Source: Demequina sp.
GTDB lineage: Bacteria; Actinomycetota; Actinomycetes; Actinomycetales; Demequinaceae
Length of the DNA: 64,000 bases
Reading direction: 5' to 3'
Assembly (NCBI GenBank): GCA_024707205.1
Contig: JANQAD010000001.1
Location: forward strand, 1,391,979 to 1,455,978
Positions 1 to 64,000 of the stretch are shown piece by piece. The translations under genes were made by a program, and so were the position numbers. The notes under the pieces were generated by a model. It made no database searches. It was not told the origin of the DNA and was given only the letters and a program-made list of their open reading frames with translations. The number at the start of each line of letters is the position of its first letter. Position 1 is the stretch's first letter.

Positions 1-668
1 TCGTGCGCAAAGTACAGTGAGGGCAGCTCGATCCCCTCGCGCTCGATGTAGCGCCACACGTCCAACTCGGTCCAGTTGCTGAGCGGGAAGACGCGCACGT
101 GCTGGCCCGGGAGGTGGCGGGTGTTAAAGATGTTCCACAGTTCGGGGCGCTGATTGCGCGGGTCCCACTGGCCGAACTCGTCGCGCAGGGACACGACGCG
201 CTCCTTGGCGCGGGCCTTCTCCTCGTCGCGGCGGGCGCCACCGAACACCACGTCATAGCCGTGGCCCGTGATCGCGTCCAGCAGGGGAACGGTCTGCAGC
301 GGGTTGCGGGTGCCGTCCGGGCGCTCGCGGAGGCGGCCGTCGTCGATATAGTCCTGGACCTTCGCCACCTGCAGGCGCAGCCCAAGGCGCGCGACCGTGG
401 CGTCGCGGAACGCGAGCACCTCGTCGAAGTTGTGCCCCGTGTCCACGTGCAGCAGCTCCACGGGGACGCGCGCGGGCCAGAACGCCTTGGCCGCGAGGTG
501 CAGCACGACCACGGAGTCCTTGCCCCCGCTGAAGAGGATGACCGGCTTGCGCGCCGTGGCTACGGCCTCGCGGATGATGTGGATCGCCTCGGACTCGAGG
601 GCGCTGAGTGTGTCAATAGCGCCAGTGTCGCTGCGGGCGGGGTTCAGGTTGGCGATGTCGATGCTCAC
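1..668 (-). CDS. cysD: sulfate adenylyltransferase subunit 2 (5' part; runs off the window)
   Basis: This is the PAPS-reductase-fold subunit of ATP sulfurylase, which with the GTPase CysN makes adenylyl sulfate from sulfate and ATP in the cytosol. Reading the minus strand from the GTG at 666-668, the P-loop-like motif SGGKDS lies at residues 47-52, followed by VELLHVDTGHNFDEV and FGGARRDEEKARAKER, and near the edge FPLSNWTELDVWRYI, all typical of CysD. About 222 residues are visible; the C-terminus and presumably cysN lie before base 1. The GTG start overlaps the cysH stop in a GTGA overlap, so the genes are probably translationally coupled in a sir-cysH-cysD operon. Confidence 0.95.
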   Translation of the reverse strand, partial: MSIDIANLNPARSDTGAIDTLSALESEAIHIIREAVATARKPVILFSGGKDSVVVLHLAAKAFWPARVPVELLHVDTGHNFDEVLAFRDATVARLGLRLQVAKVQDYIDDGRLRERPDGTRNPLQTVPLLDAITGHGYDVVFGGARRDEEKARAKERVVSLRDEFGQWDPRNQRPELWNIFNTRHLPGQHVRVFPLSNWTELDVWRYIEREGIELPSLYFAH

Positions 669-1357
669 GTGTGGATCCCGCATTCCGTCTTGTCGGTTCC
701 CGCCCAGCGGCCGGACCGCGGGTCTTCTCCCGCCGCGACCTTTCGAGTGCAGGGCTCGCAGCCGATGCTGGGGTAGCCCTGCGCCACCAGTGGGTTTCGG
801 GGGAGCCCGTGTGCCGTCTGGTAGACCTCCACCTGGAAGTCGCTCCACGCCGCGATCGGGTTGATCTTCACGAGGCCGTGATTCTCGTCCCAGGTGACAA
901 CTGGCATGTTCGCTCGCGTCGCCGCGTCCACGCGACGCGCGCCCGTGACCCACGCGCCGTAGCCCTGCAGCGAGCGGGCGAGCGGGTCCACCTTGCGCAT
1001 GAAGCAGCACGTGTTGGGGTCGCGGGCGAAGAGGTCCTTGCCGAACTCCGCGTCCTGCTCCTCGACCGTCTGCCGCGGCAGCACGTTGACGATCGTGATG
1101 GGGAACGACTTGGCCGCGAGGTCCCGCGTCTCGATGGTCTCCTTGAAGTGGTAGCCCGTCTCGAGGAACAGGATGTCCACTCCGGGAAGCCGCGTGCCGA
1201 ACAGGTGCGGCAGGATCGTGTCCTGCATGGACGACGCTACGGCCAGCTTGGCGCCGAAGGTCGCCACGGCCCAATCGGCGATCTCCTCAGCGCTCTTGCC
1301 CTCCAGCTCGGCGTTGACCTCCGCGCACGTGATGGCGTTCCAGACGGCGATGGTCAC
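665..1357 (-). CDS. cysH: adenylyl-sulfate/phosphoadenylyl-sulfate reductase
   Basis: Reduces activated sulfate to sulfite in the assimilatory pathway. The 230-residue protein has a Cys-Cys pair at 117-118 (NTCCFMRKV), CEPC at 200-203 and the catalytic C-terminal ECGIH (Cys226). The CC plus CxxC set is the [4Fe-4S] ligand set of APS-using reductases, so APS rather than PAPS is the likely substrate (inference from the family rule). The GTG start overlaps the sir stop by four bases (GTGA), and the stop overlaps the cysD start in the same way. Confidence 0.95.
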   Translation of the reverse strand: MTIAVWNAITCAEVNAELEGKSAEEIADWAVATFGAKLAVASSMQDTILPHLFGTRLPGVDILFLETGYHFKETIETRDLAAKSFPITIVNVLPRQTVEEQDAEFGKDLFARDPNTCCFMRKVDPLARSLQGYGAWVTGARRVDAATRANMPVVTWDENHGLVKINPIAAWSDFQVEVYQTAHGLPRNPLVAQGYPSIGCEPCTRKVAAGEDPRSGRWAGTDKTECGIHT

Positions 1358-3143
1358 GTGATCAGCTCCTCGTCCACGCGGAACGCCCAGTCCGCAAACG
1401 CCTCGCCGTCCTCGCGAGTGGCGAGGTAATTCTTGGTGACGCGCTCCACGTACTCGGGCATGCCGTCGGCCTTGACCTTGTGTGCGCGGATCTTGCGGCC
1501 GAAGTCGTTGTCGTCGCCGCGCCCAAGCCGGCCGCCGAGGTGCACCTGGAAGCCGGGCACCTGCTCGCCGGTCTCGTCGTCAAGCACCAGCTGCCCCTTG
1601 AAGCCGATGTCCGCGATCTGCACGCGCGCGCACGAGTTGGGGCAGCCGTTGACGTGCACGGTGATGGGGGAGTCGAGCGTGGGGAAGATCTCGTCGAGCT
1701 TCTTGACCACTTCGCGAGCGGTGGCCTTGGTCTCCACGATCGCGAGCTTGCAGTACTCGATGCCCGTGCACGCGATGACGTTGCGGTGGAACTCGCCGGG
1801 GCTGGACTCGAGCTCGAGCGCGCGCAGGCCGTTGACGACGTCGTTGACCTTGTTATCGGGGACGTCCAAGATCAGGATCTTCTGCAGCGGCGTGAGGCGG
1901 ATGCGATCGCTACCCGCCGCCTCGGCGATGTCGGCGATCTTCAGCAGCGTGGTGCCGGAGACGCGGCCCGCGATCGGGGCCACGCCAACGTAGTAGTTGC
2001 CGTCCGCCTGCTCGTGGATGCCCACGTGGTCGCCGCGGTTGGCTGGGCTGGACAGCTGCGGGCCCGGGCCGGCGGGCAGCTCGTAGCCCAGGTACTCGTC
2101 CTGAAGCACCTGCAGGAACTTCTCCGGCCCCCAGTCCTTGACGAGGAACTTGAGACGGGCGCGGTTGCGCAGGCGGCGGTAGCCGTAGTCACGGAAGATG
2201 CCTGCGACGCCCTTCCAGACCTCTGCGGTGCGCTCCGGCGCCACGAACACGCCCAAGCGGTGGCCGAGGAACGGGTTGACGGACAGGCCTCCGCCCACCC
2301 ACAGGTCGTACCCGACCCCGAGCTCCGGGTGCTCCACCGCGCAGAACGCGATGTCCTGAACCTCGTGAAGGATGTCCGGAACCGGCATGCCAGGAACGCG
2401 GTCTTGAACTTGCGCGGCAGGTTGGAGAACTCGGGGTCGCCGATGTAGCGGTCCACGATCTCGCGCATCTGGGGGGTGGGGTCGATGAGCTCGCCCTTCG
2501 CCACGCCCGCAACAGGGGAGCCGAGGATCACGCGCGGAACGTCGCCGCAGGCCTCCTCGCTCATCAGCCCAACAGCCTCGATGCGGCGGAAGATATCCGG
2601 CACGTCCTCGATGCGCACCCAGTGCAGTTGGATGTTCTGCCGGTCGCTCACGTCCGCGGTGTCGCGGCACAGGTCGCGCGAGATCTCGCCGATCGCGCGG
2701 GTCTGCGCGAGCGTCAGCTGCCCGCCGTCGCTGCGGATGCGCATCATGAAGTACTCGTCGTCGAGCTCGTGCGGCTCGAGGATGGCGGTCTTGCCGCCAT
2801 CGATGCCGGGCCGACGCTGTGTGTACAGCCCCCACCAGCGGAACCTTCCGCGCAGGTCACCTGGGGGAATGGACCAGAAGCCCCACTTGGAGTACATGGT
2901 CTCGATCCGGGCGCGCACCGCGAGCGGGTCGCCAACCGACTTCATCTCCTCGTTGGGGTTCAGCGGGGTGCGGTCGCCAAGAGCCCACTGGCCGTCCTTG
3001 GATGCAGTGTCGCGGCGGGCGGTGGCCTCGCGCGTGCGGATCAGCCGCGCCTCCTCGCGATGGCGGCGACGCTCCTCGGCCGCGGCGGCCTCAGCGACTG
3101 TGGTGGCCGCGACCGGCGCAGCGGTGGTGTCGGTGGAAGTCAC
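1354..3143 (-). CDS. sir: ferredoxin-dependent sulfite reductase (sulfite/nitrite reductase family), frameshifted in this sequence
   Basis: Siroheme [4Fe-4S] enzyme reducing sulfite to sulfide with reduced ferredoxin. The N-terminal half reads in one frame from the GTG at 3141-3143 (preceded by GAGGAG) and contains WSIPPGDLRGRFRWWGLYTQ and the RQNIQLHW motif. The C-terminal half, in the next frame, has CTGIEYC (about residue 457) and CPNSC (about residue 499), the Cx5C and Cx3C cluster ligands. The frame changes after KFKTAF, near 2391-2396, where one base appears to be missing; restoring it gives about 596 residues, close to the family size. The two halves join without losing conserved sequence, so a sequence error or very recent mutation is more likely than an old pseudogene. 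Nitrite reductase is the alternative name, but the cysH/cysD context favours sulfite. Confidence 0.9.
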
Positions 3144-3177
3144 CGGCGCTCCTCTAGCGGTGTCAGGCACCGGCCAG

Positions 3178-3194
3178 CCGGGCATAGCGCCCGG
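3178..3194 (-). promoter_or_regulatory. small hairpin in the sir 5' leader
   Basis: CCGGGC and GCCCGG flank a 5-base loop, 35-50 bases upstream of the sir GTG and downstream of the possible leader peptide. It could take part in attenuation or simply be GC-rich structure. There is no U-tract, so a terminator role is not shown. Confidence 0.3.
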
Positions 3195-3236
3195 AAAGCC
3201 GAGCGCCCAGGATTGGTTGGGACAGTCCGTGGGCGA

Positions 3237-3308
3237 TCAGGCCATAGGACACATGACGTGCATCGAGCGTGCGGGGGTCGACCCGCTCGTGCCCTGGATG
3301 TCCGTCAT
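3237..3308 (-). CDS. possible Cys-containing leader peptide upstream of sir
   Basis: A 23-codon open frame starts at the ATG at 3306-3308 and ends at TGA 3237-3239, about 90 bases before sir on the same strand. It ends in SMHVMCPMA, giving one Cys codon between Met codons. No Shine-Dalgarno sequence is visible, but a TAACAC hexamer sits 8 bases upstream, so it could be leaderless. Actinobacterial sulfur operons often have short Cys-containing leader peptides that act in attenuation; assignment to that role is inference. It could also be a chance frame. Confidence 0.35.
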   Translation of the reverse strand: MTDIQGTSGSTPARSMHVMCPMA

Positions 3309-3453
3309 GGCCGCAAGTGTTACACAGGGGCCCAGAAAGCACACCCCCAATTCCTCTATGTTTGGTGGGATATAGGGAGACTATGCTCAGCGTCGGGTTG
3401 CCAGCCGTCGATTACGCTGGAGCCGTTGCCGCCCTACTCAAGGAAGTACTCCC

Positions 3454-4836
3454 GTGACCACGAACCGTCCGCTGCGCGTCGCCATCATTGGCGCGGGCCC
3501 CGCTGGCACGTACGCCGCAGATATCCTCTCGAAGCAGGGCATTGACGTGTCCATCGACATCATCGAGCGCCTGCCGGCACCGTTCGGCCTCGTGCGCTAC
3601 GGCGTCGCCCCCGACCACCCGCGCATCAAGCAGATCATCGTCGCGCTCGCGAACGTTCTTGGCCGCGGCGACATCCGCCTGCTCGCCAACGTCAACGTGG
3701 GCACGGATCTCAGCCTCGATGACCTCCGCGAGCACTACGACGCCGTGGTGTTCGCGACCGGCTCCTTCTATGACGCAGACCTCAACATCCCTGGTATTGA
3801 GCTTGAGGGCTCGTACGGCGCCGCGGACTTCGTGAGCTGGTACGACGGCCACCCGGACGTCCCTCGCACGTGGCCGCTCAAGGCCCGCGAGGTCGCGGTG
3901 TTCGGCGTCGGCAACGTGGCGCTAGACGTGGCGCGCATCCTCGCGAAGCACGTCCCCGACCTCCTGCCCACGGAGATCCCGCAGAACGTCCAGGAGGGCC
4001 TCGAGGCCTCGCCCGTCACGGACGTGCACGTGTTCGGCCGCCGCGGCCCGGCGCAGGTCAAGTTCTCGCCGCTCGAGCTGCGCGAGCTCGGCCACGTGCC
4101 GGACGTCGACATGGTCGTCTATCCCGAGGACTACGACTTCGATGAGGGCTCGATGGCAGCCATCGAGGCGAGCCACCAGACCAAGCAGGTGGTCAAGACC
4201 CTCACGGACTGGACCCTCCGCGAGCCCACCGGCGCCTCGCGCCGCATTCACCTGCACTTCCTGCAGAGCCCCGTCGAGGTGCTCGGCGAGGACGGACACG
4301 TGACCGGCGTGCGCATGGAGCGTCAGCGCCTCACCGGAGACGGCAATGTGGAAGCCACGGGCGAGTTCGTGGAGTACCCGGTCCAGGCCGTCTACCGCGC
4401 CGTGGGCTATTGGGGCTCCGCGATCGACGGCGTCCCGTTCAACAACGACAAGGGCGTGATCCGCAACGTCGAGGGCCGCGTGGTCTCCGACGCCGGCGAG
4501 CCCGTTCCCGGCTTCTACGCCACCGGCTGGATCAAGCGCGGTCCCGTTGGGCTCATCGGCCACACCAAGTCGGACGCCGCGGAGACCATCGCCCACCTCG
4601 TCGAGGACGCGCCCGCGCTGTACGCGGAGACGCGCGCCACGCCCGAGCAGCTCAGCCCCGACAACATCCTTCGCCTGCTCAAGGACCGCGGCGTCCCCGT
4701 TGTCCAGTGGCGCGACTGGGAGGTCCTCGACGCGCACGAGCGCGGACTCGGCGAGCCGCACGGCCGCGAGCGCATCAAGGTCGTGTCCCGCGAGGACATG
4801 ACTGATGTGGCGCTCAAGCGCACCCACGCCTCCTGA
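3454..4836 (+). CDS. fprA: ferredoxin/flavodoxin-NADP+ reductase, adrenodoxin-reductase type
   Basis: FAD flavoprotein passing electrons between NADPH and ferredoxin; beside sir it very likely supplies reduced ferredoxin for sulfite reduction. The 460-residue protein starts at GTG 3454 and opens with the FAD-binding IIGAGPAGTYAADIL; the NADP-binding FGVGNVALDVARIL lies at about residue 150. The signature VPGFYATGWIKRGPVGLIG and GHTKSDA near residue 369 are typical of FprA. Length and motif order are normal. It is transcribed divergently from the sulfur operon. A family A palindrome begins two bases after the stop and may also act as a terminator. Confidence 0.95.
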   Translation: MTTNRPLRVAIIGAGPAGTYAADILSKQGIDVSIDIIERLPAPFGLVRYGVAPDHPRIKQIIVALANVLGRGDIRLLANVNVGTDLSLDDLREHYDAVVFATGSFYDADLNIPGIELEGSYGAADFVSWYDGHPDVPRTWPLKAREVAVFGVGNVALDVARILAKHVPDLLPTEIPQNVQEGLEASPVTDVHVFGRRGPAQVKFSPLELRELGHVPDVDMVVYPEDYDFDEGSMAAIEASHQTKQVVKTLTDWTLREPTGASRRIHLHFLQSPVEVLGEDGHVTGVRMERQRLTGDGNVEATGEFVEYPVQAVYRAVGYWGSAIDGVPFNNDKGVIRNVEGRVVSDAGEPVPGFYATGWIKRGPVGLIGHTKSDAAETIAHLVEDAPALYAETRATPEQLSPDNILRLLKDRGVPVVQWRDWEVLDAHERGLGEPHGRERIKVVSREDMTDVALKRTHAS

Positions 4837-4838
4837 GT

Positions 4839-4937
4839 GATTCCCAAGGGTCGCTGTTGCCCATGTGACAGTTGTGACCCGCTCAGGGCACTTCTGCGTC
4901 ACTCGCGTCACGTTCGTCACACGGACCCTTGATTGTC
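4839..4937. repeat. family A palindromic repeat, copy 1
   Basis: A 99-bp unit beginning GATTCCCAAGGGTC and ending GACCCTTGATTGTC. The ends are inverted, and the interior holds several GTGAC words on the left and GTCAC words on the right. It shares its ends and length with copies at 39603, 40630 and 44689. It lies directly after fprA and is followed within 7 bases by a family B hairpin. Confidence 0.8.
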
Positions 4938-4943
4938 TTTGCC

Positions 4944-4994
4944 GGCCCGACGCTGTGGTGAGGTTTCGCCCATAGGTGACCATGCCGTCGGGCC
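4944..4994. repeat. family B inverted pair
   Basis: GGCCCGACG at 4944-4952 is matched by CGTCGGGCC at 4986-4994, with TGTGGT following the left arm. The pair can form a 9-bp stem with a 33-base loop. It lies between the family A repeat and the htpX promoter. Confidence 0.65.
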
Positions 4995-5055
4995 GGGAAC
5001 CCCAGCAACCCCCCCTGCCCGTTCCTACAATGGCCGGACGCGAACAGGAGGAACG

Positions 5056-5922
5056 GTGGGCAAGAAGTACTTCAACGGGCTCAAGACCTTGGGCCTGTTT
5101 GTGGTGATGTGGGTGGTGCTGCTCGCGATCGGCTCGCTCGTCGCCGGGGGCGCGTACCTGTGGCTCTTCGCGCTCATGGGCCTGTTCGGGACGTTCTACG
5201 GGTACTGGAACTCGGCGAATCTGGCGATCCGCGCCATGCACGCCCGGCCCGTGACCGAGGTGGAGCAGCCAGCGATGTACCGGATCGTCCGCGAACTGTC
5301 TCGCGAGGCGAACCAGCCCATGCCCGCGCTGTACGTGTCGCCTACCGACGCCCCCAACGCCTTCGCCACCGGCCGCAACCCCCAGAACGCGGCGGTGTGC
5401 TGCACCACCGGCATCCTCCAGATCCTCGACGAGCGCGAGCTGCGCGGCGTGCTCGGCCACGAGCTTCAGCACGTGTACAACCGCGACATCCTCATCAGCG
5501 CGGTGGCCGGCGCGTTCGCCGGCATGATCACCGCGCTCGCGCAGTGGCTGCTCATCTTCGGCGGGGGCGGCAACAGTCGCGACAATCCGCTCGGCCCGTT
5601 CGGCGCTATCGCGATGCTCATCCTCGCGCCCATCGCCGCCACGCTCATTCGGCTCGCGATCTCGCGCACTCGCGAGTACGACGCCGACGAGGACGGCGCC
5701 ACGCTCACCGGCGACCCGCTGGCCCTAGCCTCGGCGCTGCGCAAGCTCGAACTCGGAACGGCCGCCAAGCCCCTTCCGCAGGACCCCAAACTCGAGAACG
5801 TGAGCCACATGTTCATCGCCAACCCGTTCCGCGGCGAGGGCCTCGCGAAGCTCTTCAGCACGCACCCGCCCATGGCGGAGCGGATCGCGAGGCTCGAGGC
5901 GATGGCGCGCGGAAACCACTAG
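5056..5922 (+). CDS. htpX: HtpX-type M48 zinc metalloprotease
   Basis: Membrane-bound protease thought to degrade misfolded membrane proteins. The start is the GTG at 5056, which has AGGAGG a few bases upstream; a longer frame runs back to 4933 but crosses the repeat and lacks a ribosome site. The protein is 288 residues: two N-terminal membrane segments (about residues 10-50), the zinc motif HELQH at 135-139, further hydrophobic segments (about 150-200) and the third-ligand region EYDADEDGA at about 207. A good -10 hexamer TACAAT is at 5026-5031; the -35 is weak. Confidence 0.92.
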   Translation: MGKKYFNGLKTLGLFVVMWVVLLAIGSLVAGGAYLWLFALMGLFGTFYGYWNSANLAIRAMHARPVTEVEQPAMYRIVRELSREANQPMPALYVSPTDAPNAFATGRNPQNAAVCCTTGILQILDERELRGVLGHELQHVYNRDILISAVAGAFAGMITALAQWLLIFGGGGNSRDNPLGPFGAIAMLILAPIAATLIRLAISRTREYDADEDGATLTGDPLALASALRKLELGTAAKPLPQDPKLENVSHMFIANPFRGEGLAKLFSTHPPMAERIARLEAMARGNH

Positions 5923-6111
5923 GCAGGGACCAAGGTCCCCCGGCCGCTGAGGCGGCACAGCGTCGGGCAGCATTTTCCCTGGTATTTACCGGGTTGTGCT
6001 GGGCGATAACGGGAGGCGAAGACCCCCCGCGCGCCCGGCACAGGGGCGCCCGCGCGCGTACCCTGAAAGGTACGGACGGCGAACGTCCGTCCGCACAAGG
6101 AAGTGATAGCC

Positions 6112-7191
6112 ATGACCGGCCTGACGGGCGCGCAGGAGCGCGTCGAAGAAGGCGTTATGTTCGGGGGCGTCATGCGAGCGGCCGTGGTTGTCGCTCCTGA
6201 CAAGCCCCTCCTCGTGACCGAGGTGCCCATTCCGGTCCCCGGTCACGGACAGGCTCTCGTTCGTGTCATCACGAGCGGCGTCTGCCACACCGACCTCCAC
6301 GCGGCGCGCGGCGACTGGCCCGTTCCGCCGAAGGCCAATCTCATCCCCGGCCACGAGGGTTACGGCGAGGTCGTAGCCCTGGGCGAGGGCGTCACCACAC
6401 TCAAGGTCGGCGACAAGGTGGGGAACGCCTGGCTGTGGAGCGCCTGCGGCACGTGCGAGTTCTGCCGCACCGGCTGGGAGACGCTGTGCCTCAACCAGAA
6501 GAACGGCGGCTACGGAGTGGACGGCTCGTTCGGGGAGTACATGCTCGTGGACGAGCGCTTCGCCGCCCGCATCCCCGACGGCTGCGACCCCGAGGAGGTC
6601 GCCCCCATCCTGTGCGCCGGAGTCACGGTGTACAAGGGCCTCAAGGAGACCGAGGTCAAGCCGGGGCAATGGGTCGTGATCTCCGGCATCGGCGGGCTCG
6701 GCCACATCGCCGTGCAGTACGCGCGCGCAATGGGCATGCGCGTCGCGGCCGTCGACGTCGACGACGACAAGCTCGCCCTCGCCACCCGCCACGGCGCCGA
6801 GGTGGTGGTCAACGCAACGACCACCGACCCCGTCGCCGAAGTGCAGGCGAGGACGGGCGGCGCCCACGGCGTGCTCGTCACCGCCGTCCACCCACAGGCG
6901 TTCGCACAGGCCACCGGCATGTGCAGGCGCCGCGGCACGGTGGTGTTCGTTGGGCTTCCCCCAGGGGACTTCCCGGCGGACATCTTCTCCACCGTGCTCA
7001 ACCGCCTCACGATCCGTGGATCGATCGTGGGCACCCGCCAGGACATGGTGGAGGCCCTCGACTTCTACGCCCGCGGCGAGATCCACCCCACCATCACGGT
7101 GGAGCAGCTCGACGACATCAACAACATCTTCCACCGCATGGAGGAGGGAAAGATTGATGGTCGCGTCGTGATGAGGTACGTGGACGCGTAG
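6112..7191 (+). CDS. zinc-dependent alcohol dehydrogenase (AdhP-like)
   Basis: NAD(P)-dependent oxidoreductase interconverting alcohols and aldehydes. The 359-residue medium-chain protein has the catalytic zinc region CHTDLHAARGDWP, GHEGYGEV, the four structural zinc cysteines in CGTCEFCRTGWETLC and the cofactor motif GIGGLGH. The ATG at 6112 has AAGGAAG eight bases upstream. A GTG at 6103 lies too close to that site, and an internal ATG before RAAVVV (6172) is the start most homologues would suggest, so the first 20 residues are uncertain. The 189-base upstream gap holds a family B word near 5958 and a small GGACG/CGTCC hairpin at about 6073. Substrate cannot be told from sequence. Confidence 0.9.
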   Translation: MTGLTGAQERVEEGVMFGGVMRAAVVVAPDKPLLVTEVPIPVPGHGQALVRVITSGVCHTDLHAARGDWPVPPKANLIPGHEGYGEVVALGEGVTTLKVGDKVGNAWLWSACGTCEFCRTGWETLCLNQKNGGYGVDGSFGEYMLVDERFAARIPDGCDPEEVAPILCAGVTVYKGLKETEVKPGQWVVISGIGGLGHIAVQYARAMGMRVAAVDVDDDKLALATRHGAEVVVNATTTDPVAEVQARTGGAHGVLVTAVHPQAFAQATGMCRRRGTVVFVGLPPGDFPADIFSTVLNRLTIRGSIVGTRQDMVEALDFYARGEIHPTITVEQLDDINNIFHRMEEGKIDGRVVMRYVDA

Positions 7192-7221
7192 GCGGGCACG
7201 GCTCGGGGCACTGCCCGACGC

Positions 7222-7253
7222 CGGGGCGGGGTTGCATTTGCGGCCCCGCCCCG
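7222..7253 (+). terminator. strong hairpin after the alcohol dehydrogenase
   Basis: GGGGCGGGG and its exact complement CCCCGCCCC flank a 12-base loop, between two convergent genes. The T-tract is weak, but convergence suggests use in both directions. Confidence 0.7.
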
Positions 7254-7318
7254 TGCGTCAGCCGACGTGGAAGACACCCACCCGGGTCACGCCGTCCGCT
7301 GCGTACGCGGGCAGGTTG

Positions 7319-7846
7319 CTATGTGTCCGCGGACGCGCGAATCCTCACAACCACCTGGACGAGGGCCTCGGTGAAGTCGCGCGCGGTGTCGATGCGGAAC
7401 GCGGCCGGGCCCAGCTCGAGCGGCTCGTACTCCCGGCTCAAGACCTCTGCCCACGTGGGCTCTACGTGGCCAGGGATGTCCGCGATCCGCGCCTCGACGC
7501 GGCGGCGGTGTTCCTCCGGGTCCGAGCACACGACCTCGACCTCGACGATGCGTGCCGCGCCCTCGCTCGCCACCCAGCGCCACGCCTCGCGGGTGACGGC
7601 TATGGGATTGACGCTGTCCGCGATGACGCCGCGGCCGGAGCGCAGGTGCTCGATCGCCTCGAAGTACGCCACGCGGTAGCCGAGCGCCGGATGCTCCACG
7701 AGCGAGACCGCCCCAGACGTCTCGAGCGCGGTCTCGATGACGTCGATCCTGACGTGCACTGCGCCCAACTCTCGCGCCAGAAGCCGCGCAACGGTCGTCT
7801 TGCCGCTGCCGGGAAGTCCGGCTAGCGCAACGAGCAGTGCGGTCAT
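7319..7846 (-). CDS. small AAA/P-loop kinase-like protein
   Basis: A 175-residue cytosolic protein with Walker A GLPGSGKTT at residues 10-18, followed by VRIDVIETALE and a C-terminal lid-like region rich in Glu/Arg. It resembles the AAA_33 zeta-toxin/adenylylsulfate-kinase-like fold, but the substrate is not evident. The start chosen is the ATG at 7844-7846 just before the P-loop. It has no Shine-Dalgarno site, but TACGCT sits 7 bases upstream, so the gene may be leaderless. It is divergent from the phosphotransferase at 7907. Confidence 0.75.
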   Translation of the reverse strand: MTALLVALAGLPGSGKTTVARLLARELGAVHVRIDVIETALETSGAVSLVEHPALGYRVAYFEAIEHLRSGRGVIADSVNPIAVTREAWRWVASEGAARIVEVEVVCSDPEEHRRRVEARIADIPGHVEPTWAEVLSREYEPLELGPAAFRIDTARDFTEALVQVVVRIRASADT

Positions 7847-7906
7847 GTGCCAGAGCGTATCGGGCGGGCTTGCGGCCGCACCTGCCGGGAGACCACAGTG
7901 GGCGGC

Positions 7907-8884
7907 ATGACCTCTCGACGCGGGCAGATACGGCGGCTTCGCGCGGTCGCCACCTGCGCGCTTCGCCAGTTCGCGCTGCCCGACGGCCGGCTCACCTTTG
8001 TGACGCACGGCGAGAACACGACGTTTCGGCTATCGACACCGGGTGGTGACTTCCTCGTCCGCGTCCACCGCCCTCAGCGGCACGGGGCCGACGCCGACTC
8101 GGAGGCGAACATCGCGTCGGAGCTCGACTGGCTCCGCGCCATCCGAAGGGACACGAGCCTTGAAGTTCCCACGCCCGTAGCGGCACGTGACGGCCGAGCG
8201 CTAGTCCTGGCAGCGTCGGGCGGGCAGGAGAGGCTTGTCACGGTGCTGGAATGGATGAGCGGAGCGATCCGTGAGCCGACCCCGCGGCCGGTGCACCTCT
8301 CGCGGCTCGGGACCGCGATGGCCACGCTGCACGAGCACGCCGACTCGTGGCGCCGGCCGCCGGGCTTCACGCGCATCGCCTGGGACCGCGAGGCGTTCTT
8401 CGGGGATGCGATGGTCTACGGAGACCTCACGGCCGCCGAGTGCTGGGAGCGCCTGCCGTCCGCGCTGCGCTCCCGATTCGAGGAGGTTGAAGAACGGGTC
8501 GCGCCGCTCATCGCGAACGCACCCGACGCCGGGCTGATCCACGCGGACCTGCACCTGGGGAACGTGCTGTTCGAGCGTGGCCGCGTCAAGCTCATCGACT
8601 TTGACGACTCCGGTACCGGCCCGCGCGCGTACGAGCTGGCCGTGGCGCTGTGGGAGTTGCGCGAAAGGCCTGATTACCAGGACTTCCATGACGCGCTCGT
8701 TGGCGCGTATTCCTCCCGGCGGGCGCTGGACGTCACCCACCTCGACGACTTCATCGCGCTGCGTCAGGTTGCCTTTGACGTCTGGTTCACGGGGATGGCG
8801 AGCGTCAACCCCAAGATGGCGGCCAATCTCCGCAACGTCCACGAGTGGTCCGCGCAGGTGCTGGACCTCGTGTTCGCGCGCTAG
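7907..8884 (+). CDS. aminoglycoside-phosphotransferase-fold kinase
   Basis: The 325-residue protein has the APH/choline-kinase catalytic loop LIHADLHLGNVLF and the metal-binding KLIDFDDSG in the right order, about 25 residues apart. The substrate is unknown; homologues include homoserine, fructosamine and hydroxy-compound kinases, so drug resistance should not be assumed. The start ATG 7907 is the first that keeps the N-lobe intact; no clear ribosome site is seen. Its stop codon overlaps the stop of the convergent membrane gene at a shared CTAG. Confidence 0.8.
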   Translation: MTSRRGQIRRLRAVATCALRQFALPDGRLTFVTHGENTTFRLSTPGGDFLVRVHRPQRHGADADSEANIASELDWLRAIRRDTSLEVPTPVAARDGRALVLAASGGQERLVTVLEWMSGAIREPTPRPVHLSRLGTAMATLHEHADSWRRPPGFTRIAWDREAFFGDAMVYGDLTAAECWERLPSALRSRFEEVEERVAPLIANAPDAGLIHADLHLGNVLFERGRVKLIDFDDSGTGPRAYELAVALWELRERPDYQDFHDALVGAYSSRRALDVTHLDDFIALRQVAFDVWFTGMASVNPKMAANLRNVHEWSAQVLDLVFAR

Positions 8885-9957
8885 TCGCGCGCGTCGCGCT
8901 GGTCTTTCTCGGCGGCGAGGCCCAGGAAGCGGATGAACACAGCGATCCACCCGAAGATGAGCACGAACACGACGATCTCGAAGGCCGTCACCGAGAACAC
9001 GCGAGTGAGGAACAGCACGATCGACACCGCTACTCCCGCGAGGATGGACCACGAGGCAACGAAGTACCCAGACGCCATGCCCGCGAGGCGCTTGCGGCCG
9101 CCGATGAGCAGGATCAGGAACACCACGGCCATCCCGGACGCGCAGATGGTGTGAACCAGAAAGCTCACGTCTACGGGCACCAGCCCCACGCCGGCCAGCA
9201 TCACACCCAGGATCACGAAGAGGCGCGCGGCCCAATGGGGCGAGGCAGCGTCGGACAGCTTCCCTAGCGTGACGAGCGCACGCATGTCGTTGGAGAGGTA
9301 CACCGCAAACGAGGTCACGAGCAGCCCGGCGGCCACGAGCGTCGCGTTGAACATCCAGCTGGAGATATCGCCGTAGGTTCCCAACTGGCTGAAGTGGACG
9401 CGCCACCACAATGGGTCCGATGTCGTGACCGCGGATGTCAGGCACCCCACCACCACGTAGGACATGAGCAGGGTCGACATCCGTTGCGTGGTCATCTGCG
9501 CGACCGAGGGGAACACCAGGAACGCGGTGAGGCCAAGCGTCGCCCCCATCATCACCACCGCGAACAGGCCGTTGACGTTGATGCCGATGAACGCGAGCGA
9601 CAGCACCACGTACAGCGCGTAGGTGCCGAGGAAGGCGAGCGCCGAGTGGACGAGCACCACCGAGACCACGGTCACACCGGTGGTCCAGCGCCCCAAGCCC
9701 AGCCGCCACTCCTGGCCCGGCCGGTTGCGCGAACGCCAGTACCCCACCGCGGACACCACGGCGGCTACGACGGTCGCGAGCACCGCGGCGACGAGGCCGA
9801 ACGAACCGCTCCCCGCGAGCCGAACGTATCCCTGCGCGGCGGAGACGATGAGCCCGGCGAGCGCTCCGACGCCGCCAAAGATGAGGGCGAGCCAGATGGC
9901 CTGGGACTCGACGCGCTGCATCGAGTCCGACGTCCGTGGCGCGGGTTCGGCGGCCAC
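8881..9957 (-). CDS. polytopic membrane protein of unknown function (DUF998-like)
   Basis: A 358-residue protein with about ten hydrophobic segments from residue 20 to 350 and a charged C-terminal tail. The spacing of helices and WWRVHFSQLGTYGDISSWMFNATL resemble DUF998 membrane proteins; no catalytic motif is visible. The GTG start at 9955-9957 overlaps the yajQ stop in TAGTG, so translation is likely coupled to yajQ. Confidence 0.7.
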   Translation of the reverse strand: MAAEPAPRTSDSMQRVESQAIWLALIFGGVGALAGLIVSAAQGYVRLAGSGSFGLVAAVLATVVAAVVSAVGYWRSRNRPGQEWRLGLGRWTTGVTVVSVVLVHSALAFLGTYALYVVLSLAFIGINVNGLFAVVMMGATLGLTAFLVFPSVAQMTTQRMSTLLMSYVVVGCLTSAVTTSDPLWWRVHFSQLGTYGDISSWMFNATLVAAGLLVTSFAVYLSNDMRALVTLGKLSDAASPHWAARLFVILGVMLAGVGLVPVDVSFLVHTICASGMAVVFLILLIGGRKRLAGMASGYFVASWSILAGVAVSIVLFLTRVFSVTAFEIVVFVLIFGWIAVFIRFLGLAAEKDQRDARD

Positions 9958-10448
9958 TAGCGGTAGTTCACGAATTGGAGGTCGGTGTCGACATCCGCGC
10001 CGCGCAGCAGCGCCTGCGTCGCCTGCAGGTCGTCGCGGCTCTTGGACGAGACGCGCAGTTCGTCGCCCTGAATCAGCGCGCGCACGGACTTGGGACCCTC
10101 ATCGCGCACGAGCTTGGTGAGCTTCTTCGCCGTCTCCGACGAGATGCCCTCCTTGATCTCCGCCACAAGCCGGAACTCCTTGCCCGACGCCTGCGGCTCG
10201 CCGTACTCGAGCGACTTGAGCGAGATCCCGCGCTTGGCGAGTTTGGCGATGAAGACGTCGAGCACCGCTTTGACCCGCTCCGGGGAGTTCGCCTTCATCA
10301 GCACCGCCTCGCCCGAGAACTCGATCGACGCGCCAACTCCCTTGAAGTCGTAGCGCTGCGCGATCTCCTTGTAAGCCTGGTTGAGCGCGTTGTCCACCTC
10401 CTGGCGGTCCACCTTGCTCACCACGTCAAAGCTGCTGTCGCCCGCCAT
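9957..10448 (-). CDS. YajQ-family nucleotide-binding protein (DUF520)
   Basis: A 163-residue protein matching the whole YajQ family: [20 protein letters not shown] at the N-terminus, [18 protein letters not shown] in the middle and [18 protein letters not shown] near the end. Some members bind cyclic di-GMP or nucleic acid; the role in actinobacteria is not settled. AAGGGAG lies about 6 bases before the ATG. Confidence 0.92.
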
Positions 10449-10543
10449 CGCCGGCTCCCTTCGTGAACGGGGCGCGAGTTCGCGCCCAGGGTCAACATCT
10501 TGCTATCCTTCCATGCGCGCCGCTTGCTTCATTGGGCGCGCAC

Positions 10544-10624
10544 GGCGGGTTACCCGAGCGGCCAAAGGGGGCTGACTGTAAATCAGCTGCGAGAGCTACG
10601 GGGGTTCGAATCCCTCACCCGCCA
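10544..10624 (+). tRNA. tRNA-Tyr (GTA)
   Basis: The acceptor arms GGCGGGT (10544-10550) and ACCCGCC (10617-10623) pair fully, with discriminator A at 10624. The anticodon GTA is at 10578-10580, flanked by CTGACT and AATCAG. The extra arm is long, as expected for tRNA-Tyr, and the T-loop is GGTTCGAATCC. CCA is not encoded. Confidence 0.97.
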
Positions 10625-10630
10625 CGCTTA

Positions 10631-10658
10631 GGGCTCCACATCGTGGGGCCCTTTGCTT
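10631..10658 (+). terminator. terminator of tRNA-Tyr
   Basis: GGGCTCCAC and GTGGGGCCC form a 9-bp stem (one wobble) with loop ATC, followed by TTTGCTTTT. Confidence 0.8.
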
Positions 10659-10717
10659 TTCTCCGAAGCCGGCCCGACGCTCGCTCGCCAATCACCGCCC
10701 CTCACCTCTGCCCCCGG

Positions 10718-10771
10718 TTGAGGTAGGTAGGGGGCGAAAAAGCGGCCAAAATCGCCTCTTACCTACCTCAA
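10718..10771. terminator. long two-way hairpin between tRNA-Tyr and the FAD oxidoreductase
   Basis: TTGAGGTAGGTA (10718-10729) is the exact complement of TACCTACCTCAA (10760-10771), and an inner GGCGA/TCGCC pair extends the stem. A-rich and T-rich tracts lie in the loop region rather than after the stem. It sits between converging transcripts, so a bidirectional terminator is the simplest reading. Confidence 0.65.
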
Positions 10772-10797
10772 ACGGGAGGTGGGTGTGCGGACACGCC

Positions 10798-12183
10798 TCA
10801 GTGCCCGCCCATGAACGGCGCCATCACGCGGCCCAGCACGCTCTCGCGCTTGGTGAGCCGCTCCTCGGAGTCGGCGAGCGTCATCGCGGTCAGCCCCGCA
10901 TTCACGCCCAGCCAGCGCAGCGGCTCCACCTCCCAGTTGCGCGATGCATGCCCCACCCAAGGCAGGCGCGTGAGTCCCGAATCCGGGCCCAAGAGAAGGT
11001 CGCGAAGAGTCCGCCCCGCAAGGTTCGTGGTGGAGACGCCGTCGCCGACGTAGCCGCCCGCCCACGCCACGCCGGTGTCCCGATCCAGCCCAACGGACGC
11101 ATGCCAGTCCCTGGTAATCCCCAAGTTTCCACCCCACCGGTGGGTGAACTCGGTACCGGCGAGCACCGGGAACATGGACACGAGCTCCTCGCGCAGCGAG
11201 CGATGCACGCGGTCGTGCCGGTCGTACTCGGGACGGATCCGCGACCCAAAGTGGTACGGCGCCCCGCGGCCGCCGAACACCAGGCGATCGTCTGCCGTGC
11301 GCTGCCCGTAGATGATCAGGTGCCTGAAGTCGGCGAACGTCTCGCGCTCGCGCAACCCGATCTCGTCCCAGGTTGCGGCGGGCAGCGGCTCCGTGGCCAC
11401 GATGAGCGAGTACACCGGCGCCACAGCGCGCCGGGCACCGTCAAGGCTTGCCGTGTATCCCTCGGTCGCGCGCACCACGTAGTCCGCGGTGACATCACCC
11501 CGCGGCGTGACCACCCTGTGGGGCTCTATCGACAGGGCAGGGGTCTGATCAAAGATGCGCACCCCTCGCTCACGCACCACCCGGGCGAGCCCACGCACGA
11601 GCTTTGCAGGCTGAAGAGCCGCGCAATCCGGCGTGTACATCCCGCCGAGAACGGACGTGGCGTTGACCCTGGCCGTCGCGGCAGCGGCGTCGAGCAGCTC
11701 ATACTCCGTCTGTCCCCACGCGTGCGCATCCTCGACCGAGCCTTTCGCCCGCTCCCACTGCGTAGGCGTCCGCGCGAGCGTCACCGTTCCGCCCTTGGCG
11801 ATGTCCGCGTCGATCCCCTCGGCTGCGGCCGCGCGGATCACCTCGTCGACCGAGGCCCGCATTGCCGCGTGCTGCGCGAGCGCGGCCTCACGGCCCGCCG
11901 CCGTGGCGAGAGTTGCCATGGAACTGGGGAAGAGCGCGGAGCACCACCCGCCGTTTCGGCCCGACGCTCCAAAGCCGGCGATCTCGGCCTCAAGTATCGC
12001 GATGGTCAGGTCTGGGCGGGATTCGCTCAGGTAGTAGGCGGTCCACAGCCCCGTGAATCCGGCGCCGACGATCGCGACGTCTACGCGCCGATCCCCATCA
12101 AGGGAAGGCCCCGGCTCGAGCGCATCGCCGCATGTTTCAAGCCACAGTGAGACGGCGCCATAGCCGCCCGGAGCGGAACTCAT
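10798..12183 (-). CDS. FAD-dependent oxidoreductase (PuuB/DAO-like), probable polyamine-related amine oxidase
   Basis: A 461-residue flavoprotein with the dinucleotide motif DVAIVGAGFTGLWTAYYL near residue 35 and GFGASGRNGGWCSALFP, typical of the DAO family that includes gamma-glutamylputrescine oxidase. Near the C-terminus WAGGYVGDGVSTTNLAGR forms the second FAD contact. The ATG at 12181-12183 precedes SSAPGGYG; upstream frame extends but overlaps the regulatory gap. It is divergent from potDABC, which supports a role in putrescine or related amine catabolism. The exact substrate is inference. Confidence 0.82.
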   Translation of the reverse strand: MSSAPGGYGAVSLWLETCGDALEPGPSLDGDRRVDVAIVGAGFTGLWTAYYLSESRPDLTIAILEAEIAGFGASGRNGGWCSALFPSSMATLATAAGREAALAQHAAMRASVDEVIRAAAAEGIDADIAKGGTVTLARTPTQWERAKGSVEDAHAWGQTEYELLDAAAATARVNATSVLGGMYTPDCAALQPAKLVRGLARVVRERGVRIFDQTPALSIEPHRVVTPRGDVTADYVVRATEGYTASLDGARRAVAPVYSLIVATEPLPAATWDEIGLRERETFADFRHLIIYGQRTADDRLVFGGRGAPYHFGSRIRPEYDRHDRVHRSLREELVSMFPVLAGTEFTHRWGGNLGITRDWHASVGLDRDTGVAWAGGYVGDGVSTTNLAGRTLRDLLLGPDSGLTRLPWVGHASRNWEVEPLRWLGVNAGLTAMTLADSEERLTKRESVLGRVMAPFMGGH

Positions 12184-12249
12184 GGCCCCCAGTGTTGCCG
12201 CACCAGCGTCGGGCGTCAAAGAGCCGGCCGCAGGGTTGCCGCCGCGTTT

Positions 12250-12310
12250 CCGCGAAGTGAAATCTTGCGCAAATTGCAGGTAAAACGCAAGGAAATTCGC
12301 CGTTTCGAAT
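12250..12310. promoter_or_regulatory. AT-rich dyad between the oxidoreductase and potD
   Basis: CTTGCG at 12264-12269 pairs with CGCAAG at 12286-12291, framed by GCGAA on the left and TTCGC on the right. The stretch is much more AT-rich than its surroundings and includes the palindrome TTGCGCAA. It is a likely operator and promoter zone for the two divergent polyamine units. The regulator is unknown. Confidence 0.4.
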
Positions 12311-12382
12311 GGTGGCGTCGCCCGGGGCGTGCCAGTATCGGTGAGGTCGGCGCTTGGCGGCGCCGTGGTGAGGGAGACAACT

Positions 12383-13561
12383 GTGACGGAGATGTCCGGC
12401 CCCAACGGCCGTGTGTCCAGACGCAATGTGTTGATCGGCGGTGCGGCCGGGATCGCGAGTCTTGCGGCACTGCCGCTGTTCTCCACTCCGGGCAAACAGC
12501 AGGACCCGATGAAGTGCATCGCGCCGGATCTGTCGGAGACCGACAAGGCGCTCATCGTGTCGAACTGGCCCGAGTACATCGACATCGATGACCCGGACAA
12601 CGACTACGTGTCGACCGCGACCCTGTTCGCGGAGAACTACGGCATCGACCTCACGTACGTCCAAGACGTCAACGACAACGTGGAGTTCTTCTCCAAGGTC
12701 GTCAACCAGCTCGGATCGTGCCAGCCGACCAAGCGGGACCTGTTCATGCTCACGGACTGGATGGCCGCTCGCATGATCAACATGGGGTGGATCCAGAAGT
12801 TCAACAAGGCAAACGTGCCGAACCTGGACGCCAACCTCATCTCCTCGCTCCAAGGGGTGGGCTGGGACCCCAATCGCGACTACTCCGCGCCGTGGCAGTC
12901 GGGGTTCACCGGGCTCGCCTACAACAAGTCGCTCGTGGGGGAGGTCCGCACCATGGACGAACTCCTCACGCGCCCGGACCTCAAGGGCAAGGTCACGCTC
13001 CTCACAGAGATGCGGGACACGATGGGCCTGCTGCTCCTCAGCGACGGGTCGGATCCCGAGAACTTCACCGACGCCCAATGGGACAGCGCCATGGACAAGC
13101 TGCGGAAGGCGCGCAACGCCGGCCAGATCCGCGCGTTCACCGGCAACGAGTACGTCAACGACCTCGCGAACGGCAATATCGCGGCGTGCGTCGCGTGGTC
13201 CGGTGACGTGGCCGCGGCCGACGACGAGAACCTCGTGTTCCTGCCGCCGGAAGAGGGAATGATGGTGTGGTCGGACAACATGATCATTCCGAACATGGCC
13301 AGCCACCAGCTCAACGCCGAGCGGTGGATCAACTGGTACTACGACCCCAAGATCGCCGCCATGCTCGCGGCCTACGTCTGGTACGTGTGCCCGGTCGTCG
13401 GTGCCCGTGAGGAGATGGAGAACATCGACCCCACGCTCGTCGACAACCCCCTGATCTTCCCCACTGAGGAGTACCTGGCCGCGACGCACGCGTTCATGGC
13501 ACTGACCGAAGCGCAGATGCGCGACTACGAAGGAGAGTACGCCGATGTCTCAGGTGGCTAG
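12383..13561 (+). CDS. potD: spermidine/putrescine ABC transporter substrate-binding protein
   Basis: Extracytoplasmic receptor for polyamine import. From the GTG at 12383 (GAGGGAGA upstream) the 392-residue protein begins with SRRNVLIGGAAGIASLAAL, a twin-arginine export signal, and has no lipobox cysteine, unlike most actinobacterial binding proteins. The mature part has SNWPEYIDIDDP, typical of PotD, and WQSGFTGLAYNKS in the middle. The stop lies 17 bases inside potA. Confidence 0.88.
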   Translation: MTEMSGPNGRVSRRNVLIGGAAGIASLAALPLFSTPGKQQDPMKCIAPDLSETDKALIVSNWPEYIDIDDPDNDYVSTATLFAENYGIDLTYVQDVNDNVEFFSKVVNQLGSCQPTKRDLFMLTDWMAARMINMGWIQKFNKANVPNLDANLISSLQGVGWDPNRDYSAPWQSGFTGLAYNKSLVGEVRTMDELLTRPDLKGKVTLLTEMRDTMGLLLLSDGSDPENFTDAQWDSAMDKLRKARNAGQIRAFTGNEYVNDLANGNIAACVAWSGDVAAADDENLVFLPPEEGMMVWSDNMIIPNMASHQLNAERWINWYYDPKIAAMLAAYVWYVCPVVGAREEMENIDPTLVDNPLIFPTEEYLAATHAFMALTEAQMRDYEGEYADVSGG

Positions 13562-14681
13562 CGAAGCAGGCCGCGATCTGCATCTGACGGGGCTCACGAA
13601 GACATACCCCAACGGATTCCAGGCGGTGAAGTCGCTGGATCTCGTCATCCCTGCGGGATCGTTCTTCGCGCTGCTCGGCCCGTCCGGGTGCGGCAAGACC
13701 ACCACGCTGCGGATGGTCGCGGGCCTCGAGGAGCCGACCGATGGCAGCATCACCATCGGCAACCAGATCATCACGTACGACAAGCCGTACCGCCGCCCCG
13801 TGAACACGGTGTTCCAGAACTACGCGCTGTTCCCGCACCTGTCCATCGCCGAGAACGTGGCCTTTGGCCTCAAGCGCCGCGGCATCAAGGACACCTCGCA
13901 GCAGGTCAAGGACATCCTCGAGTTGACGGAGCTCACCGTGCAGGCGCAGAAGCGGCCGGCGCAGCTGTCCGGCGGCCAGCAGCAGCGTGTCGCTCTTGCT
14001 CGTGCGCTCATCAACCGCCCGGAGGTGCTCCTGCTCGACGAGCCGCTCGGCGCCCTGGACCTGAAGCTGCGTCGCGCGATGCAGATCGAGCTCAAGCAGA
14101 TTCAGAGCGAGGTCGGCATCACGTTCGTGCACGTCACTCACGACCAGGAGGAGGCCATGACGATGGCCGACACGGTCGCCGTCATGAACAACGGCATCAT
14201 CGAGCAGATGGGCGCGCCGACAGACCTGTACGAGAACCCCGGCACGACCTTCGTCGCGAACTTCCTCGGCCAGTCGAACCTCATCGCCGGCACCATCATC
14301 GGCAAGGACGGCGCCGTGGTGAAGGTCGACATGCACGGGACGGCAGTCTCGATTCCGGTGGAGCGCGCGCACGCGACATCCGGGAAGGGCTGGGTGGGCA
14401 TTCGCCCGGAGAAGGTGCTGATCGCACCCGCTGGCGAGCCCATCGACGCACCCGGCAACCACATGACGGGCGCCGTAGTGGTGGACTCCAGCTTCATGGG
14501 CGTCTCCACTCAGTACCTCGTCAAGATGGCTTGGGGTCAGGAGATCCTGTGCCACGAGCAGAACACGGGCAAGCGAGGCGTGATGCCGCCAGGAACCCCG
14601 GTTGACGTCTCGTGGCGGCCGGAGTTCGCGTTCCTCCTCGACGCCTCCCAGGACGCCGACGCCGGCATCGAGGAGGACTGA
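13545..14681 (+). CDS. potA: spermidine/putrescine ABC transporter ATP-binding protein
   Basis: A 378-residue ATPase with Walker [11 protein letters not shown]-loop [12 protein letters not shown], signature [15 protein letters not shown], Walker [13 protein letters not shown] and the switch His in [19 protein letters not shown]-like C-terminal domain follows from about residue 260. Start ATG 13545 has GGAGAG upstream and overlaps potD by 17 bases. Confidence 0.93.
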
Positions 14682-14682
14682 G

Positions 14683-15537
14683 GTGGCACCACTGTCGCGG
14701 CGCAGGACGGGATACATCCTCATCCTGCCCACCGCTCTGTGGCTTGGGCTGTTCTTCGTCATCCCGTTCTATTCGCTGCTCGCGACGTCGCTCTTCGACC
14801 CCGAGGGCTCCGTGCTCACCGGGTACCAAATGACGTGGCACTTCGAGAACTACTGGACCGCGCTCTCGAACTACTGGACGGTGATGCTGCGCTCCCTCTG
14901 GTACGCGGGCATCGCCACGGTCTTGTGTCTGATCCTGGGCTACGTGCTCGCGTACGCGATCGCGTTCAAGGCCGGCCGTTGGAAGAACGTCATGCTGGTG
15001 CTCGTCATCGCACCGTTCTTCACGAGCTTCCTGCTGCGCACCCTCGCGTGGAAGCTCATCCTCGGCGACGACTCTCCCGTGGTCAGCGTCATGAAGTTCC
15101 TGCACATGGTGCCCGATGACGGCCGCGTCCTCGCCACCCCATTGGCCGTGGTCGCTGGTCTCACCTACAACTTCCTGCCGTTCATGATCCTGCCGCTGTA
15201 CGCGAGCCTCGAGAAGATCGACACCCGCCTCCATGAGGCGTCGAGCGACCTCTACGCCAATCCGGTGAAGACCTTCTTCCGCGTCACGTGGCCTCTCTCG
15301 CTGCCCGGCGTCGTTGCCGGGACGTTGCTGACGTTCATCCCGGCGAGCGGCGACTACATCAACGCGGACCTGCTGGGCAGTCCGAACGAACGCATGGTCG
15401 GCAATGTCATACAGAGCCTGTTCACGACCACCGGTGACTACGCCCAGGCGGGCGCCCTCTCGGTGATCCTGATGGCGATCATCGTGGTGATGGTGATGTT
15501 CTATATCCGCAAGGCCGGAACGGAGGACCTGCTCTGA
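14683..15537 (+). CDS. potB: spermidine/putrescine ABC transporter permease
   Basis: A 284-residue inner-membrane permease with six hydrophobic segments. The loop EASSDLYANPVKTFFRVTWPLSLPG is the EAA coupling motif that contacts PotA. The GTG at 14683 has AGGAGG upstream and begins one base after the potA TGA. A longer frame back to 14602 overlaps potA and is unlikely. Confidence 0.92.
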   Translation: MAPLSRRRTGYILILPTALWLGLFFVIPFYSLLATSLFDPEGSVLTGYQMTWHFENYWTALSNYWTVMLRSLWYAGIATVLCLILGYVLAYAIAFKAGRWKNVMLVLVIAPFFTSFLLRTLAWKLILGDDSPVVSVMKFLHMVPDDGRVLATPLAVVAGLTYNFLPFMILPLYASLEKIDTRLHEASSDLYANPVKTFFRVTWPLSLPGVVAGTLLTFIPASGDYINADLLGSPNERMVGNVIQSLFTTTGDYAQAGALSVILMAIIVVMVMFYIRKAGTEDLL

Positions 15538-16355
15538 TGAACTCCTTCGGTCGCTGGATATCGAAGTCCTGGGTGCTGCTGCTCGGCATCGCGGTCATCG
15601 TCTACATGTACATCCCCAACATGGTCGTGGCGCTCATGTCGTTCAACGACTCCTCCTCGCACCGCAACCTGTATGCATTCCAGGAGTTCACATGGGACAA
15701 CTGGCTGCACCCGTGCGCGCCGGCCGGCATGTGCCACTCCGTGGTGGTCTCGATCGAGATCGCATTCCTCGCGACCCTCGTCGCCACCGCGCTGGGCTCG
15801 CTTGCGGCGTTCGGCCTGGTGAGGCACCGCTTCGTCGGCCGCAGCGGCATGAACCTGCTACTGTTCCTGCCGATGGCGACGCCTGAGATCGTGATGGGCT
15901 CCTCGCTCCTCGCGCTGTTCATCGCGGCGGGGCTCGGCGGTCAGCTTGGCTTCTGGACCATCCTCATCGCGCACATCATGTTCTGCCTGTCGTTCGTGGT
16001 GGTGACCGTGAAGTCCCGGTTGGCTGGCCTCGACTCCAACCTCGAGCAGGCGGCGATGGACCTCTACGCGTCCGAGTCGCAGACGTTCTGGAAGGTCACC
16101 TTCCCGCTCGTCTTTCCCGGCATCCTCGGTGCCGCGCTACTGAGTTTCTCGCTGTCGTTCGACGACTTCATCATCACCAACCTGAACTCCGGCCAGACGG
16201 TCACGTTCCCCATGTACGTCTGGGGCGCCGCGCAGCGTGCGCTCCCGATGCAGGTCAACGTGATCGGCACCCTGATGTTCATCATCGCCCTGGTGATCGT
16301 GATTGTCGGAGAGGTGGGCGCTCGTCGCCGTCGCGCGATGCTCGCGGCTCGCTAG
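15537..16355 (+). CDS. potC: spermidine/putrescine ABC transporter permease
   Basis: A 272-residue second permease with six membrane segments and the EAA-type loop QAAMDLYASESQTFWKVTFPLVFPG. Its ATG overlaps the potB stop in TGATG, completing the potDABC operon. It converges on the aminotransferase gene with only 14 bases between stops. Confidence 0.92.
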   Translation: MNSFGRWISKSWVLLLGIAVIVYMYIPNMVVALMSFNDSSSHRNLYAFQEFTWDNWLHPCAPAGMCHSVVVSIEIAFLATLVATALGSLAAFGLVRHRFVGRSGMNLLLFLPMATPEIVMGSSLLALFIAAGLGGQLGFWTILIAHIMFCLSFVVVTVKSRLAGLDSNLEQAAMDLYASESQTFWKVTFPLVFPGILGAALLSFSLSFDDFIITNLNSGQTVTFPMYVWGAAQRALPMQVNVIGTLMFIIALVIVIVGEVGARRRRAMLAAR

Positions 16356-16369
16356 CGGCTGGTCGCGCG

Positions 16370-17752
16370 CTAGAGCATCGCTCCCGCGGTGGTGAGGACG
16401 TCGCGCAGGATGCCGGCGATCTCGTCGAACTCCGGCTGCCCGATGATCAGCGGCGGCGAGAGCTGCACCACGGGATCCCCGCGGTCGTCGGCTCGGCAGT
16501 ACAGCCCGGCGTCCCACAGGGCGCCGGAGAGGTACCCGTAGAGCACGCGCTCGCACTCCTCGGCGCTCAGGGTCTCCCGCGTGGCCTTGTCCCGCACCAG
16601 CTCGATTCCATAGAAGTAGCCGGCACCGCGAACGTCGCCGACTACGGCCAAGTCCTTGAGTGACGAGAGCGCCGCGAAGAACGCGCCCTCGTTGTGGCGC
16701 ACGTTCTGCAGCAGGTGCTCGTTCTCGATGACGTCGAGGTTCGCGAGCGCCACCGCCGCGGACACGGGATGCCCACCCCACGTGTACCCATGCGCGAACA
16801 TCCGGCCGGGCTCCGCGAACGGCTCAAAGAGCCTGTCGGAGACCAGCATCGCGCCCATCGGTGCATAGCCGCTGGTAAGTCCCTTGGCCGAGGTGATGAT
16901 GTCGGGCGTGTAGCCGTACCGCGTGCAGCCGAACATCTCGCCCAGCCGCCCGTACGCGCAGATCACCTCGTCGCTCACGAGCAGCACGTCGTTCTCGTCG
17001 CAGATCTGCCGCACCCGCTCCCAGTACCCCGGGGGCGGTGGGAAGCAGCCGCCGGCGTTCTGCACGGGCTCCAGGAACACGGCGGCCACGGTGTCCGGCC
17101 CCTCGGCCTCGATCGCGAGCCGGATCTGCTCGGCGGACCAGCGCCCAAAGGCCTCGGGATCGCTTCCGTCCAGCAGTCCCGCGGTAAGGTCCGACGCTCG
17201 GTACAGATTCGTATTCGGCACCCGGTGGGTGCTGGGAACCAGGGGCTCGAACTGCTGCTTGAGCTCCGGGATGCCGGTGATCGACAGCGCGCCCTGGGTG
17301 GTGCCGTGGTACGCCACCTGTCGCGCGATCACCTTGTGCTTGGTGGGCTTTCCCGTGAGCTTGAAGTAGTTCTTCGCGAGCTTCCACGCGGATTCGACCG
17401 CCTCGGAGCCGCCCGTGGTGAAGAACACGCGGTTGATATCGCCGGGCGCATAGCCCGCGAGACGCTCGGCGAGTTCGATCGCGCGGGGGTGCGCGTAGGA
17501 CCAGATGGGGTGGAAGGCGAGCTCTCGCGCCTGAGCCGCCGCAGCGTCGGCCAGTTCCGCGCGCCCGTGCCCCACCTGGGTGACGTAGAGGCCGCTCAGG
17601 CCGTCGAGGTACTTCTTGCCGTTGGCGTCGAAGATATACGCGCCCTCGCCGCGGACGATGACAGGGATGTCCGCGTTGTCCCAGCGCGCGTGCTGAGTGA
17701 AGTGCATCCAGAGGTGACGGTGCGCCGCCTCCTGCCGCTCGGTGCTGTCCAT
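16370..17752 (-). CDS. class III (omega) aminotransferase, likely acting on putrescine or another amine
   Basis: PLP enzyme of the ornithine/putrescine/beta-alanine aminotransferase family, 460 residues. FFTTGGSEAVESAWKLAKNY (cofactor phosphate contact), YHGTTQGALSITG, DEVICAYGR and the Schiff-base lysine in SAKGLTSGYAPMGA (about residue 290) are all present. Its place opposite potDABC suggests an amine donor taken up by that transporter. Putrescine-pyruvate aminotransferase is the best guess; beta-alanine-pyruvate transaminase is the alternative. It begins 4 bases after the MFS gene stop, so both are probably cotranscribed. Confidence 0.85.
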   Translation of the reverse strand: MDSTERQEAAHRHLWMHFTQHARWDNADIPVIVRGEGAYIFDANGKKYLDGLSGLYVTQVGHGRAELADAAAAQARELAFHPIWSYAHPRAIELAERLAGYAPGDINRVFFTTGGSEAVESAWKLAKNYFKLTGKPTKHKVIARQVAYHGTTQGALSITGIPELKQQFEPLVPSTHRVPNTNLYRASDLTAGLLDGSDPEAFGRWSAEQIRLAIEAEGPDTVAAVFLEPVQNAGGCFPPPPGYWERVRQICDENDVLLVSDEVICAYGRLGEMFGCTRYGYTPDIITSAKGLTSGYAPMGAMLVSDRLFEPFAEPGRMFAHGYTWGGHPVSAAVALANLDVIENEHLLQNVRHNEGAFFAALSSLKDLAVVGDVRGAGYFYGIELVRDKATRETLSAEECERVLYGYLSGALWDAGLYCRADDRGDPVVQLSPPLIIGQPEFDEIAGILRDVLTTAGAML

Positions 17753-17756
17753 GGCG

Positions 17757-19196
17757 CTACGCCGCCACCTTGCGCACCGCGCCCGTATCCGTCATGGCCT
17801 CGAGCTCCACGCCCTTGGTCTCGCGAAGGCGCCGCAACACGAAGAAGAACGACAGGAGTGACATGAGCGCGTAGAGCCCGTAGGCGGCCGAGAGCGAGAA
17901 CTCGGAGAGCGACGGGAAGGTGATCGTGACGATGAAGTTCGCGATCCAGTTGGCGGCCCCCGCCACGGCGAGCGCGACGGCGCGGATCGAGTTGGGGAAC
18001 ATCTCGCCGAGCAGCACCCACATCACGGGACCCCACGTGGCGCCAAAGAACACCACGAACCCGTTGGCGCCGATGAAGGCGACGAGCGACCAGGTGTGGC
18101 TCATGGCGGCCGTCTCCGTGCCGTCGGCCTTCTCCACGAGCGTGGCCGTGGAGAACGCAACCGCCATGAGCGCGAGGGTCACGAACATGCCGAGCGAGCC
18201 GATGAGGAGCAGGCGCCGGCGCCCGATCTTGTCGACAAGCAGGATCGCCACGATCGTCACCACGATGTTGGTCACCGAGGTGATGGTCGAGGTGAGGAAC
18301 GCGTCGTCAGACGAGAAGCCGACGGACTCCCACAGCGTGGTCGAGTAGTAGAAGATGACGTTGATGCCAACGAACTGCTGGAACGCGGCGAGGATGATGC
18401 CCGTCCACACGATGGGCTTGAGGCCGAACGACGAGCCGCGCAGGTCGCTGAGTCTGCCGCGCTCGCTGTCGTTGGTGGCGAGGATCTCGTCGACCTTGGC
18501 GCGGGGGTTGGGCTCGCCGGTGTACTCGGCGAGCACCCGCTCGGCCTCCTCGCGGCGACCTTTCGACGCGAGGTAGCGCGGGGACTCGGGCAGGCGAAGC
18601 GCCGCGAACCCGTAGATCACCGCGGGGATCACGCCGACGATGAACATCCACCGCCACGCCTCCACGCCCCACCACAGGTCGTTCGCCGGGCCCCCCGCGG
18701 CGGACTGCAGCATCTGGTCGCTCAGCAGCGCGGCGAAGATGCCGAGCACGATCGCGAGCTGCTGCAGCGAGCCCAAGCGGCCGCGATAGGCGGCCGGGGC
18801 CACCTCCGCGATGTACGCGGGCGCGATGACCGATGCTGCTCCGATCGCCAGGCCGCCGAAGATGCGCCACAGTATGAAGTCGGTGACGCCAACTGCGATA
18901 CCGGCGCCGATGGCCGAGACGAAGAAGATGACGGCCGAGATGACCATCATCCGGATGCGGCCCCATCGGTCCGCGAGCGCCCCCGCGAACCACGCGCCAA
19001 TGGCGCAGCCGAGCAGGCCGGACGCCACCGCGAATCCCTTCAGCGCCTCGCTGAGCCCCCACTCGTCCTGTAGCGAGCTCACGGCGCCGTTGATCACCGA
19101 CGAGTCGAAGCCGAACAGGAATCCGCCGAGTGCCGCCCCAATAGTGATGGTGAGCACGCGCCGGTTGAGCCTCGCAGGAGCCGCGGTAGCGGACAT
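17757..19196 (-). CDS. sugar-porter family MFS transporter
   Basis: A 479-residue protein with twelve predicted membrane segments. GGFLFGFDSSVINGA at the N-terminus, DRWGRI and DKIGRRRLLLIG after helices 2 and 8, and PESPRYL after helix 6 are the sugar-porter signatures. Substrate is probably a sugar or polyol taken up with protons. It lies upstream of an amine aminotransferase in the same direction, an unusual pairing. AGGGGAG precedes the ATG. Confidence 0.88.
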   Translation of the reverse strand: MSATAAPARLNRRVLTITIGAALGGFLFGFDSSVINGAVSSLQDEWGLSEALKGFAVASGLLGCAIGAWFAGALADRWGRIRMMVISAVIFFVSAIGAGIAVGVTDFILWRIFGGLAIGAASVIAPAYIAEVAPAAYRGRLGSLQQLAIVLGIFAALLSDQMLQSAAGGPANDLWWGVEAWRWMFIVGVIPAVIYGFAALRLPESPRYLASKGRREEAERVLAEYTGEPNPRAKVDEILATNDSERGRLSDLRGSSFGLKPIVWTGIILAAFQQFVGINVIFYYSTTLWESVGFSSDDAFLTSTITSVTNIVVTIVAILLVDKIGRRRLLLIGSLGMFVTLALMAVAFSTATLVEKADGTETAAMSHTWSLVAFIGANGFVVFFGATWGPVMWVLLGEMFPNSIRAVALAVAGAANWIANFIVTITFPSLSEFSLSAAYGLYALMSLLSFFFVLRRLRETKGVELEAMTDTGAVRKVAA

Positions 19197-19241
19197 GGCA
19201 TCTCCCCTGATGTTGCGGCTCGTCGTCGAGCCGCGGTCACT

Positions 19242-20498
19242 TCACCTTAGCGCCGCGTCCAGGTGGGGCGCGAGGTCTCCGCGAGGACTCACGACAACGT
19301 CGTCGAGCCCTTGCCAGGCGGCCGCGAGCCTAAGCTCGGCCGCGAGCGCGGAGGCGACAACGGCGTCGGGCCTGCGACGCGCCCCAGGTGCGGTGCTCGG
19401 CTCTCTCCACGCGGCCGCGACGAGCAGGGTTCCCGCCTTGCGATCGGACTTGAGGTCCACGCGCGCCACGATGTCGTCGCCGAGCAGGAACAGCAGGCAG
19501 TAGTACCCGTAGATGCGCTTGGGCGCGGGCGTGTAGATCTCGATGCGGTAGTCCACGTTGAACATGCGCTCGAGTCGTGGACGGAACCAACACACGGGAT
19601 CGAAGGGGCTCAGCAGGGCCGACGCCGTTGCCCGGCTTTGCGGTTGGGCGCCGGTTGCGAGCAGCGCTGGCTCGCCCCACCCATCCACCTCCACCCACCG
19701 CGCGAGCCCGCGCTCCACGGCTGACTGCGCGAACGGGCCCAGCTGGGCGGCGGTGAGCGACTTGGGGGCGAGCAGGCGGAAGTGGTCGGCGATGTCGCGT
19801 GGCGTGCCAACCCCAACCGCGCCGATGGCGTGGTCGAAGAACAGCTGGCGGCCCTCGTTGAGGGTGAGGGCAGGGGCGGCGAGCGCTGCCGCGCCCCACG
19901 CGCGCTCCAACGAGTCGTAGGTGCGCACAAAGTTGCCGCGCCGGGAGCCGGCGATCTCGCCGCGGAAGAACAGGTACTCGAGCGCCGACTTCACGTGGCT
20001 GTAGTCCCACCATGTTCCCTTGGGGCCTTCGCGTGGCGCGAGATGCTCAAGATCGCCGCCAACGACGGGGCCGCGCTCGTCTACGGCCTCGCGAACGGCC
20101 GCCAGCAGCCCCGGCCGCTCGGTCTCGAGCTTATTGCGGGTCCACACCACCCAGTCGGTGTCGCGGTTCATGCGGGGGAGCATCGCCGGCAGCAGGTTCA
20201 GGGGCATTACGGCGGCCTCGTGGCCCCAGTGCTCGAACCCGTGGGCGCCGTGACCGTGCGGCGGGCCCCACAGGAAGGTGTCCAGCTTGGCGGTGTCGTA
20301 CGCGCCGTAGCGGCTGAAGACGGGCAGGTAGTGCGCGCGGGCGAACACGTTCACCGAGTCCAATTGCAGCACGCCTTGGCGGTCGAGGTACTCCGCGAAC
20401 TGCTTGTCCCGCACGCCGCGGGCGGGGCGCTTCGCGGCCAGGCCCTGCGCGGCGAGAAACACGCGTCGTGCCTCGGGCGCGGACAGTGTGAGAGTCAC
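19242..20498 (-). CDS. YcaQ/AlkX-like DNA glycosylase (winged-helix HTH_42 family)
   Basis: A 418-residue protein of the AlkZ/YcaQ family, which unhooks DNA interstrand crosslinks and removes alkylated bases. The catalytic-type motif QLD is at residues 45-47 within LQLDSVNVFARAHYLPVFSR; Q-phi-D is the YcaQ form, whereas AlkZ has Q-phi-Q. YSHVKSALEYLFFRGEI and the RAHVDLKSDR-like C-terminal region (ARVDLKSDRKAG) fit the family. The GTG at 20496-20498 is chosen because the family begins close to it; TATGGT 6 bases upstream suggests a leaderless transcript. Confidence 0.85.
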   Translation of the reverse strand: MTLTLSAPEARRVFLAAQGLAAKRPARGVRDKQFAEYLDRQGVLQLDSVNVFARAHYLPVFSRYGAYDTAKLDTFLWGPPHGHGAHGFEHWGHEAAVMPLNLLPAMLPRMNRDTDWVVWTRNKLETERPGLLAAVREAVDERGPVVGGDLEHLAPREGPKGTWWDYSHVKSALEYLFFRGEIAGSRRGNFVRTYDSLERAWGAAALAAPALTLNEGRQLFFDHAIGAVGVGTPRDIADHFRLLAPKSLTAAQLGPFAQSAVERGLARWVEVDGWGEPALLATGAQPQSRATASALLSPFDPVCWFRPRLERMFNVDYRIEIYTPAPKRIYGYYCLLFLLGDDIVARVDLKSDRKAGTLLVAAAWREPSTAPGARRRPDAVVASALAAELRLAAAWQGLDDVVVSPRGDLAPHLDAALR

Positions 20499-20582
20499 TC
20501 GGTCACCATAGCCAACCCCACCGACAGGCGAGCCAATCCGATTTCGTGAGGCAGCGTCGGGCCGTGTATCCTTGACCGGCTT

Positions 20583-20655
20583 GCCCCAATAGCTCAGTCG
20601 GCAGAGCGTTTCCATGGTAAGGAAAAGGTCCAGGGTTCGATTCCCTGTTGGGGCT
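20583..20655 (+). tRNA. tRNA-Thr (GGT)
   Basis: Acceptor arms GCCCCAA and TTGGGGC pair fully, discriminator T. The anticodon loop is ATGGTAA between TTTCC and GGAAA, giving anticodon GGT. The T-loop is GGGTTCGATTCCC. A -10-like TATCCT lies near 20567. Confidence 0.97.
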
Positions 20656-20686
20656 CGGTTTGCGGCCATTCGACGGTCGCACCCAA

Positions 20687-20760
20687 GGCGGGGTAGCTCA
20701 GTTGGTTAGAGCACACGACTCATAATCGTGGGGTCGCGGGTTCAAGTCCCGCCCTCGCTA
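20687..20760 (+). tRNA. tRNA-Met (CAT), elongator type
   Basis: Acceptor arms GGCGGGG and CCTCGCT pair with two G-U wobbles; discriminator A. The anticodon CAT is at 20721-20723 in loop CTCATAA. The first acceptor pair is not the mismatched initiator form, so elongator Met is favoured. Ile2 (modified CAT) is the alternative. Confidence 0.93.
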
Positions 20761-20827
20761 CGGGATGCGAATGCATCCAACGCGCGCTTAAGCGGGCGCG
20801 TGCACAACAAGGCTAGGAGACATCCAC

Positions 20828-20992
20828 ATGGCGAAGAACGACGTTCGTCCCAAGATCACGCTCGCATGCGTGGACTGCAAGAACCGCAACTACATCACGC
20901 GCAAGAACCGTCGGAACAACCCCGACCGTGTGGAACTCAACAAGTTCTGCCCCAAGTGCGGCAAGCACACGGCGCACCGCGAGACCCGCTGA
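20828..20992 (+). CDS. rpmG: 50S ribosomal protein L33
   Basis: A 54-residue ribosomal protein of the zinc-binding type: CVDC near residue 14 and CPKC near residue 41. AGGAGA lies 8 bases before the ATG. It directly follows tRNA-Thr and tRNA-Met. In many actinobacteria the next genes are hadA/hadB; here about 2.5 kb of accessory DNA intervenes. Confidence 0.97.
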
Positions 20993-21009
20993 TCTAGTTC
21001 TGCTGCGGA

Positions 21010-21040
21010 CGCCCGGTTCCCCGATGGGGGCCGGGCGTTT
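21010..21040 (+). terminator. terminator of rpmG
   Basis: CGCCCGG and CCGGGCG form the stem around a TTCCCC/GGGG-containing loop, followed by TTTGTG. Confidence 0.8.
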
Positions 21041-21181
21041 GTGTGTCTGCGGGCGGCGTGCGGGGCACCGGGTTCCGTTGGCATCCACTAGACGCCCCTT
21101 TTGTCCCGTTTGATGGGAGCGTGCGCTAGCGTGTTCGTGACGCGCTGGTTGCCAAGGGGGTGACGCGCGGGGGAGAGATCA

Positions 21182-21502
21182 ATGAAGATCAAGAGGGATG
21201 CAGCTGTATTGGCGCTCACGGGAGCGTTTGTGCTCGGGATCGCGGCGACCGCCTCGGCCGGTACCAGCGGTTGGACCGGTATCGACGGTTGGCGTCAGAC
21301 CAGTGCTGGCATCATCAGTTGGCAGAAGAGTTCACTCGGTGGCGGCGCGTTCAGGGCAAGCGTGAGCGGCCCCAACTGGCCGCTATCCATAAAGGCACAT
21401 TTCGTGCTTCTGGGCGTCACACACACCACGGGAACCAACACCAACGCCTACTTTTCGACCGTCACGGCGGACCACATGTCTGATTACAATGCGTCGTGGT
21501 AG
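21182..21502 (+). CDS. small secreted protein of unknown function
   Basis: A 106-residue protein with a Sec signal: KIKR, a hydrophobic stretch at residues 8-22 and cleavage likely after TASA (residue 26). The mature part of about 80 residues is rich in Gly, Ser, Thr and Trp, has no Cys and ends in YNASW. GGGGAGAG precedes the ATG. It overlaps the next gene by 14 bases. The family was not recognised. A bacteriocin-like role is conceivable but unsupported by any neighbouring immunity gene. Confidence 0.65.
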   Translation: MKIKRDAAVLALTGAFVLGIAATASAGTSGWTGIDGWRQTSAGIISWQKSSLGGGAFRASVSGPNWPLSIKAHFVLLGVTHTTGTNTNAYFSTVTADHMSDYNASW

Positions 21503-22127
21503 GCGCGCACTGACTATCACTATGGCCACCATCCTGCTGTTCGGTGTGGGCGCGTGTTCTGCAACTCACGATCATGCCAACCAACCCTGGTCCGTTGGAC
21601 CCTACGACCAGTTCATCGGCAAGTACATCGATGAAGCGCAAGCTGGAGGAGCGTCGCAAGAGCAGATTGACGCGCTCGTTTCCGCGAGGGACGCGGGCCG
21701 GATCGATGTTGAGCAGATGCGTGAGGCCGTAGCTGCGGACGCTGAGTGCCTCGAGAAGGTCGGGTTCACGGTGACTGTGAGTGATGCGGTGAGGGCATCG
21801 GGGTACGTGGTGCCCACATTCGACGCCGCGTATCCCTCTGACCTCAGCACGGAGCAGGGCGATGCGGTGGTTGACGCGTGTGACCGCACTAACTTGTACT
21901 GGATTTCCGCCGCCTACCAGCTGCAACCGGAAGCTCGGGACAAGCTCGGCGCTTACGTCATGTCGCGAGAGTCCGAGCTGCGCAAGTGTCTTGAGGGGCA
22001 CTCGTACGCGACGGATCCCGATGCCACTGGCTGGGAGCTTGCTATGCAGGCGCTGCAGGTGTCCAAGGACACGCGCGGCCAGGCCGGCTTCGATTGCTTG
22101 GATGAAGCTGGGATAGACGGCCTCTAG
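21489..22127 (+). CDS. putative lipoprotein of unknown function
   Basis: A 212-residue protein with Arg-rich start RRGRR, a hydrophobic stretch and a lipobox GVGAC, so Cys23 is the likely lipidated residue. The mature region is acidic, helical-looking and contains four further Cys residues (ECLEK, VDACD, RKCLE, DCLDE) that may form two disulfides. The ATG lies inside the upstream gene, so the two are probably cotranslated. No family was recognised. Confidence 0.65.
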   Translation: MRRGRRALTITMATILLFGVGACSATHDHANQPWSVGPYDQFIGKYIDEAQAGGASQEQIDALVSARDAGRIDVEQMREAVAADAECLEKVGFTVTVSDAVRASGYVVPTFDAAYPSDLSTEQGDAVVDACDRTNLYWISAAYQLQPEARDKLGAYVMSRESELRKCLEGHSYATDPDATGWELAMQALQVSKDTRGQAGFDCLDEAGIDGL

Positions 22128-22204
22128 TCGCCCGACGCCATGTGACGTGTCCCCCGTTGGGTGGAGTCCTAGCATCGGGTTGAGGCCCGAGGATTGGAGT
22201 CCTG

Positions 22205-22498
22205 ATGGCGAAGGTGCCGGCATATCCGACGGAGTTCAGGGTCCGGGCAGTGGAGTTGTATCGCTCGAGTGGGCTGTCGATTGAGAATGCTGCCCGCCAG
22301 GTCGGGGTGTCACCGACCACGTTGGGCAACTGGGCGCGGCAGGCCGCGATTGATGCGGGCGAGGCGCCGGGGGTGACCAGCCAAGAGCATGCCGAGGTTG
22401 TCGCGTTGCGCAAAGAGATCCGCCGCCTGGAGATGGAGAACGAGATTTTGAAGAAAGCGGCAGCGTTCTTCGCGAAGGAGAACGTCCTCCCAAAATGA
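22205..22498 (+). CDS. IS3-family transposase OrfA
   Basis: A 97-residue DNA-binding subunit: helix-turn-helix LSIENAARQVGVSPTTLGNW at residues 25-44 followed by a coiled-coil leucine zipper ALRKEIRRLEMENEILKKA near the C-terminus. GGAGT lies just upstream of the ATG. Its TGA overlaps the orfB ATG. Confidence 0.93.
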   Translation: MAKVPAYPTEFRVRAVELYRSSGLSIENAARQVGVSPTTLGNWARQAAIDAGEAPGVTSQEHAEVVALRKEIRRLEMENEILKKAAAFFAKENVLPK

Positions 22499-23370
22499 TG
22501 TTCCGGCTGGTGGAGACACTGGCCGGGCAGGGAATCCCCATTACGGTCAGTTGCCGCACGTTGGGTGTGTCGGTGTCGGGATTCCATGCTTGGCGCTCGC
22601 GTGGACCGTCGAGGCGTGACCGTGCTGACCGTGAGCTCACGGCGGTGGTTCGGGCGATCCATGCGGCGTCGCGGGGCACCTATGGGGTGCGCCGAGTCCA
22701 TGCGGAGCTGCGCCTGGGTCATGACCTCATCGTGAACCACAAACGGATCGAACGGGTCATGCGAAACGCGTGTATCCAGGGTGTTCACCACCGCAAGTAC
22801 CGGCGAGGCAAGCCCTATCGGCTGCCCGCCGTGTTCGAGGATCACGTGCAGCGCCGCTTCAGCGCGGAGCGTCCTGACCAGTTGTGGGTCACCGACATCA
22901 CGCAGCATCCCACCGGTCAGGGCTGGGTGTATTGCGCGGCCGTCGTTGACGTGTTCTCGCGGCGCTGCGTGGGCTGGTCCATCGCCAACCACCTGCGCAC
23001 CGAACTGGTGCTGGACGCGCTCGAGATGGCCCGCCTGCGCCGCAACCCGAACGGCACGATCGTGCACTCGGACCGCGGCACCCAATTCACGTCGTGGCTG
23101 TTCGGAGCCAGGCTGCGCCAACTGGGTCTCATGGGCTCGATGGGCAAAGTCGCCTCCGCGTATGACAACGCGCTGATGGAATCGTTCTGGGGCTCCATGC
23201 AACTCGAACTCCTGGACCGCCGCTCCTGGACCACCAAGACAGAACTGGGACAAGCGATCTTCGAATGGATCGAAGCGTTCTACAACCCCCGCAGACGCCA
23301 CTCGTCCCTGGGCTACCTCAGCCCAAACCAATACGAAGCCCTTCACAACCAAGCCGCGGTAGCGGCATGA
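22495..23370 (+). CDS. IS3-family transposase OrfB (DDE integrase core)
   Basis: A 291-residue transposase with an HTH_21-like N-terminal part (GTYGVRRVHAEL) and the integrase core. Catalytic residues are D in WVTDITQHP, D in IVHSDRGTQFTS and E in NALMESFWGSMQ, with NPRRRHSSLGYLSP at the end. It starts at ATG 22495 overlapping the orfA stop (ATGA). Coupled initiation or frameshifting could both supply it. It is intact and could be active. Confidence 0.95.
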   Translation: MMFRLVETLAGQGIPITVSCRTLGVSVSGFHAWRSRGPSRRDRADRELTAVVRAIHAASRGTYGVRRVHAELRLGHDLIVNHKRIERVMRNACIQGVHHRKYRRGKPYRLPAVFEDHVQRRFSAERPDQLWVTDITQHPTGQGWVYCAAVVDVFSRRCVGWSIANHLRTELVLDALEMARLRRNPNGTIVHSDRGTQFTSWLFGARLRQLGLMGSMGKVASAYDNALMESFWGSMQLELLDRRSWTTKTELGQAIFEWIEAFYNPRRRHSSLGYLSPNQYEALHNQAAVAA

Positions 23371-23474
23371 TCACAACAGAAGAAACCACTCCACCAAAGT
23401 GGGGACACGTCACATGGCCGGCTTCCGTACGCCACCCGGCCACGGCGTCGGGCAGGCCCCAGTAGGGTAGAACC

Positions 23475-23921
23475 GTGCCAGTGAATCCCGACGCCGTTGG
23501 CCGCGCCTACGGCCCTCACGAGCCTTACGAGGTGACCCGCGTCAAGATCCGCGAGTTCGCGGACGCCGTTGACGCGAACTCCTTCGCGCACTTCAACCCC
23601 GATGCCGCACGAGCGGAGGGCTACGACGACCTGGTGGCCCCCACCACCTTCGCGGTGATCATCGCCCAGCGCGCGGAGTTTCACGTGGTGGTGGACCCGG
23701 AGGTGGGAGTCGACTTCTCCAAGGTGGTGCACGCGGACGAGCGGTTCACCCACCACCGGCCCATCGTCGCCGGCGACGTCATCTCCACCACCGTGCACAT
23801 CGACAACATCACGCAGCGCGCAGGCATCTCGATGGTGACAACTCGCGCCGAGCTTGAGGACGCGGACGGCAACCCGGTCGCGACGGTGCTGTCCACGCTT
23901 GCCGTGAGGGAGGACGCATGA
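23475..23921 (+). CDS. FAS1-like dehydratase, HadA/MaoC N-terminal type
   Basis: A 148-residue hotdog-fold protein: PYEVTRVKIREFADAVDAN at the start, APTTFAVIIAQ in the middle and RPIVAGDVISTTVHI near residue 95. It is the non-catalytic-type half of a (3R)-hydroxyacyl-ACP dehydratase with the following gene. The GTG at 23475 has TAGGGT seven bases upstream, suggesting a leaderless mRNA. The stop overlaps the hadB start (ATGA). Confidence 0.85.
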   Translation: MPVNPDAVGRAYGPHEPYEVTRVKIREFADAVDANSFAHFNPDAARAEGYDDLVAPTTFAVIIAQRAEFHVVVDPEVGVDFSKVVHADERFTHHRPIVAGDVISTTVHIDNITQRAGISMVTTRAELEDADGNPVATVLSTLAVREDA

Positions 23922-24348
23922 GCGACGAGAACCTGCCGACCTTTGCCGGGCTCGAGGTGGGCCAGGTCGTGGCCACTCGCGAGGTCGAGTTCACGCGCGA
24001 CACCCTGGTGCGCTACGCCGGGGCCTCTGGTGACTTCAACCCCATCCACTACAACGACGTGTTCGCTCAGGGAGTTGGGCTGCCCGGCGTGATCGCGCAC
24101 GGCATGCTGACCATGGGCACCGCGGCCTCCGTGGTCGAGGAGTGGGCGGCCCCGGCAACGTCCAGGACTTCCAGACGCGCTTCACTAGGCCCATCGCGGT
24201 GCCGAATCCCGGGACGGCCACCGTGAAGTTCACGGCGACGGTCGGGGCGCTCGATCCGGAGCTCAACACCGCCCGAATTGACGTCAATGTGGAGTTTGAG
24301 GGGGTCCGGGTGCTGGGCAAGGCGCAGGCACTCGTCGCCTGCGCGTAA
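23918..24348 (+). CDS. MaoC-like hydroxyacyl dehydratase (HadB), frameshifted in this sequence
   Basis: The first frame gives GASGDFNPIHYNDVFAQ, the hydratase motif with catalytic Asp and His, then IAHGMLTMG. After VVEEWA the frame is lost; the next frame continues GGPGNVQDFQTRFTRPI and ends VLGKAQALVACA. One G is missing near 24149: adding it gives EWAGPGNVQDF, the expected family sequence. The repaired gene codes for about 143 residues. A sequence error is the simplest cause. Confidence 0.85.
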
Positions 24349-24411
24349 GTTTCGCGGCGAGTTGCGCCTCTCAGCGCGCGTTCACCATCTGTTTACTGCC
24401 AGTATTCCGGC

Positions 24412-25887
24412 ATGGCAGAAACACAAACAGAGGAGAAGGCCGAGCCCGTCACCGGGCTCGATCGCTACTTCCGGATCTCCAAGCGGGGATCCTCGATCGG
24501 TCGTGAGTTCCGTGGTGGACTCACGACCTTCTTCACGATGGCGTACATCGTGGTCCTCAACCCGATCATCCTTGGCACTGTCCCGGACAAGGATGGCAAC
24601 TTCATCGGCGGAAGCCCTGACGGCCCCAATGTCGTAGCTGTCGCGGCGGCGACGGCGCTCGTCGCGGGCATCATGACGATCCTGATGGGTTCGCTCGCGC
24701 GATTCCCCATCGCGATCGCGGCGGGCCTCGGCCTCAATGCGTACGTGACGTTCGGCCTCGTTGGCGGCGGCCTGTTCACGTGGCCCGAGGCGATGGGCCT
24801 CATCATCGTGGAGGGCGCGGTGGTGCTCATCCTGGTGCTGACCAAGCTGCGCCTCAAGTTCCTCTACGCGGTGCCCATGGCGCTCAAGAAGGCCATCGCG
24901 GCCGGCATCGGCCTGTTCCTCGCGTACATCGCGTTCTGGGACTCGCGCCTAGTTCTCGACGACTCGAGCGGCGCCACCCCCGGCTCGTTCGGCGTCGGCG
25001 GCGGCTTCAACAGCTGGCCGTCGGTGATCTTCGTGTTCGGCATCCTGCTCGGCGCGATCCTGCTGGTGAAGAAGGTTCACGGCGCGCTGCTGATCACGAT
25101 CGCGGTCGGCACGGTGCTCGCGTTCATCGTGGAGGCCGTGGCGAACCTCGGTTCTGTGCTCGAAAACCCGCGCGGCTGGTCGCTCGTGGTGCCGTCGTTC
25201 GATGGACTGAAGTGGGACATCGTTCCCGACTTCAGCCTCCTCGGCCAGTTCTCCATCACGGGTCCCTTCACGCACGGGCCCGCTCTCGTCACGGTCTTGC
25301 TGATCGTCTTCTCGCTGCTCGTCGTCGACTTCTTCGACACCATGGGCACGATGACGGCCGTTGGCGAGGAGGCCGAGCTCAACGACGAGGACGGCATCCC
25401 CGAGGACTCGCAGGCGATCCTCGTTGTCGACTCGGTGGCGGCCATGGCCGGTGGTGCGGCGTCGGTGTCGTCGAACACGGCATACATCGAGTCGGCGTCC
25501 GGTGTGGGCGACGGTGCCCGCACGGGCATCGCGTCCATCGTGACCGGACTCGCGTTCCTCGTGGCCGTGTTCCTGGCCCCGCTCGCGCAGATCGTGCCGT
25601 TCGAGGCCGCGACCCCCGTGCTCGTGCTCGTGGGTCTGATGATGCTGCGCACCGCGGTTGACCTTGACTGGCGCGACTACCGCATCGCGGTTCCCGCGTT
25701 CCTCACGATCATCGCGATGCCGTTCGGCTACTCGATCTCCGCGGGCATCGGCCTCGGCTTCGTGTCCTACGTGGTCATCAACGCCTTCACCGGCAAGATC
25801 AAGGAGATCAAGCCGCTCATGTGGGTTGGCGCGGCGGCGTTCGTCGTCTACTTCTCCATGGTCGGGCTCGACACGCTCATCAACTAG
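24412..25887 (+). CDS. NCS2 purine permease, AzgA/PbuG type
   Basis: A 491-residue membrane transporter for hypoxanthine, guanine or adenine. GGLTTFFTMAYIVVLNP near residue 35, AAGLGLNAYVTF, VDFFDTMGTMTAVG and SSNTAYIESASGVGDGARTG are AzgA-family signatures. About 12 membrane segments are expected. There is no Shine-Dalgarno sequence; TTCACC and AGTATT lie upstream, so it may be leaderless. Confidence 0.92.
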   Translation: MAETQTEEKAEPVTGLDRYFRISKRGSSIGREFRGGLTTFFTMAYIVVLNPIILGTVPDKDGNFIGGSPDGPNVVAVAAATALVAGIMTILMGSLARFPIAIAAGLGLNAYVTFGLVGGGLFTWPEAMGLIIVEGAVVLILVLTKLRLKFLYAVPMALKKAIAAGIGLFLAYIAFWDSRLVLDDSSGATPGSFGVGGGFNSWPSVIFVFGILLGAILLVKKVHGALLITIAVGTVLAFIVEAVANLGSVLENPRGWSLVVPSFDGLKWDIVPDFSLLGQFSITGPFTHGPALVTVLLIVFSLLVVDFFDTMGTMTAVGEEAELNDEDGIPEDSQAILVVDSVAAMAGGAASVSSNTAYIESASGVGDGARTGIASIVTGLAFLVAVFLAPLAQIVPFEAATPVLVLVGLMMLRTAVDLDWRDYRIAVPAFLTIIAMPFGYSISAGIGLGFVSYVVINAFTGKIKEIKPLMWVGAAAFVVYFSMVGLDTLIN

Positions 25888-25894
25888 GGAGTGC

Positions 25895-25929
25895 GGAAGG
25901 GGCGTCGCCTTCGCGGGCGGCGCCCCTTC
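25895..25929 (+). terminator. terminator of the purine permease
   Basis: AAGGGGCG and CGCCCCTT form the outer stem, with CGCC/GGCG inside, followed by CTGCC rather than a T-run. Confidence 0.7.
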
Positions 25930-25934
25930 TGCCT

Positions 25935-25982
25935 GCCCGACGCCGTGGTGACGGCCGTACGCGGCTCGCCTTAGCGTCGGGC
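25935..25982. repeat. family B inverted pair
   Basis: GCCCGACGC at 25935-25943, followed by CGTGGT, is matched by GCGTCGGGC at 25974-25982. It lies between the permease terminator and the LacI gene stop. Confidence 0.65.
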
Positions 25983-26051
25983 CGGGCAGGGCGCGAAGCG
26001 AGGGACGCCTGCGCGAAACGTCCGTCAGGAGGCTACGCGCCGCCCAAGAAG

Positions 26052-27110
26052 CTACGCCGGGACGGGCCCGGTGGTGTTGCCGCGGCGGAACTCGAGCGGC
26101 ATGAGCACCCGCTCCGGCGTACGTCCCTCGAGCAGCGCCTTGACCTCGGCGGCGAGCACGCGGCCCTTGGCGGCGCCGTCCTGCTTCATGGTTGTGACCT
26201 CATGCGGCGTCACCCACGGCAGGTCGAGGCCGTCGAAGCCGGTGACGGAGAGATCGTCGGGGACGGACATGCCCTGCTCCCTGGCGGCGAGGATCACGCC
26301 TCCTGCGAGGAGGTCGGACTGGCACACGATGGCCGTGGGCTTCGAGGGGTGCGAGAGCGCGAGGTGGCCCGCGGCGATGCCGTCCTCGACCATCGACGCG
26401 TGAGACTCGATGATCACGCACGGCTCGATTCCGGCGAGCTCAAACGCGTCGAGGCGGTGGTGGATGGGCGTCCATGCGGCCCGCGAGGTTTCGGCGCGCG
26501 TGATGACGCGAGTGTCTCCCTCCACGCCGAACGGCAGCGTGATGGTGCCGATGCGCTCGTGCCCCAGTTCGCGAAGGTGGCTGATGAGGCGAACGGTGGC
26601 CTCGGTGTCGTCGATGTCGAGCGATCCCGCACCCTCGGGCGCAGGGCCCTCCATCACGACCAGCGGGATGCCTCGCCTGCGCGCGATCGCGAGGGCGGGC
26701 TCGTCGTGGTCGCGGACGCGGAGCACCACCACGGCGTCCATGGCCGCGTTGTCGAGCAGCGTGCGCTCGCCTTCCTCGCCAGTGGGCTGCGGGATGAGGA
26801 GCACGCCAACGCCCATGGCGCCGAAGTCGGCGATGAGGGCGTCGAGGATGCGCAGGTTCAGGGGGTCGCGGAATGACCGGGCGAACTTCTCGTGGATGAC
26901 CACGCCGACGATGCCGGAACGGCCAGAGCGCAGCGCGCGCCCCTGCGGGGACGGACCGCCGTACCCGAGTTCCTCCGCCGCCCGCTCAACACGGGCCTTG
27001 GTGTCGGGTGAGATGGGACCGGCGCCCGAGTAGGTCAGCGACACCGTGGACAGCGACACGCCCGCGCGAGCGGCAACGTCTGCCATGGTCGGCTTCTTGA
27101 GCTTCGACAC
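26052..27110 (-). CDS. LacI-family transcriptional regulator
   Basis: A 352-residue regulator with helix-turn-helix TMADVAARAGVSLSTVS at residues 8-24, hinge region near 50 and a periplasmic-binding-type sensor domain (SGIVGVVIHE; VCQSDLLAGGVILAA; SVTGFDGLDLP). The GTG at 27108-27110 has AAGGGG upstream and fits the family start; a longer frame goes back to 27155. It is divergent from an MFS exporter, which it may control. AACGTAGCGTT at about 27125, a small dyad in the shared gap, is a weak operator candidate. Confidence 0.9.
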   Translation of the reverse strand: MSKLKKPTMADVAARAGVSLSTVSLTYSGAGPISPDTKARVERAAEELGYGGPSPQGRALRSGRSGIVGVVIHEKFARSFRDPLNLRILDALIADFGAMGVGVLLIPQPTGEEGERTLLDNAAMDAVVVLRVRDHDEPALAIARRRGIPLVVMEGPAPEGAGSLDIDDTEATVRLISHLRELGHERIGTITLPFGVEGDTRVITRAETSRAAWTPIHHRLDAFELAGIEPCVIIESHASMVEDGIAAGHLALSHPSKPTAIVCQSDLLAGGVILAAREQGMSVPDDLSVTGFDGLDLPWVTPHEVTTMKQDGAAKGRVLAAEVKALLEGRTPERVLMPLEFRRGNTTGPVPA

Positions 27111-27233
27111 GCCGTACCCCTTTGAACGTAGCGTTTGGCCCAAGCGTAGCGGCACCAGCCAGCGAATTCGTAACGATTGAAGGCAACCCTACCAAGCGGT
27201 CAGTGGGGGCCCTTTCATGCGAGAGAATGAACC

Positions 27234-28562
27234 GTGAGTATCGCGACCGTCGATCCGAGCCCTCAGCGAGTCGCCCGCGCCCGACTCGGGGTCCTCGGCC
27301 TGTTCTGGCTCATGGGCGTGCTTCTCAGCACGTACGTGTCTCGCGTTCCCAGTGTGGCGAAGCTCCTCGATGTGACGACGGGGCGGCTCGCCCTGCTCAT
27401 GCTCGCGGGAGCGGTCGGCGCGCTGGCCGCCCTCACCGTCACGGGTTGGGTGGTCGCGAAGTTCGGCACCAAGCGCGTGCTGTGGTGGTCGTCGTTCGTC
27501 TACCTGGCGGCGTTCCTCACGGTCGCGTGGTCCACGGCGGCGGGTTCGCAGTTCTGGTTCGCGTTTGGCCAGTTCTTCGTGTCGTTCGCCTTCGCCTTCA
27601 CCAACGTCTCCATGAACGCCGAGGCCGCGAACGTGGAGCACTGGATGAAGCGCGCGGTGATGCCGCACTTCCACGCCTCGTTCTCCGTGGGCATGGCCAT
27701 CGGCATCGCCTTTGGTGCGCTCGTGTCGCACTTTGGGGTGTCTCCCGCGGTGCACTTCGCGTGCGTCGCGCTCGCACTCACGGCGTTCCGGCTCGCGATC
27801 ATCCCCGCCGCGGTCGTGCGCGGCGCCCCCGACCCCGCGGGCGCGCCCACGGGCATCGGCGGCCCCTTCAAGACGGCCCGCGACGAGTATCGCGAGCGCC
27901 GAGTGATCCTCATCGGCCTCATCGTGTTCGCGGCGTCCACCATCGAGGGCGCCGCAGCCCAGTGGTCGTCGCTCGCCGTGGTGCAGGCGTTCGACACCAC
28001 CGAGGCCATCGGCGACATCGCCTACTGGGTGTTCGTGGTGGCGATGGTGACCACCCGCGGCTTCGGCGCGCACATCATCGGCCGCGTCGGGCGCGTGGTT
28101 TCGCTGCGGGTATCGGCGGTGCTCGTGTTCCTAGGCGTGCTCGTCTTCGCGTTCACGCCAGTGTTCTGGGCCGTCCCCGTCGCGATGATTCTGTGGGGCC
28201 TCGGCGCGGGCCTTGGCGTGCCCATCGGCTTCTCCGCCGCCTCCGACGACCCCACCAAGGCCGCGGCCCGCGTCGCCGCCGTCTCGTCCTTCTCCACCGT
28301 CGCGGGCCTGATCATGCCGCAGGTCATCGGGCACCTCGGCGACGTCATCGAGCTGCGCAAGGCGCTTACGATCGCGTGCGCCGCGGCCGTGCTCTCGTTC
28401 GCGATCGCGCGGGCCGTTCGCACGCAAGGCCCGCTATTCCGCTCCCACCGGGCCTTGGCGCGAACGGTGAGCGGAACGTCGGCGATAGAGACGGACGCCG
28501 TGCGCTACGAGGAGGACAGGGACGCCGACGGCATCCCCGACGAGTTTCAGGACCCCCGCTAG
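27234..28562 (+). CDS. MFS transporter (YbjJ-like)
   Basis: A 442-residue protein with about twelve membrane segments. RVPSVAKLL at the end of helix 1, NVSMNAEAANVE and FHASFSVGMAIG resemble the YbjJ/FucP-like MFS group. The C-terminal tail after residue 400 is acidic and ends DADGIPDEFQ, similar to a type 3 thrombospondin-like calcium loop; in a cytosolic tail this is odd and may be chance. Substrate unknown; regulation by the divergent LacI protein is inferred. Confidence 0.82.
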   Translation: MSIATVDPSPQRVARARLGVLGLFWLMGVLLSTYVSRVPSVAKLLDVTTGRLALLMLAGAVGALAALTVTGWVVAKFGTKRVLWWSSFVYLAAFLTVAWSTAAGSQFWFAFGQFFVSFAFAFTNVSMNAEAANVEHWMKRAVMPHFHASFSVGMAIGIAFGALVSHFGVSPAVHFACVALALTAFRLAIIPAAVVRGAPDPAGAPTGIGGPFKTARDEYRERRVILIGLIVFAASTIEGAAAQWSSLAVVQAFDTTEAIGDIAYWVFVVAMVTTRGFGAHIIGRVGRVVSLRVSAVLVFLGVLVFAFTPVFWAVPVAMILWGLGAGLGVPIGFSAASDDPTKAAARVAAVSSFSTVAGLIMPQVIGHLGDVIELRKALTIACAAAVLSFAIARAVRTQGPLFRSHRALARTVSGTSAIETDAVRYEEDRDADGIPDEFQDPR

Positions 28563-28571
28563 CCTGTCCCC

Positions 28572-29606
28572 ATGACCACCCTCGCCGAGCTCACGACCCT
28601 CCGGGTGGGGGGACCGGCCGCGCGCTTTCAAGAGGCGGCGACGGAGGCCGAGCTCATCGAGGCCGTGCGCGGGGCCGACGCTGACGGCGTGCCGCTGCTG
28701 GTGATCGGCGGGGGCTCAAACCTGCTGGTGGGCGACGCGGGCTTCGACGGACTCGTGCTTCGCGACGCGCGGCGGGACGTGCGCATCCAGGACGACGGCT
28801 TCTGCGGGGGCGTGTCCGTCACTGCCACCGCGGGCACGGTGTGGGACGCCGTGGTTGAGCGGGCCGTCGCCGAGGAGTGGGTGGGGCTCGAGGCCCTGAG
28901 CGGCATCCCCGGCTCCGTTGGCGCGGCCCCCGTGCAGAACATCGGCGCGTACGGCGCGGAGCTTTCCGACACCCTCGCTGCCGTTCGCGTGTGGGACCGC
29001 GAGAAGGGCGCCGTCCGCACGCTCACGCTCATCGAGCTGGGTTTCGGCTATCGCGACTCAGTGCTCAAGCGCTCGCTTGCCGCCCCATTCGGCCCGACGC
29101 CGCGGTACGTGGTCCTGGACGTCACCGTGCACACGCGGTTCGGTTCGCTCTCGGCGCCCGTGCGGTACGCGCAGCTGGCGTCGGCGCTTGAGATCGAGGT
29201 GGGGGACAAGGCGCCGATCTCCGCGGTCCGCGAGGCGGTGCTGGCGCTGCGAGGGTCCAAGGGCATGGTGCTGGATTCGGAGGACAACGACACCTGGTCG
29301 GCGGGATCGTTCTTCACGAACCCTGTGGTGACCACAGACCAGGTGCCGGAGGGCGCCCCCCGCTACCCAGCGTCGGGCGGAATGGTGAAGACGAGCGCGG
29401 CGTGGCTCATCGAGCACGCCGGGATCGAGAAGGGCTTTGCGCTGCCCGGATCGCGAGCCGCGATCTCGACGAAGCACACGCTCGCGCTGACCAATCGCGG
29501 TGGTGCGAGCGCTCGCGAGCTGCTTGACCTCGCGGCGCACGTGCAGGACGCCGTGGCCCGGGCGTGGGGGATAGCCCTCACGCCCGAGCCGGTGGTCGTT
29601 CCCTAG
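28572..29606 (+). CDS. murB: UDP-N-acetylenolpyruvoylglucosamine reductase
   Basis: Flavoenzyme of peptidoglycan precursor synthesis making UDP-MurNAc. The 344-residue protein has TTLRVGGPAARF, IGGGSNLLV, LSGIPGSVGAAPVQNIGAYG, GYRDSVLK and the catalytic Ser in SAGSFFTNPV, all expected for a type I MurB. It starts 9 bases after the MFS gene stop. A family B word lies inside the coding region near 29093. Confidence 0.96.
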   Translation: MTTLAELTTLRVGGPAARFQEAATEAELIEAVRGADADGVPLLVIGGGSNLLVGDAGFDGLVLRDARRDVRIQDDGFCGGVSVTATAGTVWDAVVERAVAEEWVGLEALSGIPGSVGAAPVQNIGAYGAELSDTLAAVRVWDREKGAVRTLTLIELGFGYRDSVLKRSLAAPFGPTPRYVVLDVTVHTRFGSLSAPVRYAQLASALEIEVGDKAPISAVREAVLALRGSKGMVLDSEDNDTWSAGSFFTNPVVTTDQVPEGAPRYPASGGMVKTSAAWLIEHAGIEKGFALPGSRAAISTKHTLALTNRGGASARELLDLAAHVQDAVARAWGIALTPEPVVVP

Positions 29607-32128
29607 CCGTCGGCGGCGATTGCCTGGAGGATGTCCAGGCGGGACGCTCGCCACGCGGGCCAGATGGCCGCGAGGACGCCCGCGATGGCTGCGAGCACGG
29701 TGTAGACCGCCAGCCAGACCCACGGGATCGCAACGCGATCGAAGCCCTGATCCTTGAGCGACAGCACCAAGGCGGAGCCAAGGCCGACGCCAAGGATCAT
29801 GCCCAGGATGGTGCCGAAGATCGCCATCACCATGGATTCGATGGTCACCATCCGCCACACGGAGCTGCGCTTCACACCCACAGCGCGCAGCAGGCCGATC
29901 TCGCGGGTGCGCTCAGTGACGGACAGCAGGAGCGTGTTCGCCACGCCGAGCAGCGCGATGAGCAGCGCCACCATCAGAAGCGCGGAGATGGTCGCGAGGA
30001 TGAAGTCGATCGCCGTGGACGCGAGCTGAGCCAGCTGGTCGGGCCGTTGCAGGATCACCGTGGGGAAGTTCTCTGAGAGCGCGTCCGTGAGGGTGGTCTG
30101 CATCTCGTCCACATCGGTGCCGTCATCGAGCTTGACCTGCGCCTGGGCGATGTCGACGTCGCCGACGAGCGACTCACCCGTGTCCCAATCGACGAAGAAG
30201 TTCGCGTCGCCGTCGGCGTTGTACAGGCCCTTGACCTCGAGGTCTTGGGTGCCCGCCTCACCGGTGAGCTCCACGTGATCGCCGACCTTGACGCCGAGCG
30301 CCTGGATGGTGGAGTCGATGAACACGCCGCCCTTGACAGCAGTGAACTCGGGTGTGGTGTCGTAGTCGAACACCTGCACGGCGAGGTCGGGGTCGGTGAT
30401 GCCGACGGAGTACGTCTCGCCCTCGTACTTGACGTAGCCGAGCCCAAGCGGCGCGACGAAGTCGACGCCGGGCGTGTCCTCGACGAGCTTGACCGCGTCC
30501 GGCGACACGAAGCCCTGCGCGTCAACCATGAAGAATTCGGCCTTGATCTGGCTGAACTCGCTCGTGACGAGCGACTTGAGGGACTCGGTGAAGGTAGCCG
30601 TCAGCGCGAGCAGCATGACGCCGATCATGAGCGCCGCCGCCGTGTTGGAGGAGCGTCGCGGCTCGCGGTGGATGTTGTTCGCCGCGAGCTTGCCGTCGAC
30701 GCCCATCCACGCGGTGAGGACGCCCCGCAGGCCAAAGGCGAGCGGCACCAGTACCTGCGCCGCGAGCAGCGTGGCACCGAGGATCAGCAGCACCGCGCCA
30801 ACGCCCACATAGATGTAGGGCCGGTCGAGCGAGGCGTACAGGCCCGTCGCCACCGCGACCGCGCCGAGCAGGAGCATCGCCCCGCCAACGATGTTGCGCC
30901 GTCCAAGCGGCTTGCGGGAGTCCGTGGCGGCCTCTCGCAGCGCCTCCATGGGGGAGATCCGCGAGGCATGGATGGCCGGCGCGATCGCCGCGCCGATCGT
31001 CACCAGCATGCCGAGCACGTAGCTCCACAGCACGCCGGCCACAGGCAGCCCAACCGCGCCGAAGATGTCGGCGCCCAGCAGCTTCACAAGCGCCGTGGCG
31101 CCCAGGGCGAACAGGTAGCCGATGCCGATGCCAACGGTGGTCGCCACGATGCCCACGATGACGGCCTCGAGCAGGATCGTGGTGCGCACCTGGCTGCCCG
31201 TGGCGCCGATCGCGCGCAGCAGCCCGAACTCCCGGGTCCGCTGCGTCACGATGATGCGGAACGTGTTGACGATGATGTACGCGCCAACGAAGAGCGCTAC
31301 GAGGGCGAACACGATCGCGAAGATGTTGATGTAGTTGAAGATCGTGTCGAACTGACTCATGAGGTCGTCGGCCTTCTGTCGGCCCGTGACAGCGTGTGTG
31401 CCCTCCGGCAGCACCTTGGTGATCGCGGCGGCGACCTCCTCATTGTCGGCGCCGTCCTTGGTGACGATGCTTATCCCCTGGAAGCCGGGCTCGCCCGTGA
31501 GCGTGTGCGCCGCGGCGTCCGTGATGTACGCGAGGGTCGCGCCCTGAAGGTTGTTGTCGTCCCCAAATCGGACGGTGCCCACCAACGTGAACTCGTGGAC
31601 GCCGTCGGACGCAGCGACCCTAACCGCGTCGCCTATCGCGTACCCGAGCCGCGTGAGCGAGTCGATGTCCATGACGATCTGGTCGTCCGCCTCGGGCCCG
31701 TGACCGTCGACGATCGTGGAGCGATCCAGCTGTGGGTCGCCAGACCAGTTGAAGAGCTGGGTGGGTCCGCCGCCAAAGGTGGGCGCAGCGTCGGGGTCCT
31801 TAGGCATGATGGTCGCCTGCACCTGCACGGAACCGACGGCCCTCTCGACGCCGTCGACCGCCTGCACGGCGGCCACGTCGTCGGCTGTGAAGATCGCGTC
31901 ACCCTCCTGGAAGGGCTGATCACCGCCAACGCTCGCGTTGGGGTCCTGCTCCACGATGATGTCCTGACCGGCGTAGATGTCCGTGAAGAGCTTCGTGAAG
32001 CCATTGCGGAGCGAGCCGGTGAACGTGAAGGTCGCGGCCACGAGTGACACGCCGAGCGCCACGGCTATCGCGGTGAGGATGAGCCGTCCCGGCTTCTGCC
32101 GGACGGACTTGACGGCAAGTCTGAACAC
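29603..32128 (-). CDS. MacB/FtsX-type ABC exporter permease
   Basis: An 841-residue permease with two FtsX modules: helix 1 near residue 20 after KPGRLILTAIAVALG, large extracytoplasmic domains at about 45-250 and 500-700, and helix clusters at about 265-480 and 715-830. It ends in RASRLDILQAIAADG. The GTG at 32126-32128 begins 3 bases after the ATPase stop. Likely exports a lipoprotein, peptide or drug. Its last bases overlap the convergent murB stop. Confidence 0.88.
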   Translation of the reverse strand: MFRLAVKSVRQKPGRLILTAIAVALGVSLVAATFTFTGSLRNGFTKLFTDIYAGQDIIVEQDPNASVGGDQPFQEGDAIFTADDVAAVQAVDGVERAVGSVQVQATIMPKDPDAAPTFGGGPTQLFNWSGDPQLDRSTIVDGHGPEADDQIVMDIDSLTRLGYAIGDAVRVAASDGVHEFTLVGTVRFGDDNNLQGATLAYITDAAAHTLTGEPGFQGISIVTKDGADNEEVAAAITKVLPEGTHAVTGRQKADDLMSQFDTIFNYINIFAIVFALVALFVGAYIIVNTFRIIVTQRTREFGLLRAIGATGSQVRTTILLEAVIVGIVATTVGIGIGYLFALGATALVKLLGADIFGAVGLPVAGVLWSYVLGMLVTIGAAIAPAIHASRISPMEALREAATDSRKPLGRRNIVGGAMLLLGAVAVATGLYASLDRPYIYVGVGAVLLILGATLLAAQVLVPLAFGLRGVLTAWMGVDGKLAANNIHREPRRSSNTAAALMIGVMLLALTATFTESLKSLVTSEFSQIKAEFFMVDAQGFVSPDAVKLVEDTPGVDFVAPLGLGYVKYEGETYSVGITDPDLAVQVFDYDTTPEFTAVKGGVFIDSTIQALGVKVGDHVELTGEAGTQDLEVKGLYNADGDANFFVDWDTGESLVGDVDIAQAQVKLDDGTDVDEMQTTLTDALSENFPTVILQRPDQLAQLASTAIDFILATISALLMVALLIALLGVANTLLLSVTERTREIGLLRAVGVKRSSVWRMVTIESMVMAIFGTILGMILGVGLGSALVLSLKDQGFDRVAIPWVWLAVYTVLAAIAGVLAAIWPAWRASRLDILQAIAADG

Positions 32129-32131
32129 GGG

Positions 32132-32875
32132 TCAGCGCCCCATCTGCTTCATGCGGTCGAGGACCTTCTCGGCGGTCGGCTCGCGCATCTCGTCGACGAT
32201 CACGCCGTCGACGAGGAACAGGATGCGGTCGGCATACGACGCCGCGGTCGGGTCGTGCGTGACCATCACGATGGTCTGGCCGAACTCCTTGACGGCACGG
32301 CGCATGAACCCGAGCAGCTCCGCGCCGGAGCGCGCGTCGAGGTTTCCGGACGGCTCGTCCGCGAAGATGATCTGCGGGCGCGAGACGAGCGCGCGCGCCA
32401 CCGCGACGCGCTGCTGCTGCCCACCGGAAAGCTGCGCGGGCAGGTGGGTGAGACGGTCCCCGAGCCCCAGGATGCCGATGATCTCGTCGAACCACTCGGG
32501 GTCCACCTTGTTGCCTGCGATGTCGATGGGCAGAGTGATGTTCTCCTTCGCGGTGAGCGAGGGGATGAGGTTGAAGGACTGGAACACGAAGCCGATCAGG
32601 TCGCGGCGCACCTGGGTGATCTGCGCCTCGCTCAGCGAGGTGATGACCGTGCCCGAGATCGTGGACTCGCCGGCGGTGAGCCGGTCGAGGCCCGCGAGCG
32701 TGTGCAGCAGCGTGGACTTGCCGGAGCCAGAGGGGCCCATGATCGCCGTGAACTCGCCTTTGGCCATGTCCACGTTGATGCCGTTGAGGGCGCGAACCGC
32801 CGCTTCGCCGGAGCCGTAGTCCTTGTACCCGCCGCGCATGCTCGCGGCGATCTCGATCTGTGCTGGTGCGCTCAT
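32132..32875 (-). CDS. MacB/LolD-type ABC exporter ATPase
   Basis: A 247-residue ATPase with Walker A GPSGSGKST, signature [15 protein letters not shown], Walker B IIFADEPSGNLD and switch HDP. It begins with an AGAGGAG ribosome site before ATG 32873-32875. It is the partner of the 841-residue permease that follows. Confidence 0.93.
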   Translation of the reverse strand: MSAPAQIEIAASMRGGYKDYGSGEAAVRALNGINVDMAKGEFTAIMGPSGSGKSTLLHTLAGLDRLTAGESTISGTVITSLSEAQITQVRRDLIGFVFQSFNLIPSLTAKENITLPIDIAGNKVDPEWFDEIIGILGLGDRLTHLPAQLSGGQQQRVAVARALVSRPQIIFADEPSGNLDARSGAELLGFMRRAVKEFGQTIVMVTHDPTAASYADRILFLVDGVIVDEMREPTAEKVLDRMKQMGR

Positions 32876-33001
32876 CAGAAACTCCTCTTGTGGTGTGCTG
32901 CGTCAAGTCTGTCCGACGCCGTGCCCGCGGGCTATCGTCCGCGGGGATGGTTCACCGATCGTTCGCATGGGGGACGCCCCCCAAGGGATTCGCGCCTTGC
33001 G

Positions 33002-33661
33002 CTACGCGCCCGGAACCACAATCCCCGACTCGTACGCCTCCACCACCGCCTGCACGCGGTCGCGCACGCCCAGCTTGGTGAGGATGTGGCTCACGTGCGT
33101 CTTGATGGTGGTCCCGGACACGAACAGCTCGCTCGCGATCTCGGTATTGGACAGCCCGCGCGCCATGAGCCGCAGCACCTCCAGCTCGCGATCGGAGAGG
33201 TCGCCTATTTCTTGCGCTTGGATGGGCACACGGCCCGACGCTGTGGTTGAGAACCGCTCGATCACTCGCCTCGTGACCTCGGGAGCGAGCATCGCCTCAC
33301 CGCTCGCGACCACGCGGACCGCGTTGACCAAAGTGTCGCCGTCCGCGCTCTTCAGCAGGAAGCCCGAGGCGCCAAGCTGCAGCGCCTCGTAGACGTGCTC
33401 ATCGTCGTCGAAGGTGGTGAGGATGACGACGCGCACGTTTGGGCACTCGGCGAGCACGGCTCGCGCGGCGGAGATGCCGTCGAGTTCCGGCATGCGGATG
33501 TCCATGAGGATCACGTCGGGGTGGGTGGAGGTCGCGAGCGCCACGGCCTCTGTGCCGTCCCCTGCCTCGCCGCAGACGGTGATGTCCGGCTCGGACTCGA
33601 GGATCATGCGCAGGCCCGCGCGCACCATCGCCTGGTCGTCCACGAGCCCAACGCGGATCAC
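33002..33661 (-). CDS. NarL/LuxR-family response regulator
   Basis: A 219-residue two-component regulator: receiver domain with phospho-acceptor Asp54 in ILMDIRMPELDG, Thr/Lys switch region (VVILTTFDD, GFLLKSA) and a LuxR-type helix-turn-helix (LSDRELEVLRLMARGLSNTEIA start) at the C-terminus. GTG start overlaps the kinase stop (GTGA). A family B word lies in the linker, encoding SVVRVG-region residues on the opposite strand near 33231. It probably controls the exporter upstream in the same operon. Confidence 0.93.
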   Translation of the reverse strand: MIRVGLVDDQAMVRAGLRMILESEPDITVCGEAGDGTEAVALATSTHPDVILMDIRMPELDGISAARAVLAECPNVRVVILTTFDDDEHVYEALQLGASGFLLKSADGDTLVNAVRVVASGEAMLAPEVTRRVIERFSTTASGRVPIQAQEIGDLSDRELEVLRLMARGLSNTEIASELFVSGTTIKTHVSHILTKLGVRDRVQAVVEAYESGIVVPGA

Positions 33662-34869
33662 GACTCACCCCCAGTGAGAGTGCCGACCTCGCGGGTCTTG
33701 CCTGGCAGCGGCCGCATCGTCGGCAGCAGGGCCCTCAGCCGGTAGCCGCCGCCCGCCGCCGGCCCAATGTCGAAGGCGCCGCCGAGCGCCTCCACGCGCT
33801 CGCGCATCCCCACCACGCCGTGCCCTCCCGAAGGCGAGGGATCCGCGGAGGCGCCCCGGCCGTCGTCCCGTACCTCGATGGTGACGGAATCGGGGGCCTT
33901 GCGCACCTCAACGGTGGCGGAGGCGCCAGGGCCGGCGTATTTCAGCGCGTTCGTGAGCCCCTCCTGGATGATGCGGAACGCGTTGAGCTCCACGCCCGCG
34001 GGCACCGCGGCGTCGCCCGTGATGACGAGCCGCACGGGCATGCCGGCCTCGCGCACCTGGCGGGCGAGCGCCGGGACGTCCGCGAGCGAGGGGGCGGGCG
34101 TCAGGCCTTGGGTGCCGGCGGCGTCGGCCCTGAGCACCCCGATCATGCGCTGCATCTCATTGAGACCGCTGCGGCCGGCCGCGGAGATGGTGGTGAGCGC
34201 CTCGGCGATGCGGGGGTCGGCGTCGGCGGCGAGGCGGCGAGCGCCCTCCGCCTGGAGCGTCATGACGGTCATCTCGTGCGCTACGACGTCGTGGAGCTCC
34301 CGCGCGATGCGGGCGCGCTCGGTCGCGACGGCAGTGCGGGCGGCGTCCGCCGCGGCCTGCTCCTGGCGGGCGTGCACGCGCTCCAGCTCCGCGGTTCGCT
34401 CCGCGCGGTCGCGCTCCACGAACCCGAGCAGCAGCGGCAGCACGGTGCCGAACGCGACCGACATGAGCGCAGGCCACGCGACGGTGTCCGTGAACACCAG
34501 GCCGACCCCGGTCCACCCGAGCAGCAGCGCGCCAATGACGCTCGCCTGCACGATAGCCGCGCGCCTGGGCAGGTAGGCGGCGAGCCCGTAGATGCCGATG
34601 AATGGCGCTATCACCGCGAGTGAATCGGGGTAGCCGAGGCCCTGGACCACGATCCAAACGGCGGTGGTGCTCCACGCCACGGCCTTGGGGTAGCGCTGGC
34701 GCCACACCAAGGGCAGCACCTGGACAACGATGAGCACGACCCCCAACGCGTCCCACTCACGCTGCCCACCCTGCGGCTCGGAGGTGCGCGCCACGATGCT
34801 GACCGCCGTCAGCAGCAGCACGCTCGCCGCGATGAGCGCGTCCGCGAGCCGCGGGATCTTCACTCTCAC
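33658..34869 (-). CDS. sensor histidine kinase, HisKA_3 type
   Basis: A 403-residue membrane kinase with six N-terminal hydrophobic segments (residues 10-150), a short coiled coil, phospho-acceptor His193 in ARELHDVVAHEM and an ATPase domain with DDGRG and GGHGVVGMRERV. It is of the DesK/LiaS-like actinobacterial class. It lies between an ABC-2 exporter and the response regulator, so sensing an envelope-active or exported compound is likely but inferred. Confidence 0.92.
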   Translation of the reverse strand: MRVKIPRLADALIAASVLLLTAVSIVARTSEPQGGQREWDALGVVLIVVQVLPLVWRQRYPKAVAWSTTAVWIVVQGLGYPDSLAVIAPFIGIYGLAAYLPRRAAIVQASVIGALLLGWTGVGLVFTDTVAWPALMSVAFGTVLPLLLGFVERDRAERTAELERVHARQEQAAADAARTAVATERARIARELHDVVAHEMTVMTLQAEGARRLAADADPRIAEALTTISAAGRSGLNEMQRMIGVLRADAAGTQGLTPAPSLADVPALARQVREAGMPVRLVITGDAAVPAGVELNAFRIIQEGLTNALKYAGPGASATVEVRKAPDSVTIEVRDDGRGASADPSPSGGHGVVGMRERVEALGGAFDIGPAAGGGYRLRALLPTMRPLPGKTREVGTLTGGES

Positions 34870-34893
34870 CGCCTCAGCCTAGGCGCGGCCGCG

Positions 34894-35697
34894 TCAGCGG
34901 TCCTCTGGGCGCTGCCAGCGGAACGTGCGCACCGCCCAGATGGTGCCGACCACGAACCACAGCAGAAGGACCACCGCCGTCATCCCGTGCTGCCAGCTGC
35001 CGCTCGCCTCGGCCGTCTCGAACTCCGGTGGCAGAAAGACCGAACGCATGCCCTGTGCGAGCCACTTGAGCGGGAACACTGAGGCCACGTGCTGCAGGAA
35101 CGTCGGCACCTCGGTGAACACGATGAATACGCCCGAGATGAATTGCAGGAACAGGGTGACCGGCGTGAGGATCGCGGAGCCGGCCCGAGCGTTGCGCAAC
35201 AGCGAGCTCATCGCTATGCCGAGCGCAACCGACGCCGCCGTGCCCAGCAGGAACACCCAGGTGAAGGTGACCCAAGCGTCGGCCGTCGTTGGCAGATCCA
35301 CGTCGTAGAACGCGACCCCAACCCAAATCAGCGCGGCGAGCTGCACCACGGAGATGAACAGCACCTGCGTCAGCTTGCCCGCGAAGAACGCGGTGGTGGG
35401 AAGCGGGGTGCCGTGCAGTCGCTTGAGGATGTCGGCGTCGCGGTCGGTGGAGAGTCCCAGCGCGAGCGACTGGAAGCCGGTGTTCATGATGCCGCTCGCG
35501 ATCATGCCCGCGAGGAAGTACTGGCTGAAGCTCACGCCCTCGCCCACGTCCTGGCTGCCGAAGATCGACCCGAACACCACGAGCAGGAACACGGGGAACG
35601 CGAAGATGAAGATCATCTGCTCGCGCGAGCGCAGGAACTCCTTGAGTTCCACGCGCGTGCGGTCCACCGCGATGGACGTCCAGGTTGGGCGGCTCAT
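34894..35697 (-). CDS. ABC-2 type exporter permease
   Basis: A 267-residue permease with six membrane segments, of the DrrB-like drug/lipid efflux type (FLRSREQMIFIFAFPVFLL; GIMNTGFQSLALGLSTDRD). The ATG at 35695-35697 overlaps the ATPase stop in ATGA; a longer frame to 35853 lies inside the ATPase gene and is rejected. Confidence 0.9.
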   Translation of the reverse strand: MSRPTWTSIAVDRTRVELKEFLRSREQMIFIFAFPVFLLVVFGSIFGSQDVGEGVSFSQYFLAGMIASGIMNTGFQSLALGLSTDRDADILKRLHGTPLPTTAFFAGKLTQVLFISVVQLAALIWVGVAFYDVDLPTTADAWVTFTWVFLLGTAASVALGIAMSSLLRNARAGSAILTPVTLFLQFISGVFIVFTEVPTFLQHVASVFPLKWLAQGMRSVFLPPEFETAEASGSWQHGMTAVVLLLWFVVGTIWAVRTFRWQRPEDR

Positions 35698-36533
35698 TCG
35701 GCACCCCCGATGATCTCGAAGTAGACGTCCTCGAGGCTCGGCTTGGTGACGCTGAGTTCCGCGACCTCGCCAGTGGTGCGCGCGAGGAGCTCGCGGAGGG
35801 TTGCCGTTGGGGTCGGTGTCACGGCCCGACGCTGCTCGCCGTTCTCCCTCCACGTCACCACCGCGTCGGTTGCGCGGGCGCGAAGGCCCGCCGGGGTGTC
35901 GAGCGCGGCAACTTTGCCGTCGTTGATGATCGCGATGCGATCCGCGAGGTGCTCGGCCTCGTCGAGGTAGTGGGTGGTCAGCACGATCGTGGTGCCGCCC
36001 TCCCTGAGCGACTCGATGAGGGTCCAGAACTGGCGGCGGGCCTCCGGGTCAAAGCCGGTGGTCGGCTCGTCGAGGAACACGAGCTCGGGGCTGCCGACCA
36101 CCGCGAGAGCCACGTCGAGGCGGCGCCGCTGTCCGCCGCTGAGGGTGCGGGGCTTCGCGTCCGCCTTCTCCTCGAGGCCAACGGCGTGCAGCAGCTCGCT
36201 TGCGTCCTTGGGGTTCGGGTAGAGGCGGCCCATGTGCGTGATGGCCTCGCGGGGCGTGAGCGCCAACTGGTCCGAGGTGGTCTGCAGCATGATCCCCAGC
36301 CGCTCGCGCCACTCGCGGACGGGCTTGGCAGGGTCGTGGCCCAGCACGGCGACGTCGCCGCCCGAGCGCTGCCGGAAGCCCTCAAGGATCTCGACCGTGG
36401 TGGACTTGCCCGCCCCGTTGGGCCCAAGGAGCGCGAAGACCTCCCCTTGGCCGATGCTCAGATCAAGCTCATCGACGGCTGCCTTGTCGCCGTACTGCTT
36501 GCGCAGCCCAGTGACCTCAATTGCGGTTGTCAT
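35694..36533 (-). CDS. ABC-2 type exporter ATPase (DrrA-like)
   Basis: A 279-residue ATPase with Walker A GPNGAGKST, Q-loop MLQTTSDQL, signature LSGGQRRRLDVALA, Walker B LVFLDEPTTGFD and switch TTHYLDEAEHLAD. The C-terminal part is the DrrA-type extension. ATG at 36531-36533 has no ribosome site, but TAGCGT lies 7 bases upstream, so the operon (ATPase, permease, kinase, regulator) probably starts with a leaderless mRNA. A near-copy of family B (GCGTCGGAC) overlaps that -10. Confidence 0.92.
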   Translation of the reverse strand: MTTAIEVTGLRKQYGDKAAVDELDLSIGQGEVFALLGPNGAGKSTTVEILEGFRQRSGGDVAVLGHDPAKPVREWRERLGIMLQTTSDQLALTPREAITHMGRLYPNPKDASELLHAVGLEEKADAKPRTLSGGQRRRLDVALAVVGSPELVFLDEPTTGFDPEARRQFWTLIESLREGGTTIVLTTHYLDEAEHLADRIAIINDGKVAALDTPAGLRARATDAVVTWRENGEQRRAVTPTPTATLRELLARTTGEVAELSVTKPSLEDVYFEIIGGAE

Positions 36534-36651
36534 AGGTCCGACGCTATCGGGGCTTTGGCGCAACCGTCGTCGTCCGCACGGGTGATTCGCAGCTCGTTCT
36601 ACTGGCCGATCGCTGACCTACCGCGCGCGACCGCGCTGGTAGTTTCTTCGC

Positions 36652-37826
36652 ATGCCCCAAGACTCTCAGCAGGAGCCTCGGGGCGGACTCGGCTGCCTGT
36701 GGGTGGTGCTCCTCGTGAGCGCGCCGTTCGTGCTGCTGGTGGCAATCGCGGTGTTCATACAGAGCGACGACGCTGCCTGGCGCCTTTGGGCGCTTGCGCT
36801 GCTCGCGCTCGCGCTCGCGGCTGCGCTGGGCTCCGTGTGGGTGCGGCGCATTGCGATGCGGCGGGCGAGCGATAGGCCTGCCGACCCGGCGGCGCGGCTG
36901 CGCAAGACGTTTGGCTCCAAGCGGCTGCAGGCCACCGTTGCCGCGCCCAACCCTGTTGGCGGTTCGCTCGCGCCCGCCTACGTGAGCGCGCCCTCTTCGT
37001 CCGATCTCACCACCGTTGGGGGCATCGCGGCCGGCGATGGGCGCATTCCGCGGGGACTGACAGTGGGATGGGTTCAGAATGGCGCGGAACTGCCGCGGCT
37101 CGACCTCTATTCGGCGAGCTTCGACGTCGAGCTGGCCCGCGCCGTGTCCGGCGAACTGGTGCCGGTGCAGCACGGCGACCTCATCGACGCCTGGCTCGTA
37201 GGGGCGGATCAGGCGGGCGCGCTCGCGCGCCTGATGGGGACCCTCTGCTCGCGGCCCTCAACACTCACGGCGAGCGGGCCATCGCGATCATCTTTGACGG
37301 GTGGGGCGTCACCTCGTTCTCCGACGACCCCGACGAGTTGGACCCGCTAGAGGCCATCGGCACGGCGGTGGGGATGCGGGGCGCGCTGCCGGATTCGCTG
37401 TACCGGCGCCGCGACGGTGCGGCGGAGCGCGACCCCGTGCTCGCGGGGCTCAGCGCCAAGACGGCCAGGCGCACCGCTGCGCTCGGCGCGCTCTCCAGCG
37501 AGGGCAGTGTCAAGGCGCAGTGGCAGGGGCTGACGATGGCGGGAGTGTTCCTCACCATCTTCTGCGTGGGCGCCCTGGGCGCGCTGTTGCGCGAGTCCGG
37601 AAATGCGGCCACGGGGACAATCGCAGCGCTGCTCTGCGGTGTCTTGGCCGGCGGCGCGCTCGCCGCAGTGTCGATCGCGGCGACGGTGAGGCTGGATCGG
37701 CGTCAGCGGCGGGTGGCCTATGAGGTGCGTCGTGCCGCGCGGGAACTCTCTGCTCGCTACCGCGCGCGCATGGTCTCCGGCGAGGAGGGATGGTCCCGCC
37801 CCCGTTCGGATCCATCGCTCGGCTGA
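36652..37826 (+). CDS. hypothetical membrane protein, frameshifted in this sequence
   Basis: The first frame starts at ATG 36652 and has two membrane segments (about residues 15-65) followed by a soluble domain. After ALARLMG near residue 195 the frame is lost; the next frame continues DPLLAALNTHGERAIAI and includes two more hydrophobic segments (around 37545-37695) before an Arg-rich end. One G is missing from the run at 37236-37239; replacing it joins the halves into about 391 residues. The family was not recognised. It overlaps the next gene by 37 bases. Confidence 0.65.
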
Positions 37827-38308
37827 TCGCCTCTCCGGGCGCGGCGGGAACCCTCGACGGCATGGCGTTCGGCATGGCCTTCATGTCCGGCGATGTGGGC
37901 GTCGGTCGGCTCAGGGCTCGCACCTTCACGTCGCGCGTGGTGTGGGTGGAGGTCGAGCGACCCCTGCCCCCCGTGACATTCGTGCGGGAGGGGCTCTCGG
38001 AGCGCATGCTCGCGATCCTCGGCGGAGCGGATGTTGACGTCGAGTCGGCCGCGTTCAACGCGGCGTGGAGGGTGCGCGCTCACGACCCCCGGTTCGCGCA
38101 CGCGATGCTGCAGCCAACGTTGATCGAGATGCTCGTTGGCGTGACCGAGCCGGGCATCGCGTTCCACATCGACGGCAACCGTGTGGCGGTGTGGGATGAC
38201 GCGACCGTTGGCGAAGCCGACCTCGTCGGGCGCGCGCGGCTCGTCAGCGAGTTCGCTTCCCGCGTCCCTGCGTTCGTGGCGCAGGACTGGAACGCGGACC
38301 GCGCCTGA
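37790..38308 (+). CDS. hypothetical protein
   Basis: A 172-residue soluble-looking protein, no membrane segment or known motif. The ATG at 37790 has AGGAGG almost touching it; an ATG at 37862 is an alternative start. It has LPPVTFVREGLSERML and ARAHDPRFAHAMLQPTLIEML-like segments (here VRAHDPRFAHAMLQPT). It may belong functionally with the upstream membrane protein, with which it overlaps. A second undetected frameshift joining the two cannot be excluded. Confidence 0.5.
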   Translation: MVPPPFGSIARLIASPGAAGTLDGMAFGMAFMSGDVGVGRLRARTFTSRVVWVEVERPLPPVTFVREGLSERMLAILGGADVDVESAAFNAAWRVRAHDPRFAHAMLQPTLIEMLVGVTEPGIAFHIDGNRVAVWDDATVGEADLVGRARLVSEFASRVPAFVAQDWNADRA

Positions 38309-38325
38309 CCGCGTGCTGTCGCGTC

Positions 38326-38360
38326 GTCTTCCTGCGTCCGCGCGAGCGGATCGCAAGACC
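38326..38360. repeat. family C REP-like repeat
   Basis: GTCTTCCTGCG at the left and CGCAAGACC at the right frame GCGAGCGGAT. It matches units at 58154, 59671 and 60324. It lies between two convergent genes. Confidence 0.6.
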
Positions 38361-38364
38361 GCCC

Positions 38365-39573
38365 TCAACCCTCCGCGAGAAGCCGCTGAATGCGCGCGAC
38401 ACCCTCAACCAGGTCGTCGTCGCCGAGCGCGTAGCTGAGGCGCACAAACCCGCTGGGGCCGAACGCCTCGCCGGGGACCACGGCGACCTCAGCCTCCTCG
38501 AGGATGATGGTCGCGAGGTCCGCGCTCGAGGTGACGTCGCGGCCGCAGATGGTGCGGCCGATGAGGCCTTCGACGGAGGGGTAGGCGTAGAAGGCGCCCT
38601 TGGGGGTGGGGCAGACCACGCCGTCGATCTCGCGGAGCATGTCGACCATGGTGGTGCGGCGTCGGTCGAAGGCCTTGCGCATGAGGTGGACGTCCTCAAG
38701 GCCGCCCTCGAGCGCCGCGATAGCCGCGCGCTGTGAGACGTTCGCGACGTTGGACGTGAGGTGGGACTGGAAGTTGGCGGCGGCCTTGGTGACGTCGCTG
38801 GGCGCGATCATCCAGCCGACGCGCCATCCGGTCATCGCGTAGGTCTTGGCCACGCCGTTGAGCACGACGGTCTGGTCCGCGAGTTCCGGGACCAGCTTGA
38901 CGATGGGGGAGAAGACGGCGTCGTCGTAGGTGAGGTGCTCGTAGATCTCGTCGGTGAGCACCCAGATGCCGTGCTCGAGCGCCCACTCGCCGATCGCCTT
39001 GGTCTGCTCCGGGGAGTAGACCGCGCCCGTGGGGTTGCTTGGAGAGCAGAAGAGGAGGGCCTTGGTGCGCTCGGTGCGCGCGGCCTCGAGCTGCTCCACA
39101 GTGACGAGGTAGTCCTGGTCTGCGCCCGCGAAGACCTCTACGGGGGTGCCGCCCGCGAGCGCGATCGCCTCCGGGTAGGTGGTCCAGTACGGGGCAGGGA
39201 GGATGACCTCGTCGCCGGGGTCAACCACAGCGGCGAAGGCCTGGAACACGGCCTGCTTGCCGCCGTTGGTGACGATGACGTTGGCGGGGTCGATCTCGTA
39301 GCCGGAGTCGCGGAGGGTCTTGCGCGCGATGGCCTCGCGGAGTTCCGGGAGGCCGGTGGCGGGCGTGTAGCGGTGGTTCTTGGGGTCCCTAGCAGCCTGC
39401 ACCGCGGCCTCGACGATGAAGTCCGGGGTGGGGAAGTCCGGCTCGCCCGCGCCGAAGCCGATGACGTTCTTGCCTGCGGCCTTGAGGGCCTTCGCCTTGG
39501 CGTCCACGGCGAGCGTGGCGGAGGGCGCTATGGCGGCGAGGCGTGCGGATACTCGGCGAGCAGGAGCGGTCAT
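38365..39573 (-). CDS. pyridoxal-phosphate aminotransferase, aspartate aminotransferase family (class I)
   Basis: A 402-residue enzyme: [13 protein letters not shown] near residue 41, [11 protein letters not shown] (cofactor phosphate contact), [20 protein letters not shown], and the Schiff-base Lys in [17 protein letters not shown] near residue 240. It is of the I-gamma (prephenate/aspartate) type common in actinobacteria near secE-nusG. Transfers amino groups between aspartate and 2-oxoglutarate or a related pair. Confidence 0.92.
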
Positions 39574-39602
39574 GCGGCCATTGTTCCACGGGTGCCTTCG
39601 TT

Positions 39603-39702
39603 GATTTCCAAGGGTCTCGGTGACCGAAGTGACAGGTGGGGCATCTTGGGCCCCAAGTTTCGTTCACACTAGTTGCATCCGTCACCGAGACCCTTGATTG
39701 TC
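39603..39702. repeat. family A palindromic repeat, copy 2
   Basis: A 100-bp unit. AAGGGTCTCGGTGAC at the left is the exact complement of GTCACCGAGACCCTT at the right, a 15-bp stem, with CTTGGG/CCCCAAG in the centre. It ends GACCCTTGATTGTC. It lies between two divergent genes, so it is not simply a terminator. Confidence 0.85.
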
Positions 39703-39794
39703 TTGCGTCCACAGGGGGCTGGGGTCGGGAGGTTCTCCCCAGTTCGCGCTGAGGTTGGTTGTGCCCGCCCCACCGTCCCGGCAGATTCGCTCCC

Positions 39795-40673
39795 ATGGAT
39801 CCCGTCGCAGTCCTCGCCAGCCTTGGATTGGTCGCAAGGCGCAAGGAGCTGCTCGCGTGCGGCCTGACTGACAAGGATCTGATGGCGGCCGTGGCCGCCG
39901 GCAGGGTGCTGCGACCACACCGTGGCTGTTTCGCACTTCCGGACGCATCCTGGAGCCGCATCAAGGCGAAGGTCATGTCGGCTCAGCTGACATGCCTGAG
40001 TGCGCTGCGCGCGCTCGATCTCCCGCTCCTTGAGCCCTACACGGGACTGCATCTCGCCATTCCCCCACACCGGGGATTCGTCCAGGGCGACAAGCGCCTT
40101 CGCGAGGGGCTGCGGTTTCATCGGACCGATAACGCGGTGAGTCCGGGAGTTGTCGCGCCAGTCGCGACCGTGTTGGACCACCTCGGCCTCTGCGCTGCCC
40201 CGCTCACTCAGTTGGCCGCTATCGATGCTGCGATGCACGACGGTCTCCTGACCGAGCCGCAGCTCGCGGCCTTCTCGGCTACGCCGCTGCACAGACTGCG
40301 TTGGCTGGAACGTCACGCCGAGCCAAGAACGCAGTCACCCCGCGAAACGAAAGTGCGACTTGAGCTCTTGGCGGCGGGACTCGCAGTGGAGCCCCAAGCC
40401 GAGATTCCGGGCCTCGGCCACGCGGACCTTCTCGTGGAGCACGTCGTGGTTGTCGAGTGCGACGGGTTTAGCTTCCATGGCAATGAGGCCGCATTCAACG
40501 AGGACCGCAGGCGAGACCGGGTATGCGAGATGCTCGGCCTCAGTAGATTGCGGTACACCGGTGCGGAGGCATTGGCCTCCAAAGGCGAGATCGCCGCTGA
40601 CGTGAAGCGCATGCTCTCCCTGCGCCAGCGACAATCAAGGGTCTCAGGGACTGGAGTGGCGGGTGTTGACTGA
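39795..40673 (+). CDS. DUF559 endonuclease-fold protein with AbiEi-like N-terminal domain
   Basis: A 292-residue protein. The N-terminal part (LTDKDLMAAVAAGRVLRPHRG) resembles the winged helix of AbiEi-type antitoxins. The C-terminal part is a DUF559/Vsr-like PD-(D/E)xK fold: GHADLLVEHVVVVECDGFSFHG gives D and ExDG, and RRRDRVCEMLGL follows. Such proteins are numerous in actinobacteria and their role is unknown. No Shine-Dalgarno is seen before ATG 39795. The last 15 codons lie inside family A copy 3, so the repeat forms the C-terminus (RVSGTGVAGVD); copy 2 lies just upstream. Confidence 0.78.
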   Translation: MDPVAVLASLGLVARRKELLACGLTDKDLMAAVAAGRVLRPHRGCFALPDASWSRIKAKVMSAQLTCLSALRALDLPLLEPYTGLHLAIPPHRGFVQGDKRLREGLRFHRTDNAVSPGVVAPVATVLDHLGLCAAPLTQLAAIDAAMHDGLLTEPQLAAFSATPLHRLRWLERHAEPRTQSPRETKVRLELLAAGLAVEPQAEIPGLGHADLLVEHVVVVECDGFSFHGNEAAFNEDRRRDRVCEMLGLSRLRYTGAEALASKGEIAADVKRMLSLRQRQSRVSGTGVAGVD

Positions 40674-40728
40674 CCTGGCCCCAATCAGGTCCCAACCTCA
40701 CCTTCAGTCCCAGCGCCCCTTGATTGTC
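40630..40728. repeat. family A palindromic repeat, copy 3
   Basis: A 99-bp unit with the most perfect tips: GACAATCAAGGG and CCCTTGATTGTC are exact complements. GACCTG/CAGGTC forms a central hairpin. It begins inside the last codons of the DUF559 gene and runs towards tRNA-Trp. Confidence 0.85.
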
Positions 40729-40856
40729 AGACCCCCGTTCGCATCCAGCCCCAAAACCACGTACACTGGCAAGTCGGCGATTGACATTCGTCATGATGGT
40801 TCGCGCCCTTGCGAGCCCCGTGACACGTGAAGAGAGCCTCGGGGCCCAACCCCCGA

Positions 40857-40929
40857 AGGGCAGTGGCGCAATTGGTAGCGCATCGGTCTCCAAAACCGAC
40901 GGTTGGGGGTTCGAGTCCCTCCTGCCCTG
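40857..40929 (+). tRNA. tRNA-Trp (CCA)
   Basis: Acceptor arms AGGGCAG and CTGCCCT pair fully, discriminator G. The anticodon loop CTCCAAA sits between TCGGT and ACCGA, giving CCA. T-loop GGGTTCGAGTCCC. It is followed by secE, the usual actinobacterial order. Confidence 0.97.
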
Positions 40930-40980
40930 CGTTTGCGGGCGATTCCCGCAGAGCAACTCAGCACAAGCAAAGGACGTTCG

Positions 40981-41238
40981 GTGAGCGAGAGCGCTGTTAC
41001 GGAACACGAAGAGAAGGGCCCGCACCGCAAGCACAGCGAGCGCCGCAACATCTTCGGACGCATCGCGCTGTTCGTGCGCCAGGTGATCGCCGAGCTCAAG
41101 AAGGTCGTCACCCCGTCGCGCGAGGAGACGCTCCGCTACATCTGGATCGTTCTCGGCTTCGTGCTGGTGATGATGCTGATCGTCGGTGTTTTCGACTTCG
41201 TTCTCGGCTTCCTTGCCGACAAGGTCTTCGGCGGCTAA
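40981..41238 (+). CDS. secE: preprotein translocase subunit SecE
   Basis: An 85-residue subunit of the SecYEG channel. An N-terminal charged part is followed by IALFVRQVIAELKKVVTPSREE, the conserved cytosolic amphipathic helix, and one membrane segment at about residues 53-75. GTG 40981 is preceded by AAGGAC. It precedes nusG. Confidence 0.95.
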   Translation: MSESAVTEHEEKGPHRKHSERRNIFGRIALFVRQVIAELKKVVTPSREETLRYIWIVLGFVLVMMLIVGVFDFVLGFLADKVFGG

Positions 41239-41265
41239 GGCCGCCGACTGTTAGGAGAGATTCGC

Positions 41266-42048
41266 GTGTCTGACCAGACTGCAGACGGCGTCGTGGACGT
41301 CGAGGATGTCGTCACCGACGATGTCGTCACCGACGATGTCGTCACCGACGATGTCGAGACGCCCGACGCTGCCCCCGAAGAGGTCGTCGAGACGCCCGAC
41401 GCTGTGGCTGAGGAAGCCGCCGACGTCGCCGAGGCTCCGGCCGAGGAGGCCGCCGACCCCGCCGCTGAGTTCCTCGCCGAGCTCCGCGCTCGCGAAGGCG
41501 ACTGGTACGTGGTGCACAGCTACTCGGGCCACGAGAAGCGCGTGAAGCAGGCGATCGAGCACCGCATCGAGTCGCTCCACATGGAGGACTACATCTTCCA
41601 GGTCGAGGTCACGATGGAGCAGGTCACCGAGATCAAGGGCGGCCAGCGCAAGCAGATCACGCGCGTGCGTATGCCCGGATACGTCCTGGTCCGCATGGAC
41701 CTCACGGACGAGTCGTGGGGCGCCGTGCGCAACACGCCTGGCGTGACGGGCTTCGTGGGTCACGCCCACCAGCCGGTGCCGCTCACCCTCGACGAGGTCG
41801 TCTCGATGCTGGCCCCGCCGGAGGTGCAGGCCTCCGCCCAAGGTGAGGAAGCGTCGGCCGCCGCGAAGACGATCGAGGTTGACTTCCAGGTCGGCGAATC
41901 GATCACCGTCATCGACGGCCCGTTCGCGACGCTGCCCGGCACCATCTCCGAGATCTCGGTGGAGTCCCAGAAGCTCCACGTTCTCGTCTCAATCTTCGGC
42001 CGGGAGACTCCGGTCGAGCTGTCCTTCAACCAGGTCCAGAAGATCTAG
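41266..42048 (+). CDS. nusG: transcription termination/antitermination factor NusG
   Basis: A 260-residue protein. The N-terminal NGN domain starts near residue 80 with [19 protein letters not shown], and the KOW domain ([19 protein letters not shown]) is at about 205-225. The first 75 residues are an acidic extension built from repeats: VVTDD three times, then ETPDA twice. Actinobacterial NusG often has such an acidic tail. The two ETPDA units are coded by family B words. GTG start; secE is 27 bases upstream. Confidence 0.96.
41305..41349 (+). repeat. 15-bp tandem repeat in nusG, three copies
   Basis: GATGTCGTCACCGAC occurs three times without interruption and encodes the VVTDD units. It is prone to length change by slippage. 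Confidence 0.9.
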
Positions 42049-42106
42049 TCGAGACAGCGCCACCGCGGCCGCCAGCCGCGACAGCTAAGAAAGTAAGGAC
42101 CCAAGA

Positions 42107-42538
42107 ATGGCACCCCCCAAGAAGAAGGTTGCCGGCCTGATCAAGCTCCAGATCCAGGCTGGTATGGCGAATCCCGCCCCGCCCGTCGGCCCCGCACTGG
42201 GCCAGCACGGCGTGAACATCATGGAGTTCTGCAAGGCCTACAACGCGGCCACCGAGTCGCAGCGCGGAAACGTGATCCCCGTGGAGATCACGGTCTATGA
42301 AGACCGTTCCTTCACGTTCATCACCAAGACCCCGCCGGCCGCAGAGCTCATCAAGAAGGCCGCTGGCGTCGCCAAGGGCTCCGGTGTCCCGCACACGCAG
42401 AAGGTCGGCTCGCTGACCGAGGCGCAGGTGCGCGAGATCGCCGCCCAGAAGATGGAAGACCTCAACGCCAACGACATCGACGCCGCCGCCAAGATCATTG
42501 CCGGCACCGCGCGCTCGATGGGCATCACGGTCTCCTAA
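42107..42538 (+). CDS. rplK: 50S ribosomal protein L11
   Basis: A 143-residue protein with [20 protein letters not shown] and [14 protein letters not shown], fully typical. It binds the GTPase-centre of 23S rRNA and is the site of thiostrepton action with the rRNA. It follows nusG by 58 bases. Confidence 0.98.
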
Positions 42539-42613
42539 GGCCGCACCCAAGAGAAAGAAAGTGGACGGGTCGCGCTGACCCACTGCCCACGACTGCACAG
42601 GAAAGAGAAGCAG

Positions 42614-43309
42614 ATGACCAAGCGCTCCAAGGCTTACAACGACGCCGCACAGCTCGTTGACCGCAGCCAGCTCTACACCCCGCTCGAGGCCGTTCGCCTC
42701 GCGCAGAAGACGTCCTCCAAGAAGACCGACTCGACCATCGATGTCGTCTTCAAGCTGGGCGTTGACCCTCGTCACGCGGACCAGATGGTCCGTTCCACCG
42801 TCATCCTTCCGCACGGCACCGGCAAGACCGCTAGGGTCCTGGTCTTCGCCAACGGCGAGAAGGCAGACGCCGCCCGCGAGGCCGGCGCCGACATCGTCGG
42901 TGGCGACGAGCTCATCGATGAGGTGGCCGGCGGCCGTCAGGACTTTGACGCCGTTGTCGCCACCCCGGACCTCATGGGCAAGGTCGGCCGCCTCGGCCGC
43001 GTGCTCGGTCCGCGTGGCCTCATGCCGAACCCCAAGACGGGCACCGTGACGATGGACGTGGCCAAGGCCGTGTCCGACATCAAGGGCGGCAAGATCGAGT
43101 TCCGCGTCGACAAGCACGCCAACCTGCACACGGTGCTGGGCAAGGCGTCCTTCGGCGACGAGAAGCTGCTCGAGAACTACAAGGCCGTCCTCGACGAGGT
43201 CCTGCGCGCCAAGCCGTCCTCCTCGAAGGGTCGCTACATCATCAAGGCGGCGATCTCCGCGACGACCGGCCCCGGCATCCCCGTGGACGCGCTCGCCAAG
43301 GCGGAGTAA
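42614..43309 (+). CDS. rplA: 50S ribosomal protein L1
   Basis: A 231-residue protein with [39 protein letters not shown] and [12 protein letters not shown], typical of L1, an rRNA- and own-mRNA-binding protein. Its usual autoregulatory target lies in the rplK leader; no obvious copy was identified. Part of the rplK-rplA unit. Confidence 0.98.
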
Positions 43310-43328
43310 CCAGAGCTGCAACGCTTGA

Positions 43329-43363
43329 GGCCCGGCCCCTGCTCTTGGGGGGCCGGGCCCTTG
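43329..43363 (+). terminator. terminator of rplKA
   Basis: GGCCCGGCCCC pairs with GGGGGGCCGGGCC around a short loop and is followed by CTTGCGTTT. Confidence 0.85.
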
Positions 43364-43378
43364 CGTTTCCCGTGCGAG

Positions 43379-43441
43379 GCCCGACGCCGTGGCCGGCCCG
43401 CGGTGGCGACGCGCTGGTTGCCGACGCACCCCAGCGTCGGG
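43379..43441. repeat. family B inverted pair
   Basis: GCCCGACGC at 43379-43387 pairs with GCGTCGGG at 43434-43441. The right arm lies between the -35 and -10 of the rplJ promoter. Confidence 0.6.
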
Positions 43442-43447
43442 TAAAGT
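43418..43447 (+). promoter_or_regulatory. promoter of rplJL
   Basis: TTGCCG and TAAAGT with an 18-base spacer, upstream of the L10 leader. The spacer contains a family B word. Confidence 0.6.
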
Positions 43448-43451
43448 AGAC

Positions 43452-43552
43452 GAGCCCAAGACCGCCGGTCGTCGGGCCCAGGCAACTGGGAACGGCCGAA
43501 GTTCTGAGAAATCAGAAGTCCTGCGTAGGTGAACCGAAGTGCCCAGCTGGCA
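43452..43552 (+). ncRNA. L10 leader (cis-regulatory RNA)
   Basis: The sequence from about 43452 includes CCCAGGCAACTGGG, a CTTCTGA/TCAGAAG stem (as TTCTGAGAAATCAGAA) and TCCTGCGTAGGTGAACCG, features of the bacterial L10-leader RNA. By family knowledge it binds L10(L12)4 and represses rplJL when these are in excess. An attenuator hairpin follows. Confidence 0.8.
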
Positions 43553-43570
43553 ACAGCGTCGGGCATACAC

Positions 43571-43600
43571 GGCCTCGCCTGCGCGAGGCCTTTTGCATTT
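43571..43600 (+). terminator. attenuator hairpin before rplJ
   Basis: GGCCTCGC and GCGAGGCC form an 8-bp stem with loop CTGC, followed by TTTTGCATTT. Since it lies between promoter and rplJ it probably acts as an attenuator working with the L10 leader. Confidence 0.75.
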
Positions 43601-43640
43601 CCTGGAGCGGGCAGGCGGTCAACGTCCAGGAAGGATAACT

Positions 43641-44162
43641 ATGGCGACGCCAGAAAAGGTGGCCGCGGTAAGCGAGCTCGCGGACAACTTCCGCAACTCG
43701 ACCGCCGTGCTGGTCACCGAGTACCGCGGCCTGACCGTCAAGCAGCTTGCATCGCTGCGCGGCCAGCTTCGTGGTACCGCGACCTACGCGGTTGCGAAGA
43801 ACTCTCTGACGGCGCTCGCGGCCAAGGACGCCGGTGTTGAGGGAATTGATCACCTCTTCGTCGGCCCCACGGCCATTGCATTCGTCACCGGTGACCCGGT
43901 GGAGGCTGCAAAGGGTCTTAAGGCTTTTGCCAAGGGGAACGACAAACTCGTCATCAAGGGCGGCGTTCTCGAAGGCAAGGCGATCTCTGCTGAAGAGGTC
44001 CTCAAGCTGGCCGACCTCGAGTCCCGCGAGGTTCTGCTCGCCAAGGCTGCAGGCGCTATGAAGGCGTCGCTCTTTGGTGCTGCATACCTGTTCCAGGCGC
44101 CACTGTCGAAGGCAGTGCGCACCGTTGACGCCCTGCGCGAAAAGCAGGATTCCGCGGCCTAA
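43641..44162 (+). CDS. rplJ: 50S ribosomal protein L10
   Basis: A 173-residue protein beginning [19 protein letters not shown], with [16 protein letters not shown]. It anchors L7/L12 dimers on the ribosome. ATG 43641 has AGGAAGG upstream. The longer upstream frame covers the leader RNA and is not coding. Confidence 0.97.
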
Positions 44163-44230
44163 CGCCGCGCGGCGCAAGCCGCACCCCAGAACCCACTGCT
44201 TTCACGCAGGCAACAAGTAAAGGAAACACC

Positions 44231-44620
44231 ATGGCTAAGCTCAGCACCGCCGAGCTCATCGACCAGTTCAAGGAGCTTTCGCTCATCGAGCTCTCCGAGT
44301 TCGTGAAGGCGTTCGAGGAGACCTTCGAGGTCACCGCCGCCGCTCCGGCCGCCGTTGCGGTTGCCGCCCCCGCCGGTGGCGGCGCGGACGCCGAAGAGGT
44401 TGAGGAGAAGGACTCCTTCGACGTCGTTCTGGCCGCCGTTGGCGACAAGAAGATCCAGGTCATCAAGGAGGTCCGTGCCCTCACGAACCTCGGTCTTGGC
44501 GAGGCCAAGGCGCTCGTCGACGAGGCCCCCAAGACGGTTCTCGAAGGCGCCAAGAAGGAAGACGCCGAGAAGGCCAAGGAGGTCCTCGAGGCCGCCGGCG
44601 CCACGGTCGAGCTCAAGTAA
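44231..44620 (+). CDS. rplL: 50S ribosomal protein L7/L12
   Basis: A 129-residue stalk protein: N-terminal dimer domain ([20 protein letters not shown]), Ala-rich hinge at about 36-55, and C-terminal factor-binding domain with [20 protein letters not shown]. It recruits translation GTPases. Confidence 0.98.
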
Positions 44621-44637
44621 CTTCAGCTCTGCTTCAG

Positions 44638-44674
44638 AGGCCGGGTCGCTCCGATAGGGCGGCCCGGCCTTTGC
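44638..44674 (+). terminator. terminator of rplJL
   Basis: AGGCCGGG and CCCGGCCT flank an imperfect inner stem and are followed by TTTGCG. Confidence 0.8.
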
Positions 44675-44688
44675 GTTCCCCACGGGTT

Positions 44689-44787
44689 GACTCTCAAGGG
44701 TCGCGGTGACGCATGTGACGCATGTGAAGGAGTTGGGTTGGGGCGCCGCCCCATCCGCACCACCCGTCCCAGCGACCCTTGTTTGTC
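44689..44787. repeat. family A palindromic repeat, copy 4
   Basis: A 99-bp unit; AAGGGTCGC and GCGACCCTT pair over 9 bases and GGGGCG/CGCCCC forms the centre. GACGCATGTGACGCATGTGA at the left is a 9-10 bp internal direct repeat. It lies in the 462-base gap between rplL and rpoB. Confidence 0.82.
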
Positions 44788-44797
44788 TCTCAAGACG

Positions 44798-44846
44798 GCC
44801 CGACGCTGGGGTGGGCTTATCCACAATCGTTGCCACAGCGTCGGGC
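44798..44846. repeat. family B inverted pair enclosing a DnaA-box sequence
   Basis: GCCCGACGC (44798-44806) pairs with GCGTCGGGC (44838-44846); TGGGGT and GCCACA extend the similarity. The loop contains TTATCCACA at 44817-44825, a perfect consensus DnaA box. It begins 11 bases after family A copy 4. Confidence 0.75.
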
Positions 44847-44949
44847 TGGGGGAGTAGGCTTGTGCGCTAGGCGAGAGCCTCTCGGCGTGGCGACTGGACG
44901 ATGGAGTCCAGGGCTGGACAATGCCGCGCGCGTCGGGTAGGCTAGCGAT

Positions 44950-44978
44950 TTGCGCTGTCTAATGCCCTGCCCTCATAT
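44950..44978 (+). promoter_or_regulatory. possible rpoBC promoter
   Basis: TTGCGC and TCATAT are 17 bases apart, 105 bases before the rpoB start. Another -10-like TAGGCT is near 44936. The leader between also has a small CTGGAC/GTCCAG hairpin near 44900. Confidence 0.4.
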
Positions 44979-45082
44979 GCCTACCTTGCGTGCGCCTGCT
45001 ATCTGGCAGTAACGCCCTGGGATCCGGTGGAGCCGTGGATTCGACTCGTGTCTCGCACGAACAAAAGGGAAGGACCCCCCCC

Positions 45083-48556
<3,474 letters not shown>

Positions 48557-48585
48557 CAAAGACTTAAGAAGAGGAATTCCTAAGA

Positions 48586-52451
<3,866 letters not shown>

Positions 52452-52467
52452 TTCCCGCTGGATGCGC

Positions 52468-52507
52468 AAAGGCCCGGCCCTGGTTCTCCAGGTGCCGGGC
52501 CTTTCGC
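52468..52507 (+). terminator. terminator of rpoBC
   Basis: AAAGGCCCGG and CCGGGCCTTT pair, with CCTGG/CCAGG inside. The symmetric A and T ends could serve both directions, as the next gene is convergent. Confidence 0.85.
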
Positions 52508-52529
52508 GTTGCACGGCCCGACGCTGCGG

Positions 52530-53069
52530 CTAGCTCCCCGCGGCCCTCACCATGGGTGGGGAGGTGAGGTCCTGGGTGATCCACAGCCGCTCAGTGGTCG
52601 AGTCGCTCGCGTCGAGATCCACGTCCCCGGACTCGGCGCCCACCGGGCAATAGACGAAAGCCGCGTCGGCCTCATCCACCGAGGCCCCCACTGTCGCCCG
52701 CCAGCAGCCGCCGAGGTTCGCGGGGAAGCTGAAGTCAAGGGGCAGGGGATCTGCCCCTGCTTCGGTGTCCGGCGGGAACACGTAGATCGGGCCGCCGGAG
52801 GCGTCGGAATCTGAGACGGTCACCGTCGGCAGGTCCACCGTGACGCATCCCAACTCGTCCGCCTCGTCCACCGGGCACCAGTCGCCATTGGCCGCCGCAA
52901 GCCCCACAGGTGCCGGAGTCCCCAAACTCGACGACGGCGTCGGGCTCGCATCAGGCACGGGCTCGAGGCCGAACTTCACCACCCACCACGCCACGCCCGC
53001 CACGCCGGCAAGAACGGCCAGCACGCCGACCCAGCCCACCCAAGGCCGCAAACCCCCGTTGGTTGCCAT
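52530..53069 (-). CDS. membrane-anchored protein of unknown function
   Basis: A 179-residue protein: one membrane segment at about residues 12-32 after NGGLRPW, a Pro/Ser linker (PTPSSS), then an extracellular domain with four Cys (DWCPVDEADELGC, GGCWRA, VYCPVG) likely to form two disulfides. ATG at 53067-53069 precedes the membrane segment. The family was not recognised. It converges on rpoC and diverges from the thioesterase gene. Confidence 0.65.
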   Translation of the reverse strand: MATNGGLRPWVGWVGVLAVLAGVAGVAWWVVKFGLEPVPDASPTPSSSLGTPAPVGLAAANGDWCPVDEADELGCVTVDLPTVTVSDSDASGGPIYVFPPDTEAGADPLPLDFSFPANLGGCWRATVGASVDEADAAFVYCPVGAESGDVDLDASDSTTERLWITQDLTSPPMVRAAGS

Positions 53070-53108
53070 GCGCCCATTCAACCGTATGCCCGACGCTAGG
53101 GTTGGGTC

Positions 53109-53531
53109 ATGCCCGCGCGTTCCGTCAAAGTTCCGGTTCGGTGGGGAGACCTCGACGCGTACGGCCACGTGAACAACGTCGCGATCTTGGGGCTGCTCGA
53201 GCAGGCGCGCGTGCAGGCGTTCTGGGACCCGGGCGCTCCCGTGCTGCCGCCCCTCGCCGCGGGCACGCCCGTGCAGGTGGTGGTGGCGGACGCCCACGTC
53301 ACCTATCGGCGCGCCATTCCGTACGTGCAGGCTGTCGACGTCGCCGTGACGGTGCCGCGGATCGGCGGGGCGAGCTTCGTGATCGAGTACGAGATCACGC
53401 TCAACGGCGAGGTCGCGGTGACTGCGACGACCACCTTGGCGCTCATCGACGTCGCCACGTGGAGGCCCTTGCGCCTCGACGCGGAGCAGCGCGAGCGGCT
53501 CTCCGCGTTCGCTCCAGGGCCGATGCCGTAG
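53109..53531 (+). CDS. acyl-CoA thioesterase, 4-hydroxybenzoyl-CoA thioesterase-like hotdog fold
   Basis: A 140-residue enzyme with VRWGDLDAYGHVNNVA, the catalytic-Asp motif of the 4HBT group. It hydrolyses some acyl-CoA; the substrate is unknown. The gene appears leaderless: TAGGGT at 53097-53102 lies 6 bases before the ATG, and this -10 runs straight on from a family B word. Confidence 0.88.
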   Translation: MPARSVKVPVRWGDLDAYGHVNNVAILGLLEQARVQAFWDPGAPVLPPLAAGTPVQVVVADAHVTYRRAIPYVQAVDVAVTVPRIGGASFVIEYEITLNGEVAVTATTTLALIDVATWRPLRLDAEQRERLSAFAPGPMP

Positions 53532-53593
53532 AATAGGTGAGCCGGAAACTTCGGTGAGCTAAGCGTCGGGCGTGCTAGCACGCGCCCATTACT

Positions 53594-53622
53594 TTGACGT
53601 TCAGGCGCGTCGCGGGTATCGT
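53594..53622 (+). promoter_or_regulatory. promoter of the str operon (rpsL-rpsG-fusA-tuf)
   Basis: TTGACG and TATCGT with a 17-base spacer, 131 bases before rpsL. It is the closest match to the sigma-70 consensus in the window. Confidence 0.75.
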
Positions 53623-53686
53623 AGATACTCGTGCCCGCGCCGTCGGGCTCTCGCGCGCGCCCTCGCCGGTGCGCCACCACCAAGGT

Positions 53687-53711
53687 GCGACACGCCCGGG
53701 CGCGGGGGTCG
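53687..53711 (+). promoter_or_regulatory. leader element shared by rpsL and rpsJ
   Basis: GCGACACGCCCG, then one base, then GCGCGGGGGTCG. The same 25 bases with a single A/G difference occur in the rpsJ leader at 61073-61097. Shared placement in two ribosomal-protein leaders suggests a common regulatory RNA or protein site. Confidence 0.55.
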
Positions 53712-53753
53712 TACACACGACAGATTTGCAACACATACGAACACGGAGAAGTA

Positions 53754-54128
53754 GTGCCTACGATTCAGCAGCTGGTCAGGAAGGGTCGCCACCCCAAGGC
53801 GTCCAAGACCAAGACCCCGGCCCTTCAGGGCAGCCCGCAGCGCCGTGGCGTGTGCACGCGTGTGTACACGACCACGCCGAAGAAGCCGAACTCGGCGCTT
53901 CGCAAGGTCGCGCGCGTGCGCCTCTCGCACGGCGTTGAGGTCACGGCCTACATCCCCGGTGAGGGCCACAACCTGCAGGAGCACTCGATCGTGCTCGTCC
54001 GCGGCGGTCGTGTGAAGGACCTCCCCGGTGTGCGCTACAAGATCGTGCGCGGCTCGCTCGACACGCAGGGCGTGAAGAACCGCAAGCAGGCTCGCAGCCG
54101 CTACGGCGCGAAGAGGGAGAAGAAGTAA
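53754..54128 (+). CDS. rpsL: 30S ribosomal protein S12
   Basis: A 124-residue protein from GTG 53754 (GGAGAAG upstream): [30 protein letters not shown] and [20 protein letters not shown]. The lysines commonly changed in streptomycin resistance are present. Its stop overlaps the rpsG ATG in TAATG. Confidence 0.98.
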
Positions 54129-54598
54129 TGCCTCGCAAGGGACCGGCGCCTCGTCGTCCGATCATCAACGACCCGGTGTACGGCGCCCCCGTCGTCACCC
54201 AGCTCATCAACAAGGTGCTGCTCGATGGCAAGCGCTCCGTGGCTGAGGCCATCGTGTACGGCGCCCTTGAGGGTGTTCGCGAGAAGTCGGGGCAGGACCC
54301 CGTCGTCGTGCTCAAGCGCGCGCTCGACAACATCCGCCCCGCGCTCGAGGTGAAGAGCCGCCGCGTCGGTGGCGCCACCTACCAGGTGCCGGTCGACGTT
54401 CGCCCCATTCGCGCGACGACCCTCGCGCTGCGCTGGCTCGTCGACTTCGCGCGCAAGCGTCGCGAGAAGACGATGACCGAGCGCCTCATGAACGAGATCC
54501 TCGACGCCTCCAACGGCCTTGGCGCCGCTGTGAAGCGTCGCGAGGACATGCACAAGATGGCCGAGTCGAACAAGGCGTTCGCGCACTACCGCTGGTAG
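54128..54598 (+). CDS. rpsG: 30S ribosomal protein S7
   Basis: A 156-residue protein beginning [18 protein letters not shown] and ending NKAFAHYRW, of normal length. It nucleates assembly of the 30S head. It is coupled to rpsL by a one-base overlap. Confidence 0.98.
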
Positions 54599-54643
54599 TC
54601 GCCGCCTCGTTCGACTTACCGAACAACTTTAGGAGAACCCCCA

Positions 54644-56758
54644 GTGGCACAGGACGTGCTGACGGACCTCAAGAAGGTCCGCAACATCGGCATCATGGCG
54701 CACATCGACGCCGGCAAGACCACCACGACCGAGCGCATCCTGTTCTACACGGGTGTCAACTACAAGATCGGTGAAACCCACGACGGTGCGTCGACGACGG
54801 ACTGGATGGAGCAGGAGCAGGAGCGTGGCATCACGATCACGTCCGCTGCTGTGACGTGCTTCTGGGCCAACAACCAGATCAACATCATCGACACCCCCGG
54901 TCACGTGGACTTCACGGTCGAGGTGGAGCGTTCGCTCCGCGTGCTCGATGGCGCCGTTGCCGTGTTCGACGGCAAGGAGGGCGTTGAGCCCCAGTCGGAG
55001 ACCGTGTGGCGTCAGGCCGACAAGTACGACGTGCCGCGCATCTGCTTCGTCAACAAGATGGACAAGCTGGGCGCGGACTTCTACTTCACCGTCGACACCA
55101 TCAAGTCTCGCCTTGGCGCACGTCCGCTCGTCATCCAGCTGCCCATCGGCGCTGAGAACGACTTCGTGGGCGTCGTCGACCTCGTCGAGATGCGCGCCCT
55201 CGTGTGGCCCGGCGACGCCAAGGGCGACGTGACCATGGGCGCCAAGTACGAGATCGAGGCCATTCCTGCGGACATGCAGGCGAAGGCCGAGGAGTACCGC
55301 GCCGAGCTCATCGAGGCCATTGCCGAGTCGAGCGACGAGCTGCTGGAGAAGTACCTCGGCGGCGAGGAGCTCACGGTTGAGGAGATCAAGGCGGGCATCC
55401 GCAAGATGGTCATCGCCTCCGAGATCTACCCCGTGCTGTGTGGCTCCGCGTTCAAGAACCGTGGCGTCCAGCCCATGCTCGACGCGGTCGTGGACTACCT
55501 GCCGTCGCCGCTCGACGTTCCGGCGATCGAGGCGCACGACCCCCACGACGCCGAGAAGGTCATCGAGCGCCACGCCGACGCCGCGGAGCCTTTCTCCGCT
55601 CTCGCCTTCAAGATCGTCGCGCACCCGTTCTTCGGCCGTCTGACGTACATCCGCGTCTACTCGGGTCACCTCGAGTCCGGCGCGCAGGTCGTCAATGCGA
55701 CCAAGGGCAAGAAGGAGCGCATCGGCAAGATCTTCCAGATGCACGCCAACAAGGAGAACCCGGTCGACTCCGTGACCGCCGGCCACATCTACGCGGTCAT
55801 CGGTCTCAAGGACACCACCACTGGTGACACCCTGTCGGACTCCGCGCACCAGGTCGTGCTCGAGTCGATGACCTTCCCTGAGCCCGTCATCTCGGTCGCG
55901 GTTGAGCCCAAGACCAAGGGCGACCAGGAGAAGATGTCGACGGCCATCCAGAAGCTCGCCGAAGAGGACCCCACGTTCCGCGTGCGCCTCGACGAGGAGA
56001 CTGGCCAGACCATCATCTCCGGCATGGGCGAGCTGCACCTCGACATCATCGTCGACCGCATGAAGCGCGAGTTCAAGGTCGACGCCAACGTCGGCAAGCC
56101 GCAGGTCGCGTACCGCGAGACCATTCGCAACAAGGTCGACAAGCACGACTACACGCACAAGAAGCAGACGGGTGGCTCCGGCCAGTTCGCCAAGGTGCAG
56201 ATCTCGCTCGAGCCGCTTGCTGCCGATTCCGAGGTTCAGTACGAGTTCGTGAACGCCGTCACCGGTGGTCGCGTGCCGCGCGAGTACATCCCGTCTGTCG
56301 ACGCCGGTATGCAGGACGCGATGCAGGTTGGCGTTCTCGCCGGCTACCCCATGGTGGGCATCAAGGCCACGCTGCTCGACGGTGCGTACCACGAGGTCGA
56401 CTCGTCCGAAATGGCGTTCAAGATCGCCGGCTCGATGGCCTTCAAGGAGGCCGCGCGCAAGGCGAACCCCGCGCTGCTCGAGCCGATCATGGCCGTCGAG
56501 GTCCGTACGCCCGAGGAGTACATGGGCGACGTCATCGGCGACCTCAACTCGCGCCGTGGCCAGATCCGTTCCATGACGGATGCTGCGGGCGTGAAGGTTA
56601 TCGATTCTTTGGTGCCGCTGTCCGAGATGTTCGGCTACGTCGGCGACCTGCGTTCCAAGACGCAGGGTCGCGCGGTGTACTCGATGCAGTTCGACAGCTA
56701 CGCCGAGGTTCCTCGCAACGTTGCCGAGGAGATCATCGCAAAGACCCGGGGCGAGTAG
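54644..56758 (+). CDS. fusA: elongation factor G
   Basis: A 704-residue translocation GTPase. GTG start after AGGAG. G1 [16 protein letters not shown]2 region [10 protein letters not shown]3 [13 protein letters not shown]4 NKMDKLGAD are in order; domain IV and V motifs ([15 protein letters not shown]) follow. Confidence 0.98.
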
Positions 56759-56866
56759 TCCCACCGGTTGAAAACAAGAAACAATAACGACCAGTAGGAT
56801 TGACGCCCCGTAGGCGCCACAAACTACCCGAGTCTCAGAACAGAGAAATTCCAGGAGGAACCCATC

Positions 56867-58057
56867 ATGGGCAAGGCCAAGTTCGAGCGGACCAAGCCGC
56901 ACGTGAACATCGGCACCATCGGCCACGTTGACCACGGCAAGACCACGCTGACTGCCGCGATCTCCAAGGTGCTGCACGACAAGTACCCGGACCTCAACCC
57001 CTTCACGCCTTTCGAGGACATCGACAAGGCTCCCGAGGAGCGCGAGCGCGGTATCACCATCAACATCGCCCACATCGAGTACGAGACCGAGAAGCGTCAC
57101 TACGCTCACGTGGACGCCCCCGGCCACGCCGACTACATCAAGAACATGATCACCGGTGCCGCTCAGATGGACGGCGCGATCCTCGTGGTCGCGGCGACCG
57201 ACGGCCCGATGGCCCAGACGCGTGAGCACGTGCTGCTCGCCCGCCAGGTTGGTGTTCCCTACCTCCTCGTGGCCCTCAACAAGTCCGACATGGTCGATGA
57301 CGAGGAGATCCTCGAGCTCGTCGAGATCGAGGTGCGCGAGCTCCTCTCCTCGCAGGGCTTCGACGGCGACAACGCCCCCGTTGTGCGCGTGTCCGCCCTC
57401 AAGGCGCTCGAGGGTGACCCCGAGTGGACCAAGACGGTCCAGGACCTCATGGACGCCGTGGACGAGAACGTCCCCGAGCCCGTCCGTGACATGGACAAGC
57501 CCTTCCTCATGCCGATCGAGGACGTCTTCACGATCACCGGTCGTGGCACCGTCGTCACCGGCAAGGTGGAGCGCGGCAAGCTGAAGATCAACTCGGAGGT
57601 CGAGATCCTCGGCATCCGCGAGCCGCAGAAGACGATCGTCACCGGCATCGAGATGTTCCACAAGAGCATGGACGAGGCGTGGGCCGGCGAGAACTGCGGT
57701 CTGCTTCTCCGTGGCACCAAGCGCGAGGACGTGGAGCGCGGCCAGGTTGTGGTTCAGCCCGGCACCACCACGCCCCACACGCAGTTCGAGGGCAAGGTCT
57801 ACATCCTGGACAAGTCCGAGGGTGGCCGCCACAACCCCTTCTACACGAACTACCGCCCGCAGTTCTACATCCGCACCACGGACGTGACCGGCGTGATCTC
57901 GCTGCCCGAGGGCACCGACATGGTCATGCCCGGTGACACCACCGAGATGACGGTTGAGCTCATCCAGCCCATCGCGCTGGAAGAGGGCCAGGGCTTCGCG
58001 ATCCGTGAGGGTGGCCGCACCGTCGGCTCCGGCACGGTGACCAAGATCCTCAAGTAA
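56867..58057 (+). CDS. tuf: elongation factor Tu
   Basis: A 396-residue GTPase delivering aminoacyl-tRNA. G1 [15 protein letters not shown]2 [10 protein letters not shown]3 [13 protein letters not shown]4 NKSD; it ends [15 protein letters not shown] is 8 bases before the ATG. Its last 123 bases plus terminator are copied downstream at 59488 and, eroded, at 60219. Confidence 0.98.
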
Positions 58058-58075
58058 CTTCCCGTTACTGACGCG

Positions 58076-58107
58076 CGAGGGCTCCCGGCTTAGGCCGGGG
58101 GCCCTCG
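58076..58107 (+). terminator. terminator of the str operon
   Basis: CGAGGGC and GCCCTCG with CCCGGC/GCCGGG inside, followed by TTGCGTTTG. The same terminator is repeated with each tuf tail copy. Confidence 0.85.
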
Positions 58108-58115
58108 TTGCGTTT

Positions 58116-58188
58116 GTCATCCTGCGCGCAGTCGCAGGACCCCCGTGTAGCTTGTCATCCCGCGGCCGCGGAGCGGATCGCAGGACCG
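58116..58188. repeat. two tandem family C REP-like units
   Basis: Units at 58116-58143 and 58154-58188. Each begins GTCATCC(T/C)GCG and ends CGCAGGACC, with the second carrying GAGCGGAT in the middle. They are imperfect palindromes through TCCTGCG/CGCAGGA. Confidence 0.7.
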
Positions 58189-58196
58189 GCCATCGT

Positions 58197-58240
58197 ACCC
58201 GACGCTGTGGTAGCGTCCGATTTGTCGGTTACGACCGGCA
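58197..58240 (+). promoter_or_regulatory. promoter-like segment with family B word, upstream of the 58289 gene
   Basis: ACCCGACGCTGTGG runs into TAGCGT, a likely -10, then TTTGTCGG. The same arrangement recurs at 59849, suggesting a duplicated promoter. Confidence 0.5.
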
Positions 58241-58288
58241 CGGGGGACCCAAGGGGGGTCTCGCGGACATTCATGTAAAGGGGGCGTA

Positions 58289-59227
58289 ATGTCATTGCGA
58301 CACACACGCACATATCGCACAGGGGGGGGCGTGCTCACTGGCGCCGCGGTCCTGTGTTAGTTGGGCTTGACGCCGGCGTCGGCCGACGAGCCGGATCCGC
58401 TTGACGCGGTTGCCGCCATAGCGCCAACGGTGTTCACGGACGCAATCGTTGTGGAGACCGACGAGGTGACCGCAGTCGACCAGGTAGATGTGGTGGTTCC
58501 TTCGGACCCAACGGACGGTATCTCGCTCGACGCGCAAGGATCCGGTGTTTTCAGCATCGGCTTGCCATTCGCCGACGATGCCCGACTGGTCCCTGACGGC
58601 GAGCACCCGTACTTCGACAACGGCAACGGCAGTTCCACGGTGCCGCTGGTCAAGGACGACGGCACCGTCCAAATTCTGACCACGATCGACAACTCGGACG
58701 CGCCGTCAAGCTTCTCCTCCCAGCTTGACCTCCCCGCAGGGGCAACTCTCACGCTCACCCGCAATGGTGGGGCCAAAGTGGTCACCGACAACGGCGTTGT
58801 CACCGCGACAATCGCTGCCCCGTGGGCACTCGACGCGCGCGGTCGTGCCGTCGAGACCCACTACGCAGTCGTGGGCCAGACCCTCGTCCAGGTACTTGAC
58901 TTTGACTCGGACACCGTGTTTCCCGTCGTTGCTGATCCCAAGGTCACGAGTGGAATCATCTCGGGCACTTCGTACTACAACAAAGCCGAAACTAAGTCGA
59001 TCGCGCAGGCACAGACGACGGGCGTAATCGCAGCTTGCATCGCGGCGGGTGCCGCCGGCGGCCCAATTGTGGCTGCTGTCGTCGGAGTGAAGTGCGCCAC
59101 CGTGGTGGTTCCCATGCAGTACACCGCGAATCTCGCGGTGAACAGCAACAAATGTCTCGCGATGAAGATCTACTACGGTACGACTATCCTGACGTTCAGC
59201 ACGTACTCGGGAGGTAACTGCAAATGA
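58289..59227 (+). pseudogene. secreted protein with an amber codon in its signal peptide
   Basis: From ATG 58289 (AGGGGG upstream) the frame begins as a Sec signal: basic RHTRTYR, then GGGVLTGAAVLC, then TAG at 58358-58360, then LGLTPASA and a cleavage-like ASA-DEP. Beyond it the frame is open for 288 codons. The mature domain contains VLDFDSDTVFPVVADPKV and a C-terminal part with Gly/Ala-rich hydrophobic stretch (about 59025-59090) and NSNKCLAMKIYYG, with paired Cys. The VVADP motif occurs in uncharacterised secreted actinobacterial proteins (recollection, not searched). Restart at TTG 58361 would lack most of the signal. It overlaps the next gene by four bases. Confidence 0.6.
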
Positions 59228-59472
59228 CAAGCGAGAGACCGTCACCCCCGCCGTATCGTGGGCTTCATGTTCGGCCACTCTTCCAAGGTCCTCTGAAGGC
59301 TTGTGTCACGAGCGTGTTGGTTCTTGCCACGATCGTGGGACTGGCAACGGCATTACAGGGCTCGTCGGTGGGGAACGCTATCGCCACCGCGGCTGGCCTC
59401 CTCCTCTTCGGTTGGGTCATCATGCTCCAGCGCCGAGAATACGTTCGACGCGGATTGAGGTGGCCCGCGTAG
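59224..59472 (+). CDS. small membrane protein paired with the secreted protein
   Basis: An 82-residue protein with two hydrophobic segments (about 27-45 and 50-66) and an Arg-rich end. Its ATG overlaps the stop of the preceding gene in ATGA, so the two form a unit. A secreted-protein/immunity-protein relationship is possible but unproven. Confidence 0.6.
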   Translation: MTSERPSPPPYRGLHVRPLFQGPLKACVTSVLVLATIVGLATALQGSSVGNAIATAAGLLLFGWVIMLQRREYVRRGLRWPA

Positions 59473-59487
59473 TGCACGAAGGGATGC

Positions 59488-59669
59488 GACACCACCGAGA
59501 TGACGGTTGACCTCGTCCAGCCCATCGCGCTGGAAGAGGGCCAGGGCTTCGCGATCCGTGAGGGTGGCCGCACCGTCGGCTCCGGCACGGTGACCAAGAT
59601 CCTCAAGTAACTCCCCGTTACTGACGCGCGAGGGCTCCCGGCTTAGGCCGGGGGCCCTCGTTGCGTTTG
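59488..59669 (+). pseudogene. duplicated 3' end of tuf with its terminator (copy 2)
   Basis: These 182 bases match 57935-58116 with about three differences. They encode the last 40 residues of EF-Tu up to [10 protein letters not shown] and stop, then the same terminator hairpin (CGAGGGC/GCCCTCG). There is no start codon, so it is not expressed as a protein. Confidence 0.95.
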
Positions 59670-59670
59670 G

Positions 59671-59705
59671 GGCCATCCTGCGACCGCGAAGCGGATCGCA
59701 GGACC
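59671..59705. repeat. family C REP-like unit after tuf tail copy 2
   Basis: CCATCCTGCG, CGAAGCGGAT and CGCAGGACC, in the same position relative to the tuf terminator as in the original. Confidence 0.7.
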
Positions 59706-59940
59706 CCCGCGCGGGTTCCTGACGGACGATCGCCCCGGTGGTCCATCACGAAGCAACAAGGGTAGGTCCCTGACGGACGGATGGAGCATTCTCCCGCAAC
59801 TGCGGGCAGCCGGCCGCGGCCTCGGGCGGAACGCAAGCCCCCGCGGCCTCCGCCCGACGCTGTGCTAGCGTCACGTTTGTCGGCTTTGGTCGACCTTTGG
59901 GGACTCTACGAGCCAGCGGCTCAGGAGCGGGGGTATTCAG
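59706..59940 (+). promoter_or_regulatory. non-coding gap with duplicated promoter-like segment
   Basis: No gene is seen. TTCCTGACGGAC and TCCCTGACGGAC form a direct repeat. CGAAGCAACAAGGG resembles CCAAGCAACAAAGGG just before the 60407 gene, perhaps the remains of a lost gene start. GCCCGACGCTGTGC runs into TAGCGT at 59849-59870 and then TTTGTCGG, matching the promoter-like segment at 58197. Confidence 0.45.
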
Positions 59941-60249
59941 GTGACCATTTTCGGCATCGCGTTGAGCCTTGCCCTTTGTCTGATCTCGGCAACGCTTCAG
60001 AACATCTTGCCGTTGCGGGGATTCGTCTGGCGGCAGGAACATGGGCGGCCGATCATGGCGGCGCAAGGGGTGATGACGCTGGTGCTCGTTGCCGGGCTCT
60101 TGTGGAGTGCGGAAACTGAGTTCGCGGCGCTGCTCATGGCCGGGTGGCTCGGCGGTCTCGTCATCGGGTTCCTCATAGCGGCGTTGCGTTCGCTGCGCTC
60201 TGGAGAGCCCGGCGGACAGGTGGCCGCATCTTCGGCTCCGGCGCGGTGA
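59941..60249 (+). CDS. small membrane protein whose C-terminus is overprinted on a tuf tail
   Basis: A 102-residue protein from GTG 59941 (GGGGGT upstream) with three membrane segments (about 3-22, 38-57 and 62-84). Its last 10 codons (VAASSAPAR then stop) are read from the eroded tuf tail at 60219 in a different frame, so the stop codon comes from tuf-derived DNA. No family recognised. Confidence 0.6.
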   Translation: MTIFGIALSLALCLISATLQNILPLRGFVWRQEHGRPIMAAQGVMTLVLVAGLLWSAETEFAALLMAGWLGGLVIGFLIAALRSLRSGEPGGQVAASSAPAR

Positions 60250-60320
60250 CCAAGATCCTGAACTAACGTCGCTTGCTGACGCGAGGTCCCCAAGCTGCGG
60301 CCGACGACCTCGTTGCGGTT
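60219..60320 (+). pseudogene. eroded 3' end of tuf with degenerate terminator (copy 3)
   Basis: In the tuf frame it encodes GGRIFGSGAVTKILN and a stop at 60266, against [15 protein letters not shown] in EF-Tu. A decayed version of the terminator (GCGAGGTCCCC; ACCTCGTTGCGG) follows. Confidence 0.85.
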
Positions 60321-60323
60321 GGG

Positions 60324-60357
60324 GTCGTCCCGCGGACGCGAAGCGGATAGCAGGACC
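60324..60357. repeat. family C REP-like unit after tuf tail copy 3
   Basis: GTCGTCCCGCG, GCGAAGCGGAT and AGCAGGACC, again just after the tuf-type terminator. Confidence 0.65.
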
Positions 60358-60406
60358 CGCCGAGTGGCCCGGTGTACGTTGGCGCCAAGCAACAAAGGGG
60401 GTCGTG

Positions 60407-60631
60407 ATGGACGCCGAGACGTGGCGCAGGTTCGCGAATCAGGCGGGGCTGTGGTTGCTAACGGTATTCGCGGCGTACGGGGCGTTGTTCTACGCGGGTC
60501 TCGCCATGCCGTCGCTGCCGATGGCGCTGCTCACGGTGGCGATCGGATGGGTCGGCACCTGGGTTGCGCTCAGGATCAACCCCACCTACTACGATCGCAA
60601 TCGCGCCACACGCGAGCAGCGCACCAACTGA
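60407..60631 (+). CDS. small membrane protein of unknown function
   Basis: A 74-residue protein with two hydrophobic segments (about 15-33 and 36-55) and a charged C-terminus (NPTYYDRNRATREQR). AGGGGG is 5-6 bases before the ATG; a GTG three bases earlier is an alternative. Family not recognised. Confidence 0.6.
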   Translation: MDAETWRRFANQAGLWLLTVFAAYGALFYAGLAMPSLPMALLTVAIGWVGTWVALRINPTYYDRNRATREQRTN

Positions 60632-60636
60632 TACCG

Positions 60637-60656
60637 GCGTCGGGCATGCCCGACGC
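60637..60656. repeat. family B perfect palindrome
   Basis: GCGTCGGGCATGCCCGACGC, a perfect 20-bp palindrome made of two family B words back to back. It lies between two small membrane genes. Confidence 0.8.
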
Positions 60657-60680
60657 CTCGGTGCCTCAAGAGGGGGAGCC

Positions 60681-60905
60681 ATGATTCGCGGCCTGTTGGG
60701 CGGTTCGTTCTGGGTCCGCGCCGCCATCGACGCGTGCATCACCGTGCTTTGTGCCTTCGCCGTCCAGGGCTTCATGTACACGATCGGCCATCCATGGCCG
60801 TCGGACAAGCTGCTGTGGGTGGCGGTCCTGACATGGCTGGTGACGGAGTTCAAGCGCCTTGCCGACGTCGTCTCCAAGCGAAGGGGCGCGGCGGGCGCTG
60901 ACTGA
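60681..60905 (+). CDS. small membrane protein of unknown function
   Basis: A 74-residue protein with two hydrophobic segments (about 10-30 and 42-56). AGGGGGAG precedes the ATG. It is bracketed by family B palindromes at 60637 and 60911. Family not recognised. Confidence 0.6.
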   Translation: MIRGLLGGSFWVRAAIDACITVLCAFAVQGFMYTIGHPWPSDKLLWVAVLTWLVTEFKRLADVVSKRRGAAGAD

Positions 60906-60910
60906 CACCA

Positions 60911-60929
60911 GCGTCGGGCATGCCGACGC
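60911..60929. repeat. family B near-palindrome
   Basis: GCGTCGGGCATGCCGACGC, one base short of the 60637 palindrome, with CACCA before and TGTGGT after. Confidence 0.75.
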
Positions 60930-60959
60930 TGTGGTCACCCTGAGCGCCCGACCCGCGGT

Positions 60960-60988
60960 TTGCGCACGCACGCCCGTTCTGGCACAAT
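60960..60988 (+). promoter_or_regulatory. promoter of the S10 operon
   Basis: TTGCGC and CACAAT with a 17-base spacer, about 150 bases before rpsJ. CAATAT just after gives an alternative -10. Confidence 0.65.
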
Positions 60989-61072
60989 ATTCAGGTTGCC
61001 CTTTTGGGCGGCCACCACTCACCCACGAATCGCCGTGAAAAACCGGCTGGGGTGTGCGCGCGTCGATGATGC

Positions 61073-61097
61073 GCGACACGCCCGAGCGCGGGGGTCG
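61073..61097 (+). promoter_or_regulatory. leader element shared by rpsJ and rpsL
   Basis: GCGACACGCCCG, A, then GCGCGGGGGTCG; differs from the rpsL copy at 53687-53711 in one base. It lies 44 bases before rpsJ. Confidence 0.55.
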
Positions 61098-61140
61098 GGG
61101 GTGAGGACCACAGCTTTACGAGAGAAAAGGCAGGCACGCC

Positions 61141-61449
61141 ATGGCGGGACAGAAGATCCGCATTCGGCTGAAGAGCTATGACCACGAGGTCATCGACTCT
61201 TCCGCCCGCAAGATCGTCGAGACGGTCACGCGCGCTGGTGCGTCGGTGGTGGGCCCCGTCCCGCTGCCCACGGAGAAGAACGTGTTCGTTGTCATCCGTT
61301 CTCCCCACAAGTACAAGGACTCCCGCGAGCAGTTCGAGATGCGCACCCACAAGCGCCTCATCGACATCGTGGACCCCACGCCCAAGGCTGTCGACTCGCT
61401 CATGCGTCTCGACCTGCCCGCGGACGTGAACATCGAGATCAAGCTCTAA
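61141..61449 (+). CDS. rpsJ: 30S ribosomal protein S10
   Basis: A 102-residue protein: [28 protein letters not shown] and [10 protein letters not shown]. Also the NusE transcription factor. First gene of the S10 operon. Confidence 0.98.
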
Positions 61450-61470
61450 GCCCGTAAGGACTACATCACC

Positions 61471-62133
61471 ATGACTACCACTTCCAATGCCCAGCGCGCC
61501 GTGACGGCGCTGCTCGGTACGAAGCTGGGCATGACTCAGGTGTGGGACGAGGCTGGCCGGATTGTTCCGGTCACCGCCGTCCAGGTTGACACCAACGTCG
61601 TGACCCAGGTGCGGAACGCAGACCGCGACGGCTACGAGGCCGTGCAGCTCGCGTTCGGCGCTGTCGACCCGCGCCGCGTGACCAAGCCGCTCGTGGGCCA
61701 CTTCGAGGCCGCCGGCGTCACGCCGCGTCGCCACGTTGCGGAGGTTCGCACCTCCAACGCGGCCGACTACTCGCTCGGCCAGGAGATCGCTGCGGACGTG
61801 TTCGAGGCCGGCCAGAAGGTCGACGTCACGGGCACCACCAAGGGAAAGGGCACCGCGGGTGTCATGAAGCGCCACGGCTTCAAGGGCGTCAGCGCCTCCC
61901 ACGGTTCGCACCGCAACCACCGCAAGCCGGGCTCCATCGGTGGCGCGTCCACGCCTTCCCGCGTGTTCCGCGGCCTCAAGATGGCCGGCCGCATGGGCAA
62001 CGAGCGCCGCACAATCCAGAACCTCACGATCCACTCGGTTGACGCCGAGAAGGGCCTCGTGCTGATCAAGGGCGCCGTCCCCGGCGCCAAGGGCGGGATC
62101 GTGCTGATCCGCTCCGCCGTGAAGGGTGCGTGA
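61471..62133 (+). CDS. rplC: 50S ribosomal protein L3
   Basis: A 220-residue protein: [55 protein letters not shown]. Normal length. Confidence 0.98.
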
Positions 62134-62138
62134 TCTCC

Positions 62139-62822
62139 ATGGCTGAACTCACGATCGACGTGGTCGACGCGAAGGGCAAGAAGACCGGCACCGCCGACCT
62201 TCCCGCCGACATCTTCGACGTTGACGCCAACGTCCCCCTGATCCACCAGGTTGTCGTGGCGCAGCGTGCGGCCGCCCGCCAGGGCACGCACTCGACCAAG
62301 ACGCGTGGCGAGGTCTCCGGCGGTGGCCGCAAGCCGTACAAGCAGAAGGGCACCGGCCGCGCCCGTCAGGGCTCGATCCGTGCGCCCCAGTTCGCCGGCG
62401 GTGGCACCGTTCACGGTCCCCAGCCGCGCGACTACTCGCAGCGCACCCCCAAGAAGATGAAGGTCGCCGCCCTCCGCGGTGCCCTCTCCGACCGGGCCCG
62501 CGCCGGCCGCGTGCACGTCCTCAAGGACGTCGTCGCCGGTGACGTGCCCTCCACCAAGTCCGCCCTCGCCGCGATCAGTGCCCTCACGGCCGGTCGCAGC
62601 GCCCTCGTGGTGCTCGAGCGCTCCGACGCGGTCGCCTGGAAGTCGCTGCGCAACGCGGCCGACGTCCACGTGCTCGCTGTGGACCAGCTCAACACCTACG
62701 ACGTGCTCGTGAACGACGACACCGTGTTCACGGCCGGCGCGCTCGAGGCTTTCGTTGCCGGTCCCGCGAAGGGCAAGTCCGCGAAGGCCGTCGCGACCGA
62801 GTCCGAGGTCGAGGAGGCCTGA
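62139..62822 (+). CDS. rplD: 50S ribosomal protein L4
   Basis: A 227-residue protein with [19 protein letters not shown] and [19 protein letters not shown], the exit-tunnel loop. ATG 62139 is chosen; a GTG at 62130 overlaps the rplC stop. Confidence 0.97.
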
Positions 62823-62823
62823 G

Positions 62824-63126
62824 ATGACGCAGATCAACAAGAACCCCCGCGACGTTCTCATCCGACCCATCGTGTCGGAGAAGAGCTACTCGCTCATGGA
62901 CGAGGGCAAGTACACCTTTGAGGTGGCTCCGGGCTCCAACAAGACCGAGATCAAGATCGCGGTCGAGAAGGTCTTCGGTGTGAAGGTCCAGTCCGTGAAC
63001 ACCATCAACCGCAAGGGCAAGGTTCGCCGCACCCGCTTCGGAATGGGCAAGCGCAAGGACGTCAAGCGCGCCATCGTCACCCTCGGTGCCGGTGAGACCC
63101 TCGACATCTTCGGCCAGGTTGGCTAG
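62824..63126 (+). CDS. rplW: 50S ribosomal protein L23
   Basis: A 100-residue protein: [54 protein letters not shown]. It begins one base after the rplD stop and forms the tunnel-exit docking site. Confidence 0.97.
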
Positions 63127-63139
63127 GTAAGGAACAGAC

Positions 63140-63978
63140 ATGGCTATTCGCAAGTACAAGCCGACGACGCCGGGCCGCCGTGGCTCGTCCGTCGCCGACT
63201 TCGTCGAGGTCACCCGTTCGGAGCCCGAGAAGTCGCTGACCCGCCCGCTGCCCAAGAAGGGTGGCCGCAACAACACCGGTCGCATCACCACCCGTCACCA
63301 GGGTGGCGGCCACAAGCGCGCCTACCGCGTGATCGACTTCCGTCGTCACGACAAGGACGGCGTGCCCGCGACCGTTGCGCACATCGAGTACGACCCCAAC
63401 CGCACGGCGCGCATCGCCCTTCTGCACTACGCGGACGGCGAGAAGCGCTACATCATCGCCCCCGACAAGCTCGGCCAGGGCGACCGCGTTGAGGCCGCCC
63501 CGGTGCCGACATCAAGCCCGGCAACAACTTGCCGCTGCGCAACATCCCCACCGGTACGGTCATCCACGCGATCGAGCTCAAGCCGGGCGGCGGCGCGAAG
63601 ATCGCCCGCTCCGCCGGTGCGTCGGTGCAGCTCGTCGCCAAGGACGGCCCCTACGCCCAGCTGCGCATGCCGTCGGGCGAGATCCGCAACGTCGACGCGC
63701 GCTGCCGCGCCACGATCGGCGAGGTTGGCAACTCCGAGCAGTCCAACATCAACTGGGGCAAGGCCGGCCGTATGCGCTGGAAGGGCAAGCGTCCTACCGT
63801 GCGTGGCGTCGTCATGAACCCGGTGGACCACCCCCACGGTGGTGGTGAGGGCAAGACCTCCGGTGGTCGCCACCCGGTCAGCCCGTGGGGCAAGCCCGAG
63901 GGCCGCACCCGCCGTCCCAACAAGGAAAGCGACAAGCTCATCGTGCGTCGCCGCAAGACCGGCAAGAACAAGCGATAG
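63140..63978 (+). CDS. rplB: 50S ribosomal protein L2, frameshifted in this sequence
   Basis: The first frame gives [19 protein letters not shown] and [19 protein letters not shown]. It is lost after GDRVEA near residue 119; the next frame continues [18 protein letters not shown] and includes the peptidyl-transferase-associated His in [13 protein letters not shown]. One G is missing near 63497; restoring it gives [12 protein letters not shown] and a protein of 279 residues. L2 is essential, so this is almost surely a sequence error. Confidence 0.96.
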
Positions 63979-63989
63979 GGAGCCCTGTT

Positions 63990-64000
63990 ATGCCACGCAG
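63990..64000 (+). CDS. rpsS: 30S ribosomal protein S19 (first codons only)
   Basis: ATGCCACGCAG starts 12 bases after rplB with GGGAGCC upstream and encodes MPR, the usual S19 start; the rest lies beyond the window. Called mainly from operon order. Confidence 0.75.

Follow-up and report, generated by a model that had tools for sequence, protein, structure and literature searches.

Nuclease genes in actinobacteria often lie between gene-specific palindromes

INTRODUCTION

RAYTs are the dedicated enzymes that have been described for dispersed bacterial palindromes. In the parts of two reports drawn on here, the nuclease gene of the REP/REPIN and RAYT (TnpA-REP) systems is flanked by two palindromic repeats, and gene-free copies of these repeats are dispersed between genes, next to 3' ends and sometimes supplying stop codons (PMC2817692, PMC3733652). 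The locus described here, which lies in a stretch of 64,000 nucleotides of a Demequina sp. genome that we refer to as the window, resembles such systems in all of these respects. It differs from them in its enzyme, since RAYTs have a Transposase_17 domain of the IS200/IS605 type, whereas the protein encoded here combines an AbiEi-type winged helix with an MTES_1575/Vsr-type nuclease. It also differs in its repeats, which lack a GTAG tag, are approximately 55 to 130 bp long compared to the 20 to 40 bp given for REPs in one of these reports (PMC3733652), and occupy roughly 5 to 40 loci in the genomes examined here compared to the usual number of more than 100 given in the other (PMC2817692). Because neither its enzyme nor its heads are of the RAYT type, the present system falls outside REP/RAYT, although it works in a similar way.

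Three other kinds of element share some of these features. The AbiEi antitoxin of type IV toxin-antitoxin systems also has an N-terminal winged helix and is described, in the sections of a study of this protein used here, as binding to long inverted repeats within its own promoter (PMC3985639). In the present protein, however, the C-terminal half is a nuclease, the repeats are found on both sides of the gene and dispersed, and at the window locus no AbiEii toxin/nucleotidyltransferase gene lies beside the nuclease gene. The predicted fold of this C-terminal half is shared with I-Bth0305I and the MTES_1575 nucleases (structures 3r3p and 3hrl), and MTES_1575 is assigned to the Vsr fold in a passage of a previous study (PMC3710099). 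Unlike these nucleases, the one described here is framed by palindromes and fused to an AbiEi-like domain, with no intron seen around it, and the passages on DUF559/MTES_1575 proteins drawn on here from open-access papers make no mention of framing palindromes. Finally, D. mangrovi and D. soli have dispersed copies that, like MITEs, resemble both ends of a longer unit from which the gene is missing, but Pfam detects neither a DDE nor an HUH transposase domain in the window protein and no target-site duplication was demonstrated.

RESULTS

The initial annotation had described a nuclease gene framed by palindromes of 99 to 100 bp with four copies in all, and each of these was confirmed at its place in the window (Table 1). 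The claim that copy 3 provides the C terminus of the protein also held, as this copy starts in codon 279 and contributes the last 14 residues and the TGA stop codon. Copy 4 probably lies between two genes that we take to be rplL and rpoB, and the aminotransferase next to the nuclease gene is presumably aspC-like, judging from its sequence.

Table 1. Positions of the nuclease gene, the palindromes, and the boundaries of the syntenic interval in the window
Feature	Position	Strand	Description
Palindrome copy 1	4839..4937		Gene-free, dispersed
Aminotransferase gene	38365..39573	-	Left boundary of syntenic interval
Palindrome copy 2	39603..39702		100 bp; upstream of nuclease gene, 30 bp from aminotransferase start
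Nuclease gene	39795..40673	+	292 aa; AbiEi-like winged helix (N-terminal), MTES_1575/Vsr-fold nuclease (C-terminal)
Palindrome copy 3	40630..40728		99 bp; encodes residues 279-292 and stop of nuclease
tRNA-Trp	40857..40929	+	Right boundary of syntenic interval
Palindrome copy 4	44689..44787		Gene-free, dispersed

All four window copies are imperfect palindromes over their full length, with GTGAC-like motifs approximately every 9 bp in each arm, and they have the ends CAAGGGTC and GACCCTTG in common, apart from one base in the right end of copy 3. Their arms are still largely complementary despite wide sequence divergence between copies. A strict palindrome scan of the window recovered copies 2 and 3 and returned zero palindromes from three mononucleotide shuffles, which excludes chance as their origin. 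The head of the window family is GACNNNCAAGGGTC, which is not of the GTAG type; other heads include GAYTCCCAATGAC and GTACGCACATGAGCG, and the exact pattern of a related head was found in 45 stretches from named genomes, 42 of them Demequina.

The covariance model R1 detected eight copies in the 2.54-Mb genome (one contig) with scores of 72 to 92 bits, seven of them 99 bp and one 100 bp long; seven of the eight had been used to build the model, which leaves the eighth as the sole independent match. The family is therefore not limited to the four copies initially annotated, as the genome has four more and, in addition, eight loci of a sister family (L022, L023, and L025 to L030 in the window genome, G000). 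These scored 28 to 36 bits with R1; their interior, with GTGAC motifs every 9 bp, is the same, but their head is of the GGCTCCGCACGG type. No cognate framed gene was found for the GGCTCCGCACGG family in the window genome, where it is possibly an orphan repeat population. Similar heads are present in the matching flanks of genes L297 (G009) and L485 (G008).

Several other features were noted in the window. Two of the four window copies are followed by a short inverted repeat, CGGCCCGACGCTG ... CGTCGGGC (4943-4997 and 44796-44850). This repeat is also present next to several other palindromes of the genome, in some cases flanking them on either side as an outer palindrome. Rfam searches near the palindromes gave nothing above the gathering score except tRNA, and a HOTTIP_1 match inside copy 3 was below threshold (19.7 bits compared to 50) and was taken as chance. 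Positions 57935-60358 contain a 182-nt repeat, with 98% identity between copies 1.55 kb apart and a shorter third copy, which possibly derives from duplicated genes.

The window protein matched only four Pfam domains, MTES_1575, AbiEi_4, DUF559, and DUF2726, and the Pfam scan found no Transposase_17 (Y1/HUH) or RAYT transposase domain. It had been labeled DUF559/AbiEi-like. AbiEi_4 matched residues 13-49 with 25 bits, just at its cutoff. For the nuclease domain, MTES_1575 (PF18741) is a better name than DUF559 (PF04480), which reached 16 bits compared to a cutoff of 20.6; MTES_1575 matched residues 184-268 with 32.3 bits (E value of 1.1e-7), below its curated cutoff of 38.2, which other members in the genus pass. 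An AlphaFold2 model built from a shallow alignment of four sequences had a mean pLDDT of 78.8. Its Foldseek matches were weak, with none at an E value of 0.001; the top match was the AbiEi antitoxin 6y8q (E value of 2.7e-3), and those that followed included the endonuclease-like protein 3hrl and I-Bth0305I (3r3p), a homing endonuclease, with TM scores on the target of 0.74 and 0.62, respectively. The protein 3hrl was also matched by sequence (E value of 1.9e-5) with a profile from 18 family proteins, in whose alignment nine residues are invariant: E184, Q201, D211, E221, D223, H228, D237, G248, and R253. A first contig scan with the window protein as query found no relative.

The proposal that such nuclease genes are flanked by repeats more often than other genes was examined in 60 solo PF18741 genes among the matches listed for the genus, a set that leaves out the genes at the syntenic site of the window gene, reading frames outside approximately 250 to 480 amino acids, and three genes at contig edges. 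PF18741 also occurs in very long open frames (>1,300 amino acids) in many Demequina genomes, among the matches listed. Each gene was given a flank score, that of the strongest gap-free repeat, in direct or inverted orientation, shared by its upstream and downstream flanks. This score was at least 17 for 42 of the 60 nuclease genes compared to 1 of 88 other complete genes of 500 to 1,600 nt in the same windows, and at least 13 for 50 of the 60 compared to 6 of the 88 and to 12 of 180 swapped pairs. Eighteen of the 60 scored below 17 and 10 below 13. The 60 genes are not independent, as they include orthologs from related species. A palindrome scoring at least 16 lay beside the gene in 29 of the 60 loci and spanned its stop codon in 15, and 14 further palindromes of at least 16 lay elsewhere in the 60 windows. 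Two eligible genes outside the 60, in G040 and G008, scored 17 each. These results bear out the proposed association.

Within the window genome itself, the window gene had a flank score of 16 and two palindromes, four of the eight other family genes scored at least 17, and three of the nine family genes scored 12 or less. The framed genes L384, L385, and L390 carry unrelated heads, and L389 has matching flanks with no scored palindrome beside it. PF18741 genes were found in all 44 genomes of the genus, compared to R1 matches in 10 and R2 matches in 23. Judged from R1 alone, gene and repeat would appear not to be associated, a result that was reversed when each gene was tested with its own flanks. 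The R1 model is misleading because it is too specific to one head, and a plain comparison of presence and absence with any single repeat would mislead because the genes are present regardless of a model match. The idea of a new repeat-nuclease pair thus survives the association test, with heads that vary from gene to gene.

A homolog of the window gene occupies the interval between the aminotransferase gene and tRNA-Trp in 21 of the 44 genomes and is not in this interval in the other 23, and some relatives have an unidentified frame there. A palindrome (at least 16) or matched flanks (at least 13) were detected in 13 of the 21 gene-containing intervals compared to 1 of the 23 gene-less ones, while 8 of the 21 genes showed neither at these thresholds. 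The single gene-less interval with such a feature is that of G024, where one palindrome is present. In G019, a close relative, the gene stands between two palindromes, and the flanks of the two intervals are 85 and 92% identical. By eye, the left half of the G024 palindrome is like the left copy of G019 and its right half like the right copy. This state fits gene loss by recombination between the two palindromes, a preinsertion state being the alternative. Two half-arms, approximately 1.1 to 1.2 kb end to end, enclose the gene in D. mangrovi and D. soli, and these half-arms, when joined, give a dispersed palindrome of the same genomes. Twelve relatives among the first 30 loci gave a tblastn match to the window protein with approximately 31 to 52% identity, compared to 82 to 90% for the adjoining aminotransferase, indicating that the window protein evolves fast. 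We also compared R2 matches with the presence of the gene at this site (16 of 21 genomes with the gene had matches compared to 7 of 23 without it; Fisher P = 0.003), but this comparison is confounded by shared ancestry and was given little weight. G020 has 46 R2 matches and no gene at the syntenic site.

Each of the three heads traced across whole genomes also has gene-free copies, which together with the framing corresponds to the description of one autonomous unit with nonautonomous copies. The head of the second framed gene in the window genome (L390) had 21 matches there, mainly as paired or clustered arms, which are found at the gene and also at several distant sites. Each of the 43 relatives had 0 to 2 matches, as many as expected from the reversed control. 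The head CGCGCCACAGCTTCGTCG of another family had 33 and 31 matches in two genomes of one genus (5 and 3 in the reversed control), with 14 and 12 plus/minus pairings exactly 63 nt apart, so that 26 of 27 pairings form a fixed 81-bp palindrome, the one extra pairing being at 104 nt. Among six other genomes of that family, from four other genera, five had 1 to 3 matches compared to 2 to 4 in the control and the sixth, G154, had 6 compared to 3, none paired. Several orthologous intergenic sites carry palindromes with different heads in different species, among them the sites of both window copies and of both G011 copies. Heads therefore seem to change within a genome while the sites persist. With a homolog at the syntenic site in 21 of 44 genomes and palindromes at orthologous sites, the window copies look old and the window unit is not a recent arrival. 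Present-day movement is not visible, because the copies of the window family have diverged and lie at old orthologous positions.

The association was also found outside the genus. The 18-protein profile matched 104 of 119 genomes of the order, representing 48 of 54 genera. Eight of 21 loci from other families had flank scores of at least 17 compared to 2 of 420 swapped pairs, and of 12 further loci picked from the match list, which have no swapped control, 9 scored at least 17, four of them 70 to 89. In Actinomyces oris (NZ_CP116225.1), two near-identical palindromes of 122 bp frame the gene, and this record has four palindrome places in all, two of them away from the gene. Three of four plasmid homologs were examined for their flanks; two from Tsukamurella (L352 and L353) scored a weak 15 and 13, and L352 has one palindrome beside the gene.

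The positions of the repeats bear on the possibility that they are regulatory, with the upstream palindrome an autorepression operator for the AbiEi-like domain, the downstream one a hairpin terminator, and the dispersed copies the operators or terminators of a regulon. Part of a study of AbiEi describes repression of its own promoter via inverted repeats of up to 23 bp (PMC3985639), which would suit such an operator. The dispersed Demequina copies also hug the 3' ends of genes at a median of 9 nt from the stop codon, with 61 of 70 distances to 3' ends within 50 nt compared to 15 of 34 distances to 5' ends, and in 15 of the 60 loci a palindrome spans the nuclease stop codon. These positions are approximate, since the crude gene caller put 24 of the 77 elements inside open reading frames; 52 of the 77 could be placed between two genes. 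However, the 19 copies of the 81-bp palindrome in G088 and G128 showed no tendency toward 3' ends (7 tandem, 6 divergent, 4 convergent, 1 inside, and 1 at an edge), so that termination is not the general role of the palindromes. In addition, upstream and downstream copies match over approximately 100 bp or more in L351, L402, and L403, as an operator and a terminator need not, and a nuclease domain with nine invariant residues would not be needed for regulation. We therefore regard a purely regulatory role as rather unlikely.

It is still less probable that the palindromes are features of the host, either terminator hairpins or box arrays of the MtrA type, beside which the nuclease gene merely inserts. 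The window family does contain GTCACANNN direct repeats with a 9-bp period, like the MtrA boxes described in a section of an earlier report (PMC4285127), and 10 of the 12 GTCACANNNGTCACA sites in the window genome are inside palindromes by position. Nevertheless, heads vary between genes of one genome, many of those listed lack the GTGAC motif, and that of the second unit is restricted, among 44 genomes, to the one with the window. The MtrA-box reading was thus set aside as fitting some heads only. Perfect GTCACANNNGTCACA sites, which are MtrA-box-like, might titrate MtrA when present in palindromes.

A role in defense or addiction, with the nuclease directed against DNA and the palindromes of the chromosome serving as binding sinks or self-marks, would accommodate the weak match of the N terminus to PADLOC AbiEi profiles and the MTES_1575 nuclease domain described in an HEPN-fused protein in part of a paper on conflict systems (PMC3710099). 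It appears improbable to us, as the window gene lies between the aminotransferase and tRNA-Trp genes with no obvious toxin or methylase partner. This argument is weak, since it concerns the neighbors at the window locus and some relatives have the unidentified frame mentioned above.

DISCUSSION

The results described above demonstrate that nuclease genes of this type often lie between gene-specific palindromes in actinobacteria and that, in the cases followed, the repeats are also scattered. We consider it likely that the window contains one unit of a repeat-nuclease system, in which a gene for an AbiEi-type domain joined to a Vsr/homing-type nuclease is framed by palindromes and accompanied by dispersed gene-free copies, and for which cognate recognition, cutting, and repair-copying are predicted. 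In such a system, the AbiEi-like winged helix would read the head of the palindrome and the Vsr-type nuclease would cut at or beside it. Repair of the break would then copy or keep the palindrome and sometimes the whole palindrome-gene-palindrome unit, and because repair would do so, protein and head would be expected to change together.

More tentatively, the system may be a homing-type gene drive that acts on the palindromes. The nuclease would cut sites that lack the palindrome or have an older head, and repair from a cognate copy would convert them, so that heads at fixed orthologous positions would turn over in concert within each species and the fast-evolving protein would follow. The system would then be an equivalent of REPIN/RAYT that evolved independently, uses a nuclease of the Vsr type, and is widespread in Actinomycetes. 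We view this version as possible but clearly less secure than the repeat-nuclease system as such.

The pairing of nuclease and palindrome has the appearance of a REP/RAYT-like partnership that evolved a second time, independently. In the open-access literature searched, no precedent for it was found, which suggests that the repeat-nuclease pair is new. If the proposed system is correct, a second, unrelated enzyme family would have its own palindromes, and the partnership of repeat and enzyme would have evolved more than once. It would also assign a role to a large nuclease family that so far lacks one and is matched in most genomes of the order, and the many natural pairs of protein and head would provide material for studying the persistence of repeats and the coevolution of DNA recognition.
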